In this document: positions 1-42,287 of the stretch, piece after piece | How the letters are laid out: every line of letters starts with the position of its first letter | Numbering within the stretch: position 1 is the stretch's first letter | IMG/VR virus record: IMGVR_UViG_3300020152_000011 | Location: 1-42,287 of that record | DNA length: 42,287 bases | Strand: one strand, 5' to 3' | Origin: a virus | Position numbers and translations under genes: made by a program | The notes under the pieces: generated by a model | Databases searched by the model: none | Seen by the model: only the letters and a program-made list of their open reading frames with translations | What the model was told of the DNA's origin: nothing

Positions 1-127
1 ACGACGGTGCTACGCGAAGCTGTCTACGCGTACACGAACGTCGGCCTCGTGCGCGTGACCGATGCGGGTGTCGAGCGCTTGTCGAGCGAGACGGTGTCGG
101 CGCTGTTGCCGGGCTCAGAGTACGCAG
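1..127. repeat. Terminal direct repeat, left copy (circle closure)
   Basis: Bases 1-127 are identical to 42161-42287 and lie inside one continuous reading frame of the tail nozzle gene. The length matches a k-mer overlap from assembly of a circular molecule, so this is most likely not a biological terminal repeat. Removing one copy leaves a circle of 42,160 bp. Confidence 0.95.
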
Positions 128-696
128 AGACGGCGTCGATCATCGTCGAACGCAACGAAACGGATGACGAGATCCTCGTGCGTCTCGATGACACGCGCGT
201 GATTCTCTACAGCGTTCGGGCCGCTGCTTACACGACGCTGGGGTGGGAAGACATCACGGCTCTGGCGTATGCACGGTACCCTTACTTTGGAGCCGCGGCG
301 GTATACGCCGGGCGCTCTCCGGGAGACGCGCAGCCAGCGTTCTCTTCGTGGAACGCGACCAGCTACGACGCTTGCACCGTTCGGTTCCAGCCGATGTTCG
401 CCGGCGATCCGTTCTCGCAAAAGCAGTGGGTCGATTCGACGTGGGTGTTCGACGCCGGATCGATCGGCAAGAGCATCACGCCGAACTGGAACGGCGTGGA
501 TTCTCCAGCGGTGGCGCTGAAGGGCGGCGCGCAGTTCTACCGCGAGTCGCGCGCACAGATCGGCGTCCCCCGACGTGTTGCCGTCGGTCACACGGTCGGG
601 CCCGGTTTCCAGGTGTTGCCGCAAGCCTCGCCTACCAACTTCTTCGCGCTGTCGCTGCGCTATCGACAGTTCGGAGAGCAGAACCTTCACCGATGA
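1..696 (+). CDS. Tail nozzle-like protein, C-terminal part (continues from 40355-42287)
   Basis: This is the 3' end of a gene broken by the arbitrary linear cut. The frame at position 1 joins in register to the GTG-initiated frame starting at 40355; the whole gene would be 2502 nt and 833 aa. The part here starts with a WD/propeller-like segment (AYTNVGLVRV) and ends at TGA 694-696. The next gene starts inside the stop (ATGA). The role as tail nozzle (T7 gp12-like) is inferred from the N-terminal half and gene order. Confidence 0.75.
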   Translation, partial: TTVLREAVYAYTNVGLVRVTDAGVERLSSETVSALLPGSEYAETASIIVERNETDDEILVRLDDTRVILYSVRAAAYTTLGWEDITALAYARYPYFGAAAVYAGRSPGDAQPAFSSWNATSYDACTVRFQPMFAGDPFSQKQWVDSTWVFDAGSIGKSITPNWNGVDSPAVALKGGAQFYRESRAQIGVPRRVAVGHTVGPGFQVLPQASPTNFFALSLRYRQFGEQNLHR

Positions 697-1070
697 CGCT
701 CAACCGCAATACCCAGCTGCGAAAGCAGCTCTTCGACGCGAAGGACCTCGGCGAACACGCGCGAGATGCGCAGCACGCGTTCGACAGCCAGTCGCGTTCG
801 GTCACGAAGACGATCGAGGCATTCTACACCGAGCCGATGGTGCTCGGTGTCGGCTCTGAGGAGCCGGAAAACATCGAGCTCGCTCGCATCATCAACCTGA
901 ACGCGCAAGAGACACCGGTCTCGTGTGGGTCGATGGTGCATTACAACTGGAAGCCGGAGCTCGGCGGCGCGCAGATCACGTCAATCGACGGCCTCACGCC
1001 GAGCGTGACGACGAAATACCGCTTCAAGTTCCGCGTGTGGTTTCCCGCGCGCTCGCAAGGGGTGCTCTGA
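693..1070 (+). CDS. Hypothetical protein downstream of the tail nozzle gene
   Basis: 125 aa. ATG 693 overlaps the nozzle stop (ATGA) and its own TGA overlaps the next ATG, so translation is coupled on both sides. The N-terminal third is charged and probably helical; the rest looks like beta strands with alternating hydrophobic residues (KYRFKFRVWF near the end). No signal peptide, membrane segment or known motif is seen. Its place between the nozzle and the large internal-protein candidates makes a minor virion or tail protein likely, but the family is not recognised. Confidence 0.75.
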   Translation: MTLNRNTQLRKQLFDAKDLGEHARDAQHAFDSQSRSVTKTIEAFYTEPMVLGVGSEEPENIELARIINLNAQETPVSCGSMVHYNWKPELGGAQITSIDGLTPSVTTKYRFKFRVWFPARSQGVL

Positions 1071-3820
1071 TGGCTGTCCCGACCACTACGTTTCGTTCCA
1101 ACGTCGGGCTACCCCGCGGCTACACCGTGGACCCCGTGACGGGCGAGCTCGTGCGCAGCGCGTCGCAGAACGTGCCGATGGCGACGAGTTCGCCCACGTT
1201 CGCGCCGACGACGAACTACGAGACGCTTTCGCAGCGGCCCGACTGGGAGACCGGCGAGACAGCCCCGGGCGTGCCGACACACCAGGCTGGCACGAGTGGC
1301 CAGTACTACACCGATCAGTACGGCGACGTTTGGGGCCTCGTCGGCGACCGGTGGGTGAAGCAGACGAAGCTTCCGAACGGGGCGACGACGTACACCAACG
1401 GATCGCCCGGCGAGGTCTCGAAGCGTCTCCAAGACATGCCTTCGAACGAGATGCCCGGCTTCAGCGAGTACGACGAGCGCGGGCTCGCGGCGCAGGTGAA
1501 GCGGCCCGTGCGGATGCCGGGGCAACCCGGATACCAGGGCACGAACATAATGGGCGGCGCGCCGAACGGCTCCGCGATCATGCAGCAGCAGGCGGCGCAG
1601 AGTCAGAACGAGCTCGACAACTTCAACGGACAGAATCGCAACTGGCAGGACCTGCTCTACAGCGGCGTGAACGGCGTCACACAGGCGCAGCAGGACCAGC
1701 TCCAGCGTCAGATCGGCCACGACAACGACGCGATCCGCTCGATGAACGATCTGTTCGCGACGCAGCAGAACAACGCCGCGCGCGCCAACCAGCAGTCGGC
1801 GAACCTGTTCGCGGATTATCGCAACCAACAGTCGGGACTCAACTCGCAGGACCAAGCAGCCCTCGGACGGTTCAACACCGATCTAGACTCGGTGCAGTCC
1901 CGCATCAGCGGGATGAACTACAACCCGGTCGCGTTCGATGCTGAGGGGCTCGGTGCGCAACGCAACGCGCTCAACTGGGCGAGCGGAGTTGCGGGCGGCT
2001 CGCTCAACTACAACGCCGCGCAGTCCGGGCTCACGCAGGCCCAGCTATACCAAGCCCCTGCCGCCGCGCAGGCGCAGCTGACGAAGGCGCTTGCCGAGCA
2101 GTACAGCTCCAGCAGCGCAGACATCAATCGCCAGTGGCAGGCGATGGATGACCTGTACGGCGTCTCACAAGGATCGCTTGATTACGCCGCCGCGCAGTGG
2201 CAGACGCCCGACGCCGTGAGGCAGCGGCAGCTCGATGGGTTGCAGGCGATCGACGACGACATGCGGGACGGTCACATCGACCAGTACAACGCGCTGCAGG
2301 ACATCGAGCAGGAGCTCCGGAGCGGTGGCAACGGTCAGCGCGCAGCGATCGCGGCTCTGCAGCGCGAGATCGACGCCGAGGGCGGCACGGCCACGGCGGC
2401 GCAGCGCGACGCGATGGCGCGGCTTCGCAACGAGATCGACAACGGCGGCCAGGACTTCCGCGAAGGGATCGCGAAGTACAAAGAGCTGACGACGCCGCAG
2501 GCGACCGCACAGGAGCGCTACCTCGCCGAGATCGCCCGACGCAGCTTCGAGGCGCAGGACCGCGGCAACCGCGAAGCGCAGATGCAAGATCTCGCGTTCC
2601 GCGGGCTGCGTTCGGGTGGCGCGGAGGTCGCGGCGATGGATTCGCAGCGCCAGCAGCTCGGGCAAGACCGCACGCAGGCCGAGCTCGGGCTGCAGGCGAA
2701 TGCGGTTGGTCGGTCGATGCAAGCGCTCGAGGGCTATACGTCTGCGTCCGGACAGCTGCGCGCCCAGCAGCTGCAGGGCGAAGGGATGTACAACGAGGCG
2801 GCCGCGAACGCGCGCGCGCAGCAGCAGCAGGCGCTCGCGATGGTGTCGGAAGCCGAGAACGCGCTGCGGGCGGCCCAGCAGCAAGGGCTCGCCATGAGCG
2901 CGGCGCAGACGAACGCGATCCGGGCGTCGCACCAGAACGCCGTGGCGATGTACAACGACGCCGCAGCGCGGCTGCGCGAAGCCGAAGACTCGGTCGGCAT
3001 GTTCAACACGAACGCCAAAAACCAGGCGTTCGCCAACAACCAGTCGACGCGGCTCACCGGACACCTATCGTCCGCGCAGCAGGCGAACACAATCCGCGGA
3101 CAGAACGATGCCGTCGGGATGTTCAACACCGGTCAGGTGAACCAGGTGGGCATGTTCAACGCCGGGCAGGCGAACAACATGTCGATGTTCAACGCGGGCG
3201 AGCGCAACAACGTCAACATGTTCAACACAGGCCAGGCGAACCAGAACTCACAGTTCAACGCCGGGCAAGCCAATCAGGTCGGCATGTTCAATGCGGGCCA
3301 GACGAACCAGGCGCGCGCGAACAACCAGAGCGCGATGCTCGCTGGCGGAATCCAGCAGGGCAACATGGCGAACAACATTCGCTCTGCGAATGACGCGATC
3401 AACATGTTCAACTCGAACCAGTCGATGGTGCAGCAGCGTTGGCAAGCGGACAGCCTCGCAGGCCTCGCAGGCCAGCGGCTCACCGGGAACAACGCCACGA
3501 CCGGTCAGATCAGCGGTCGCAACAGCGACATGTTCGGCGCGGGCATGGGCGTGAACGACTCGCAGTATGCGCGCGACCGCGACACGGTCGGGATGGGCAT
3601 CTCGAACACCGGCGCGCAGCACACGATGCGCACGAACACGAACAACTTCGCCGGAGGCATCCCGCAGACCACGTTCGGCAACCTGCAGAGCGCCTACGGT
3701 TCGTTCCTCGCGGGCTCCGGCCAGTCGAGCTCGATGTCGACGCAGAACCGGCTGCAGCAGCAGCAGATGACTGGGCTCGGCATCCTCGCGCAGAACAACC
3801 CGAAGTACAGGATGGCCTGA
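1070..3820 (+). CDS. Large Gln/Asn/Ala-rich repeat protein, candidate DNA-ejection (internal virion) protein
   Basis: 916 aa, ATG 1070 in a TGATG overlap. The protein is low-complexity, rich in Gln, Ala and Asn, with long helical stretches. Around residues 682-747 it carries six consecutive 11-residue repeats of the form MFNxGQxNxxx. This array is flanked on both sides by copies of a module of about 35 residues (ANNQS....ANxIR..NDA..MFN). There is no signal peptide or enzyme motif. In podoviruses the large proteins after the nozzle gene are usually ejection proteins stored in the head, and that is the inferred role. A tape-measure role is unlikely because no tail-tube or sheath genes are seen. 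Confidence 0.8.
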   Translation: MAVPTTTFRSNVGLPRGYTVDPVTGELVRSASQNVPMATSSPTFAPTTNYETLSQRPDWETGETAPGVPTHQAGTSGQYYTDQYGDVWGLVGDRWVKQTKLPNGATTYTNGSPGEVSKRLQDMPSNEMPGFSEYDERGLAAQVKRPVRMPGQPGYQGTNIMGGAPNGSAIMQQQAAQSQNELDNFNGQNRNWQDLLYSGVNGVTQAQQDQLQRQIGHDNDAIRSMNDLFATQQNNAARANQQSANLFADYRNQQSGLNSQDQAALGRFNTDLDSVQSRISGMNYNPVAFDAEGLGAQRNALNWASGVAGGSLNYNAAQSGLTQAQLYQAPAAAQAQLTKALAEQYSSSSADINRQWQAMDDLYGVSQGSLDYAAAQWQTPDAVRQRQLDGLQAIDDDMRDGHIDQYNALQDIEQELRSGGNGQRAAIAALQREIDAEGGTATAAQRDAMARLRNEIDNGGQDFREGIAKYKELTTPQATAQERYLAEIARRSFEAQDRGNREAQMQDLAFRGLRSGGAEVAAMDSQRQQLGQDRTQAELGLQANAVGRSMQALEGYTSASGQLRAQQLQGEGMYNEAAANARAQQQQALAMVSEAENALRAAQQQGLAMSAAQTNAIRASHQNAVAMYNDAAARLREAEDSVGMFNTNAKNQAFANNQSTRLTGHLSSAQQANTIRGQNDAVGMFNTGQVNQVGMFNAGQANNMSMFNAGERNNVNMFNTGQANQNSQFNAGQANQVGMFNAGQTNQARANNQSAMLAGGIQQGNMANNIRSANDAINMFNSNQSMVQQRWQADSLAGLAGQRLTGNNATTGQISGRNSDMFGAGMGVNDSQYARDRDTVGMGISNTGAQHTMRTNTNNFAGGIPQTTFGNLQSAYGSFLAGSGQSSSMSTQNRLQQQQMTGLGILAQNNPKYRMA
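3113..3310 (+). repeat. Six tandem 33-bp coding repeats (11-residue units)
   Basis: Six in-frame 33-bp units encode repeats with the core F-N-A/T-G-Q-x-N spaced exactly 11 residues apart. Third-position differences between units show that the array is maintained at protein level rather than being a fresh duplication. Degenerate relatives of the unit (MFNTN, MFNSN, DMFGAG) occur shortly before and after the array. Confidence 0.9.
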
Positions 3821-5292
3821 TGACCTACTCGCTCTTCGACGACGAAGATCTGAACGCGTTCGAGCGCGAGCGTCAGGAAATGGCGATGCTCGAGAACGCG
3901 TATCTCGCGCCTCCGAGCGGCATCGCTCCGCTGCCGAGCTCGCCGCCGCCACAGCTCGCCGAACCGATGGCGCCGCTGCGCGACGACGGCACGGCGCCGG
4001 ACTGGGCGACGGCGGTCAGCATCGGGGCGAGCGGGCTCGGCGCGATCGCCGACCTCGCGCTCAACAAGGGGCGCAACACCGGCGCGATCCTGGCGGCGGG
4101 TGCGGCCGGCGCGGATCGAAGTGCCGACATCCGACTGCGCTCGCGGCAAGAGGCGATGCAGTACGAGAAGGAGCGCGCGCGGCAGGGCCTCGAGCAGCAG
4201 CAGCTCGCTGAACGCGCGAAGTACAACCAATACTTGGACCGATCGCTCGGTGCGCGAGTCGACAAAGAGCATGCGCTGAACGAGGACCGGGACGCCTCGC
4301 GAGGGATTCGTGAGCAGGGGCAGGACCCCTCAGCGTTTATCGCGTGGGCCAAGACGAAGGGCTACGACCTGGGTGGCCTCAAGACCATGGCGCAGGTGCG
4401 CTCTGCGATGGGTCCGCTCGTGAAAGAGTGGGAACTCGAGCACGCGGACGACAAGGCCGGCGCGACGGCACGCGGACGCATCACAGCGGAGAACGCGCTC
4501 GCTGAGCAGACGGGCCGAGCGAAGGCGACCGAGTTCGAGCAGCAAACGCCAGCCGCGGTCGCGCGAGCCGAGCAGACGGCTCAAGCCACGATGGACGAGA
4601 AGGCGACGCTCGCGGGCGAGCAGGCCGGCGCGCGCGAAGCAGCCACCGGCGCGGGCGAGTCGCGGCGCGAGCAGCGCTCGCAGTCGAAGATGAACAAGTT
4701 CCGCGACGAGACCGAGAAGACGCGGCCGCTCGTCACGATCGGCAAGAACCTCGACTCCGTGATGGCGAAGTACCCGGGCGACCAGCCCGGCGTCGGCATG
4801 TGGGACTCGTTCAAGAGCGGCAAGCTGTCGAACGAGGACGATCTCGCGGTGCGCAACGCGGTCAGCAACATGACCGACCTCGTGGCGCGCGTGCGATCCG
4901 GCGCGGCCATCCCGCCGCCCGAGTTCGAGAAGATCGCCGGCTTCGTGGCGGGCGGCACCGGCGCGACCGAGCAGCAGTTCAAGATCGCGTGGGCGGCGAC
5001 GAAGCGCTGGCTGCAGACCGAGATGAAGCAGCAGAGCGCCGGGCGCGAGAATGAGGCGCGGTCGGTGCTCGGCGGCGATGCGGACTGGGCGCTCGGCCCC
5101 GCTCCGGCTCCAGGCGGCGCGGGGCCGATCCGGCTGGGTCCGACAGGGGGCGGCGCTCCGGGCGCCGTGAACATGCCGGCAGCGGGCGGCGGCGGCATGG
5201 TGCCGGTCGTCTCGCCGAGCGGGCAGCGCGGCATGGTGACGCCCGAGCAGGCGCAGCAGCTGCGCGGCAAGCCGGGATGGCAGGTGCCCTGA
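3820..5292 (+). CDS. Candidate internal virion / ejection protein
   Basis: 490 aa, ATG 3820 in an ATGA-type overlap. The N-terminus has acidic and Pro-rich segments, then a short Gly/Ala-rich hydrophobic patch (near residues 65-100) followed by a long Gln/Glu/Arg-rich probable coiled coil. The C-terminal approximately 80 residues are Gly/Pro-rich and flexible. No catalytic motif is visible. It is the second of three consecutive large, coupled genes after the nozzle, the usual place for podovirus ejection proteins. Function is inferred from position and composition only. Confidence 0.75.
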   Translation: MTYSLFDDEDLNAFERERQEMAMLENAYLAPPSGIAPLPSSPPPQLAEPMAPLRDDGTAPDWATAVSIGASGLGAIADLALNKGRNTGAILAAGAAGADRSADIRLRSRQEAMQYEKERARQGLEQQQLAERAKYNQYLDRSLGARVDKEHALNEDRDASRGIREQGQDPSAFIAWAKTKGYDLGGLKTMAQVRSAMGPLVKEWELEHADDKAGATARGRITAENALAEQTGRAKATEFEQQTPAAVARAEQTAQATMDEKATLAGEQAGAREAATGAGESRREQRSQSKMNKFRDETEKTRPLVTIGKNLDSVMAKYPGDQPGVGMWDSFKSGKLSNEDDLAVRNAVSNMTDLVARVRSGAAIPPPEFEKIAGFVAGGTGATEQQFKIAWAATKRWLQTEMKQQSAGRENEARSVLGGDADWALGPAPAPGGAGPIRLGPTGGGAPGAVNMPAAGGGGMVPVVSPSGQRGMVTPEQAQQLRGKPGWQVP

Positions 5293-7070
5293 TGCCGGGT
5301 TTCGACGAAGAGCTGCAGCAGGCGCTCGGCGGCGGCGGTAGCTCGTTCGACGACGAGCTCAACGCAGCTCTGGGCGGCGGCTACCCGCAGGTGGGCGTCA
5401 CGCTCGAAGGTCTCGACGCGGAGCGCGCGGCTGCCGAGCAGTCCGCGTTCAAGCCGTGGTCGGGGCCGGCGCAGGTGCCGCTGCAGCAGAGCTCGAGCGC
5501 GGGCGCGGCGAAGTGGGGCACGCAGCACGACCCCGAGGCCGGGCTGTGGGAAAGCGTGCTCGAAGGCGGCAGCGACTTCGGACAGCGCGCCGCGCAGTCG
5601 GCGACGTTCGGCTACGGCGACGAGATCGTCGGGGCACTGGCGGGCGAGCAGCGCGGGCAAGCGGTACGGGATCGCCAGCAGCTCGCACAGGAGCGCTCTC
5701 CCGGCTGGTCGCTCGCAGGCGACGTGGCGGGCGGCCTCGGCATGGCTGCCGCTACCGGCGGCATCGGGCATGGAATCCGGGGCGCAGCGGCGACGGGCGC
5801 TCTCGAGGGCGGCTTGGCCGGCGCGGGGTACGCCGACGACGGCGATCGCCTCGAAGGCGCGCTGCAAGGCGCTGGGGCGGGCGCAGCGCTCGGCGGTGCG
5901 GGTGGTGCACTCGGCGCGGGCGCGAGCGGTGCGGCCAGCTGGGTGGGCGAGAAGGCGGCCCCGTGGCTGCGCGAGCAAGGCTTGCTCAACCGCGTCGCGA
6001 GCTCGGGGCTCTACGGCGGATCGATGGATCGCCTCGCGCAGAACCAAGGCGGCAAGCAGGGCGTCGCGCAGCTCGGCGAGTGGATGGAGAACCATGGCCT
6101 GACGCAGTGGACGCCGGAGGGCATCGGCGACGAAGCGGCGAGCATGAACTCGATGTGGCAGGGCGATCAGCGCGCCTTCATCGACGATCTCGCGGGCCGG
6201 CCCGAGGGGATGCCGATGGTCGACACCGGCGCGGTCGGCGACAAGCTGCGGCGCGAAGCCGGGCAGCTATCCCAGCTGCCGGACGCCGACTCCGCGCGGC
6301 AGGTGACGCAGTATCGGCAGGAAGCCGAAGCGCTCGCGAACAAGAGCGAGTGGGACCAGATGCCGTTCGATCAAGCGCTGCGCGCACGGCAGGGCTACGA
6401 CAAGGCGGTCAACTGGGACAAGCTCGGCGGCTCGCGTGAGGACGGTCTCTACGAAGAGGTGGCGCGCGACGCTGGCAACGGGCTCCGCGGTGGCCTCGTG
6501 GAGTCGCTCGAGAACACGTCGCCCGAGCTCGCGCCGCGGTGGGAGTCGATCCAGGAGAACCTCGGCAACAGCGCGACGATCGCTGGCGTCGGGAACTCGC
6601 GCGCGATGCGCGAGTTCGGTAACCAGCCTCTGTCGCTGCCTTCGCTGATCGGTGCAGCTGGCGGCGGCTTTCCGGGCATGGTTGCTGCGGCAGCCGTCAA
6701 GACGGGTGGACGCGCCGGAGCAGCGAACGTGCTCGGCGGCGCGAGCAAGGCTGCGAACTGGATCGGCGACATGGCCGGGCCGGCGGGAGCTTTCGGCGAC
6801 GCGGGCGGCGCGATCGCAGCGCAGGAAGCGGGACGGGACGAAGGGCAGCAAGCGTCGCGAGGCTTCATGCTTCCGCAGGCGGCAATGCAGTTGCTGCAGA
6901 GCGAGCCGCAGGCGCTTGGTCCCTATCAAAAGCAGTTCGCTGACGCCGCCGCGAGTCCGGACAGCGGCGCGGTCAAAGCGCTCCTCACGAAGCTTCGCCA
7001 GAGCGATGAGACGTGGCGCACTACCTACCTGCCGAAGCTGCAGATGGTCACGGGAGAGCTCGACTTCTGA
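5292..7070 (+). CDS. Candidate internal virion / ejection protein with Gly-zipper segment
   Basis: 592 aa, ATG 5292 coupled to the upstream stop. The first 35 residues contain a duplicated short motif (FDEEL..ALGGG / FDDEL..ALGGG). Residues roughly 140-225 are extremely Gly/Ala-rich with GxxxG spacing, suiting membrane insertion during genome delivery. Further helical regions and a second Gly/Ala-rich stretch (about 455-520) follow. No lytic transglycosylase or peptidase motif was found, so wall-degrading activity is not claimed. It is the third of the large candidate ejection proteins. Confidence 0.75.
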   Translation: MPGFDEELQQALGGGGSSFDDELNAALGGGYPQVGVTLEGLDAERAAAEQSAFKPWSGPAQVPLQQSSSAGAAKWGTQHDPEAGLWESVLEGGSDFGQRAAQSATFGYGDEIVGALAGEQRGQAVRDRQQLAQERSPGWSLAGDVAGGLGMAAATGGIGHGIRGAAATGALEGGLAGAGYADDGDRLEGALQGAGAGAALGGAGGALGAGASGAASWVGEKAAPWLREQGLLNRVASSGLYGGSMDRLAQNQGGKQGVAQLGEWMENHGLTQWTPEGIGDEAASMNSMWQGDQRAFIDDLAGRPEGMPMVDTGAVGDKLRREAGQLSQLPDADSARQVTQYRQEAEALANKSEWDQMPFDQALRARQGYDKAVNWDKLGGSREDGLYEEVARDAGNGLRGGLVESLENTSPELAPRWESIQENLGNSATIAGVGNSRAMREFGNQPLSLPSLIGAAGGGFPGMVAAAAVKTGGRAGAANVLGGASKAANWIGDMAGPAGAFGDAGGAIAAQEAGRDEGQQASRGFMLPQAAMQLLQSEPQALGPYQKQFADAAASPDSGAVKALLTKLRQSDETWRTTYLPKLQMVTGELDF

Positions 7071-8134
7071 TGCAACGCGCAGCCCTCAGAGCAACGATCG
7101 GAGGCGTCCCGCGGGATGTGCCGCTCGGCGCGTTCTCGAGCGGCCAGGTGATGGCCTACGATTCGACAACCAACGAGTTCAAGGGCGTAGCTGGCGGCGG
7201 CGCGGGCGAGCCAGGTCCAGCTGGGCCGGAGGGACCCGCAGGTCCGCAGGGGCCGGAGGGCCCAGCTGGTCCAGGCGTCGATCCCTACGCCGTGCAACCA
7301 GGTAATCGCGCGCTCCGCCAGGAGCCTCTGCTCTGCATGTACCTGAGCGACATGGGCCTGCAGGCGGGCGTTGAGGCTGCGCTCGGAAGGCCGATCGATG
7401 CGTTCCTCGCGTACACCGACGAGAACACGCTCACGAGCAACACGTTCGAGCTCAACAACAAGTTTGCCGCGGGACAGAAGGTGATCCTGTCGCACTCGCT
7501 CGTGCAGGCCGGGCAGAGCCTCGCGACTGCAGCCAGCGGCGGCTACAACGCCCTGTATGACCAGTGCGTCGCGAACCTGATCCCGTACAAAGATCGGATT
7601 CTCAGCATCCGGATCGGGTGGGAGTTCAATAAGGCGAGCGGCTATCCGTGGGACCGAAGCGCGATCGGTTGGAGCGCGGCGAACTACGCGCAGGCCTTCG
7701 GCAACTTCGCGATCCGCATTCGGCGCGGCATGCCCGATGTCTTGATCGACTGGTGCCCGCTGTGGGATCAGCCACTCGCGGACGCGTATTACCCCGGCGA
7801 TGAGTTCGTCGACATCGTCGGGAACGACGTCTACGTCAACAGCGCCAACTGGTCGGACTCGTACGTAAACCCGTACCAGGCGGCGAACTGCTCGCTGCGC
7901 TGGCAAGAAGAGTTCGCGAGGCTGCACAACAAGTTCCTCGCGCTGCCGGAGTGGGCGACGAACTACAACACCGGGACCCTCGTGCGTCGTATCGGCGAGT
8001 GGCTACTGCGACCGAGAGCCGCAAACCGCGTCGTCTACCACGGCTATTGGAACAGTGACTTGGCATTCGCGGGCGCGTTCGCAACGCATCCAAACAACTG
8101 GGTCGCGTTCCAGGAGAAGTTCGAAAGGACATGA
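7070..8134 (+). CDS. Tail fibre with collagen-like stem and GH26-like glycanase domain
   Basis: 354 aa, ATG 7070 in a TGATG overlap. Residues 1-45 look like a virion attachment segment. Residues about 46-69 are eight Gly-X-Y triplets rich in Pro, a collagen-like trimerising stem. The remainder resembles a TIM-barrel glycoside hydrolase of the GH26 (beta-mannanase) type. RIGWEFN carries the likely acid/base Glu185 at the end of strand 4, VDIVGNDVY lies in the following strand region, and LPEWA carries the likely nucleophile Glu294. The inferred role is binding and cutting a host surface or capsular polysaccharide. Substrate cannot be read from sequence; endoglucanase or another clan GH-A activity is possible. 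Confidence 0.75.
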   Translation: MQRAALRATIGGVPRDVPLGAFSSGQVMAYDSTTNEFKGVAGGGAGEPGPAGPEGPAGPQGPEGPAGPGVDPYAVQPGNRALRQEPLLCMYLSDMGLQAGVEAALGRPIDAFLAYTDENTLTSNTFELNNKFAAGQKVILSHSLVQAGQSLATAASGGYNALYDQCVANLIPYKDRILSIRIGWEFNKASGYPWDRSAIGWSAANYAQAFGNFAIRIRRGMPDVLIDWCPLWDQPLADAYYPGDEFVDIVGNDVYVNSANWSDSYVNPYQAANCSLRWQEEFARLHNKFLALPEWATNYNTGTLVRRIGEWLLRPRAANRVVYHGYWNSDLAFAGAFATHPNNWVAFQEKFERT

Positions 8135-8137
8135 GTC

Positions 8138-8476
8138 ATGAGTAACTCAGACATCGCATCCGCACTCGATCGGTGGGCGCCGACCGTCGGCGGACCACAG
8201 CGCAGCGCGTACGCAGCCGGTGCGAACGCGGCCGTGCAATTCCGCACGGCCGCAGACTTCCCAGTGTACGTGAGCGTGCTCGCGACCGGCGCGCTCGCAG
8301 ACGGCGCGCACATCGTGTTCGGCGACGCAGACGTCGCCGCGCCGACGGTGGCTGATCCTCTCTTCTGCCTCGAAGTCGGATACCAGGACGTGATCGCGCC
8401 GAAGGGTGCGACGCACTATCGGGTGTTCGGCGAGGGCTCGGGCGGACACGTCTACATCATGGCGTCGGGGCGGTGA
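8138..8476 (+). CDS. Small hypothetical virion-associated protein
   Basis: 112 aa, ATG 8138, 3 bp after the fibre gene. The composition (short hydrophobic strands, Ala/Gly-rich, few Lys) suggests a compact beta domain; no signal peptide or transmembrane helix is seen. Its stop overlaps the next ATG (TGATG). Being between the fibre gene and another beta-rich gene, it could be a fibre accessory, chaperone or capsid decoration protein. The family is not recognised. Confidence 0.7.
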   Translation: MSNSDIASALDRWAPTVGGPQRSAYAAGANAAVQFRTAADFPVYVSVLATGALADGAHIVFGDADVAAPTVADPLFCLEVGYQDVIAPKGATHYRVFGEGSGGHVYIMASGR

Positions 8477-9297
8477 TGTCGCGACGGCTGGGTACACGAC
8501 GGCCGGGCCGTGGAGGCTTCGGCGCAGCGTCCGGCGGCGGGGGAACTCCGCCGCCGGTGATCCCTACTCCGCCGCTGCCGGCTGCAGTCGGGGACTGGTG
8601 GCACGCCGAGCTCGACTGCGATCCAACGCAGTGGATCTCGCAGATCCTCGCGAACGTGCTGGCGGGCGTGAACGCGCCGACGGTCGCGGTGGATGCGGGC
8701 TTCTTCAACGACACACTCGTTGCGCAGGCGACCGCCACGGGAGACCTCTGGTCAGCGATCGCGCTCGCAGGCGTCGGGATCTCGGCAGGCGATCGGCCGT
8801 ACATGTGCGGGACGTGGCGGCACAGGACACCCGCGACGGGCACACAGGATCGAATGTGCCTCTCGATGCGTGGCGGCTCGAGCGGCACAGAGGCTCAGAT
8901 CCGCACCGGCTGCGATAGCGACGGCGCGGGTAACGACTTCTTCATGGCTCGCCGGCAGAACGGATTTACAGGCGGCACGGCGGCGAGCGGCGACATCCAG
9001 GACACAGATGCGCACTTCTGGGAGATCTTCTGCGACGCGACGCTGGGCACCGTCGTCGCAATGGACGGCGTGATGATCGCGAACGACGCGAGCGCGAATC
9101 CCGGGCTCACCACATTCGCGAGCGCGGTCACGATGGTTGCGGTCGGTGCGAGCTTCAGCGGCGCGTTCCCAACCGTCACGACGATCAACAACGCGAACGT
9201 ATCGATGAAGTGGTTTTTGCTGGCGCCGAGCGTCCCGACCATCGCCGAGCGCGACGCGCTGCTCCTCTATTCTGAGGTCGAATACGGCACCCCATGA
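8476..9297 (+). CDS. Beta-rich tail protein, possibly lectin (LamG/ConA)-like
   Basis: 273 aa from ATG 8476, which sits in the upstream stop (TGATG); an in-frame GTG 3 bp earlier is an alternative start. The N-terminal 40 residues are basic then Gly/Pro-rich, like a linker. Residues about 45-270 form an alternating beta pattern with the layout of concanavalin A-like domains (FWEIFCDATLGTVVAMDG, later VSMKWFLLAPSVPT and a C-terminal LLLYSEVEYG). Such domains are common in phage receptor-binding proteins. This assignment is by pattern only, so the lectin fold is a suggestion. Confidence 0.65.
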   Translation: MSRRLGTRRPGRGGFGAASGGGGTPPPVIPTPPLPAAVGDWWHAELDCDPTQWISQILANVLAGVNAPTVAVDAGFFNDTLVAQATATGDLWSAIALAGVGISAGDRPYMCGTWRHRTPATGTQDRMCLSMRGGSSGTEAQIRTGCDSDGAGNDFFMARRQNGFTGGTAASGDIQDTDAHFWEIFCDATLGTVVAMDGVMIANDASANPGLTTFASAVTMVAVGASFSGAFPTVTTINNANVSMKWFLLAPSVPTIAERDALLLYSEVEYGTP

Positions 9298-9767
9298 AAC
9301 ACATCCCAAGCGGTTTACCTCCCGAGGAGTCTTGGCCGCAGCACATGCTCATCGCTCGAGCTGAGATCGGCGTGCGTGAGGCGCCCGGCAAAGCAGACAA
9401 CCCGCGCGTGCTCGAGTACCTGCGAGCGACGCGGCTGCCGGAGAAGGCGATCCGCGACAGCACGAACTGGTGCGCCGCGTTCGTCTGCTGGACGCTCGAG
9501 CAAGCCGATCTTTCAAACCCCGGCTACGCGATGGCCCGGCGCTTCATGTCCTACGGACTGCCGCTCGAAGAGCCGCGCTTCGGATGCATCGCGGTTTTCA
9601 GCCGACCGCCCGACGAGAACTCTGGCCACGCGGCCTTTTTTACTGACCAGGTCGGCCATGACATCCTGGCCCTTGGAGGCAACCAACGCGGCGACGCCGT
9701 GTGCTTCGCCAGCTACCCGAAAGAGCGCTTGCTCGGATACCGCTGGCCTGTGAAGCAAGACCGCTGA
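9294..9767 (+). CDS. Endolysin, TIGR02594/CHAP-like cysteine peptidoglycan hydrolase
   Basis: 157 aa, ATG 9294 overlapping the preceding stop (ATGA). The catalytic pattern of NlpC/P60-CHAP type hydrolases is visible: Cys60 in TNWCAAFVCW, His112 in SGHAAFF and a polar third residue (Asn130 in LGGNQ). Length and motif order match the TIGR02594 family of phage lysins. The predicted role is cutting peptide bonds of peptidoglycan at the end of infection. There is no signal peptide, so release would need the neighbouring holin candidate. Confidence 0.85.
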   Translation: MKHIPSGLPPEESWPQHMLIARAEIGVREAPGKADNPRVLEYLRATRLPEKAIRDSTNWCAAFVCWTLEQADLSNPGYAMARRFMSYGLPLEEPRFGCIAVFSRPPDENSGHAAFFTDQVGHDILALGGNQRGDAVCFASYPKERLLGYRWPVKQDR

Positions 9768-9829
9768 ACGCCTGGCGTGGTAGGGCGATGTGTGACATAA
9801 CACACACAGCTAACAAGGGGTGAGCGTCC

Positions 9830-10096
9830 ATGGACTGGGGTGCTTTGCGCGGGACCCTGCAGATGCTGCTGGGCGTCGGCGTGATCGTGCTTGGAGTCCT
9901 CGATCCCGAGGTCCGAAGCGACCCGACCGCGTTCGGAACTCTGATGGCCCTCGGCTGGGGTCTGCTCGGAAACGTGCCACCGGGTCCCGGCGAGAACGCC
10001 GAGATGAAGCGGATGCGTGATGAACTAAGCAGGCTTCGAGCCGAAGCTTCGGTGCCGCCCCCGCCCTTTCCACCGCCGCCGCTCGGCCGGAGGTAG
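9830..10096 (+). CDS. Candidate holin
   Basis: 88 aa, ATG 9830 preceded by a purine-rich ribosome site (AAGGGG). Two hydrophobic helices are seen (about residues 6-25 and 34-47), with an acidic turn between them. A charged helix and a Pro-rich tail ending in GRR follow. Size, two membrane spans, charged C-terminus and position right after the endolysin fit a holin. No specific holin family is recognised, and no spanin pair was identified next to it. Confidence 0.55.
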   Translation: MDWGALRGTLQMLLGVGVIVLGVLDPEVRSDPTAFGTLMALGWGLLGNVPPGPGENAEMKRMRDELSRLRAEASVPPPPFPPPPLGRR

Positions 10097-10099
10097 CCC

Positions 10100-10447
10100 G
10101 TGAAGGCAGAAGCCAAGCTCAACGATCGCATGGTCGGCCTGAGCGACCGCTGCAAGCGCGACATCGTCGCGTGGAACGCGCAGCGCAAAGAGAAGGCGAT
10201 CAGCGAGGTCGACTTCGCCGGACTGCAGGTGATCGTCGGCATGGCGATTCGCCAAGCCGTGCAGATGGGCCGCAGCTTCGAGCGTTGGAACGTGACGCAG
10301 CCGCTCGTCGTCGAAGACCCTCGCCCGCCGATGCCGCCGCGTCACGCCACGCTCGAGATGTGCGTCCCGGCCCGCGTGGACGACTCGCCGCAGGCTTGGG
10401 ACGACAAGACCACCGAGAAGATGCCGCCCCGAAAGCAGTGGCCCTGA
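10100..10447 (+). CDS. Hypothetical protein, last gene of the late operon
   Basis: 115 aa, GTG 10100, 3 bp after the holin candidate stop. The first 70 residues are a charged helical domain (SDRCKRDIVAWNAQRKEK); the C-terminal 45 are Pro-rich. It has no membrane segment or signal peptide. It closes the rightward late operon and faces the leftward genes across only 26 bp, where no obvious hairpin terminator is seen. Function unknown; it might accompany lysis. Confidence 0.6.
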   Translation: MKAEAKLNDRMVGLSDRCKRDIVAWNAQRKEKAISEVDFAGLQVIVGMAIRQAVQMGRSFERWNVTQPLVVEDPRPPMPPRHATLEMCVPARVDDSPQAWDDKTTEKMPPRKQWP

Positions 10448-10473
10448 TCATCGGGCCCGGGCTCGTCTGGGCG

Positions 10474-10833
10474 CTACTGGCCATCGGCGAGCTTCATCAG
10501 GTACTCGGCGCAGCGGCGGACGTCGTCTCGACTCCAGACGGCGTACAGCTGGCCATCTTCGACGTAGCCCTCGCGCGTCTGCGGGCAACCGAATACGAGC
10601 CGTACGTCCTGCGTGCGCGCCTCGTCCATCAGCTTCGTGAGATGGTCACTGTCGTTCCAGTCCAACGAGGCCAAGTCGCCGCGCCAGAAGTCCGCCGGCG
10701 GGTATGGGTGGTCGGGCCCGTGGTCGAGCGTCTCGCCCTTCACGCAGACCTCGCCAAGCACGTACGGCTCGAACTCCGCGTACACCGTTCCCGGTGGAAG
10801 CCTCATGAACTCGTCGCGATTCACGATCCGCAT
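10474..10833 (-). CDS. Hypothetical protein, distal end of leftward operon
   Basis: 119 aa, ATG at 10833 overlapping the stop of the upstream gene (ATGA). It is acidic, with mixed alpha/beta character (YAEFEPYVLGEVCVKGE). No known motif, membrane span or signal peptide is seen. It is the last gene of the long leftward accessory operon. Function unknown. Confidence 0.65.
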   Translation of the reverse strand: MRIVNRDEFMRLPPGTVYAEFEPYVLGEVCVKGETLDHGPDHPYPPADFWRGDLASLDWNDSDHLTKLMDEARTQDVRLVFGCPQTREGYVEDGQLYAVWSRDDVRRCAEYLMKLADGQ

Positions 10834-11024
10834 CAGCGCTTCTTCGGCGCGAGCGCGTAATGCGCTTCGAGCGCCTCGAGGCCGGCGAGTAGCACCTTCC
10901 GGTGCACCAGCGACTTGGTCACCTTGACCCCCGAGAGCTCGGGGTTCGCAGCCATCAAGTCCACTAGGACGTTCAGCCTGTCTTCGGTCTCCACGTCGAG
11001 CCGGAGGAGGATTTGAGACTTCAT
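10833..11024 (-). CDS. Small ribbon-helix-helix-like protein
   Basis: 63 aa from ATG 11024, which overlaps the upstream gene's stop. The start KSQILLRLDVETEDRL is a basic beta strand followed by helices, the pattern of Arc/MetJ-type DNA-binding proteins, and the C-terminal helix ends in KKR. It may be an autoregulator. A longer frame reaching upstream exists but would overlap the neighbour widely and lacks coding character. Confidence 0.6.
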   Translation of the reverse strand: MKSQILLRLDVETEDRLNVLVDLMAANPELSGVKVTKSLVHRKVLLAGLEALEAHYALAPKKR

Positions 11025-11494
11025 GCCGGCCTCACCCGCGCGGCGATCCGGCCGACCGCTTTTCCCCTTGGCAGCTCGGGCAGCTCGGGTACGGGCAGGG
11101 GCTCGGCTTGCTGCGGCTGGGGGGTATCCTCGGCGATCAGTGTGCATGCTGTAGCTATCGCATTTATCCCAACCAGATAAACAAGTGCAATCACAGCGAG
11201 GGCGGATGTATCAGAAAAGACCATCACGCCCTCGACAGCCACCACCAAGCACGCCGCCTTTGCCCGCTCGCGGAAAGACTGCACGCCCCACTGCCAGACC
11301 GTGCGGACGCTGAACGCCAGGCAGGCGAGCAGCACCACCGCGATCGGCCGCCAGAGATCGAGCTGACCGGCGACCCGCAGCTCGTGGTGCACGATCGTAT
11401 ACGCCGCCACCGGGACGAACCCGCCGAGCGCCGCTCCCAACAGGCTGGCGAACGGGTGCGCGCGCGCGAGCCTCATCTGTTCGAGGATGCCCAT
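11021..11494 (-). CDS. Multi-pass membrane protein
   Basis: 157 aa from ATG 11494, chosen because AAGGTG lies 6 nt upstream; an in-frame GTG 9 bp earlier is the alternative. About four hydrophobic segments are seen: AALGGFVPVAAYTIV, IAVVLLACLAFSV, ACLVVAVEGVMVF and ALAVIALVYLVGINAIA. A Pro-rich cytoplasmic-type tail follows. It is one of four adjacent leftward genes for membrane proteins. No family is recognised; superinfection exclusion or membrane-level defence is speculation. Confidence 0.65.
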   Translation of the reverse strand: MGILEQMRLARAHPFASLLGAALGGFVPVAAYTIVHHELRVAGQLDLWRPIAVVLLACLAFSVRTVWQWGVQSFRERAKAACLVVAVEGVMVFSDTSALAVIALVYLVGINAIATACTLIAEDTPQPQQAEPLPVPELPELPRGKAVGRIAARVRPA

Positions 11495-11499
11495 TGCTT

Positions 11500-11973
11500 T
11501 CACCTTGATATCACTTTGCTAGCGGAGGAGGGTGCTACCCCACCCTTCCGGGTGGAAGGCGCTTCAACTGGCTCCCCCGGGGTCTCGAGAGGGGCTTCTG
11601 CGCTCGCACTCGGTAGAAGGGTAGAGCGGTGCCCTCCCCGGACCGCCAGCGCGAACACTGCGACTGCGAGGAACGCGACTGCACACGCGATCGCCCACCC
11701 CGGCCACACGTGACGCGGTTCGTAGTCGTGGGTGGCCTCGAGCCAGGAGTTGTTGTCGATCAGCTTGGACGCGTTTGCGTGCGCGCGCGCCGCGGTAGCC
11801 GCCTCCTCGAGGAGCTGCGCCTTGATGTCGAGCACCTTGGTCTCGCCGAGGTCGCGGATCTTCCGGACCGCCGCCCTCTCCTCCGGCGTCAGCTTGTCGA
11901 TCAGCTTGATCGTGTCGCCAGCTTTCACGGCCGGCGTCTCTTCCCAGACGTGCGTCGTGGGTCGGGTGCCCAT
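11500..11973 (-). CDS. Single-pass membrane protein with coiled-coil N-domain
   Basis: 157 aa from ATG 11973, preceded by a strong GGAGGT at suitable spacing; a TTG two codons upstream is possible. The N-terminal 80 residues are charged and helical (LTPEERAAVRKIRDLGE). One transmembrane helix follows (WAIACAVAFLAVAVFALAV, about 94-112), then a Ser/Pro/Glu-rich tail. Part of the four-gene membrane cluster. Function unknown. Confidence 0.65.
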   Translation of the reverse strand: MGTRPTTHVWEETPAVKAGDTIKLIDKLTPEERAAVRKIRDLGETKVLDIKAQLLEEAATAARAHANASKLIDNNSWLEATHDYEPRHVWPGWAIACAVAFLAVAVFALAVRGGHRSTLLPSASAEAPLETPGEPVEAPSTRKGGVAPSSASKVISR

Positions 11974-12293
11974 CAGCAATCACCTCCGACACTCCCGGAC
12001 GCCTCGAAGGCGGCCCGGCCGGCAGCCATGAGTGCGGGGCCGATCACGTTGGCAATCGCCCCGACGACCACCAGCGCGCTCCCCACGAGCAGGAGCGAGA
12101 GCTTGGCCGTGAGCGAGAGGATCACGCATGCGACCTGCGCCGCGGGGTGCGCGAGGCTGGTGGACACCACCCCCCTGTCCACCAACGCTTGACAGCTGGT
12201 GAAGACCTGCACGGAGGAGGAACAGCCGACCACGGGGTCAATCCGCTGCAGGAGATTGGGTATAGGAGCGCTGCGCTCGATGCCGGTGCACAT
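11973..12293 (-). CDS. Membrane protein, two hydrophobic helices
   Basis: 106 aa, ATG 12293. The N-terminal half has three Cys (MCTGIE, GCSSS, TSCQ). The C-terminal half has two hydrophobic helices (VACVILSLTAKLSLLLVGSA and VVVGAIANVIGPALMAAG). It lies 2 bp after the preceding gene and touches the next one, as expected in a compact operon. It resembles a small phage holin-like or antiholin-like protein in layout, but nothing specific is recognised. Confidence 0.6.
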   Translation of the reverse strand: MCTGIERSAPIPNLLQRIDPVVGCSSSVQVFTSCQALVDRGVVSTSLAHPAAQVACVILSLTAKLSLLLVGSALVVVGAIANVIGPALMAAGRAAFEASGSVGGDC

Positions 12294-12295
12294 GG

Positions 12296-12475
12296 CTACT
12301 CCCGGCCGAGGCGGGCGAGGACTGATCCGGCCTCGGCGGCGTAGAAGAAGACGCACGCCGCGAGCACGATGCAGAGCGCCGCGAACACTCCGTGCTTCTT
12401 GTTCGGGTCCTGCCCGAGCGTGAGGAAGAAGAACGCGAGCGCGACGAGGATGAGAACGGGAGCCGTAACGGTCAT
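12296..12475 (-). CDS. Small two-helix membrane protein
   Basis: 59 aa from ATG 12475, with GGAGG 7 nt upstream. Two transmembrane helices (PVLILVALAFFFLTLG and VFAALCIVLAACVFFYAA) are separated by a short DPNKKHG loop. First gene of the membrane cluster. The 57-bp gap upstream contains TATAGA on the minus strand (12507-12512), a possible -10 element without a clear -35, so the cluster may have its own promoter. Confidence 0.65.
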   Translation of the reverse strand: MTVTAPVLILVALAFFFLTLGQDPNKKHGVFAALCIVLAACVFFYAAEAGSVLARLGRE

Positions 12476-12532
12476 CTGCAAGCCTCCGGTTAGAGTGCTC
12501 GCAGAGTCTATACAAGTGATATCAGAATGCAA

Positions 12533-12706
12533 TCACTCGTCGTCGTCCTTCGGAGGCCCCGCGAACTCCGTGCAGGGGCAACCCTCCGACTCCTCGTGCA
12601 CGTAGCCGGCGAGACACTGGTGCCGGCCGCCCCAGTCGTGCTCATCGCGGCGGTGCCCGCACCGCTCGCACAGGTCGCTCTTGTCGAGCTGCGCCCAGTC
12701 GAGCAT
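12533..12706 (-). CDS. Small Cys/His-rich putative zinc-binding protein
   Basis: 57 aa. ATG 12706 overlaps the upstream stop (ATGA), and a GAGGGGGAG ribosome site lies just before it. Cysteines are arranged as CERC near residue 13, a single Cys at about 31 and CPC at about 43, with interspersed His, suggesting a small zinc finger. The C-terminus is acidic (KDDDE). Function unknown. Confidence 0.6.
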   Translation of the reverse strand: MLDWAQLDKSDLCERCGHRRDEHDWGGRHQCLAGYVHEESEGCPCTEFAGPPKDDDE

Positions 12707-12936
12707 CACTCCCCCTCGAACGGTTCGAGCGCCTTGTCCAACTCGGCGAGCAGCTGGTTGGTGGTGTACGCCACGGTGTCGGACACATCGCGCTCAGCTC
12801 GCTTGGACAGCTTGCGGGCGGCCATCACGAGCTCGGTCACCAGGTTCTCGAACTTCCACGGGTCGTTGTAGTCGTCGTGGCACTGACACGACAGGTCGTC
12901 GACACGCTTCCGAACCTTGGCCCACTCGTCGCTCAT
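12706..12936 (-). CDS. Small protein of the LxPFEEP-tail paralogue group
   Basis: 76 aa, ATG 12936 overlapping the upstream stop. It is helical and charged, with CQCHDDY in the N-terminal part, and ends in LLAELDKALEPFEGE. The same kind of C-terminal end is found in the next two upstream genes, which indicates a tandem family sharing the C-terminal module. No function is recognised. Confidence 0.6.
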   Translation of the reverse strand: MSDEWAKVRKRVDDLSCQCHDDYNDPWKFENLVTELVMAARKLSKRAERDVSDTVAYTTNQLLAELDKALEPFEGE

Positions 12937-12969
12937 GGCTCCTCGAACGGCTTCAGGGCTTCGCGCAGC
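12932..12969. repeat. Gene-junction direct repeat, copy 1
   Basis: A 38-bp sequence spanning the start codon of one leftward gene and the stop and last codons of the next. It recurs at 13225-13262 with two mismatches. It marks the boundary of paralogous small genes. Confidence 0.8.
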
Positions 12970-13229
12970 TGACGGGCCGCGTCGTGTGAATCGACGCTCC
13001 CGCTCCCGCGGAGCTCGTACACGAGTCGCTCATGCGCGGTCCGCGCCGCCTTCACGAGCGCGGCGACCTCGGGCGCCTGCTTGCCCAGCGCCAGCAGGAC
13101 TCCCCGGCGCATCTCCTCGACCGCCTCGACCCGCGCGCCCATCTTCGCCTGCTCGGCGGCGTGCATCTCGTCGAACCACTTCCAGAAGTCGCTACCCGGC
13201 TTCAACGCCGCGTCGATCTCGTCACTCAT
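12933..13229 (-). CDS. Small protein of the LxPFEEP-tail paralogue group
   Basis: 98 aa, ATG 13229. The N-terminal half is helical (SDFWKWFDEMHAAEQAK). The C-terminal half, from VAALVKAAR to LREALKPFEEP, matches the gene immediately upstream almost motif for motif. Start and stop junction sequences are also shared at DNA level with that neighbour. Function unknown; no membrane segment or enzyme motif. Confidence 0.65.
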   Translation of the reverse strand: MSDEIDAALKPGSDFWKWFDEMHAAEQAKMGARVEAVEEMRRGVLLALGKQAPEVAALVKAARTAHERLVYELRGSGSVDSHDAARQLREALKPFEEP

Positions 13230-13262
13230 GGCTCCTCGAAAGGCTTCAGGGCTTCGCGGAGC
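13225..13262. repeat. Gene-junction direct repeat, copy 2
   Basis: Second copy of the 38-bp junction sequence at 12932-12969, again covering an ATG/stop overlap and the codons for the shared LREALKPFEEP ending. Two substitutions separate the copies. Confidence 0.8.
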
Positions 13263-13585
13263 GCCACGAGCGCCTTCTCCTGCCATTGGCTCTCGGGCGT
13301 CGGATGGATCGTGTAGACAGCCCGCGCCGCCTTCACGAGCTCGGCGACCGCCGGTAGCTGCTGGTGCATCGCGAGGAAGTACTCGCCGACCGGCCGTCGG
13401 ATCGTCGAGACGACCGCCTGCCCGGTGCCGTTCCACATGACCGTGAACGGCTCGCACGTAGCCGGATCGCCAGGCTTACCGAGCCGCCACTCGCTCGGCG
13501 GCATCAGCCTGTTGCGCGACGTCGAGCCGCCGTGCTCGGCTTCGAGCGCTGCCTCGCGGAGGCGCATCAGTTCGTCGACTCCCAT
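13226..13585 (-). CDS. Small protein of the LxPFEEP-tail paralogue group
   Basis: 119 aa, ATG 13585. The N-terminal 60 residues are unlike the neighbours (MGVDELMRLREAALEAE and a beta-like FTVMWNGTGQAVVS). The C-terminal half (VAELVKAAR ... LREALKPFEEP) is paralogous to the downstream gene. It is the first gene after the attP region when read leftward. Function unknown. Confidence 0.65.
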   Translation of the reverse strand: MGVDELMRLREAALEAEHGGSTSRNRLMPPSEWRLGKPGDPATCEPFTVMWNGTGQAVVSTIRRPVGEYFLAMHQQLPAVAELVKAARAVYTIHPTPESQWQEKALVALREALKPFEEP

Positions 13586-13675
13586 GCCCCACTCTCCCTC
13601 TCAAGCACACGGACAGCACACGCCGATCCGTGGTACCTCAGCTTCGCGACTCTACTGCGCTTTCGGTCAGGGCTC

Positions 13676-13722
13676 GCGCCTTTACACGGCGTACGTCGCA
13701 GGTTCGATCCCTGTCCCGCCCA
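13676..13722 (+). other. attP: attP core: 3' half of a tRNA-Val(UAC) gene
   Basis: The sequence folds as the 3' half of a tRNA. It has an anticodon stem GCGCC/GGCGT around the 7-nt loop TTTACAC (anticodon TAC, valine) and a T arm GCAGG-TTCGATC-CCTGT. The 3' acceptor strand CCCGCCC and discriminator A follow. The matching 5' acceptor strand and D arm are missing upstream, so this is not a working tRNA gene. A tRNA 3' half beside an integrase gene is the classic form of attP: integration would rebuild the host tRNA. The exact crossover cannot be fixed from one sequence. Confidence 0.8.
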
Positions 13723-13730
13723 CTGCATTT

Positions 13731-14078
13731 TCAGCCGTTTTTGTCGTCATTCGAGCCTGAAACCGTGTCCGCAGACCCCGCAGTGATCGCAGTTTCCGGC
13801 ACACATGGAGCACACGACTCGAGCGGACCGTGTCGTGCGTCGGCGGACTCGGCCGCGAGCCTCTCCAGCTCGGAGAGCATCTCGTCCGCGTCTTCGATGA
13901 AGCCATGGCGGTCCCCGCGGTTGCTGCAGAGCCCGCCCAGCACCGCGTTGTAGGTGCGGTGCCAGCGCTCTTGGCGATCGCGCTCGCCTTGGATGATCTT
14001 CCAAATCTCACCGACCACGACCCCCGAAGCGCTGATCGCGCGCGTGTCGTCGTCGTAGGTGAACTCGTACTTTGCCAT
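13731..14078 (-). CDS. Hypothetical protein sharing a domain with the 27230 gene
   Basis: 115 aa, ATG 14078 overlapping the integrase stop (ATGA). After a short beta-like start (YEFTYDDDTRAISASGVVVG), residues from about 34 on read ERDRQERWHRTYNAVLGGL and end near ARHGPLESCAPC. This region matches the C-terminal half of the rightward gene at 27230-27814 (DRWHATYNATLTGL ... AHGPLEQEC). Function unknown; it sits between int and attP. Confidence 0.65.
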   Translation of the reverse strand: MAKYEFTYDDDTRAISASGVVVGEIWKIIQGERDRQERWHRTYNAVLGGLCSNRGDRHGFIEDADEMLSELERLAAESADARHGPLESCAPCVPETAITAGSADTVSGSNDDKNG

Positions 14079-15163
14079 CACGCCTCCTTCTTTGCCTGCT
14101 CGCGCTTCCGAAGCGGCGCCAGCTTGGCGATCGCCTCGTGCATGTGCTCGCCCTGCCCGACCCGGGCGTAGACCCGCTCCAGCATCTTCGTGCTCTTGTG
14201 GCCCATCAGGTGCATCAGGTGCAGAATCGGCACGCCGGCCGCCGCCAGCTGCGTCGCGAACGTCCTACGCAGGTCGTTCAGCGAAAGCTCGGCCAGCCGG
14301 TAGGTGCGCCACTTCTGCTTCACAACCTTGACCGGCCCGAAGCCGGCTCGCGCCGCGTATTGGCGGAGCTCGCGATCGTAGTTCCCCCAGCGGGCAAACA
14401 TCGGCGAGCACGCGCGGCGCGCCCACAGGATCTCGTAGACCTCGGGGCTCATCGGTAGTGGCCGATCGCGGCCGCCGCGCTCGTCGGTTTTCACCTTGGT
14501 CCCGCGCACACGCACTTCGCGAAGCTCCCAGTTACAATCATCGGGCGTGATCTTATAGAGCTCGGCTCGAGACAGTCCGAGGTGAAGGTACATGACGACG
14601 TAGTCCCGGCGGTTCGCTGGGGTAGCCGCCAACAGCTGCAGCTGTTCCGAGCGTGTGAGGAACCGCTCTTTCGGCACGCCGTCCGACAGCTCGGGCATCT
14701 TGGGCGGTTCGACGCCAGCGGCCCGGAACGCAAGGGCGAGTTCACGAAGCTCTCGCTTCACGGTCGGCGAGGCGCGCGTTGCCAGAGCCACCTTCACGTA
14801 GCCGTCGATGTCGGTGCAGCGCTCGATTGCCGTCTTCGATCCGAAAAACTCGAACAGCGGCTTCGCCTTGTCGAGCACGATGTCGAGGGTCGCCTGCGCC
14901 CGCCCCGCAAGCGACTTCTTGCGGATCAGCGCTTCGAACGCTTGCTCGATGGTCGTCGGGTGAGCGACGCGATTCTTGCCAAGCGCAAGAGATTGCTCGA
15001 TGTCGCGTCCGACGATTTCAGCTGTGCGTCGGGACTTGGTGGTGCCGTCGTCTCGGATGCCGGTGCTTCGTCGCTTCTCCTGGCGCTTTCCATCGGCCCA
15101 GTAGTGGGCTTTGACGTACCAGTATCGATCACCGGTGCGGAGTTTTCTCGAGTAGACGTCCAT
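14078..15163 (-). CDS. int: Tyrosine integrase (site-specific recombinase)
   Basis: 361 aa, ATG 15163. It has an N-terminal arm-binding region with a beta pattern (RYWYVKAHYW), then a core-binding region (about 70-160), then the catalytic domain. Catalytic candidates are Arg199 in LGLSRAEL, Arg299 in LNDLRRTF, His322 in LMGHKS and nucleophile Tyr332 in ERVYARV. The usual His of the H-x-x-R box is replaced by Asn296, a recognised but uncommon variation. The gene adjoins attP and an excisionase-like HTH gene, so it should catalyse integration into tRNA-Val and excision. Confidence 0.93.
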   Translation of the reverse strand: MDVYSRKLRTGDRYWYVKAHYWADGKRQEKRRSTGIRDDGTTKSRRTAEIVGRDIEQSLALGKNRVAHPTTIEQAFEALIRKKSLAGRAQATLDIVLDKAKPLFEFFGSKTAIERCTDIDGYVKVALATRASPTVKRELRELALAFRAAGVEPPKMPELSDGVPKERFLTRSEQLQLLAATPANRRDYVVMYLHLGLSRAELYKITPDDCNWELREVRVRGTKVKTDERGGRDRPLPMSPEVYEILWARRACSPMFARWGNYDRELRQYAARAGFGPVKVVKQKWRTYRLAELSLNDLRRTFATQLAAAGVPILHLMHLMGHKSTKMLERVYARVGQGEHMHEAIAKLAPLRKREQAKKEA

Positions 15164-15336
15164 GTGCCCTCGATAAGCGAGCGAAGGTAGTTGTCGAGTC
15201 GGTGCTTTGGCAATCTCGTGGCGCGGCCGAGCTTCACGGCGCCGAGCCGGTCCATGAGCTCGTACGCGGCGCTGCGTGAAAGCGCAGTGACTGCCTGCAC
15301 TTCGCGCACGGTGATCAGCTGCCTGGCGATGCTCAC
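14926..15336 (-). CDS. Excisionase-like (AlpA/MerR-type HTH) protein overlapping int
   Basis: 136 aa from GTG 15336, which lies in the upstream gene's stop (GTGA). Residues about 5-60 form a winged HTH of the AlpA/Xis kind (ITVREVQAVTALSRSAAYEL ... RLPKHRLDNYLRSL). The rest is a Ser/Thr/Pro-rich tail encoded in a second frame over the first 238 nt of int. The long overlap is odd: either the tail is overprinted on int, or the functional int start lies further downstream. Likely a recombination directionality factor or a regulator of int. Confidence 0.7.
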   Translation of the reverse strand: MSIARQLITVREVQAVTALSRSAAYELMDRLGAVKLGRATRLPKHRLDNYLRSLIEGTWTSTRENSAPVIDTGTSKPTTGPMESARRSDEAPASETTAPPSPDAQLKSSDATSSNLLRLARIASLTRRPSSKRSKR

Positions 15337-15548
15337 TTGAGCTCCTGCGCTTCCTGCTCGTTCAACTCGGCGTGCGTCACGTTGCCCTCGGTGACGCGCT
15401 CGAGCGCTTCCCAGTAAGGTTCTTCGTCGCCGTGGCTGCCTTCGCCATAGCGTTCCCATGCGCGCTCGATCGCCTGCTCCTCGGAGTCGGCTTCGACCTC
15501 GAACCAGAGATGGCCTGTGATCGGAATGGAGACGCCCCACCGTTTCAT
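15333..15548 (-). CDS. Small acidic hypothetical protein
   Basis: 71 aa, ATG 15548. It begins with a beta-hairpin pattern (WGVSIPITGHLWFEVEADSE), then an acidic helix (EQAIERAWERYGEG). The stop overlaps the GTG of the excisionase-like gene. The N-terminal layout resembles small phage domains that have a beta-hairpin plus an AIERA-type helix. Function unknown. Confidence 0.65.
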   Translation of the reverse strand: MKRWGVSIPITGHLWFEVEADSEEQAIERAWERYGEGSHGDEEPYWEALERVTEGNVTHAELNEQEAQELK

Positions 15549-15871
15549 GGCACCACTCCAACGAATGCCAGCCACACGAGCTTGCACGCGACGTGCAGCG
15601 CCTGGTCGGTCGCGTAGCTGATTCGCTTCGCACACTTCACGTGATCGATGACGACGTGCGCCGCGAGCTCCAGCAGTCCGAGCACGATGCTGCCGGTCAC
15701 GAGCGCGACGCCGCCGCCTTGGATGAGGCCGTGCGCAGCGAGTGCGAACGGCCACTCCGCATGCCCGCCCCAAGCGCTCTTGGCACGCGCGAGGTAGTCG
15801 TTCTGCAGCGGGAAGTCGCACAGGGCATGTGCGACCAGCAGCCACCACAGCGTTTCGACGGACTCGATCAC
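15545..15871 (-). CDS. DUF3307-like membrane protein
   Basis: 108 aa, GTG 15871 in a GTGA overlap. The N-terminal helix WWLLVAHALCDFPLQNDYLA carries the DUF3307 signature (LLxAHxLxDFPLQ). Three further hydrophobic segments follow, including HVVIDHVKCAK and ACKLVWLAFVGVV. Members of this family occur in many phages and prophages and have no assigned biochemical role. Confidence 0.7.
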   Translation of the reverse strand: MIESVETLWWLLVAHALCDFPLQNDYLARAKSAWGGHAEWPFALAAHGLIQGGGVALVTGSIVLGLLELAAHVVIDHVKCAKRISYATDQALHVACKLVWLAFVGVVP

Positions 15872-16122
15872 CGCGGCCTCCGGAAGTGTTTTGCGTCTGG
15901 GCACGTCACGAAGTGCGAGACGTAGCGCTTCACGTCTGCGGCATCGTCGTCGCGCGCGTGGCGCACCGTGAATGCCGGGCGACCCGCGTCCATCCCCTTC
16001 GCCTCGAGCACGAGGTTTCCTCGCTCGCTCGGGTCTGGATCGACGCACATGTTCTTGCCGTTCGTGGTCTTGGCCCAAACGATCGGTCGCTGGCAGCTAC
16101 GGCACGTGCTGGAGCCGCTCAC
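15868..16122 (-). CDS. Zinc-ribbon phage protein
   Basis: 84 aa from GTG 16122 (GTGA overlap with the upstream stop). It opens with STCRSCQRPIVWAKT, a CxxC knuckle, followed by NGKNMCVDPDPSERGN. A second Cys/His region (YVSHFVTCPDAKHF) near the C-terminus could complete the zinc site. Similar small proteins with C-x-x-C-x-x-PIVWA are common in phages of GC-rich hosts, with unknown function. Confidence 0.7.
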   Translation of the reverse strand: MSGSSTCRSCQRPIVWAKTTNGKNMCVDPDPSERGNLVLEAKGMDAGRPAFTVRHARDDDAADVKRYVSHFVTCPDAKHFRRPR

Positions 16123-16328
16123 GTCCCCTCCCACAACTCGTCAGACAGTTCTTGCTCGTACGCCAAGTTGCCCAACGCGTGCTTGTTCTTGCTGTGCTTC
16201 TGCATGATGTCCCTCGCGACGTCCTGCAGCTCGGTCTCGTAGTCTCCGAGCGTGTCGTTCCCACCGTAGTAGCGCTCAGCTGCGCGCAGGATTCTCCGCT
16301 CGAACGACGTGAGCCGAGCTGCGCTCAT
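16119..16328 (-). CDS. Small hypothetical protein
   Basis: 69 aa, ATG 16328 overlapping the upstream stop. It is all-helical and charged (TSFERRILRAAERYYGG, later DYETELQDVARDIMQK) and ends ELSDELWEGT. The last codons and the junction DNA resemble the ends of the next upstream genes (ADELQKLREGT), so it may be a distant member of that tandem group. Confidence 0.6.
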   Translation of the reverse strand: MSAARLTSFERRILRAAERYYGGNDTLGDYETELQDVARDIMQKHSKNKHALGNLAYEQELSDELWEGT

Positions 16329-16594
16329 GTCCCCTCCCGCAGCTTCTGCAGCTCGTCGGCGCAGTCCAGATCGCTGCGCGTCGGGTCATGACGCGGGCCG
16401 GCTTCCTGGCGCCACATCCGCTCCAGCTCCTCCATGCCGTCCCGCAGACGCTTGATCTCGTTGATTAGGTCACGCGTCTTACCCCGCTTGTAGAAGCTCG
16501 GGCCGGCCCGGTTGGCGGTTTGGTCCGCGTGCTCGATGTGGATGTCGGCTCGCAGCTTGATTTCCTGCGATTCGACGTAGGTGGCGTCAGCCAT
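16325..16594 (-). CDS. Small protein of the ADELQKLREG-tail paralogue group
   Basis: 89 aa, ATG 16594. The N-terminal half is specific to this gene (YVESQEIKLRADIHIEH). The C-terminal half (GMEELERMWRQ ... DCADELQKLREGT) is nearly the same as that of the adjacent upstream gene, including the underlying DNA. It is helical and acidic with one conserved Cys. Function unknown. Confidence 0.65.
   Translation of the reverse strand: MADATYVESQEIKLRADIHIEHADQTANRAGPSFYKRGKTRDLINEIKRLRDGMEELERMWRQEAGPRHDPTRSDLDCADELQKLREGT
16329..16440. repeat. Direct repeat of paralogous gene 3' ends, copy 1
   Basis: About 110 bp coding for the GMEELER ... ADELQKLREG tail, imperfectly repeated at 16602-16700 in the same orientation. 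The terminal 40 bp next to the stop are the best conserved part. Confidence 0.75.
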
Positions 16595-16850
16595 GGTCAC
16601 CCTCCCGCAGCTTCTGGAGTTCGTCGGCGCAGTTGTCGTAGTCGTTCGTCGACCGACGTGAGCCAGCTTCACGCCACTTGCGTTCCAGCTCCTCCATGCC
16701 GTGCTGCAGGGCGAGGAGTTCGGCGGCGAGTCTGCAGGCGTACACGCGCCACTCTTCGGCGCTGAACGCGTACACGCGTCCGGTCGCGTCGATCGCCGCC
16801 TCGAGCTGCGCGCGACTCGGCCGCGTGCTCTTGATGTTGAGCGGTTTCAC
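16587..16850 (-). CDS. Small protein of the ADELQKLREG-tail paralogue group
   Basis: 87 aa, GTG 16850 (GTGA overlap). The N-terminal half is a different helical domain (AEEWRVYACRLAAELLALQ). The C-terminal half (GMEELERKWRE ... NCADELQKLREGD) is paralogous to the downstream gene. Different heads joined to one conserved tail suggest domain shuffling. Function unknown. Confidence 0.65.
   Translation of the reverse strand: MKPLNIKSTRPSRAQLEAAIDATGRVYAFSAEEWRVYACRLAAELLALQHGMEELERKWREAGSRRSTNDYDNCADELQKLREGDHG
16602..16700. repeat. Direct repeat of paralogous gene 3' ends, copy 2
   Basis: Second copy of the tail-coding repeat at 16329-16440, a few codons shorter in the middle. It lies at the 3' end of the adjacent leftward gene. 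Confidence 0.75.
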
Positions 16851-17422
16851 GACTCACCTCGCGCTTTCCGCAGCTCGTCGTGAGCCTCTTCCCAGTTGTC
16901 GAAGTCGACAGCGTCCATCCCGTCGCGCAGCATCTCGCCGTACATCTCTTGCGAGGTGAAGTCGCTCCAAGCCTTCAGAACGACGTCGGTCGCCTTCTTG
17001 AGCGCGGACACGTCGCAGCCCCACATGACCGCGGTCGATTCGCGCTCCTGCGCCAGCTCCGCCCGCAGCTCCACGATCCGCAGTTCGGCCGCCTCGCTGG
17101 CCTCGCGTGCGATGTCGCGGTGTCGCTGGCACTCGCGCAGCTCGATCGCTAACCGCTCCTGGCTCTCCTGTAGAGCCTTGCTGCACGCTGCCGCCCAATC
17201 CCGATCGCGCTCGACGTCCCGCAACAAACCCTGCGTGTCGCCGAGCAGCTTTGTCAGCTCCACGTGCGCCTGCTGCCACGAGTCGCGCTCCTCCCGCAGC
17301 GCACGCACCTCGCGCGCGAGCCACATCGACTCCGAGTGCGTGATGCTGAACGTCCCATCGCGCTCGTCGTCCGCGGCGTACCGTAGCGCTTGGTCCACCT
17401 GCTCTTGCGTTGGCCTCTCCAT
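16847..17422 (-). CDS. Coiled-coil protein
   Basis: 191 aa, ATG 17422 overlapping the stop of the next upstream gene (ATGA). From about residue 30 to 130 it is a continuous Glu/Arg/Gln-rich coiled coil (REVRALREERDSWQQA, ELRAELAQERESTAV). A small C-terminal domain ends NWEEAHDELRKARGES, reminiscent of the CADELQKLREG tails downstream. Function unknown. Confidence 0.65.
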   Translation of the reverse strand: MERPTQEQVDQALRYAADDERDGTFSITHSESMWLAREVRALREERDSWQQAHVELTKLLGDTQGLLRDVERDRDWAAACSKALQESQERLAIELRECQRHRDIAREASEAAELRIVELRAELAQERESTAVMWGCDVSALKKATDVVLKAWSDFTSQEMYGEMLRDGMDAVDFDNWEEAHDELRKARGES

Positions 17423-17604
17423 CACAGCATCCTCGCGATCACGTACAGCGTGCCCAACATCACGGCGAGCAGAACCCAGTTGGTGTTGCGCTCGTCGCGC
17501 TGGCGGTCGGCGCTCTCCTGCTCGTTGAGGCGCCCCATCTCGTGGAGGCGGCGAATCTCACTGCGCTCTTCCGGCGTGTACAGCGATTCTCTATCGATCG
17601 ACAT
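17422..17604 (-). CDS. Small tail-anchored membrane protein
   Basis: 60 aa, ATG 17604. The first 40 residues are charged and helical (TPEERSEIRRLHEMGRLNEQ). The last 18 form one hydrophobic helix (NWVLLAVMLGTLYVIARML), so the protein is probably C-terminally anchored in the inner membrane. Function unknown. Confidence 0.6.
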   Translation of the reverse strand: MSIDRESLYTPEERSEIRRLHEMGRLNEQESADRQRDERNTNWVLLAVMLGTLYVIARML

Positions 17605-17613
17605 GACAGCACC

Positions 17614-17694
17614 TCAGTGGTAACAGCGGACGTACAGAACGAGAGCGATCGCGATGTTCAGCGTCGTGATCAGCCAGAGTGCGAAGTGCTGCAT
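17614..17694 (-). CDS. Predicted 26-residue membrane peptide
   Basis: A 26-aa frame, ATG 17694 to TGA 17614-17616, fills an otherwise empty 94-bp gap between two leftward genes. The peptide is one hydrophobic helix (LWLITTLNIAIALVLYV) ending RCYH. A GGTGAAG motif lies just upstream as a possible ribosome site. It sits beside another single-span gene. Being so short, it could be chance. Confidence 0.4.
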   Translation of the reverse strand: MQHFALWLITTLNIAIALVLYVRCYH

Positions 17695-17698
17695 GGCT

Positions 17699-17965
17699 TC
17701 ACCAACAGGTCCCGCAGAGGTAGCCGCGCCCCTCGGCAGTCCATGCCAGCGCCGTCCGCCGCTCCTTGGTGCCGGCGTCATCATTGCGAATGCCGATCAT
17801 GTAGTCGTCGGCCAGTCGCTCCACGATCGGGTCGTAGTCGCGTCTGTACGCGTCCGGCGACTCCGCTTCACAGACACCACTCGAAGCCATCACCGCTATC
17901 GCATCGTCCTCTGAGTCCGCGACTACGAAGTGCGTCTCACCGTCCTCGATCTTGTAAACCTTCAT
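17699..17965 (-). CDS. Small acidic hypothetical protein
   Basis: 88 aa, ATG 17965. It starts with a beta-hairpin pattern (MKVYKIEDGETHFVVADSED), then a helix (DAIAVMASSG), and ends with CGTCW, a possible partial zinc knuckle. It lies just downstream of the Bet gene in the same operon. The N-terminal arrangement resembles the small gene at 15333-15548. Function unknown. Confidence 0.6.
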   Translation of the reverse strand: MKVYKIEDGETHFVVADSEDDAIAVMASSGVCEAESPDAYRRDYDPIVERLADDYMIGIRNDDAGTKERRTALAWTAEGRGYLCGTCW

Positions 17966-17973
17966 GGCTCACC

Positions 17974-18954
17974 TCAGTAAGGAATGTTGTCCTGCGTATC
18001 CTCGGCCGGCGGACGCGAGCGCTCGACATCCTTCTCGAGTGCTTCGGCGACCGCGTCTGACGCGGGCTGTGCTGCCGCCTGCGCCTTGTCGACCTCGCGC
18101 TGCATCAGCCGCTCGAAGACTTCCTCAGCCTTCTCGCGCGAAGCCTTGGCGTTCTCGCGCACGCCCTTCTTGAGCTTCTCGGTGTCCTCGATGCCGCGAC
18201 ACCAGTCCATGTACTCCTCGAGCACGGAGTGGTTCGCATCCTCCATCGGCAGGCCGTTCCACGACGTGTTGGGGAACGCCACGCTGAACTTCGGGCGGTC
18301 GTCGCTCGTCGTGGCAGCTGGCGGCGGCAGCCGCTTGTGTTCCTGCCTCGCGTGGACTTGCGGCCGCTCGTTGTCGGCCTGGGCGAGCTCGTCGACCGAG
18401 TACACGCCGCTGAGCTCGTTCGGAAATGCCTTCCGGAGCGCGAGCGACTCAGCGCATTTTGCGAGCTGGTTCGCCGGCATGGTTCGCCAGAACTTCGTCG
18501 GGTTGCCCTCTTTGGTCGTCTGGACGTATTCGCTGTAGAGCGCCGTGCCGTACATCGGCTGGGCGAAGTCCTTGCGGTAGACGGCCACGCGCGCCGCCAT
18601 CGGCGGCTTGTCGCTGAGCCACACGTCTTTCCAGACGCCATCGGCTCCGCACCACTCCGGGGGCGCCTGGCCGGCGTACTTGCCGGTGCGCTCGGCCGTG
18701 AGCCGCATGCCGTCGATCGAGACCTGCGGCGTCATCTCCTGGCGCTTCAGGTCGGAGTTCCAGCGCTTCACCGCGTAGATCTGCCGCGCGAACGGGTCGA
18801 GCCGCAGGCGGTTGCATACGTCGACGAACAGGTCGAACTCTTGCGGGGTCGCACCCTTCGCGTACGTGTCGCGCAGGAGCTCGAGCTTGCTCTCTGCGAT
18901 CACGGGTGCGAGCGCGCGTGGCTGCTCGACGGTGGCGATGATGGCGTCACTCAT
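17974..18954 (-). CDS. bet: Single-strand annealing protein, Bet/RecT family
   Basis: 326 aa, ATG 18954. The family core is clear: EFDLFVDVCNRLRLDPFARQIYAV (split here as LFVDVCNRLRLDPF and ARQIYAV), QVSIDGMRLTAERTGKYAG, RVAVYRKDF, KFWRTMPANQLAKCAESLA and LRKAFPNELSGVY. The conserved core spans residues 20-200; the C-terminal 120 are helical and charged. Lambda Bet is about 261 aa, so the tail is longer. It should anneal complementary single strands during replication and recombination. No partner exonuclease (lambda Exo/YqaJ type) is recognised nearby. Confidence 0.93.
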   Translation of the reverse strand: MSDAIIATVEQPRALAPVIAESKLELLRDTYAKGATPQEFDLFVDVCNRLRLDPFARQIYAVKRWNSDLKRQEMTPQVSIDGMRLTAERTGKYAGQAPPEWCGADGVWKDVWLSDKPPMAARVAVYRKDFAQPMYGTALYSEYVQTTKEGNPTKFWRTMPANQLAKCAESLALRKAFPNELSGVYSVDELAQADNERPQVHARQEHKRLPPPAATTSDDRPKFSVAFPNTSWNGLPMEDANHSVLEEYMDWCRGIEDTEKLKKGVRENAKASREKAEEVFERLMQREVDKAQAAAQPASDAVAEALEKDVERSRPPAEDTQDNIPY

Positions 18955-19144
18955 CGCCCTTCTCCTCTGCCTGCTTGCGCGGCCGGCGCGTGCGGCGCAC
19001 TGGGAGATCTTCGATCTCCGCGCGGATCTCAGCGATGCGCTTGTTCGCCGCTTCGCGGACCTCGATCTGCTCGGCGAGCTGCTTCTCGAGCTCCAGCTTG
19101 CGCTGCTCGATCAACGCGAAAATCTCGATGTTCTTGTCACCCAC
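18947..19144 (-). CDS. Small coiled-coil protein upstream of bet
   Basis: 65 aa, GTG 19144. Residues 5-45 form an amphipathic coiled coil (FALIEQRKLELEKQLAEQIE). The C-terminal part is basic (VRRTRRPRKQ). Its stop overlaps the bet start. It could assist Bet or bind nucleic acid; this is inference from position and charge. Confidence 0.6.
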   Translation of the reverse strand: MGDKNIEIFALIEQRKLELEKQLAEQIEVREAANKRIAEIRAEIEDLPVRRTRRPRKQAEEKGDE

Positions 19145-19328
19145 GTACCAGCCTCATCCCTTTCTCTCGGTCGACCACACCCAACTCCTCGACGTTGTCT
19201 GCCTGCGGCTCTGCGAGCGCGTGCTTCGCCTTGTTCACGAAGTGCGAGAGCAGCAGCGTGTCTCGCAGGTCGCAGCCCTGGTCGCGCAGGTACTCGCGCG
19301 CGACGTCTTCGAGCGTGACGCGCTTCAC
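19137..19328 (-). CDS. Small hypothetical protein
   Basis: 63 aa, GTG 19328 in a GTGA overlap with the upstream stop. The N-terminal two thirds are helical (LEDVAREYLRDQGCDLRDT), with a Val/Lys-rich C-terminus. No known motif. Coupled within the leftward early operon. Confidence 0.55.
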   Translation of the reverse strand: MKRVTLEDVAREYLRDQGCDLRDTLLLSHFVNKAKHALAEPQADNVEELGVVDREKGMRLVRG

Positions 19329-19498
19329 AGTTCGTCGCCCGGTTCGGCGTTGAGCTCGGCCAACAGCAGTCGGCTGTTGGCGTAGCGAACGCACGCGGTC
19401 CAGATGTAGTAACTACCGAGTCCGTCCTCGGGGACGACCGCGTCCGCGATGTCGTGGACGTCCAAGAACATCAGTTCCATGTGCCTGCGCGTGCTCAC
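19325..19498 (-). CDS. Small hypothetical protein
   Basis: 57 aa from GTG 19498 (GTGA overlap); ATG 19480 is an alternative giving 51 aa. It is acidic in the first half (LDVHDIADAVVPEDG) and helical after (WTACVRYANSRLLLAEL). No recognised family. Confidence 0.55.
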   Translation of the reverse strand: MSTRRHMELMFLDVHDIADAVVPEDGLGSYYIWTACVRYANSRLLLAELNAEPGDEL

Positions 19499-19911
19499 GA
19501 CCGCACCAAGCCCTTCGCTTGCGCGCGCTCGAAGCACTGACCACGCAGGTGCACGCCATGCTTGCGGGTGAACGTCACCTCCGCCATCTCGCGCGGATTG
19601 ATGCGTTCGCCGCAGCCCGCGCAGCCGAGCTCGGCGAGCGCCTGTGTGAGCAACAGGTCTTGGCGCAGCAGCGGGTAGCCGCTCTCGGCGGCGTTCATCG
19701 CTTCGTGCACGAGCACGCGCGCGCGCTCCATGCGCTGCGCCATGTCCTCGAGCTGCGAGACCCCGTGAGGGATCATCTTCATCGTCATCAACGAGCGCCA
19801 CTCGTGCTCGTCCGCCGCTTGCTCCGCCTCACGCTCCTCGCGCTCGCCCCGAAGCTCGTGCGCGCTCGACGCGTCTGCGTCGTTCGCCGGAATCATTTCG
19901 CCGAGTCCCAT
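19495..19911 (-). CDS. First gene of leftward operon; zinc-finger-like protein
   Basis: 138 aa from ATG 19911, preceded by GGGGAGG; a TTG 69 bp upstream is possible but would run into the promoter. The N-terminal half is Glu-rich and helical. The C-terminal half contains LGCAGCGERINPREMAEV and later RGQCFERAQ, a CxxC plus single Cys arrangement like a treble-clef or DksA-type finger. As the promoter-proximal early gene it may act on host transcription, but that is inference. Confidence 0.65.
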   Translation of the reverse strand: MGLGEMIPANDADASSAHELRGEREEREAEQAADEHEWRSLMTMKMIPHGVSQLEDMAQRMERARVLVHEAMNAAESGYPLLRQDLLLTQALAELGCAGCGERINPREMAEVTFTRKHGVHLRGQCFERAQAKGLVRS

Positions 19912-19952
19912 CGCCGCCTCCCCAGGTCCGTGTTGCGTTCCCAACACGACCC

Positions 19953-19980
19953 AGCTTAGGCGTTTGCGACTAGCAGTCAA
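19953..19980 (-). promoter_or_regulatory. Predicted leftward early promoter
   Basis: On the minus strand a -35 TTGACT (19975-19980) and a -10 TAAGCT (19953-19958) are separated by 16 bp. Transcription would start about 35 nt upstream of the first leftward gene. The -35 lies inside the palindrome 19966-19991, so a bound repressor would block it. Confidence 0.5.
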
Positions 19981-19991
19981 GTGCTAGTTGC
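19966..19991. promoter_or_regulatory. Operator-like palindrome at the leftward promoter
   Basis: Arms GCGACTAGCA and TGCTAGTTGC, with a 6-bp spacer, are inverted repeats with one mismatch. The site covers the -35 of the leftward promoter. Its ACTAG core recurs at 20418-20430 and 21544-21551, suggesting one phage repressor binds all three. Confidence 0.6.
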
Positions 19992-20056
19992 GAAGTGCGC
20001 GTGATTTTTTCACCGCAGAAGGCGAGAAGTGGCATCCAAGAGATCTTGGAGGGGTT

Positions 20057-20422
20057 ATGCGCTTCCTTACGGCCATCTTGTGCTGCTGCTTGTCGGGTTG
20101 TTCGCTGCTGTTCGTGAGCTCGCCACCAGAGCGGGTGACGGCGTACACGACGCTGAACTGCACAACCGGCAGAGCCGCGCCAGCCCTCGATGCGATAGGC
20201 ACGGCTATCCAGGGCGTGACGGTCGGTTACTACGCCAACGCCGTGGCCGACCCCGATCCGCTCTATGTGGGGGTGGGACTCGCATGGCTAGGTGTGTTCG
20301 CCGTCAGCACGATCTACGGCTTCAGCGTCGTCTCGAGCTGCAACGACGCGCACGAGGAACGCGACCGACTCGCAGAACGTGAAACCCCGCAGAGGCGCCA
20401 TAACCCATGGGAACAGTACTAG
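20057..20422 (+). CDS. Putative lipoprotein in the immunity region
   Basis: 121 aa from ATG 20057, with GGAGGGG 4 nt upstream. It has a signal peptide with a type II cleavage site (ILCCCLSGC, lipidated Cys15). The mature part has an extracellular start, then a hydrophobic segment (LYVGVGLAWLGVFAVSTIYGF) and a charged C-terminus with many Glu/Arg. Its location beside the repressor and attachment of lipid suggest a lysogenic-conversion or superinfection-exclusion protein. The stop codon lies within the 20418-20430 palindrome. Confidence 0.7.
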   Translation: MRFLTAILCCCLSGCSLLFVSSPPERVTAYTTLNCTTGRAAPALDAIGTAIQGVTVGYYANAVADPDPLYVGVGLAWLGVFAVSTIYGFSVVSSCNDAHEERDRLAERETPQRRHNPWEQY

Positions 20423-20430
20423 CGGCTAGT
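20418..20430. promoter_or_regulatory. Operator-like palindrome before the ImmA-like gene
   Basis: A perfect 13-bp inverted repeat, ACTAG-CGG-CTAGT, ends 8 bp before the earliest possible start of the ImmA-like gene. It shares the ACTAG half-site with the leftward-promoter palindrome. Confidence 0.5.
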
Positions 20431-20504
20431 CAGGCAGGGTGTGGCCAACTGGTTGCTACGAATACTACAGCGACAAGTTGTCCAACCTCGTACACATTCC
20501 GGTC

Positions 20505-20954
20505 ATGCCATCTGAACAGCTTGAGAAGTTGGCTGACAAGATCTTAGGGGAGTCCGGCTTTTGCGCACCGATCGACGCATTCGTAATGGCCGACGAGTAT
20601 GGCCTTTCGTTGCGGCCGGTGGGGCCATACGACGAGGGTTTTGTCGGGGGGGAGATTCGCTTCAACGCGCGCGTTGGTCACTGCGAGCAGCAGGAGTACG
20701 TGATCCGCTGCGTTGCGCGTGAGGCGCTCATGCGCAACGGCGTGTACGCCTCGCAGACCAACATCGCCAGGCTAGCGCGTGCTCTCATGCTTCCGCGGCG
20801 GCAGTTCGACGCAAACGCCAACTTCGCGACGCTGGTGCGAGAGCATCCACACGCGAGCTTCGCGCTGATCGGAGCGCGCAAGGGCGACGTCTTCGCGTCG
20901 CGCCGCGCTCGGCGCTCGGACGTCACGATCACCGGCTCATTTCGGGCTTTGTAG
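20505..20954 (+). CDS. ImmA/IrrE-like protein with degenerate metallopeptidase motif
   Basis: 149 aa from ATG 20505; GTG 20439 would add 22 residues, and neither start has a good ribosome site. The domain layout follows ImmA/IrrE: an N-terminal helix (LEKLADKILGESG), PIDAFVMADEYGLSLRPV, a beta region (VGGEIRFNAR), the active-site helix and a C-terminal IARLARALMLPRRQF segment. Where active members have HExxH, this protein has R72-E-A-L-M, so both zinc-binding His are lost. It lies tail to tail with the XRE repressor (26-bp overlap), like ImmR/ImmA pairs, and may be a non-catalytic antirepressor. Confidence 0.65.
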   Translation: MPSEQLEKLADKILGESGFCAPIDAFVMADEYGLSLRPVGPYDEGFVGGEIRFNARVGHCEQQEYVIRCVAREALMRNGVYASQTNIARLARALMLPRRQFDANANFATLVREHPHASFALIGARKGDVFASRRARRSDVTITGSFRAL

Positions 20955-21513
20955 CCTCCGCCGGGGCGCTGACTCCCTCCGACGCCCGTCGCTTCGCCTC
21001 TTTGCGCTTGCGCTTGATCGCGGCGTGGAAAGCCATGACGGCTTCATCGGTCTGCTCGCGCTCGGCTCGGTGCGCGAGCAGGTGAATCTCGAGATCGATC
21101 AGCTCTTGTGAGCGGCCTTCCTCCAGGTACCTCGTCAAATAGTCGATCTCCGGCTCAGTGACTGGGTTGCAGCGACCGTCGTTCAGCAACGCGACCAGGG
21201 CGCGCGGAACGCCGCCCGAGACCGCGCGTAGCTGACCGGGCTTCGGGCCGGGCTTCTGCGGCTCGCCAGCATCCCCGGACAACCACTCTGCGGTCGTTTC
21301 GAGCGCCCGGGCGTACGCGAGCAACCGCTTCGCGCCGACGCCGAGCTCGCCCCGCTCGTGCTTGCTGACGACATCTCCAGGGATACCTACGAGGTCGCCT
21401 AGCTGGTCCTGGGTGAGCTTGAGCGCCTTCCTGCGTGCCCGTATGCGGGCTCCGATCGATCCGTCCACGGTCAGAGGCGTAATCGGTTCGAGCACGGAAA
21501 ACGATTGCTGCAT
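20929..21513 (-). CDS. XRE-family phage repressor (CI/ImmR-like)
   Basis: 194 aa from ATG 21513; ATG 21561, overlapping the divergent gene's start, would add 16 residues. The HTH occupies about residues 20-75 (IGARIRARRKALKLTQDQLG ... VVSKHERGELGVGAKRLL). The C-terminal half is helical and ends basic (IKRKRKEAKRR). No S24/LexA autocleavage domain is present, so RecA-driven self-cleavage is not expected. It is the most likely lysogeny repressor. Confidence 0.85.
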   Translation of the reverse strand: MQQSFSVLEPITPLTVDGSIGARIRARRKALKLTQDQLGDLVGIPGDVVSKHERGELGVGAKRLLAYARALETTAEWLSGDAGEPQKPGPKPGQLRAVSGGVPRALVALLNDGRCNPVTEPEIDYLTRYLEEGRSQELIDLEIHLLAHRAEREQTDEAVMAFHAAIKRKRKEAKRRASEGVSAPAEATKPEMSR

Positions 21514-21524
21514 GCTACTGGCTC

Positions 21525-21552
21525 TTGACAGCTGGTGGTTTACTACTAGTAT
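21525..21552 (+). promoter_or_regulatory. Rightward early promoter with overlapping ACTAG palindrome
   Basis: The -35 is TTGACA (21525-21530) and the -10 is TAGTAT (21547-21552), with 16 bp between. The palindrome TACTAGTA (21544-21551) overlaps the -10. The predicted start point falls at or next to the ATG at 21560, so the mRNA would have practically no leader. Confidence 0.6.
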
Positions 21553-21559
21553 TGAATCC

Positions 21560-21766
21560 ATGAACTTTCAGCGACGGGTCAAGACGGAGCGCCTGCGGCT
21601 CGGCCTCACGCAAGACCAGCTGGCTCGGGAGTTGGGGCTCACCAATACGTGCGTGTCTCGGTACGAGCGCGGCGTAGCGATGCCGTCACTCGCCACGCTG
21701 CAGAAGCTCGCACGCGTATTCAAAACGACGATCGATGAGCTGTGTGGTTCCACCAAGGCCGCGTAA
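21560..21766 (+). CDS. Cro-like XRE HTH regulator
   Basis: 68 aa, ATG 21560, no ribosome site upstream. Almost the whole protein is one HTH_3 domain (RVKTERLRLGLTQDQLAREL ... CVSRYERGVAMPSLATLQKL). It is transcribed divergently from the XRE repressor from a promoter overlapping it, the usual position of Cro. It probably represses the lysogeny genes and tunes early transcription. Confidence 0.85.
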   Translation: MNFQRRVKTERLRLGLTQDQLARELGLTNTCVSRYERGVAMPSLATLQKLARVFKTTIDELCGSTKAA

Positions 21767-21845
21767 TCCATGCGGCTATCGCTTACACATACGCACAGCG
21801 AACGCAAGCTATCAATTGCGTACAGATTGCAATCACTTCTGATCC

Positions 21846-21926
21846 GGTCGCGATTCGGAGTCGGGTCCGATGCGCAAGCCTCAGCCGCGTTGGCTTACGC
21901 ATCGTGTCCGACTCGGGTTCGTGACC
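21846..21926 (+). other. Large imperfect hairpin between immunity and replication genes
   Basis: Left arm 21846-21880 and right arm 21892-21926 are inverted repeats with the closest match in GATGCGCAAGCC / GGCTTACGCATC. They extend outwards through GAGTC/GACTC to GGTC/GACC, with an 11-nt loop. No credible gene lies here. It could be a structured RNA in the 5' leader of the replication operon, a processed small RNA or a DNA element. Confidence 0.6.
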
Positions 21927-21959
21927 TAGGACCGAAAGCAGCGCGGACCCGTGGTTGAC

Positions 21960-22005
21960 GGCCGGCCCCGACCATCCCCCCGGAGGGGCCGGCCTCGCCA
22001 TTTTC
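21960..22005 (+). terminator. Rho-independent terminator-like hairpin
   Basis: A perfect 10-bp stem, GGCCGGCCCC (21960-21969) and GGGGCCGGCC (21985-21994), with a 15-nt loop, is followed after 5 nt by ATTTTCCTTATT. It lies between the Cro-like gene and the replication initiator, so reading into the replication genes would need readthrough or antitermination. Confidence 0.65.
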
Positions 22006-22021
22006 CTTATTCGAGGCACCC

Positions 22022-22804
22022 ATGAGCTGGTTTGTCATCGACGACAAGTGGCACTCGCACCCGAAGGTGGTCGGCATCTCGCTCGCTGCTGCAGGGCTGT
22101 GGGCGAAGGCCGGCTCGTGGTGCGGCGATCACCTGACGGACGGCGCTGTGCCGCGCTCGCTGCCGCGTTCCTGGGGAGCCGATGCAGAGCTCGCCCAAGA
22201 GCTCGTGACCGCAGGCCTGTGGATCGAGACCGAGGCCGGCTGGCAGTTCCACGACTGGCTCGATCGCAACCCAAGCAGGGAGTCGATCCTCGCCAAGCGG
22301 AAGGCGGACGCCGACCGGAAAGCGAAGGGCAGAGCTTCCCAAGCGAAGCCGAAGCGACTCCGAAAAGAGTCCGAGCGGAGTCCGCGCGGACTCCCGGCGG
22401 AATCCAACGGTCCCTCTCCCTCTCCCTCTCCCAATTCAGAAGAGAGAGAGAGCGCGCGCCCGAGTTTTCGAGAGCCAGCGAAGATCCAAGAGGCCGAGAC
22501 AGCCTGGATTCGCCTCGGCAGGCACTACCAAGCCCTCTTCAACGCAGAGCAGGAAGGCTCGAGAAACCCGCGTATTTACGACGAACAGCGGATCGTCAGC
22601 ACCGACGCGCCGCAGTTCCGAAAGCTCGCCGAACTTGTCCGCGCGGAGTCACAGCGGACAGGCGTGGGACAACGCGCGGTCTTCGAAGCGACAGCGCTGT
22701 CTTTCCTGCGTGACTCCAAGCAGCAAGCGAAGGGACTCGTCCTGGAGTTCTTCGTTCGCGACTTCGCGCACCACGCAACTCGATCGCTGGAGGCCGCCTC
22801 GTGA
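22022..22804 (+). CDS. Phage replication initiator (winged-helix, O-like)
   Basis: 260 aa, ATG 22022. Residues 1-85 form a winged-helix pattern typical of phage replication proteins (WFVIDDKWHSHPKV, AAGLWAKAGSWCGDHLTDG, WQFHDWLDRNPSR). A basic, low-complexity linker (about 90-150) is followed by a helical C-terminal domain. It directly precedes the DnaB helicase gene with a GTGA overlap, so it probably binds the origin and loads the helicase. Repeats within the linker coding region may be that origin. Confidence 0.75.
   Translation: MSWFVIDDKWHSHPKVVGISLAAAGLWAKAGSWCGDHLTDGAVPRSLPRSWGADAELAQELVTAGLWIETEAGWQFHDWLDRNPSRESILAKRKADADRKAKGRASQAKPKRLRKESERSPRGLPAESNGPSPSPSPNSEERESARPSFREPAKIQEAETAWIRLGRHYQALFNAEQEGSRNPRIYDEQRIVSTDAPQFRKLAELVRAESQRTGVGQRAVFEATALSFLRDSKQQAKGLVLEFFVRDFAHHATRSLEAAS
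22356..22455. other. Candidate replication origin inside the initiator gene
   Basis: Inverted copies of GAGTCCG/CGGACTC cluster at 22356-22394, including a perfect 18-bp palindrome GGAGTCCGC-GCGGACTCC (22377-22394). A polypyrimidine tract of CCCTCT repeats (22411-22431), the short AATTCA spacer and a GA-repeat tract follow. Iterons plus an unwinding-prone tract within the initiator gene mirror lambda ori in gene O. The amino acids here are low complexity (PSPSPSP), consistent with DNA-level constraint. Confidence 0.4.
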
Positions 22805-24084
22805 AGAACCAAGTCCCGTGCACCGACGTCGCCTCCGAAGCGCTCTACCTCCGGAGCTGCATCGGCGTGGAGACGCGACCGCAGTTCGACCACATGCAGG
22901 ACGCCGAAGCGCGCCTCGAGCCGTCCGACTTCTTCAGCGACCGTCTGCGCGCGCTCGCTGAGCTCGTGTGGGCTCGCGTCGACGCCAAGCAGGTGGTTTG
23001 GAAGGCCGAGCTCAAGCTCGCTGCGCCGCAGCTCGCCGACGAGATCGACCGCGTGCTCGCGCAGCCTGGCGAGCTCGAGCAGAAAGCCGGCCCGCTGGCC
23101 GATCACCTCCGGGCTCTCGCCCGCCGGCGGCGGAAGTACGAGACCCTGACGCGCGCCGCTGCAGCCCTCGCTCGGGGCGAGGAGGAGGCTGCCGACGAGC
23201 ACGTGCTCAACGTGACCAGCGAGCAGACCGAGCAGCGCTCGAGCGAGTACCTCGGATCGCATGAGGTCGTATGGGCCGCCGTCGACGAGGAGCGACGCTC
23301 GCGCACCGAGACCGGCCACAGGCGCACGGGCTTTGTGATGCTCGACCGCGCGATCACGAACCTACGCGCGAAGACGCTGACGGTGATCGGCGGCACGACC
23401 GGGGCAGGGAAGAGCTCGCTCATGCTCGCGATGGCGCTGAATCAGGCGCGTCGCGGCGTTCCCGTTGGGATCGTGTCGTGCGAGGACGCAGAGACCGTGT
23501 GGGGCGAGCGCGTCTTCGCGCACATCATCGACCGCACGATCGACGGCGTGACCGACATCGACGCGGACACGGCGTCACGCACGGCAGCGGACCTTCCGCT
23601 ACACTTCGCCTTCGAGCTCGGGCGCCCGCTGCGCGACGTGCTCCGCGCGATGCGCCACCTCGTGCGCAAACACGGCTGCCAGGTGGTTTACGTGGACTAC
23701 CTGCAGGCGATCGCGGACCCGCAGAAGACCAAGCGAGCCGAGTTCATCTCGAACGCCGCATCGCGCATCAAGGCGCAGGGGCAGGAGCTCGGCGTGACCA
23801 CGGTGCTCGGCTCGCAAGTGTCGCGGCCGTCCAAGGAAAAGCCGTTCGGCGAGATCTTCTTCAACGACCTGAAGGAGTCGGGCGACATCGAGAACATGTC
23901 CGAGGTCATCGCCTTGCTCTGGAAGAACGGCGACAAGGACAACAGCCTCACGCTGGGCAAGATCGCCAAGATCAAGTGGTCGAGCGCGCGCCCGCGCTTC
24001 CAGGTGCAGCGATCGCAAGCTGGCTCGATCGTCGGCGTGCAACCCATGCTGCAGCCAGTGGCTGCGGCCGGAAATGACTACTGA
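22801..24084 (+). CDS. Replicative DNA helicase, DnaB family
   Basis: 427 aa, GTG 22801 overlapping the initiator stop (GTGA). The N-terminal domain (1-150) is helical. The RecA-like domain has Walker A GGTTGAGKSS (197-206), Walker B VVYVDYLQ (295-302), then VLGSQVSR and DLKESGDIENMSEVI, as in DnaB. It would unwind DNA 5' to 3' at the phage fork. Length is near that of bacterial DnaB (about 450-470). Confidence 0.93.
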   Translation: MKNQVPCTDVASEALYLRSCIGVETRPQFDHMQDAEARLEPSDFFSDRLRALAELVWARVDAKQVVWKAELKLAAPQLADEIDRVLAQPGELEQKAGPLADHLRALARRRRKYETLTRAAAALARGEEEAADEHVLNVTSEQTEQRSSEYLGSHEVVWAAVDEERRSRTETGHRRTGFVMLDRAITNLRAKTLTVIGGTTGAGKSSLMLAMALNQARRGVPVGIVSCEDAETVWGERVFAHIIDRTIDGVTDIDADTASRTAADLPLHFAFELGRPLRDVLRAMRHLVRKHGCQVVYVDYLQAIADPQKTKRAEFISNAASRIKAQGQELGVTTVLGSQVSRPSKEKPFGEIFFNDLKESGDIENMSEVIALLWKNGDKDNSLTLGKIAKIKWSSARPRFQVQRSQAGSIVGVQPMLQPVAAAGNDY

Positions 24085-24250
24085 GTGCGAGGACGGCATG
24101 CCATGGACCGAGTTTGTCAAACAGCAGCAGGTACCCGCGGTGGAGCGCCAGAAGCGCTGTGCGACGTGTTGGCGCGGGCTATCGCGCTGCTCTTGCCCGA
24201 ACGGCCCGCCGACGGTGCCGCAGATACTTCGCGAGATGGCGCAGCCGTGA
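24074..24250 (+). CDS. Small Cys-rich protein
   Basis: 58 aa, ATG 24074, overlapping the helicase 3' end by 11 nt. The centre has CATCWRGLSRCSCP, four Cys in a zinc-finger-like spacing, plus an additional Cys near the start. A longer competing frame over the same bases lacks such a motif. Function unknown; probably a DNA- or protein-binding accessory in the replication operon. Confidence 0.55.
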   Translation: MTTECEDGMPWTEFVKQQQVPAVERQKRCATCWRGLSRCSCPNGPPTVPQILREMAQP

Positions 24251-24269
24251 GCGAGCGCGAGGGCGCCGA

Positions 24270-24593
24270 GTGAGCGAAGCGCAACAGAGTCTGGGCGTGG
24301 GTGCTTCGACGGAAATAGTTCCGGTGTCGCCCACGTCGGATCGTCACGGCTCGGGGCACAAGCCCGATAGCCGCCCAGGCAAATCAGAAACCGCCCCGGG
24401 CCGTGACGTTCGTTTCGAGACGAACATGTACACGTCGCTGCTGCCGTCCAGCTCGCTCCAACTCGGCATGCGCATCGTGCGCGCCGAGCATTGCTACCGC
24501 TGCGGTCGCGAGACGAGCCACGGGCTGAAACTGATCGAGCTCAAGCCGCGTACGTGGGAACAGCAGTGCAACGGATGCAGCCAAGAGCGGTAG
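24270..24593 (+). CDS. Protein with C-terminal zinc ribbon
   Basis: 107 aa from GTG 24270. The first 60 residues are Ser/Gly/Pro-rich and probably disordered. The C-terminal 40 have CYRCGRET and QCNGCSQER, a CxxC...CxxC zinc ribbon. The context (helicase, RusA-like and methyltransferase genes) suggests nucleic-acid work, but the family is not recognised. Confidence 0.6.
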   Translation: MSEAQQSLGVGASTEIVPVSPTSDRHGSGHKPDSRPGKSETAPGRDVRFETNMYTSLLPSSSLQLGMRIVRAEHCYRCGRETSHGLKLIELKPRTWEQQCNGCSQER

Positions 24594-24610
24594 GAAAGGG
24601 AGGGGGCGTG

Positions 24611-25027
24611 ATGCAGGTGACCGAGGTGAAACCAAAGAAGCGAGTGAAGCGCGACTTCATCCGAACGCGCTCGCACACCGATCGCGACGGTCGGCTGTGC
24701 GTCGACATCGGGATGCGCATCACCAACCCGCTCAACAGCAGCTGGGGCCGCTGGCAGGTTCGCGCCGGCGAGCGCAAGCGTCAGCGCGCGAAGTTCGCGA
24801 TCGCTGTCGCCGACGCGACTCCGCCGCTGCTCGTGCGTGAGATCACGTTCATCCGGTACGCACCGCGCCCGCTCGACTCGGACGGGTTGCAAGCGGCGTT
24901 CAAGAGCTTCCGCGACGAGGCGTGCGTGTGGCTCGGTGCGGCGGACGACTCGGCGCGCTCGGGCCTCGCGTTCAAGTACGAGCAGTACCAGCAGCACGAG
25001 TACGGCGTGCGCGTGAGGTTCGCATGA
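24611..25027 (+). CDS. RusA-like protein (possible Holliday-junction endonuclease)
   Basis: 138 aa, ATG 24611 after a GGGAGGGGG ribosome site. Basic residues and SSWGRWQVRAGERKRQRA near the middle are followed by a beta strand (REITFIRYAPR). Then come RPLDSDGLQAAFKSFRDEAC and a terminal QQHEYGVRVRF. This order (Arg/Asp-rich D-x-D-x-L helix, then a short Asp motif and a strand) resembles RusA-type resolvases in phage replication modules. The match is by pattern, and the catalytic Asp set is incomplete to my eye. Confidence 0.5.
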   Translation: MQVTEVKPKKRVKRDFIRTRSHTDRDGRLCVDIGMRITNPLNSSWGRWQVRAGERKRQRAKFAIAVADATPPLLVREITFIRYAPRPLDSDGLQAAFKSFRDEACVWLGAADDSARSGLAFKYEQYQQHEYGVRVRFA

Positions 25028-25626
25028 CCCAGATCGAACTCATCCCGGGCACGAATCGCGACGTGTCCAAAAGTCAGTGGTTTTCGCCGCCCGAGCTCGC
25101 ACAGCGCGTGGTCGAGTGGGCGTTCGAGGGTCGCGCGATGGAACGCCTCGGAGCGCGCGTGCTCGAACCAAGCGCCGGCAACGGTGCACTCGTTCGGCCG
25201 CTCGTGGCTGCGGGGGCGGACGTGTACGCGGTCGAGATCGACATGCGATACGCCGATGAACTGCGAGCGCTCGAATGCGTCGCATGGGTGGGCGATGACT
25301 TCCTCGAGTACCAGCTCGGCGAGTGGCCAGAGTTCGATCTGTGCGTGATGAACCCGCCCTACGAGAACGGGCTCGACGTCGCGTTCATCCTGCACGCGCT
25401 GAAGTTCGCGCCGCGGGTGGTCGGCATCTTCCGCTCGCAAATCCTCCACGGCAAAGCGCGCAAGCGTGAGCTGTGGACCAAGGTCCGCCCGACGCGCATC
25501 GCGTTCCTGACCGAGCGGCCCGACTTCGGCGGCGACCACGGGGCCATGACGGACTTCGTAGTGCTCGAGCTCGTGAAGCACCCCCAGCACCTCTCGTGGT
25601 CTCAAGCCAAGTGCGAGTGGTGGTGA
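25024..25626 (+). CDS. Adenine-specific DNA methyltransferase
   Basis: 200 aa, ATG 25024 overlapping the preceding stop (ATGA). KSQWFSPPELAQRVV is the usual entry to this fold. Motif I is VLEPSAGNGALV (47-58, SAM binding) and motif IV is NPPY (110-113), the N6-adenine catalytic motif. No restriction partner is nearby, so it is an orphan, likely protecting phage DNA from host restriction or affecting regulation. The target site cannot be read from sequence. Confidence 0.85.
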   Translation: MTQIELIPGTNRDVSKSQWFSPPELAQRVVEWAFEGRAMERLGARVLEPSAGNGALVRPLVAAGADVYAVEIDMRYADELRALECVAWVGDDFLEYQLGEWPEFDLCVMNPPYENGLDVAFILHALKFAPRVVGIFRSQILHGKARKRELWTKVRPTRIAFLTERPDFGGDHGAMTDFVVLELVKHPQHLSWSQAKCEWW

Positions 25627-25862
25627 TGTCCCGCGCACCGACCTTGCGTGCAGCGCGCGAGTGCTCTCGCTGCGGCACCATCCACCAGCGCAAGCACTCG
25701 TGGTGCCTGACCTGCAGCCGCGAGCGTGACCGCGAGGCCAACGCACGCGACCCACGCACCGGCTTCCAGCGCGTCACCGAGGGCTGGCAGCCGAGCAAAG
25801 CCCCGGCGCCTCCACCCGGCTTCGACCCGCGCGACCGCACCATCGGGCGGCCCCATGGCTGA
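25626..25862 (+). CDS. Small zinc-knuckle protein
   Basis: 78 aa, ATG 25626 in a TGATG overlap; a GTG 3 bp upstream is possible. CSRCGTIHQRKHSWCLTC is a CxxC...CxxC finger, and a basic and Pro-rich C-terminus follows (PAPPPGFDPRDR). Last gene of the rightward early operon. The finger resembles the short HNH-associated or recombination-endonuclease knuckles, but no HNH residues follow, so no nuclease is claimed. Confidence 0.65.
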   Translation: MSRAPTLRAARECSRCGTIHQRKHSWCLTCSRERDREANARDPRTGFQRVTEGWQPSKAPAPPPGFDPRDRTIGRPHG

Positions 25863-25866
25863 AGAC

Positions 25867-26067
25867 CTACTCCGCCGCCTCAGCGATCGCAGGAGGCTCT
25901 TCCTCGCGCAACTCGAGCCGGAGCATGTCGCCGTCCATCGTGACCGCCTCGAGGCCGTGGCGACCCTCCCTGAGCCTCATCCACCACGCGCTCGCAACTT
26001 GCCGCCGCCCCAACTCCATCACCAACGCTGCGTGTGTATCCACCGTGATCAATCGCTCGGTTTGCAT
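25867..26067 (-). CDS. Small hypothetical protein
   Basis: 66 aa from ATG 26067, selected because AAGGA lies 8 nt upstream; ATG 26076 is too close to it. It is mixed alpha/beta and ends acidic (LRLELREEEPPAIAEAAE). It is convergent with the zinc-knuckle gene, 4 bp apart. No known family. Confidence 0.55.
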   Translation of the reverse strand: MQTERLITVDTHAALVMELGRRQVASAWWMRLREGRHGLEAVTMDGDMLRLELREEEPPAIAEAAE

Positions 26068-26093
26068 GCGCGCCATCCTTCCGCGGCGGCGCG

Positions 26094-26291
26094 TCAGCAG
26101 GATTCGTGCCTCGCGAGCGCGTCCATGCCAGCTACGAGCACCTCGCGCACGCTGCGCCCCTGCGTCTCGATCTCACGCAGACGCTCGCGCTCTGCAGGCG
26201 TCACGCGCACTGTTACGTTGACCGAACGGACCTCGGCCGGAGGCTTGAACGCCTTCCGGCCGGCCCCAGCGCGCTTACCGCCGCGCGTCAC
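26094..26291 (-). CDS. Small RHH-like DNA-binding protein
   Basis: 65 aa, GTG 26291. The N-terminus TRGGKRAGAGRKAFKPP is a basic arm common in phage and plasmid proteins. It is followed by a strand-helix-helix unit (VNVTVRVTPAERERLREIE, then SVREVLVAGMDAL) in the ribbon-helix-helix pattern. Probably a transcriptional regulator acting at the promoter just upstream or at the late region. Confidence 0.65.
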   Translation of the reverse strand: MTRGGKRAGAGRKAFKPPAEVRSVNVTVRVTPAERERLREIETQGRSVREVLVAGMDALARHESC

Positions 26292-26451
26292 GTTCCCGCC
26301 CCTCGGCGGCCATCTCGATCAGATTCTCGATGTCCGCGTGCTCGTCGGATGTGATGTCCCCCGACTCCAGCGCGGCATCTGCCGCCGCCTGCAACGCTTC
26401 GTCGGTCGTGGTCGCAGCCTCAGCCATCGCGCGCAGTGCCTTGTAGTCCAT
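26275..26451 (-). CDS. Small acidic helical protein
   Basis: 58 aa from ATG 26451, with GGGGAG at 8-12 nt upstream; longer starts at 26478 (ATG) and 26529 (TTG) are possible but the last would overlap the promoter. Helical, Ala/Glu/Asp-rich (TTTDEALQAAADAALESG). First gene of a three-gene leftward group. Function unknown. Confidence 0.55.
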   Translation of the reverse strand: MDYKALRAMAEAATTTDEALQAAADAALESGDITSDEHADIENLIEMAAEGRERDARR

Positions 26452-26493
26452 GCCCTCAGCTCCCCGTTGCGCCGGCATCGCGCCGACACAGAG

Positions 26494-26522
26494 AACATAG
26501 GCGCGCCTTTTGATTTGCGCAA
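26494..26522 (-). promoter_or_regulatory. Predicted promoter of the small leftward group
   Basis: Minus-strand -35 TTGCGC (26517-26522) and -10 TATGTT (26494-26499) with 17-bp spacing. Start near 26487, leaving a leader of about 35 nt before ATG 26451. Confidence 0.5.
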
Positions 26523-26529
26523 GCGTCAA

Positions 26530-26747
26530 TCAAACGCCTCAAGGCGATTTGTCCCACCTGCTCGCGTTCTCAGTGCTCTGGTAGGATTGGGGGAGGACGG
26601 GGCGGGGCAATGCAGACGTAGACGTCTGAGATTACGCGCGAGCGTACGCGCCCGGACTAAGCATTCAGCCCCTGCACCACTGCCCCACCGTGGCTTGACG
26701 CTACGTGGCACCCCTGTCACAGAATCTCGAAACGTTCGAGGTTCGCC
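26530..26747. other. Divergent control region before the late operon
   Basis: This 218-bp gap separates leftward and rightward groups. It has a perfect inverted repeat CAGACGT-AG-ACGTCTG (26613-26628) and a GC-rich repeat just after it. A TTGACG (26693-26698) could be the -35 of the late promoter, but no good -10 is seen at the right distance. No gene was found. Confidence 0.4.
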
Positions 26748-27230
26748 ATGAAAGGCGGTGGTGTTTCATGTGAAACGAAAGTCAAGCGTGCCGAGCAGAA
26801 GGCCGCCAGCAGGCTTGCGGCAGTCAACGCCAAGGAGGCCGCGGCGGCTGAGATACGTCGCCAGCGCGCTGTCGGCGAAGCGCTCGACCTGCAGGCGCAG
26901 CTGGACGAGGTGCGTGGTGGAAAGCTCGTCGTGCCCGAGGCGATCGCACAGGGCGACCTCACGCGGCTCACCATGGCCATGTGGGCGCGCGGCGTGACCG
27001 TGCTCGATGACCTGTCGCGCAACGCGCCCAGCCTGCGTGTGCGGCTGCGAGCTGCAGACGCGCTCACGGTCAGAGCGCACGAGATGGCAGAGCTGCTTTC
27101 CGGCGCGAACGGCGACAAGAACGTTGTGCAGTCGCAGCCATTGGCGGCAGCTCCTGAGGCAGTGCTGACCAAAGAACAGGCCTGCGAGGTGCTGCAGCTG
27201 CGGCGCAAGCTCGCGGCAAGGGGTGCGTGA
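26748..27230 (+). CDS. Possible terminase small subunit
   Basis: 160 aa, ATG 26748, first gene of the rightward late operon. The N-terminal 55 residues are basic and helical (VKRAEQKAASRLAAVNAKEA). The middle has GVTVLDDLSRNAPSLRVRLR followed by AADALTVRAHEM, an Arg-rich helical repeat pattern seen in small terminase-like proteins. It lies 2.8 kb before the large terminase, further than usual. The assignment is tentative; a regulator is the alternative. Confidence 0.4.
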   Translation: MKGGGVSCETKVKRAEQKAASRLAAVNAKEAAAAEIRRQRAVGEALDLQAQLDEVRGGKLVVPEAIAQGDLTRLTMAMWARGVTVLDDLSRNAPSLRVRLRAADALTVRAHEMAELLSGANGDKNVVQSQPLAAAPEAVLTKEQACEVLQLRRKLAARGA

Positions 27231-27814
27231 TGGTGCTTCCAGATCCAGATGCAGCGATTGTCGACGCGCTCGAGAGAATCGAAGAGCTCGAGAAGCGCGA
27301 GGGCATCCCAGTGGCGTGGGCCAACGCGCATACGCTTCTCGAGGCGCGCATCGAAGCGATCGAGCGGCTCTTCAGCGGCGATCGCGGCATCAACGCGTGG
27401 ATCGCTACGACGAAGCACCACGGCGACCAGATCGACGGGCTGCTCGGGGACATCGAGCGAAACCGCAAACTCGTGGCGCGCATCGAAGCGCTGGACAAGC
27501 GCCTGTGTGGCAACTGGGCCGACGCAATGGATCGCATCGAAGCGCTGGAGGGCGAGCATCTGAGCATTGCCCATCGCACCAGCGCCATGGAGCGCGACCG
27601 CTCGCTACACGCCGACCGCTGGCACGCGACCTACAACGCGACGCTGACGGGGTTGATCGCGAACTCGCGCGACTTCGGGACGACAGACTTCCAACACGAC
27701 GAAGCGCGCAAAGCCGCCGACCGCGCCCACGGCCCGCTCGAGCAGGAGTGCTCGTATGGTGGCTGTGCGATCCCGGGCAACCATGCGCACGACGACACGG
27801 AGCCCAAGCCGTGA
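27230..27814 (+). CDS. Coiled-coil protein sharing a domain with the 13731 gene
   Basis: 194 aa, ATG 27230 in a TGATG overlap (GTG 27227 possible). The N-terminal 125 residues are repeats of a helical unit with RIEAIERL / RIEALDKRL / RIEALEGE. The C-terminal 60 residues (DRWHATYNATLTGL ... AHGPLEQEC) match the leftward gene between int and attP. Function unknown. Confidence 0.65.
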   Translation: MVLPDPDAAIVDALERIEELEKREGIPVAWANAHTLLEARIEAIERLFSGDRGINAWIATTKHHGDQIDGLLGDIERNRKLVARIEALDKRLCGNWADAMDRIEALEGEHLSIAHRTSAMERDRSLHADRWHATYNATLTGLIANSRDFGTTDFQHDEARKAADRAHGPLEQECSYGGCAIPGNHAHDDTEPKP

Positions 27815-27972
27815 CCCGTGAGTTCATAGAGGTACGCACAGCTGATCTCCGCGAGCTGATCGAGGCGGCGCGCATGCTGCACGATCATCTCGAGTACATC
27901 GGGATGACTCGCGAAGAGGACGAGCCGATGCAACGGCTGAAAGCCATCCTCGATAGGTTCGACGGCAAATGA
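27811..27972 (+). CDS. Small hypothetical protein
   Basis: 53 aa, GTG 27811 (GTGA overlap). It is helical (ADLRELIEAARMLHDHLEYI, later PMQRLKAILDRFDG). It is coupled to genes on both sides. No known family. Confidence 0.55.
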   Translation: MTREFIEVRTADLRELIEAARMLHDHLEYIGMTREEDEPMQRLKAILDRFDGK

Positions 27973-28253
27973 CCCGTGAACCCACGCTGATCGGGTTGCA
28001 GCCGATCGTGCTGACCGCCGAGGACTGCGCGAGCATCGACCTCGACAAGCTGCAGAACGGCTCGTGCGTGTTCGTTCGCTTCCGCTGCTCGGCGAGTTGC
28101 ACGCGTTGCCGCGACCTGCAGCAGCCGAAGCTCACTGCCGCCCAGTGGCGCGAGCGCGCGCGGTGGATTCGCTACTGGGGCGAGCATCGCGGATGGGACT
28201 GGCTGCATGTCGCCGCCGAAGCCTGGGAGCGCGAGCACAGGAGGACAGCATGA
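27969..28253 (+). CDS. Small Cys-containing hypothetical protein
   Basis: 94 aa, ATG 27969 (ATGA overlap). FRCSASCTRCRD gives three Cys in finger-like spacing, followed by an aromatic helix (ERARWIRYWGEHRGWDWLHV). The order suggests a small zinc-binding domain joined to a protein-interaction helix. Function unknown. Confidence 0.6.
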   Translation: MTREPTLIGLQPIVLTAEDCASIDLDKLQNGSCVFVRFRCSASCTRCRDLQQPKLTAAQWRERARWIRYWGEHRGWDWLHVAAEAWEREHRRTA

Positions 28254-28714
28254 GCACTTGGGACATGGCGCGGCTCGCGAGCAAGCGACCGCTACCGAAG
28301 AAGCGCAAGCCGATCGGGCCGGTGGGCTCCGCCGACGAGTTGATCAAGAAGATCGTCGCCGGCGAGATTCCGGCCCCGGACTGGAAAGGCTGCCGCGCGT
28401 GCGGATACCACGTGTGCAGCTGCGAGCGGCCCAAGTGGCAGCGCACGCCCGCGTTGGGCCACCTCGACACGCTGCCGCCCGAGCAGCAGACCACGGGCGA
28501 TCACATCGCGAAGAGGCGCGCGGAGGCTTTGCCCGGAAGCCGTCTCGATCTCGCCAGCGCGCTCGCCGAGCAGTTCGACGAGCGCAAGCGCAAGCAGGCG
28601 ATCGACCTGATCATCTCGGGTGAGTTCAAGCACGACTACCGGGTCGACCTCTACGGCGGCATCAAGGTCGTCGTGGATCCCAACCTTCCACCCGGAGCCT
28701 GGCACTTCAAATGA
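28250..28714 (+). CDS. Hypothetical protein with zinc-knuckle motif
   Basis: 154 aa, ATG 28250 (ATGA overlap). A basic N-terminus (RPLPKKRKPIGP) is followed by CRACGYHVCSC, four Cys likely to bind zinc at about residues 48-58. A helical region and a beta-type C-terminus follow (DYRVDLYGGIKVVVDPN). No family recognised. Confidence 0.6.
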   Translation: MSTWDMARLASKRPLPKKRKPIGPVGSADELIKKIVAGEIPAPDWKGCRACGYHVCSCERPKWQRTPALGHLDTLPPEQQTTGDHIAKRRAEALPGSRLDLASALAEQFDERKRKQAIDLIISGEFKHDYRVDLYGGIKVVVDPNLPPGAWHFK

Positions 28715-28944
28715 AAGCACTCACACTCGCAATCCTCCTCGCCGCCACCAACGGCTGCGCATCCACCATTCCACAAACCGTCTACGACTCGCTCGCGGCC
28801 TCTATCTCCGCGACGCGCAGTGCGTGGACCGCCCTGTGCACCGACAAAGCCGAAGGCGAGAGCGCGGCCTGCGATGCGTCCTACGGGCCGCTGAAGGTCG
28901 CTGTCGACGAATACACGAAGTTCAACGAGGAGCTGAAGAAGTGA
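28711..28944 (+). CDS. Small putative lipoprotein
   Basis: 77 aa, ATG 28711 (ATGA overlap). It has a short signal peptide with lipobox-like end (LLAATNGC, Cys16); Asn before Gly makes the box imperfect. The mature chain is helical with two further Cys that could form a disulphide. It could be an outer-membrane Rz1-like spanin part, but the Pro-rich character of Rz1 is absent. Confidence 0.6.
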   Translation: MKALTLAILLAATNGCASTIPQTVYDSLAASISATRSAWTALCTDKAEGESAACDASYGPLKVAVDEYTKFNEELKK

Positions 28945-29051
28945 TCGACGCCATTCGCAAAGGTCTCGCGTGGATAGGCAAGCTGATCGGCCTGCGACCC
29001 GGGCCCGACATCGCGCCGATGCCGCCGCGCAAACAGAAGAGCACCGAGTGA
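28941..29051 (+). CDS. Small amphipathic peptide
   Basis: 36 aa, GTG 28941 (GTGA overlap) to TGA 29051. It has an amphipathic helix (IDAIRKGLAWIGKLIGL) and a basic Pro-containing tail. It exactly fills the gap between two coupled genes, which supports it. Function unknown; membrane association is likely. Confidence 0.45.
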   Translation: MIDAIRKGLAWIGKLIGLRPGPDIAPMPPRKQKSTE

Positions 29052-29263
29052 TCCGCGACACCATCGCGCTCGTGCTGTTCTCCGCCGCGCTCTTCTGCCT
29101 GGCAATGGGCGCGGTGGTGTTCTTCACGGGGTGCAGGCCGGAGGGGCCGCACCTGCGGGGTCAGCGGTACTCCGAGGACTGCAAAAGCTGGGTGGAGCAG
29201 TGCACGCAGACCCGGATCTACGAAGAGTGCGTGACCGACTCGCGCAAGCTGGGCTGCAAGTGA
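29048..29263 (+). CDS. Small Cys-rich membrane protein
   Basis: 71 aa, GTG 29048 (GTGA overlap). One N-terminal transmembrane helix (IALVLFSAALFCLAMGAVVFF) is followed by a Cys-rich domain (GC, DCKSW, EQCTQT, EECVTD, LGCK). The even spread of Cys suggests disulphides in the periplasm or outside. A lipoprotein is less likely because the Cys after the helix (TGC) sits too far in. Function unknown. Confidence 0.6.
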   Translation: MIRDTIALVLFSAALFCLAMGAVVFFTGCRPEGPHLRGQRYSEDCKSWVEQCTQTRIYEECVTDSRKLGCK

Positions 29264-29472
29264 CCATCCTCCGGCGGATCGGCGAGTGGATACGCGCGCG
29301 CCTCCTCGGCCCGGCCACGTACTTCAACCACTGGTTGCCCGAGGACGACAGCCCCGAGCAGTGGGCGGTAGGCGCGCAGCGGTGCTTCTACTGCCTCACG
29401 CATCGCACGTCGCCGTCGTGGCGCTACAGGTGCCCGAGGCGCAGACCACCAAGCGTCGAGGTAGACGCGTGA
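29260..29472 (+). CDS. Small hypothetical protein
   Basis: 70 aa, GTG 29260 (GTGA overlap). It starts with a basic amphipathic helix (RRIGEWIRARLLG). CFYCLTHRT and a Cys further on (YRCPRRRP) give a finger-like arrangement. Function unknown. Confidence 0.55.
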   Translation: MTILRRIGEWIRARLLGPATYFNHWLPEDDSPEQWAVGAQRCFYCLTHRTSPSWRYRCPRRRPPSVEVDA

Positions 29473-29738
29473 AGGTCACGAAGCAGCGCGAAGGCGTCTA
29501 CGGTTGCTCGGTTTGGCGCGCGACCATCGAGGATGGCTCCGCCGTTGGGTGGGCCAAGGACGGCACCACAGAACCGCCCGGCGATCAAATCCGCATCGAT
29601 GTTTCGGCTCCGACGAAGCGGGAGCTCGACGCGCTCGTTGGCCTGGTCAAAGCATGGCTCAAGAAGAACCCTCGCCGATATGCGGCCATCGAGCGTGAGT
29701 GTCGCAAGCGCTGGGCGAAGGAGGACGCGAAGTCTTGA
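29469..29738 (+). CDS. Small basic hypothetical protein
   Basis: 89 aa, GTG 29469 (GTGA overlap). A beta-rich N-terminal half (YGCSVWRATIEDGSAVGW) is followed by two basic helices (LVGLVKAWLKKNPRRYAAIE). No recognised family. Confidence 0.55.
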   Translation: MKVTKQREGVYGCSVWRATIEDGSAVGWAKDGTTEPPGDQIRIDVSAPTKRELDALVGLVKAWLKKNPRRYAAIERECRKRWAKEDAKS

Positions 29739-30019
29739 CGCTCGCGAAGGTCGACGCTGATGGCTTCATCGAAGCCGAGGTAGTCGGCGGGCTCAGCACG
29801 CCCGATCGCGGCGGCGTGCTCACGGGTAAGCCGCGCTACCCGGGGCAGGCGTACGCAAGCGGCTACGGCTTCCACGAGTGCATCCCATCGCGCTACGTCG
29901 ATGACGCCGAGGGCGTCGTGGGCGTGCACTGCCCAACGTGCGGCCACGTGTGGACGTACGAGCCGTACAAGCGCTCACCGCAGCTGCCGGCGGCAAGAAA
30001 GGCGCTTCCCGACAGGTGA
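29735..30019 (+). CDS. Small hypothetical protein with CPTC knuckle
   Basis: 94 aa from TTG 29735, which overlaps the upstream stop and has GGAGG 10 nt before; a GTG at 29699 is the alternative. CPTCGHVWTYEPY near the C-terminus is half of a zinc ribbon. Its stop overlaps the terminase start. Confidence 0.5.
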   Translation: MTLAKVDADGFIEAEVVGGLSTPDRGGVLTGKPRYPGQAYASGYGFHECIPSRYVDDAEGVVGVHCPTCGHVWTYEPYKRSPQLPAARKALPDR

Positions 30020-31704
30020 CCGCCGCCGAGCACCTGATCGACGCCGCGGCCGACGCGTGGGCAGCGCAGATGTACCGCGACGGCGATCTGCGCTTCCTCT
30101 GCCAGGAGCACCAGCTCGCCGACTACGACGACTTCGAATACTGGAACAAGGTCCGCAACTCGGACGAGCACATCGAAGCGAACCGCGCGCGCGGCGCGAC
30201 GTACCATCACATCTGGGTCGACGAGATCGGCCGGCGCTGGGGCAAGACAGCCAAGGCCCTGATCCTCGCGAAGCAGGAGATGATTCGCCGCGCGAACGCG
30301 CGCGGCATGATCTTCACGCCGAAGCAGAAGAACATCGGCGGCATCATCATCCCGCTGCTCAAGCACATCTTTCGCGGCGCCCCCGATGGTTATCAGCTCG
30401 AGTTCCGAGGCAGCTTCGAGGGCGAGAATCACATGGGGGTGTTGCTCCCGGCCACGAACAGCTGGTGCAAGCTGGTCGGCGTCGACGTGCACCCCGACGC
30501 CACGCGCGGCCAGTGGTTGGACTTCTGTATCGGCACCGAGGCTGCATTCGTAAAGGGCCTCGCCGAGCTTGTAGACGGCACCATCTCCCCGCAGTTCTCG
30601 CAGCGTCCGTGGGCGTGGCTGCTGCTCGAGAGCTCGACTGCGAAGCAGGCCGACCACGAGTTCAACAGCGTGTACCGCGAGGACGCGCAGCTGCGGCCGT
30701 TCGCGCCGGGCAAGGTCCCCTACCGCACGCACACGATCGACGACAACACCATGCTCACTCCGCGCGACATCGAGATCGAACTCGACCGCTCGGGCGGCCG
30801 GAAGTCCCCACGCGTGCGCCGCGAGTACTTCTGCGAAGAGGTGCGCGATCCCGAGGGCACCGTCGTCCCCGAGTTCGACGCGCCGACCAAGCTGCGGCCG
30901 CACACCGCGCACGTCGTCCCTGCACGCTCGCCGGTGCCGCGCTACGCGTGCGGCTACGTCGGCATGGACCCGGGCTTTCGCGACCCGCTGGGAGCGCTGT
31001 GGGGCTACGTCGACTTCTCGCGCAACAAGCTCGTGATCCAAGCCGACTTTGCCGAGCTCAACTGCTCGCTCGAGCGCGCTGGCCAGGTGTTGCGCGAGCG
31101 CGAGCGCGATCTCTGGTGGACCACCCACCGCGAGCCTGGCCGCCGCGATCAGCCGATGGTCTCGATCGCCGACGTCACCAAGACCGCCGGCGGGCTCGTC
31201 TGGGAGACGCCGCAGCCGGCCCTCACCTACTGGGACGGCGAGCAGTTCGTTCCGAACCCCTACCGCCGAATCAGCGACGTCGCGCCGCAGTTCCTCGGCG
31301 ACCTCCACACGCAGCACGGGCTCAGCTGGCAGGCGACCGCCAAGGACGACGCTGAGGCGCAGCTGCACGCCCTACGGCTCGGCTTCAGCCAGAACCGGAT
31401 CGAAATCTGGGACTGCTGCGAGCACCTGATCAAGCAGCTGCGCTCGGGCACGTGGAACGACCTGCGCACCGACTGGGACCGCACGCCCACGCTCGGCCAC
31501 CTCGATTGCGTATCGGCGCTGATCTACATGTGGCGCAACATCGACTGGCGGAAGAACCCCCACCCGCCAGCGCGAATCGAAACCACGGCGTACGACGTTG
31601 CATTACCGGTCGGTGTCGATCAGGATACTGCCACTGGGCGCAAGCGGGACTCTTTCGAGTCTCGGTTCCGGAGCAATTCAGGAGCCGAGCGGAAGTGGCG
31701 CTGA
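30016..31704 (+). CDS. terL: Terminase large subunit
   Basis: 562 aa, GTG 30016 (GTGA overlap). ATPase domain: Walker A GRRWGKT (72-78), a Walker B-like stretch WLDFCIGTEAAF (167-178) and coupling motif LLLESSTAK (202-210). Nuclease domain (RNase H fold): Asp318 in GMDPGFRDP, Asp386 in SIADVTK and Asp497 in LGHLDCVSA. The usual D-E of Walker B reads T-E here. It should drive DNA into the prohead and cut it. Confidence 0.9.
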   Translation: MTAAEHLIDAAADAWAAQMYRDGDLRFLCQEHQLADYDDFEYWNKVRNSDEHIEANRARGATYHHIWVDEIGRRWGKTAKALILAKQEMIRRANARGMIFTPKQKNIGGIIIPLLKHIFRGAPDGYQLEFRGSFEGENHMGVLLPATNSWCKLVGVDVHPDATRGQWLDFCIGTEAAFVKGLAELVDGTISPQFSQRPWAWLLLESSTAKQADHEFNSVYREDAQLRPFAPGKVPYRTHTIDDNTMLTPRDIEIELDRSGGRKSPRVRREYFCEEVRDPEGTVVPEFDAPTKLRPHTAHVVPARSPVPRYACGYVGMDPGFRDPLGALWGYVDFSRNKLVIQADFAELNCSLERAGQVLRERERDLWWTTHREPGRRDQPMVSIADVTKTAGGLVWETPQPALTYWDGEQFVPNPYRRISDVAPQFLGDLHTQHGLSWQATAKDDAEAQLHALRLGFSQNRIEIWDCCEHLIKQLRSGTWNDLRTDWDRTPTLGHLDCVSALIYMWRNIDWRKNPHPPARIETTAYDVALPVGVDQDTATGRKRDSFESRFRSNSGAERKWR

Positions 31705-32130
31705 ATGGATCCCGTGCTTGTGTGGGCGCTCGTGGCGCTCGCTGCCCTGTCCGGTCTCTACGACCTAGGCCGCCGCGCCATTGCCGGCGCATCCAAACGT
31801 GACCTCGAAGAGGCGCTGAGGCCGATCCGCCACGCGCTCGAACTCGAGCAACAGCGCGGCGACTTTCGGTTTCAAGAGACGCAGCAGCTGACCAACCGCT
31901 GCGACGCGTTGCGCGACGCAGCCGAGCTCGCGCGCCAGGACGCGACCAAGCACCGCGCCGATCACGACGAGCACGTGAAGCTGTTCGAACAGATCTGCCT
32001 CCAGTGGCGGGCGAAAGCCGGCGAGCTCGAGTCGCAGATCAACCGCGTCACCTCCGACGCGAAGAACGAGATCAACGGAGCGCTCCAGGGTGTGGATGCG
32101 CTCACGGGCACGAGAAAAGGATGGCGCTGA
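31705..32130 (+). CDS. Membrane-anchored coiled-coil protein
   Basis: 141 aa, ATG 31705, directly after the terminase stop. An N-terminal transmembrane helix (VLVWALVALAALSGLYDL) is followed by about 100 residues of coiled coil (ELEQQRGDFRFQETQQL and onward). The layout resembles an i-spanin (Rz-like), but the location next to terminase is unusual for that. Function unknown. Confidence 0.6.
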   Translation: MDPVLVWALVALAALSGLYDLGRRAIAGASKRDLEEALRPIRHALELEQQRGDFRFQETQQLTNRCDALRDAAELARQDATKHRADHDEHVKLFEQICLQWRAKAGELESQINRVTSDAKNEINGALQGVDALTGTRKGWR

Positions 32131-32363
32131 TGACGAAAACGGCTGCTGCAAAGAAGATCTCGGACACGGAACTGGACGCGCTCGACACGGAACTGGACGC
32201 GCTCGACGCGGAACTGACGGGTGATCCACCCCCGGTGACCGCCGAGTCGCTCTACCTCGCGTTCACGTCGCGTCGTCGAGTGCACACGGCGCAACCGTCG
32301 TTCGAGCAGCTCACGGTCGACGAGCGAGCGGACTGGGCCGCGGTGGCCGAGGTCGCGCGATGA
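32130..32363 (+). CDS. Small protein with tandem TELDALD repeats
   Basis: 77 aa, ATG 32130 in a TGATG overlap; ATG 32121 would add 3 residues. Residues about 13-29 are a short acidic repeat (TELDALDTELDALDAEL) encoded by 21-bp tandem DNA repeats. The rest is a small helical domain (FEQLTVDERADWAAVA). Function unknown. Confidence 0.55.
   Translation: MTKTAAAKKISDTELDALDTELDALDAELTGDPPPVTAESLYLAFTSRRRVHTAQPSFEQLTVDERADWAAVAEVAR
32164..32218 (+). repeat. 21-bp tandem repeat (2.6 copies)
   Basis: Two exact copies (32164-32184 and 32185-32205) and a partial third of a 21-bp unit coding for a 7-residue acidic motif. The exactness suggests a recent slippage event. Confidence 0.85.
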
Positions 32364-32866
32364 GCGCGAGTGCACGCGCGCAGCAGCCGGCGGACGACCG
32401 CGTTCCGTGCCCCGAGAACACCGTCTTTCTGATCCCCGACGAGGCGTACACGGCGCAGGTGATCAAGGGCTACCTCCGCAAGAAGTACGCGAACATTCCT
32501 CAAGAAATGATCGTCTCGCAGATCAACATGCAGGCGATCCCGCACCTCGCGGAGCTGCAGTTCGTCCTCGTGGTGCGTCGCCCGAGCGAAGGTGAGCGGC
32601 TTGGTCCGGCGTACACGCTCGTGACCGACCAGTTCGGCAAGCGCGTGGAGTCGCCGATCGCGCCCGAGACGTACCACCGCGAGGTGGTCGAGTCGCCGCC
32701 GATCCGCGTGCGTGATCACGTGAAGGTCGCGCGTGTGAATCTCTTCCAGGCGACCGAGACGAAGCTCGACGCGTTGATCGACGAGCTTGCGAAGCATGCG
32801 AGCCCGTACCGCATCTTCCCTCAGAACAAGCCCGACTTTCTCATCCGCTGCATGGTCGCCTGCTGA
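32360..32866 (+). CDS. Hypothetical protein upstream of portal
   Basis: 168 aa, ATG 32360 (ATGA overlap). An alpha/beta protein with a central helix-strand run (QAIPHLAELQFVLVVRRPSE) and a helical C-terminus (ETKLDALIDELAKHA). No enzyme motif. Position between terminase and portal fits a head-morphogenesis accessory, but the family is not recognised. Confidence 0.65.
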   Translation: MSASARAQQPADDRVPCPENTVFLIPDEAYTAQVIKGYLRKKYANIPQEMIVSQINMQAIPHLAELQFVLVVRRPSEGERLGPAYTLVTDQFGKRVESPIAPETYHREVVESPPIRVRDHVKVARVNLFQATETKLDALIDELAKHASPYRIFPQNKPDFLIRCMVAC

Positions 32867-33105
32867 TGGTGCGCATCGCGTCGATCGCTCGTGCGCGTGA
32901 GAAGCGGGAGGCGGCCAAGCACCGCAAGAACCGCCTTCTGATGCTGATGCACGAGTTCCTCGATGCCGAGGACCGCGGCGACACCGACCACATGCGCATG
33001 GTCGGTGGGCGCGGGCTCAGCACGTACACACGCGTGGAGCGCAACGAGGCCTACGCCGAAGCGCTCGCCGCGCGTCCGAAGAAGCCGGAGGAACCGCAGA
33101 ACTGA
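32866..33105 (+). CDS. Small basic helical protein upstream of portal
   Basis: 79 aa, ATG 32866, coupled on both sides (its TGA overlaps the portal ATG). The first 35 residues are strongly basic (ARAREKREAAKHRKNRLL) and helical; the end is Pro/Glu-rich. It could bind DNA or RNA. Function unknown. Confidence 0.6.
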   Translation: MVRIASIARAREKREAAKHRKNRLLMLMHEFLDAEDRGDTDHMRMVGGRGLSTYTRVERNEAYAEALAARPKKPEEPQN

Positions 33106-35303
33106 TGGAAGCACCGCAGCAGCCCGCCGCCGCCGAGGACGCAACGAACACCTACTGGGCCACGCTCCCGCTCGACCAGCTCGTAGACGATCTCAAAGGG
33201 CAGGAGCGCGGCTGGTGGGCAGCCGGTCAGAGGCGAGGCTACTGGCAGCTGCTGCGGCTGATGTACGCGCAGTCGCAGGGCATGGACCCCGGCAGCGGGC
33301 AGGCGAACACGACGCAGCAGCTGACGTTTGTCGGCAAGAACGCCGGCTTCGTACGCTTCCGCGTGCAGCTGGCGAGGAGTCACATTCGTCAGCGCAACAT
33401 CATGGCGCAGGGCGAGCGCGTCGCGTTCCAGTGCCTCGCGCTGAACGACGACTTCGCATCGCTCTCGCAGGTGCCCACGGCGCAGGCCGGGCTCGACTAC
33501 GTGTTCCGCGCCGCGAAGGGCGAACACGTGAAGTGGCAGGCGCTCGACGCTGACGGCTACTTCGGCGAGGGCGCGATTTGGGTGCGCTGGGACTCGGAGG
33601 CCGGCAAAGAGATCGAGGTCACCGAGGAAGAGGAGATCATCGACGAGGCCACGGGCGAGCCGATGATGCTGCCCTCGCAGGCGTCGGAGGACCCGAACAC
33701 CGGCGAGACCGTGATCGAGCCCGAGCAGCCGGCCACGCGCACCGTCAAGCGGCGCAAGAAGGCGGGCACGCCGACACTCGCAGCCCTCTTCCCGTGGGAG
33801 GTCGTGCGCGACCCGTACGCGAAGAAATGCCCGTGGGTGATCGTGCGCGAGATCATCTCGAAGCACGAGGTTGCGGCGCGCTTCCCCGAGAAGGCGAACC
33901 AGATCCTCGCGGTCGACAACCTCCGCACCGAGGCCGGCATCGCCGAGATGTTCGCCTACGACATGGGCGCGGCGACGACCGATCAGATCATCGTGCGGCA
34001 CTTCTATCACGAGGACTCGCCGGCATGCCCCGGCGGTCGCTACGTGGGTGTCGCGGGAGACGTCCCGCTGTGGGACGAGCCGAACCCGCTGCCCGAGGGC
34101 AATCCGATCGCGTACGTGTGCTCGGCGAAGTACTTCGGCACAGCGTTTGGCTATCCCGAGTGCTCCGACCTGCTCTCGCTGCAGGAGATGCTCGACGAAC
34201 TGCTTACGCAGGCGGCGAACAACATCCTGCGCTACGGCAATCAGTCGCTGTGGGCCGAAGACGGCGTCGAAGTCGACATGAAGAAGCTCGCGCAAGGCGG
34301 CGGGTTCTTCAACTACAAGACGGGGCAGAAGCCGCCGCAGACGATCCAGTGGGCCGAGTTGCCCACGTCCGTGCAGTACATGCTCGAGTTCCTGATCGAG
34401 CGCATGAACGAGATCAGCGGGATGAACTCGGTCGCGCGCGGCGCGCCCGAGGCCAACATCTCGAGCGGTGCGTTCGCTGCACTCTTGCTGAACGTCGCCC
34501 AGAAGTACGTGAGCGCGACCGAGCAGACCGCGAACGACGCGATGGAGTCGATCGGCAACATGCTGCTCGCGTTCCTGCACGCGAACGCAGAGACCGAGTT
34601 CGTTGGCGTGGTCGCCGGCAACAACCAGTCGCCCTACTCGCGCTCGTTCAAGGGCAGCGACTTCAAGGGCATCGAGCGTGTGCAGGTCACCACGATCAGC
34701 GCGCTGATGCGCACGATCCCGGGTCGCTTCGAGGTCTTCAACGCGATCAAAGACCTCTCGAAGCCCGACCGCTCCGCGGCGATCCAGCTGTTCAACACGG
34801 GAGATCCGAGCGGCTTTACGCAGGCCGACCAGTCTGAGTCGCTGCTGATCCAGTGGGAGAACGAGCAGCTTGCGCAAGGCATCTGGTGCGAGCCGGACAA
34901 CACCGATGATCCGATCATGCACTGCCGCGGTCACAAAGCGATGCGCGATCGCATCCGCACGATGCCCGCGCAGCTCGACGAGATGGGCAACCCGACGCCG
35001 ATTGAGGAGGCGCGCATCAAGTCGCTGATGATGCTCGGCGAGCACATCGCGAAGCACGCGATCAACTGGGTGATGGCGGACCCGATCATCCTGGACACGC
35101 TGCAGCTGCCGCGTCCGGCAAACCCGATGGCACCCGGTGCGACGCTGCCGACGCCGCCCGCGCTCACCGAGGCAGCGCTCAATCCGCCGCCAGGCGCAGG
35201 CGCGCCCCCGACGGCGCCCAACAGCAACTTGCCAGAGCCCGCGGACCCTGCGGGCCCACCCGACGAAGCACAAGGCGATTTCGCCGCTGAGGCGGCCGAG
35301 TAA
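33105..35303 (+). CDS. Portal protein
   Basis: 732 aa, ATG 33105 in a TGATG overlap. N-terminal helices (WWAAGQRRGYWQLLRLMYAQ), an alpha/beta wing (RFRVQLARSHIRQRNIMAQG) and the typical stem region LLTQAANNILRYGNQSLW. Next come a helical segment (EFLIERMNEISGMNSVARG) and a Pro-rich C-terminal tail. The length is close to P22 portal (725) and well above T7 (536). It forms the dodecameric ring at the packaging vertex and precedes scaffold and capsid genes. Confidence 0.85.
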   Translation: MEAPQQPAAAEDATNTYWATLPLDQLVDDLKGQERGWWAAGQRRGYWQLLRLMYAQSQGMDPGSGQANTTQQLTFVGKNAGFVRFRVQLARSHIRQRNIMAQGERVAFQCLALNDDFASLSQVPTAQAGLDYVFRAAKGEHVKWQALDADGYFGEGAIWVRWDSEAGKEIEVTEEEEIIDEATGEPMMLPSQASEDPNTGETVIEPEQPATRTVKRRKKAGTPTLAALFPWEVVRDPYAKKCPWVIVREIISKHEVAARFPEKANQILAVDNLRTEAGIAEMFAYDMGAATTDQIIVRHFYHEDSPACPGGRYVGVAGDVPLWDEPNPLPEGNPIAYVCSAKYFGTAFGYPECSDLLSLQEMLDELLTQAANNILRYGNQSLWAEDGVEVDMKKLAQGGGFFNYKTGQKPPQTIQWAELPTSVQYMLEFLIERMNEISGMNSVARGAPEANISSGAFAALLLNVAQKYVSATEQTANDAMESIGNMLLAFLHANAETEFVGVVAGNNQSPYSRSFKGSDFKGIERVQVTTISALMRTIPGRFEVFNAIKDLSKPDRSAAIQLFNTGDPSGFTQADQSESLLIQWENEQLAQGIWCEPDNTDDPIMHCRGHKAMRDRIRTMPAQLDEMGNPTPIEEARIKSLMMLGEHIAKHAINWVMADPIILDTLQLPRPANPMAPGATLPTPPALTEAALNPPPGAGAPPTAPNSNLPEPADPAGPPDEAQGDFAAEAAE

Positions 35304-35314
35304 GCGAGGAAAGA

Positions 35315-36607
35315 ATGGCAGACGCAGCACCGTCCGGAGGCGCACCAGCAGCCGCGCCGGCAGCACCCGCAGCAGCACCGCAAGCGCCCGCGCCGCAACA
35401 GCCGCGAGCAGGTCGCGCGAGCGACTTCCTCGCCAACATGGAGGCGAAGAACGCGCGCATGTCGCAGCAGCCGGCGGCGGCCGCACCGCAGCCGCAGGCG
35501 GCGCCCCGCGAGCAGCCGCAGCAGCCGGGCGGGACGTTCGCCGAGCGTGCGGCGGCTCTCGAGCAACAGCTACTCGGCGCGCCCGACGTCGACGAGCCGG
35601 TTGAAGGCGCCGAGCTCGAGCCGGGGGCGGAGCAAGAGCTCGCTCCCGAGGAGCAGCCGCAGCCGTTCGCCGAAGACGACGCCGCGCTACTGCAGACGTT
35701 CAAAGACGTGCTCGCCGGCACTGCGGCGCTCCCCGAGGAGATGCACGATCAGATCACGGTCGAGTACACCGACGCGAACGGCAACCTGAAGAGTGAGACG
35801 GTCCGCGAACTGGCCGAGGGCAAGATGCGCCTCTCGGACTACCACCGCGGCATGCAGCAGGTGCGCGAGCAGCTGTCCATGGTCCAGATGCGCGATCAGA
35901 ACGTGCGGCAGCACTTCGAGCGCATCAACGACCCCGACGTGTTCCTGCAGGAGTACGAGGACCGCGGTTACGGCCAGGTGCTCGACACGGTGATGCAGAA
36001 GCTCGCCGAGCGGAAGGTGAGCGATCGCCGCGTTGCGCAGGTAGCGGCGTGGGAGCTGATGCAGCGCGAAGGCATCGATCAGAACCACGTGCGCGTGCAG
36101 CAGGAGTACCAGAAGACCCTCGCGCGGCTCGACAACGCCCGGAAGGTGGAAGCGGCGAACCGCCAGCTCGCACGGCAGAACGAGCAGCTCGCGCAGCAGC
36201 GCCAACAGGAATCGCAGACGCAGGAGCAGCAACAGCGGCAGATGCAGCTCGGCCGTGGGCTCGCGCAGCTGATGCCGGTCGCGTTCAAGGCGCACCGCAT
36301 CTACGACTGCAAGGCGAACCAAGAGCGCTTGCTCGTGCATCTCAACGACGTCGTTCGCAGCACGCAGGGCTGGGACGGCCAGGTTCGTCGCTCGCACGTG
36401 ATGAAGGCGGCGCAGATCCTCCGCGAAGAGCTCGAGGACCAGGACTCGCAGCGGAGGGCTGCACCGGCGAAGCCGAAGGCCAAGCCGCGATCGGCGCCGC
36501 CCGTCATGGGCAAGGCAGCGCGGCCCGGCGGTGGTCAGCCGGCCAACCAGCCGACCCGCAAGCGCCCCAGCGAGATGCAGACCGACCCGCGCTTCTCGTT
36601 TGGCTGA
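35315..36607 (+). CDS. Scaffolding protein
   Basis: 430 aa, ATG 35315 with GAGGAAAG upstream. The N-terminal 120 residues are Ala/Pro/Gln-rich; the middle (about 130-330) is highly charged, Gln-rich and coiled coil (QQRQQESQTQEQQQRQMQLG). The basic, Pro-rich C-terminus (KPKAKPRSAPP) is the usual coat-binding end of scaffolds. It stands between portal and capsid genes, as in P22. It would direct prohead assembly and leave before packaging. Confidence 0.8.
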   Translation: MADAAPSGGAPAAAPAAPAAAPQAPAPQQPRAGRASDFLANMEAKNARMSQQPAAAAPQPQAAPREQPQQPGGTFAERAAALEQQLLGAPDVDEPVEGAELEPGAEQELAPEEQPQPFAEDDAALLQTFKDVLAGTAALPEEMHDQITVEYTDANGNLKSETVRELAEGKMRLSDYHRGMQQVREQLSMVQMRDQNVRQHFERINDPDVFLQEYEDRGYGQVLDTVMQKLAERKVSDRRVAQVAAWELMQREGIDQNHVRVQQEYQKTLARLDNARKVEAANRQLARQNEQLAQQRQQESQTQEQQQRQMQLGRGLAQLMPVAFKAHRIYDCKANQERLLVHLNDVVRSTQGWDGQVRRSHVMKAAQILREELEDQDSQRRAAPAKPKAKPRSAPPVMGKAARPGGGQPANQPTRKRPSEMQTDPRFSFG

Positions 36608-36828
36608 TCGGTTGTATTGACTGCACGTACATTTCCCCACAGTATCCCACGTGAGGCGGCCAGTACGGCGCCTCACCAACGCGGAACGGAATGCCCGTGT
36701 CGGGGAAAGGGAATCGCCTCCGCCAATAGCTGCGGGGACCGAGAAGCCCGAGTAGGACCGGCGGCGGTGTCAGAAGCCCGGAAGCGGTGGAAATCGCAAC
36801 GATTTCAACCGTTTAGGGGCACTGACAC
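36608..36828 (+). promoter_or_regulatory. Structured leader of the major capsid gene
   Basis: This 221-bp gap has three inverted repeats: GTGAGGCG/CGCCTCAC (36651-36676), a 12-bp near-perfect stem CGGTGGAAATCG-CAA-CGATTTCAACCG (36785-36811), and an outer pair GTGTCAG (36767-36773)/CTGACAC (36822-36828). The outer pair ends right at the ATG. The ribosome site AGGGG (36815-36819) lies between the small hairpin and the outer arm. The RNA may control capsid translation or stability. No gene was found. Confidence 0.55.
36617..36645 (+). promoter_or_regulatory. Possible promoter for the capsid gene
   Basis: -35 TTGACT (36617-36622) and a weak -10 CAGTAT (36640-36645) separated by 17 bp. It would add transcription of the most abundant virion protein. 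The -10 matches consensus at only three positions. Confidence 0.35.
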
Positions 36829-38154
36829 ATGTCAGCAATCGATCCTGCCTTTGCGGCAGACTTTACCGATCGCTACGCGGAGTACCTGAATCCTCTCCCC
36901 GAGGTGAACTCCTTCCGTGAGTTCGCCCGGATGGTCCCGCCGAAGGACCGCGCCGGACGCCAGTTCCGCGGTCCGATCCAAGCGGCCATCTCACACGGCC
37001 AGACGCTCGACATCACGGGCACGGCCTACGCGCTGAACGCGGCGCGACCGGCGGGCCAGCTCGAATACATTTTGGATGGGTGTGATATCGCGCTGCGCGA
37101 CGTCATCCCGTACAGCGCGATGCTGAAGGGGCGCAACGGCGCCTCGAAGAGCGGCGACGCGGCGGCGTACTGGGAGCCGCTCGACCTCGTAATGATGACG
37201 CTCCTCCGGGGCGCCGAGCATTACAACGAGATCGCCTGCATGTTCGGCCCGGGTTCGGGCTCGACCATCGCGTGCGACATCGGCGAGGTCGCATCGTTCA
37301 CCGGCGGCACCGAGTGGAACGACGGCGTGACGGTGCGGCTGACGGCGGCAAGCTGGGCGCCCGGTCTCTGGAACAACGCTGGCAACGGCGGCAACACCAG
37401 CGGCGGCATGCTCGTCGACATCGTCGTAGCGGCCGGCACCTCGGTCGTGGCGAGCGGCGTCAACGTCGTCGGCGTAGGCGACCCGGCGTTGTGCGAGGTC
37501 ACATTCGGAACGGCAGCTGGTGGCGGCGTTGCAGTCGCGGCCGGTCAACGGCTGATCCCACACGGCTGGTACCAGAAGGCGTGTCTCGGCGTGCAGGGCA
37601 TCCTGCAGAACGTCGGGACGTTCGCGAACATCAACGCTGCGAACAACATCATCTGGCGCTCGCGCCAGTTCAACGCGGGCGGTCCACTGACGCGCGCGAA
37701 GATCCTCGCGATGTGCGCGAAGCTCTTCGCGAACGGCGCGAAGAACGGCCTCGTCGGCTTCGTGAACGCGCACACGTTCGCGGATCTCGCCGAAGAGACC
37801 AACGTGCCGACCGCGAGCGGCGGCCAGTGGTTCGAGAACGGAGCCGAGACGCGCGTGCAGGGCGCGACGAAGCTCACGTACCTGTCGCCGGTCGGCAAGG
37901 TGGAGATTCGTCTCCACGAGTACCAGAAGCAGAGCGTCTCGTTCTTCCTCGAGCCGGAGAACACGGTTCGCATCGGCGCCTCGGACATCACGTTCCGTGG
38001 TGCGGATGGAAGCGAAGGCTTCTTCCTCGAGCTGCCGAACAACGCCGGTAGCGAAATTCGCGTGCTCTCGCAGCAGGCGCCGCTGATCCGCGTGCCGTAC
38101 CGGTCCGCGATCGTGACCGGCATCGTGAACAGCAACCAGGACGCGCCCTCCTGA
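36829..38154 (+). CDS. Major capsid protein
   Basis: 441 aa, ATG 36829. It follows scaffold and has its own structured leader, as expected for the most expressed gene. A helical N-arm (PAFAADFTDRYAEYLNPLP) is followed by beta-rich domains with a Gly/Val-rich inserted region (about 180-230). The C-terminal P-domain-like part has RIGASDITFRGADG and LPNNAGSEIRVLSQ. Length is near P22 coat (430), so an HK97 fold is expected. The identification rests on order, size and composition. Confidence 0.85.
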   Translation: MSAIDPAFAADFTDRYAEYLNPLPEVNSFREFARMVPPKDRAGRQFRGPIQAAISHGQTLDITGTAYALNAARPAGQLEYILDGCDIALRDVIPYSAMLKGRNGASKSGDAAAYWEPLDLVMMTLLRGAEHYNEIACMFGPGSGSTIACDIGEVASFTGGTEWNDGVTVRLTAASWAPGLWNNAGNGGNTSGGMLVDIVVAAGTSVVASGVNVVGVGDPALCEVTFGTAAGGGVAVAAGQRLIPHGWYQKACLGVQGILQNVGTFANINAANNIIWRSRQFNAGGPLTRAKILAMCAKLFANGAKNGLVGFVNAHTFADLAEETNVPTASGGQWFENGAETRVQGATKLTYLSPVGKVEIRLHEYQKQSVSFFLEPENTVRIGASDITFRGADGSEGFFLELPNNAGSEIRVLSQQAPLIRVPYRSAIVTGIVNSNQDAPS

Positions 38155-38168
38155 TCCACAGCCCTCTG

Positions 38169-38224
38169 GGCCGGCCGGGGTGCGTTTGCGCCCATTCTTT
38201 CCTCACCTCGGCCGGCCTTCTGAG
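38169..38224 (+). terminator. Hairpin after the capsid gene, possible terminator
   Basis: A stem of 14 bp with one mismatch: GGCCGGCCGGGGTG (38169-38182) and CACCTCGGCCGGCC (38204-38217), with a 21-nt loop, followed by TTCTGAGTTT. The T run is weak, so it may attenuate transcription or protect the capsid mRNA 3' end rather than stop all transcription. The GGCCGGCC core also appears in the 21960 terminator. Confidence 0.55.
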
Positions 38225-38241
38225 TTTCGAACGGAGAACAC

Positions 38242-38811
38242 ATGACGCCCGAGGAAGAGTTGCTGCTCCGCGAAGACGCTCCGATCGACGGGGCAGCCCT
38301 CGACGGCGATCCGGCGCTGATGACCATGACCGGCGCGCCTGCGGGTGACCCGGCGGCGATGCAGCGCATGGCTGCAGCTCCCGGCGGCGGCCAGATGCGC
38401 GGCATGGGACCGTTCATGTCGCACCCGATGGTCGCTCGCCTCATGCAGGCGTCCGAGGCCGCTCGAGCACAGCGCGGGGCAGCGATGGACCAGCGGCAAG
38501 CCGGCGGCTTCTCGGGGTCGCCGATGGGGCAGATGATGGCGCAGCGCTTCGGGCCTGGGCAAGCGCGAGCCATGCAGGGCGGACCTCCGGGCGGTGGAGC
38601 ACCACAGCAGCCCGCAGCGGCGGCGCAGCAGCCTGGCGTGCGAGCTGGCGGTCGCGACGGTGCGCCGGGTCAGCAACGCCGGCCGATGGCGCCACAGCGC
38701 CAGCAAGCGCCTCAGCCGATGATGCAGCGTCAGCCCTCTTGGGGCGGCGGAGCAAACGCAGGGATTCAGCAAGCGCTGCGTGCGAGGGCAGGCGGCGGAA
38801 GGCTGGTGTAG
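38242..38811 (+). CDS. Met/Gln/Gly-rich hypothetical virion protein
   Basis: 189 aa, ATG 38242. The first 45 residues are acidic and helical; the rest is low complexity, with many Met, Gln, Gly and Pro (RPMAPQRQQAPQPMMQRQP). Largely disordered. Position between capsid and adaptor suggests a minor head or ejection protein. No family recognised. Confidence 0.65.
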   Translation: MTPEEELLLREDAPIDGAALDGDPALMTMTGAPAGDPAAMQRMAAAPGGGQMRGMGPFMSHPMVARLMQASEAARAQRGAAMDQRQAGGFSGSPMGQMMAQRFGPGQARAMQGGPPGGGAPQQPAAAAQQPGVRAGGRDGAPGQQRRPMAPQRQQAPQPMMQRQPSWGGGANAGIQQALRARAGGGRLV

Positions 38812-38814
38812 GCC

Positions 38815-39384
38815 GTGGCGAGCGCTGGACGCATTGGCGTCGGCATCGGCACCGGCGCTGCGAGCGGCGCTGCGATCGGCTCGGCTGTCGGCCCGTGGGG
38901 CACCGCGATTGGCGGTGTGGTCGGCGGTATCGGCGGCGCGATCGGTTCGATCCTGAGCGCCAGCGACGAAGCCAAGCAGCGCAACAACGCGCGGCAGCTG
39001 CTCGAGGAGCAGGCGCGCGAAGCGTCACAGCGCGAGTGGGAGCAGCGCGTTGCGGCGATCAGCGGGCTGTCGGGCAACCCGCTCTATCACGCCATGTCGT
39101 ACGAGCCGTACGACCCCAACGACCCGGACAGCGCGACGAACCAGGCGATCTCGCGGCAGATCGAGTCGACCTACCCCGAGTACCAGCCGGACTACGGCCA
39201 GCTGATCGGCTCGATCGCTGGTGCGGCCGGCACCGTCGGCAAGAACGCGATCGCGCAGAAGTGGGGACAGCCCGGGCCCGCGGACACCAACCCGTGGGCC
39301 GCGTACGCGGCGGTGCGTCCGACGTTCGGCGCTGCCTCGATGAACGCGCTCGCTGATGCCTACGGGCGGCAGAGGTACGGCTGA
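38815..39384 (+). CDS. Gly-zipper membrane-active virion protein
   Basis: 189 aa, GTG 38815. Residues 5-48 are a Gly/Ala/Ile-rich, GxxxG-type stretch (GVGIGTGAASGAAIGSAVG). A coiled coil (ARQLLEEQAREASQREWEQR), a Tyr/Asp-rich middle and a second Gly/Ala stretch follow. Such proteins among head-tail genes are often ejected into the host membrane, similar in concept to T7 gp14. Inferred role: channel formation during genome delivery. Confidence 0.6.
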   Translation: MASAGRIGVGIGTGAASGAAIGSAVGPWGTAIGGVVGGIGGAIGSILSASDEAKQRNNARQLLEEQAREASQREWEQRVAAISGLSGNPLYHAMSYEPYDPNDPDSATNQAISRQIESTYPEYQPDYGQLIGSIAGAAGTVGKNAIAQKWGQPGPADTNPWAAYAAVRPTFGAASMNALADAYGRQRYG

Positions 39385-40358
39385 TGCGAAGTGACGAGCT
39401 GCTCTCGTGGCTGCGCCTCGACGCGTACATCGGCGACGCGGCGGCGTATCCCGATCAGACCGACGAGGTGTTGCTCAACGAGCTGACGCACAAGCTGCAT
39501 TCCGTCTTCGAAGACATCATCGTAAAAGCGCGCTCCGGCTGCTGGCTGAAGTACGCCGACACGACGACGACGAGCGGCAAGCGGAAGTATCGGATCCCGG
39601 GCCGCGCGGTCGTCGGCGGTCTCGAGGCCGTCGAGATTGCCGCTGTTGGCGGCACGAACTACGGCGCGCTGAAAGAGATCCCAGCGACTGACGTGCAGGA
39701 CTGGGACGGCATCTCACCGGGCACGCCGCAGGTGTTCTGTCTGCAGGGCGATTACGTCGCGCTCTACCCCGTGCCGAACGCGGTGTTTCCGCTGCGTCTC
39801 AGTTTCTACATGCGTCCGCCCAAGCTCGTGCCGCAGCAGAGTTCGACTGTCGGCGGCGGCACGATCCGCGGCCGCCTCGTCGGCATCAATCCGGTCACAC
39901 GCAACTGCACCGTCAATGTGCTGCCCTTAGTCTACGAGGACGGGATATCGCCCGCGACGATCACGAGCGGCGACCAGCGGATCGACATCATCCGACCGGA
40001 TGGCTGGTTCGAGCCGATCGTCTTCGACGTCTCACAGACGTTCACCGGCACCTCGTTCACGCTCGGCGGTACGCAGGACCTGAGCGACGTGCAGGCCGGC
40101 GACTTCATGCGCGCGGCAGGTCAATCCGAATGGCCGCAGCTGCCGGCGGACTTCCATCGCTGCCTGGCGGACGTCGCGGCGATCAAGGTCGCGGTCGAGC
40201 TCTCGCTGCGCGAGAAGAATGACGAGCTCGCGAGCAACGTTGAGAGCGACCTCGTTCGATTCCGGTCGCTCCTTCTGCCGCGCGTGAAGAGTGAGCCGAA
40301 GACGACGCCGGTGTCGCTCAAGACGCGTGGTGGCGGCGGCGCCAGGTGGCTCCCGTGA
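39384..40358 (+). CDS. Head-tail adaptor (T7 gp11/gatekeeper-like)
   Basis: 324 aa, ATG 39384 (ATGA overlap). The N-terminal helix pair (MRSDELLSWLRLDAYIGD, ELTHKLHSVFEDIIVKARSG) and the beta module that follows (KRKYRIPGRAVVGGLEAVEI, YVALYPVPNAVFPLRLSFYM) match the gatekeeper/adaptor layout. A C-terminal helical part (DFHRCLADVAAIKVAVELSL) completes the pattern. It should form the ring joining portal to nozzle. The nozzle gene follows with a GTGA overlap. Confidence 0.75.
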   Translation: MRSDELLSWLRLDAYIGDAAAYPDQTDEVLLNELTHKLHSVFEDIIVKARSGCWLKYADTTTTSGKRKYRIPGRAVVGGLEAVEIAAVGGTNYGALKEIPATDVQDWDGISPGTPQVFCLQGDYVALYPVPNAVFPLRLSFYMRPPKLVPQQSSTVGGGTIRGRLVGINPVTRNCTVNVLPLVYEDGISPATITSGDQRIDIIRPDGWFEPIVFDVSQTFTGTSFTLGGTQDLSDVQAGDFMRAAGQSEWPQLPADFHRCLADVAAIKVAVELSLREKNDELASNVESDLVRFRSLLLPRVKSEPKTTPVSLKTRGGGGARWLP

Positions 40359-42287
40359 GGGAACTACTCGTCAGACCGCTCGGCATCGTCACGCAGCCGA
40401 ACCCTTACGGTCAGTACCCACTCGGCGCGTGCCTGGAGGCGCGCAACGTCGTCATGCGCGATCCGGGCGTGCTGTCGAGCGCACCGCTGCGCCAAGCGGC
40501 GGTCAACGTTGGGGCGGCGTCAACTGACGTGCTGCACCAGATCCTTCCGCTGCTCGCCGGACACCACCTCGAGGTGGTTCAGGGCGCGTCGTGGATGCTG
40601 CAGATCGACTCAGTCAACGTTACCTATCCGACGAACACGAACAGCCCCACCCCGCAGTATTCGGCAACTGGACGAGTCCAGCCTTTCATCGCGCGCGATC
40701 GCGCGTTTGTGAACTCGACGACCAACGGCATCATCGTCGCGGACACCATTTCGCCGCCGTCGACACCTGTTCCCGTCCGGCGCGCGGGGCTGCCACAGCT
40801 ACACATTGAAGACATCACATACTTGATTGCGAACGCAGTCGCGATTCCAGCCAACGGCTGCGCGGGATATGCGGTGCTTCTAAAGCGCGCTTTCGCCGAC
40901 GGCTACGAGGTCGTGTCGAGGCCATCGCCGATCGTGATCTTCTACAATAACCTGGGCGGGACGCGCGACGTTCGGATCACAGTCAACATCTCCCCGAGCA
41001 CTGCGATCGACATCCGCGTTGGAGACGTCGTTGAGCTCTACCGCACGGACGTCATCTACAGCGCGACCAAGGCGACGGACCCCGGAACGACACTCAAGCA
41101 GATCGCGAGCACGGTCATCGACGCGGCGCACATTGCGGCTGGGGTCGTGGTGTTCGACGACGCGACGCTGCCGGGGATCCTCGGCACGACCTCCGGCAAA
41201 GAGCTGTACACGAACCCGGGGCAACAGGGCCAGTCCGGCGCGCACCGGCAGCCGGACATCGCTGCTTGCGCCGCGATGTTTTCCGGCTACGCGTTTTACG
41301 GCAGCATCACCGCGCGTCCGCAGTGGATCTTTCAGGTGCCCGCCGGAATCGGCGACACTCGCCAGCCTAACTGGGACACGGCGGCGTTCCGCACGCGCGG
41401 CATTGGCGTGCGCCACATCACGGGTGCTGTCGTCACGCTCGGCAGCCCCACGGTCACAGGGGTCAGCGCGGGACAGATGCTCGGCATTGTTGCCGGGCAG
41501 CGATTCGTGTTCGGTACGGGCGTTGGGGGCGCCAACTTCCCCACCAACGCCGAAGTCATCTCCACCACGGCGTCCTCGATCACGTTCAACCAGAACGCGA
41601 CCGGCGCAGGTACCGGCCTCGCGATACAGGACGTCGTCGAAGTGACGGCGGGCGGGAGCACGACCCCATACATCATCGATCCTCACTCCGACTGGGGCGG
41701 CTCGCCAGCATCGCTGGCCGGGTCGTTCGGCACCTTCGGGCGGCTCGAGATCACGACGTCAGAGAACCTCGTCCCTCAAGAAGACCCTGCGCTCGGCATC
41801 CGCACGATCCGATGGGTCGTTGAGCCGTTGATCCCGAACACCGCGCAGACGTTCTCGGTCCGCGCCACGAACGGGCAGAACTACTCGCCCTCAGTGCCGC
41901 TCTACCCTTCAGCTGCGGCTCAGGTAATCCCGTACAAGACCTACAAAAATCTCATCAAGTGGTCGAACGATGGGCAGCCGGAGCACGCGCCCTCGCGCAA
42001 TGAGGCGTTCATCGGCAACGGCGAGATCATCGCGATGGAAGCCACGCGTGACGCGTTGTGGATCTTCTGCACCGACGGCGTCTATCGATTGAGTGGCGCC
42101 GGCGGACAGTGGCGCGTAGATCTTGTCGACACGACGCTCGTAGCGTCGTCACCGCGTGCGACGACGGTGCTACGCGAAGCTGTCTACGCGTACACGAACG
42201 TCGGCCTCGTGCGCGTGACCGATGCGGGTGTCGAGCGCTTGTCGAGCGAGACGGTGTCGGCGCTGTTGCCGGGCTCAGAGTACGCAG
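40355..42287 (+). CDS. Tail nozzle-like protein, N-terminal part (continues at 1-696)
   Basis: GTG 40355 overlaps the adaptor stop. The frame is open to the window end and joins in register with the frame at 1-696, giving 833 aa in total. The opening (QPNPYGQYPLGACLEARNVV, then MRDPGVLSSAPLRQ) is characteristic of podovirus tail nozzle or hub proteins of the T7 gp12 type. Beta-rich, propeller-like segments follow (ALWIFCTDGVYRLSG). Its role would be the DNA exit tube and platform for fibres. Confidence 0.75.
   Translation, partial: MRELLVRPLGIVTQPNPYGQYPLGACLEARNVVMRDPGVLSSAPLRQAAVNVGAASTDVLHQILPLLAGHHLEVVQGASWMLQIDSVNVTYPTNTNSPTPQYSATGRVQPFIARDRAFVNSTTNGIIVADTISPPSTPVPVRRAGLPQLHIEDITYLIANAVAIPANGCAGYAVLLKRAFADGYEVVSRPSPIVIFYNNLGGTRDVRITVNISPSTAIDIRVGDVVELYRTDVIYSATKATDPGTTLKQIASTVIDAAHIAAGVVVFDDATLPGILGTTSGKELYTNPGQQGQSGAHRQPDIAACAAMFSGYAFYGSITARPQWIFQVPAGIGDTRQPNWDTAAFRTRGIGVRHITGAVVTLGSPTVTGVSAGQMLGIVAGQRFVFGTGVGGANFPTNAEVISTTASSITFNQNATGAGTGLAIQDVVEVTAGGSTTPYIIDPHSDWGGSPASLAGSFGTFGRLEITTSENLVPQEDPALGIRTIRWVVEPLIPNTAQTFSVRATNGQNYSPSVPLYPSAAAQVIPYKTYKNLIKWSNDGQPEHAPSRNEAFIGNGEIIAMEATRDALWIFCTDGVYRLSGAGGQWRVDLVDTTLVASSPRATTVLREAVYAYTNVGLVRVTDAGVERLSSETVSALLPGSEYA
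42161..42287. repeat. Terminal direct repeat, right copy (circle closure)
   Basis: Exact copy of bases 1-127. See the left copy for interpretation. Confidence 0.95.

Follow-up and report, generated by a model that had tools for sequence, protein, structure and literature searches.

Organization of the locus

The analyzed window, the complete 42,287-nucleotide stretch of IMG/VR virus record IMGVR_UViG_3300020152_000011, carries a gene for a protein that comprises an N-terminal segment, a Gly-X-Y run and a catalytic domain, in this order (Table 1). The open reading frame reported in the original prediction proved to be real. Its ATG shares one base with the stop codon of the upstream gene (TGATG), as in a late structural operon.

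Table 1. Features of the GH26 locus and of the surrounding phage genome
Feature	Position	Strand	Details and basis
Upstream virion-module protein, 597 aa, probable ejected/internal protein	5277..7070	+	Homologues at the same position in L031, L054 and L067; phrog_5880 (function unknown); role presumed
Fibre/GH26 gene, 354 aa	7070..8134	+	ORF; PF02156 above cut-off; syntenic homologues of ~40-44% identity
N-terminal segment, presumed attachment	7070..7195	+	Residues 1-42; alignment A8
Collagen-like (Gly-X-Y)9 run	7196..7276	+	Residues 43-69; sequence, shuffles, PHROG matches
GH26-type (β/α)8 catalytic domain	7319..8131	+	Residues 84-354; AlphaFold, VIA-align
Glu185, predicted acid/base	7622..7624	+	RIGWEFN; just after β4 (177-182)
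Glu294, predicted nucleophile	7949..7951	+	LPEWA; in β7 (289-297)
Small protein, 112 aa, directly downstream of GH26	8138..8476	+	phrog_6698 (function unknown); role presumed from position
274-aa protein, probable counterpart of the proteins downstream of GH26 in L067 and L064	8473..9297	+	Alignment, 24-25% identity
CHAP-like tail lysozyme/endolysin domain	9294..9767	+	phrog_1259, baseplate hub and tail lysozyme, E 7.6e-27; common to L067 and L054
Integrase	14078-15163	−	phrog_1
Major head protein, in the structural module running across the record ends into tail genes	36829..38154	+	phrog_14242; common to L031

Virion-module proteins are shared with phages in the IMGVR records 3300024179 (L031), 3300043608 (L054/L062) and 3300044728 (L067), the latter two of which also have the CHAP protein and the integrase. 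The integrase is 68% identical to that of L067 whereas the structural proteins are only ~30-45% identical; the phages are a temperate podovirus-like group. A large structural gene spans the record ends (from 40346-42286 on to 7-693), as shown by its homologues in L031, L062 and L067. The ends therefore join, and the record represents the genome in circularly permuted form.

The GH26 gene lies within the virion structural module, and its slot is kept in three relatives. In L031, L054 and L067 a GH26 protein of ~40-44% identity is encoded behind the probable internal virion protein, either immediately or one small gene later, and the GH26 start overlaps the preceding stop in the window, L031 and L054. 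In a phylogenetic tree the four phage GH26 proteins formed a single clade with a support of 100/100 on a long stem, apart from the bacterial sequences, which argues against recent capture from a host. This topology speaks for long residence of the protein in the phage group.

A tblastn search of the GH26 fibre protein against cultured phages gave no close relative, the single match (E = 5) being due to chance, and the N-terminal part had no match among cultured phages. A minus-strand match at 7177-7284 was discarded as the GC-rich complement of the collagen run. Exact-pattern searching of viral contigs for the GH26 fibre protein gave zero matches; alignment-based patterns retrieved L067. The virion-module protein encoded at 39384-40358 had no match in cultured phages, none among 398 genomes sampled from a single phylum, and none in 10 bacterial genomes with GH26 relatives, where only the L067 phage record matched.

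Predicted fold and catalytic residues of the GH26 domain

In a profile comparison, Pfam PF02156 (GH26) matched at 30.3 bits, above the curated gathering cut-off of 20.2, with its best stretch covering residues 219-265 only. The structure was predicted by AlphaFold from an alignment of 74 sequences (A4). From residue 91 on the pLDDT was mostly >90 by block, and the strand order was that of a (β/α)8 barrel. With a profile built from the 74 relatives, GH26 structures were found first (E 4e-31). The seven best solved structures by Z score (24.3-25.1) were all of CtLic26, which is the GH26 lichenase domain of Clostridium thermocellum endoglucanase H; they aligned over 254-259 residues at an rmsd of 3.0-3.1. 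VIA-align superposition on CtLic26 entry 2cip gave a Z of 25.1 over 258 residues with an rmsd of 3.1. GH26 xylanases (Z 21-23) and mannanases (Z 18-20) came next; GH5, GH10, GH51 and GH53-type enzymes had Z scores of ~18, leaving GH26 clearly above the other clan GH-A folds. The TIM-barrel-like domain suggested earlier thus appears as a confidently predicted barrel whose nearest solved structures are GH26 enzymes.

The glutamates of RIGWEFN and LPEWA were found where the original prediction had placed them, and their assignment to the GH26 acid/base and nucleophile positions also held. The profile alignment paired Glu185 with Glu109 of CtLic26 and Glu294 with Glu222, consistent with their location at β4 and β7 in the predicted barrel. 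Glu222 reads Gln in 2cip, which is a Michaelis-complex entry. Taylor and co-workers are said to have assigned, in 2005, Glu109 as acid/base and Glu222 as nucleophile of CtLic26. Both residues are highly conserved among the 74 sequences (Glu185 in 73, Glu294 in all). Profile score, predicted fold and placement of the catalytic pair identify the domain as a predicted member of family GH26.

Resemblance to CtLic26 (2cip, 2bv9, 2vi0) comprises the barrel fold and the aligned Glu pair, but sequence identity is 15%, CtLic26 has His before the acid/base where the phage protein has Trp, and it is a bacterial enzyme and no phage fibre. The GH26 β-mannanases (BoMan26A/B, CjMan26A/C) share the fold, the catalytic pair, and an Arg and a Tyr at matching spacings (R181 and Y255 here). 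They differ by a lower structural similarity and by the HE motif, and are not the nearest enzymes.

The Trp-Glu motif and the possible substrate

The residue preceding the acid/base is Trp184 in the window protein and Trp in 66 of the 74 sequences, as compared to His in classical GH26 enzymes (HE motif). In GH26 mannanases this His belongs to the −1 subsite (PMC6556568). The window protein does not have the His of mannanase branches A and B; in the absence of the HE motif we place it outside these branches and claim no mannanase activity. The label β-mannanase was set aside, given Trp for His and the lichenase as nearest structure. With Trp beside the acid/base, turnover or substrate may differ from those of the classical enzymes. 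No characterized member of the Trp-Glu branch was found.

The missing HE motif and the role of its His in the mannanase −1 subsite (PMC6556568) could also mean that the barrel has lost useful catalysis, with Trp184 in place of the His, and that the protein is a virion fibre that only binds glycan. We regard this as very improbable since both catalytic glutamates hardly vary among the 74 diverse sequences, and a protein that only binds would have no need of them. Furthermore, the HE motif is not a family-wide feature: it is unconserved in GH26 branches of unknown function and in the xylanase branch, to which enzymes of known activity belong (PMC6556568).

Mannan, suggested at the outset as an assay substrate besides host capsule, is not the likeliest target because bacterial relatives of the protein sit near exopolysaccharide genes; the closest characterized enzyme is moreover a lichenase. 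The surroundings of the relatives in Sphingomonas, Pseudorhodoferax, Sphingobium and Actinoplanes, read gene by gene for loci L077, L084 and L081, contain glycosyltransferases, flippases and acyltransferases. A GH26 protein of Actinoplanes, WpsE, is encoded within an exopolysaccharide cluster of the Wzx/Wzy type (PMC13390465), and is likened to the phage protein by GH26 family only. Since the closest structure is that of a mixed-linkage glucanase, and in view of these neighborhoods and the WpsE cluster, a bacterial β-linked exopolysaccharide would be the likeliest target. The bacterial Trp-Glu relatives near exopolysaccharide genes suggest where the substrate may be sought. Four alphaproteobacterial proteins of ~580-1060 aa (L076, L080, L083 and L089) carry the GH26 domain near the N-terminus, followed by long C-terminal parts.

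N-terminal segment and collagen-like run

The AlphaFold model gave no confident structure for the 42-residue N-terminus, pLDDT values being mostly <50 for residues 1-81, and no recognizable tail-anchor domain was found in the protein. The start of the window protein, MQRAALRAT, is similar to those of the same-slot relatives (MQRKGLRGT, MHRKGIRGT and MQRRGLN; alignment A8). A weak match to phrog_3449, tail collar, spans residues 24-72 and includes the collagen run. The protein encoded downstream of GH26 opens with an Arg-rich peptide (8473-8520 in the window, L067:8825, L064:2634; MMSRRLGTRRP, MVSRRAA, MTYERRYAGVGMERRG). This start resembles those of the GH26 proteins (MQRKGLR, MQRRGLN) and is perhaps a shared docking peptide. 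A lectin fold for the same downstream protein was unsupported, AlphaFold giving a pLDDT of 29.6 with three sequences.

The segment between N-terminus and barrel reads GGA-GEP-GPA-GPE-GPA-GPQ-GPE-GPA-GPG without interruption. The run that the original prediction described is therefore present, with nine triplets instead of the eight counted there, which were the last eight. No other run in any of the six reading frames of the window reaches eight Gly-X-Y triplets, and codon shuffling of the GH26 gene gave no such run in 20,000 trials. Its PHROG matches are collagen parts of tail fibres. The Pfam collagen profile PF01391 scored 13.5 bits, below its cut-off of 27.2, because the run is short; given this score, collagen-like refers here to the sequence alone. 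A run of nine triplets may not suffice to maintain a triple helix unless a trimerization domain assists, and no such domain was recognized in the protein. In alignment A8 the same-slot relatives L031, L054 and L067 do not have the run.

These properties, i.e. only nine triplets, a subthreshold profile score, relatives that lack the run and no recognized trimerization domain, would also fit a mere flexible Pro/Gly/Ala-rich linker, with the enzyme attached to the virion as a monomer and not as a collagen-stemmed trimer. We consider such a linker unlikely, though with some weight. The strict triplet register is unique in the window and the run resembles the collagen stretches of tail fibres. Phage collagens of E. 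coli prophages are known to be trimeric (PMC3368898), and a comparably short run is found in the streptococcal phage hyaluronate lyase HylP (PMC4585773). A linker is compatible with the explanation of the enzyme that we prefer below. Like the window protein, HylP is phage-encoded and pairs a domain for glycan degradation with a collagen motif near the N-terminus, (Gly-X-Y)10 (PMC4585773), but its catalytic domain is unrelated, being a triple-stranded β-helix lyase. Our literature search, which covered few subscription journals, did not turn up any GH26 fibre with a collagen stem.

GH26 domains in tail proteins and the proposed role of the enzyme

Scanning IMG/VR with the GH26 motif pattern gave 59 loci, and 42 of 54 proteins scanned matched Pfam GH26. 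In IMGVR_UViG_3300037143_000001 (L044), residues 81-135 of a single chain correspond to a typical tail-fibre N-terminus, and the chain also holds a GH26 domain and 14 Gly-X-Y triplets. GH26 and collagen run thus occur in one phage chain as in the window protein, and the tail-fibre N-terminus is recognizable; however, in L044 the collagen follows the barrel, Phe precedes the acid/base, the GH26 sequence is distant and the phage is otherwise different. At locus L015 a gene with two collagen runs and tail-fibre PHROG matches lies directly upstream of a GH26 gene, in a module that includes a head protein and a protease. The fusion in L044 and the adjacency in L015 imply that GH26 and collagen stems meet in tail proteins more than once. 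Six Gly-X-Y triplets in L042 were rejected as collagen, belonging to a Gly-rich start.

GH26 genes on viral contigs have so far been read as auxiliary genes of the carbon cycle, such as those annotated in mangrove and tundra soil viruses (PMC6460857, PMC10127799), and mannanase activity has been described for a viral GH5 (PMC6786970). By analogy the window protein could be an auxiliary metabolic enzyme that is soluble and produced during infection to degrade an environmental polysaccharide such as plant mannan. This is improbable: the gene is inside the virion module, overlaps its neighbor and occupies a conserved slot, the protein has a collagen-like stem and an N-terminus that reads as without hydrophobic signal peptide, and GH26 is fused to tail-fibre parts elsewhere (L044). 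In view of the slot, the stem and the tail-fibre fusions we set the AMG label aside. Gene position and independent fusions support a tail-fibre protein, and here point to a virion part used for entry.

With a probability of about 0.7, we propose that this podovirus-like phage carries the protein on its virion as a polysaccharide depolymerase with a collagen-like stalk. The N-terminal peptide would dock on the tail and the collagen-like run would serve as a stalk that holds the enzyme at a distance, perhaps in trimeric form. The GH26-type barrel would then cut a β-linked exopolysaccharide of the host by a two-glutamate retaining mechanism with Glu185 as acid/base and Glu294 as nucleophile, and this action could let the particle bind and then advance to the cell. 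A related dependence exists in Erwinia phage S6, which needs host cellulose as its first receptor and whose GH5 enzyme degrades a cellulose model substrate (PMC9544554). This β-1,4-glucanase, gp095, is similarly a phage clan GH-A enzyme tied to an exopolysaccharide as first receptor. It differs in belonging to GH5, a collagen stem is unmentioned in the report, and S6 is a Schitoviridae phage (PMC9544554).

A depolymerase used for entry changes the auxiliary reading for this phage group and yields a testable set of depolymerases. More tentatively, and at somewhat under even odds, the Trp-Glu branch of GH26, which is common to phages and bacterial exopolysaccharide clusters, may represent an uncharacterized class of depolymerases for bacterial β-glycan, mounted by phages on their tails by means of collagen stems that one phage may have and a close relative lack.

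At least one of the IMG/VR GH26 matches is host DNA. The viral GH26 of L014 (3-683) equals a gene of Parafrankia soli (L137), at zero branch length in the tree, and L014 is probably the host flank of a miscalled prophage.
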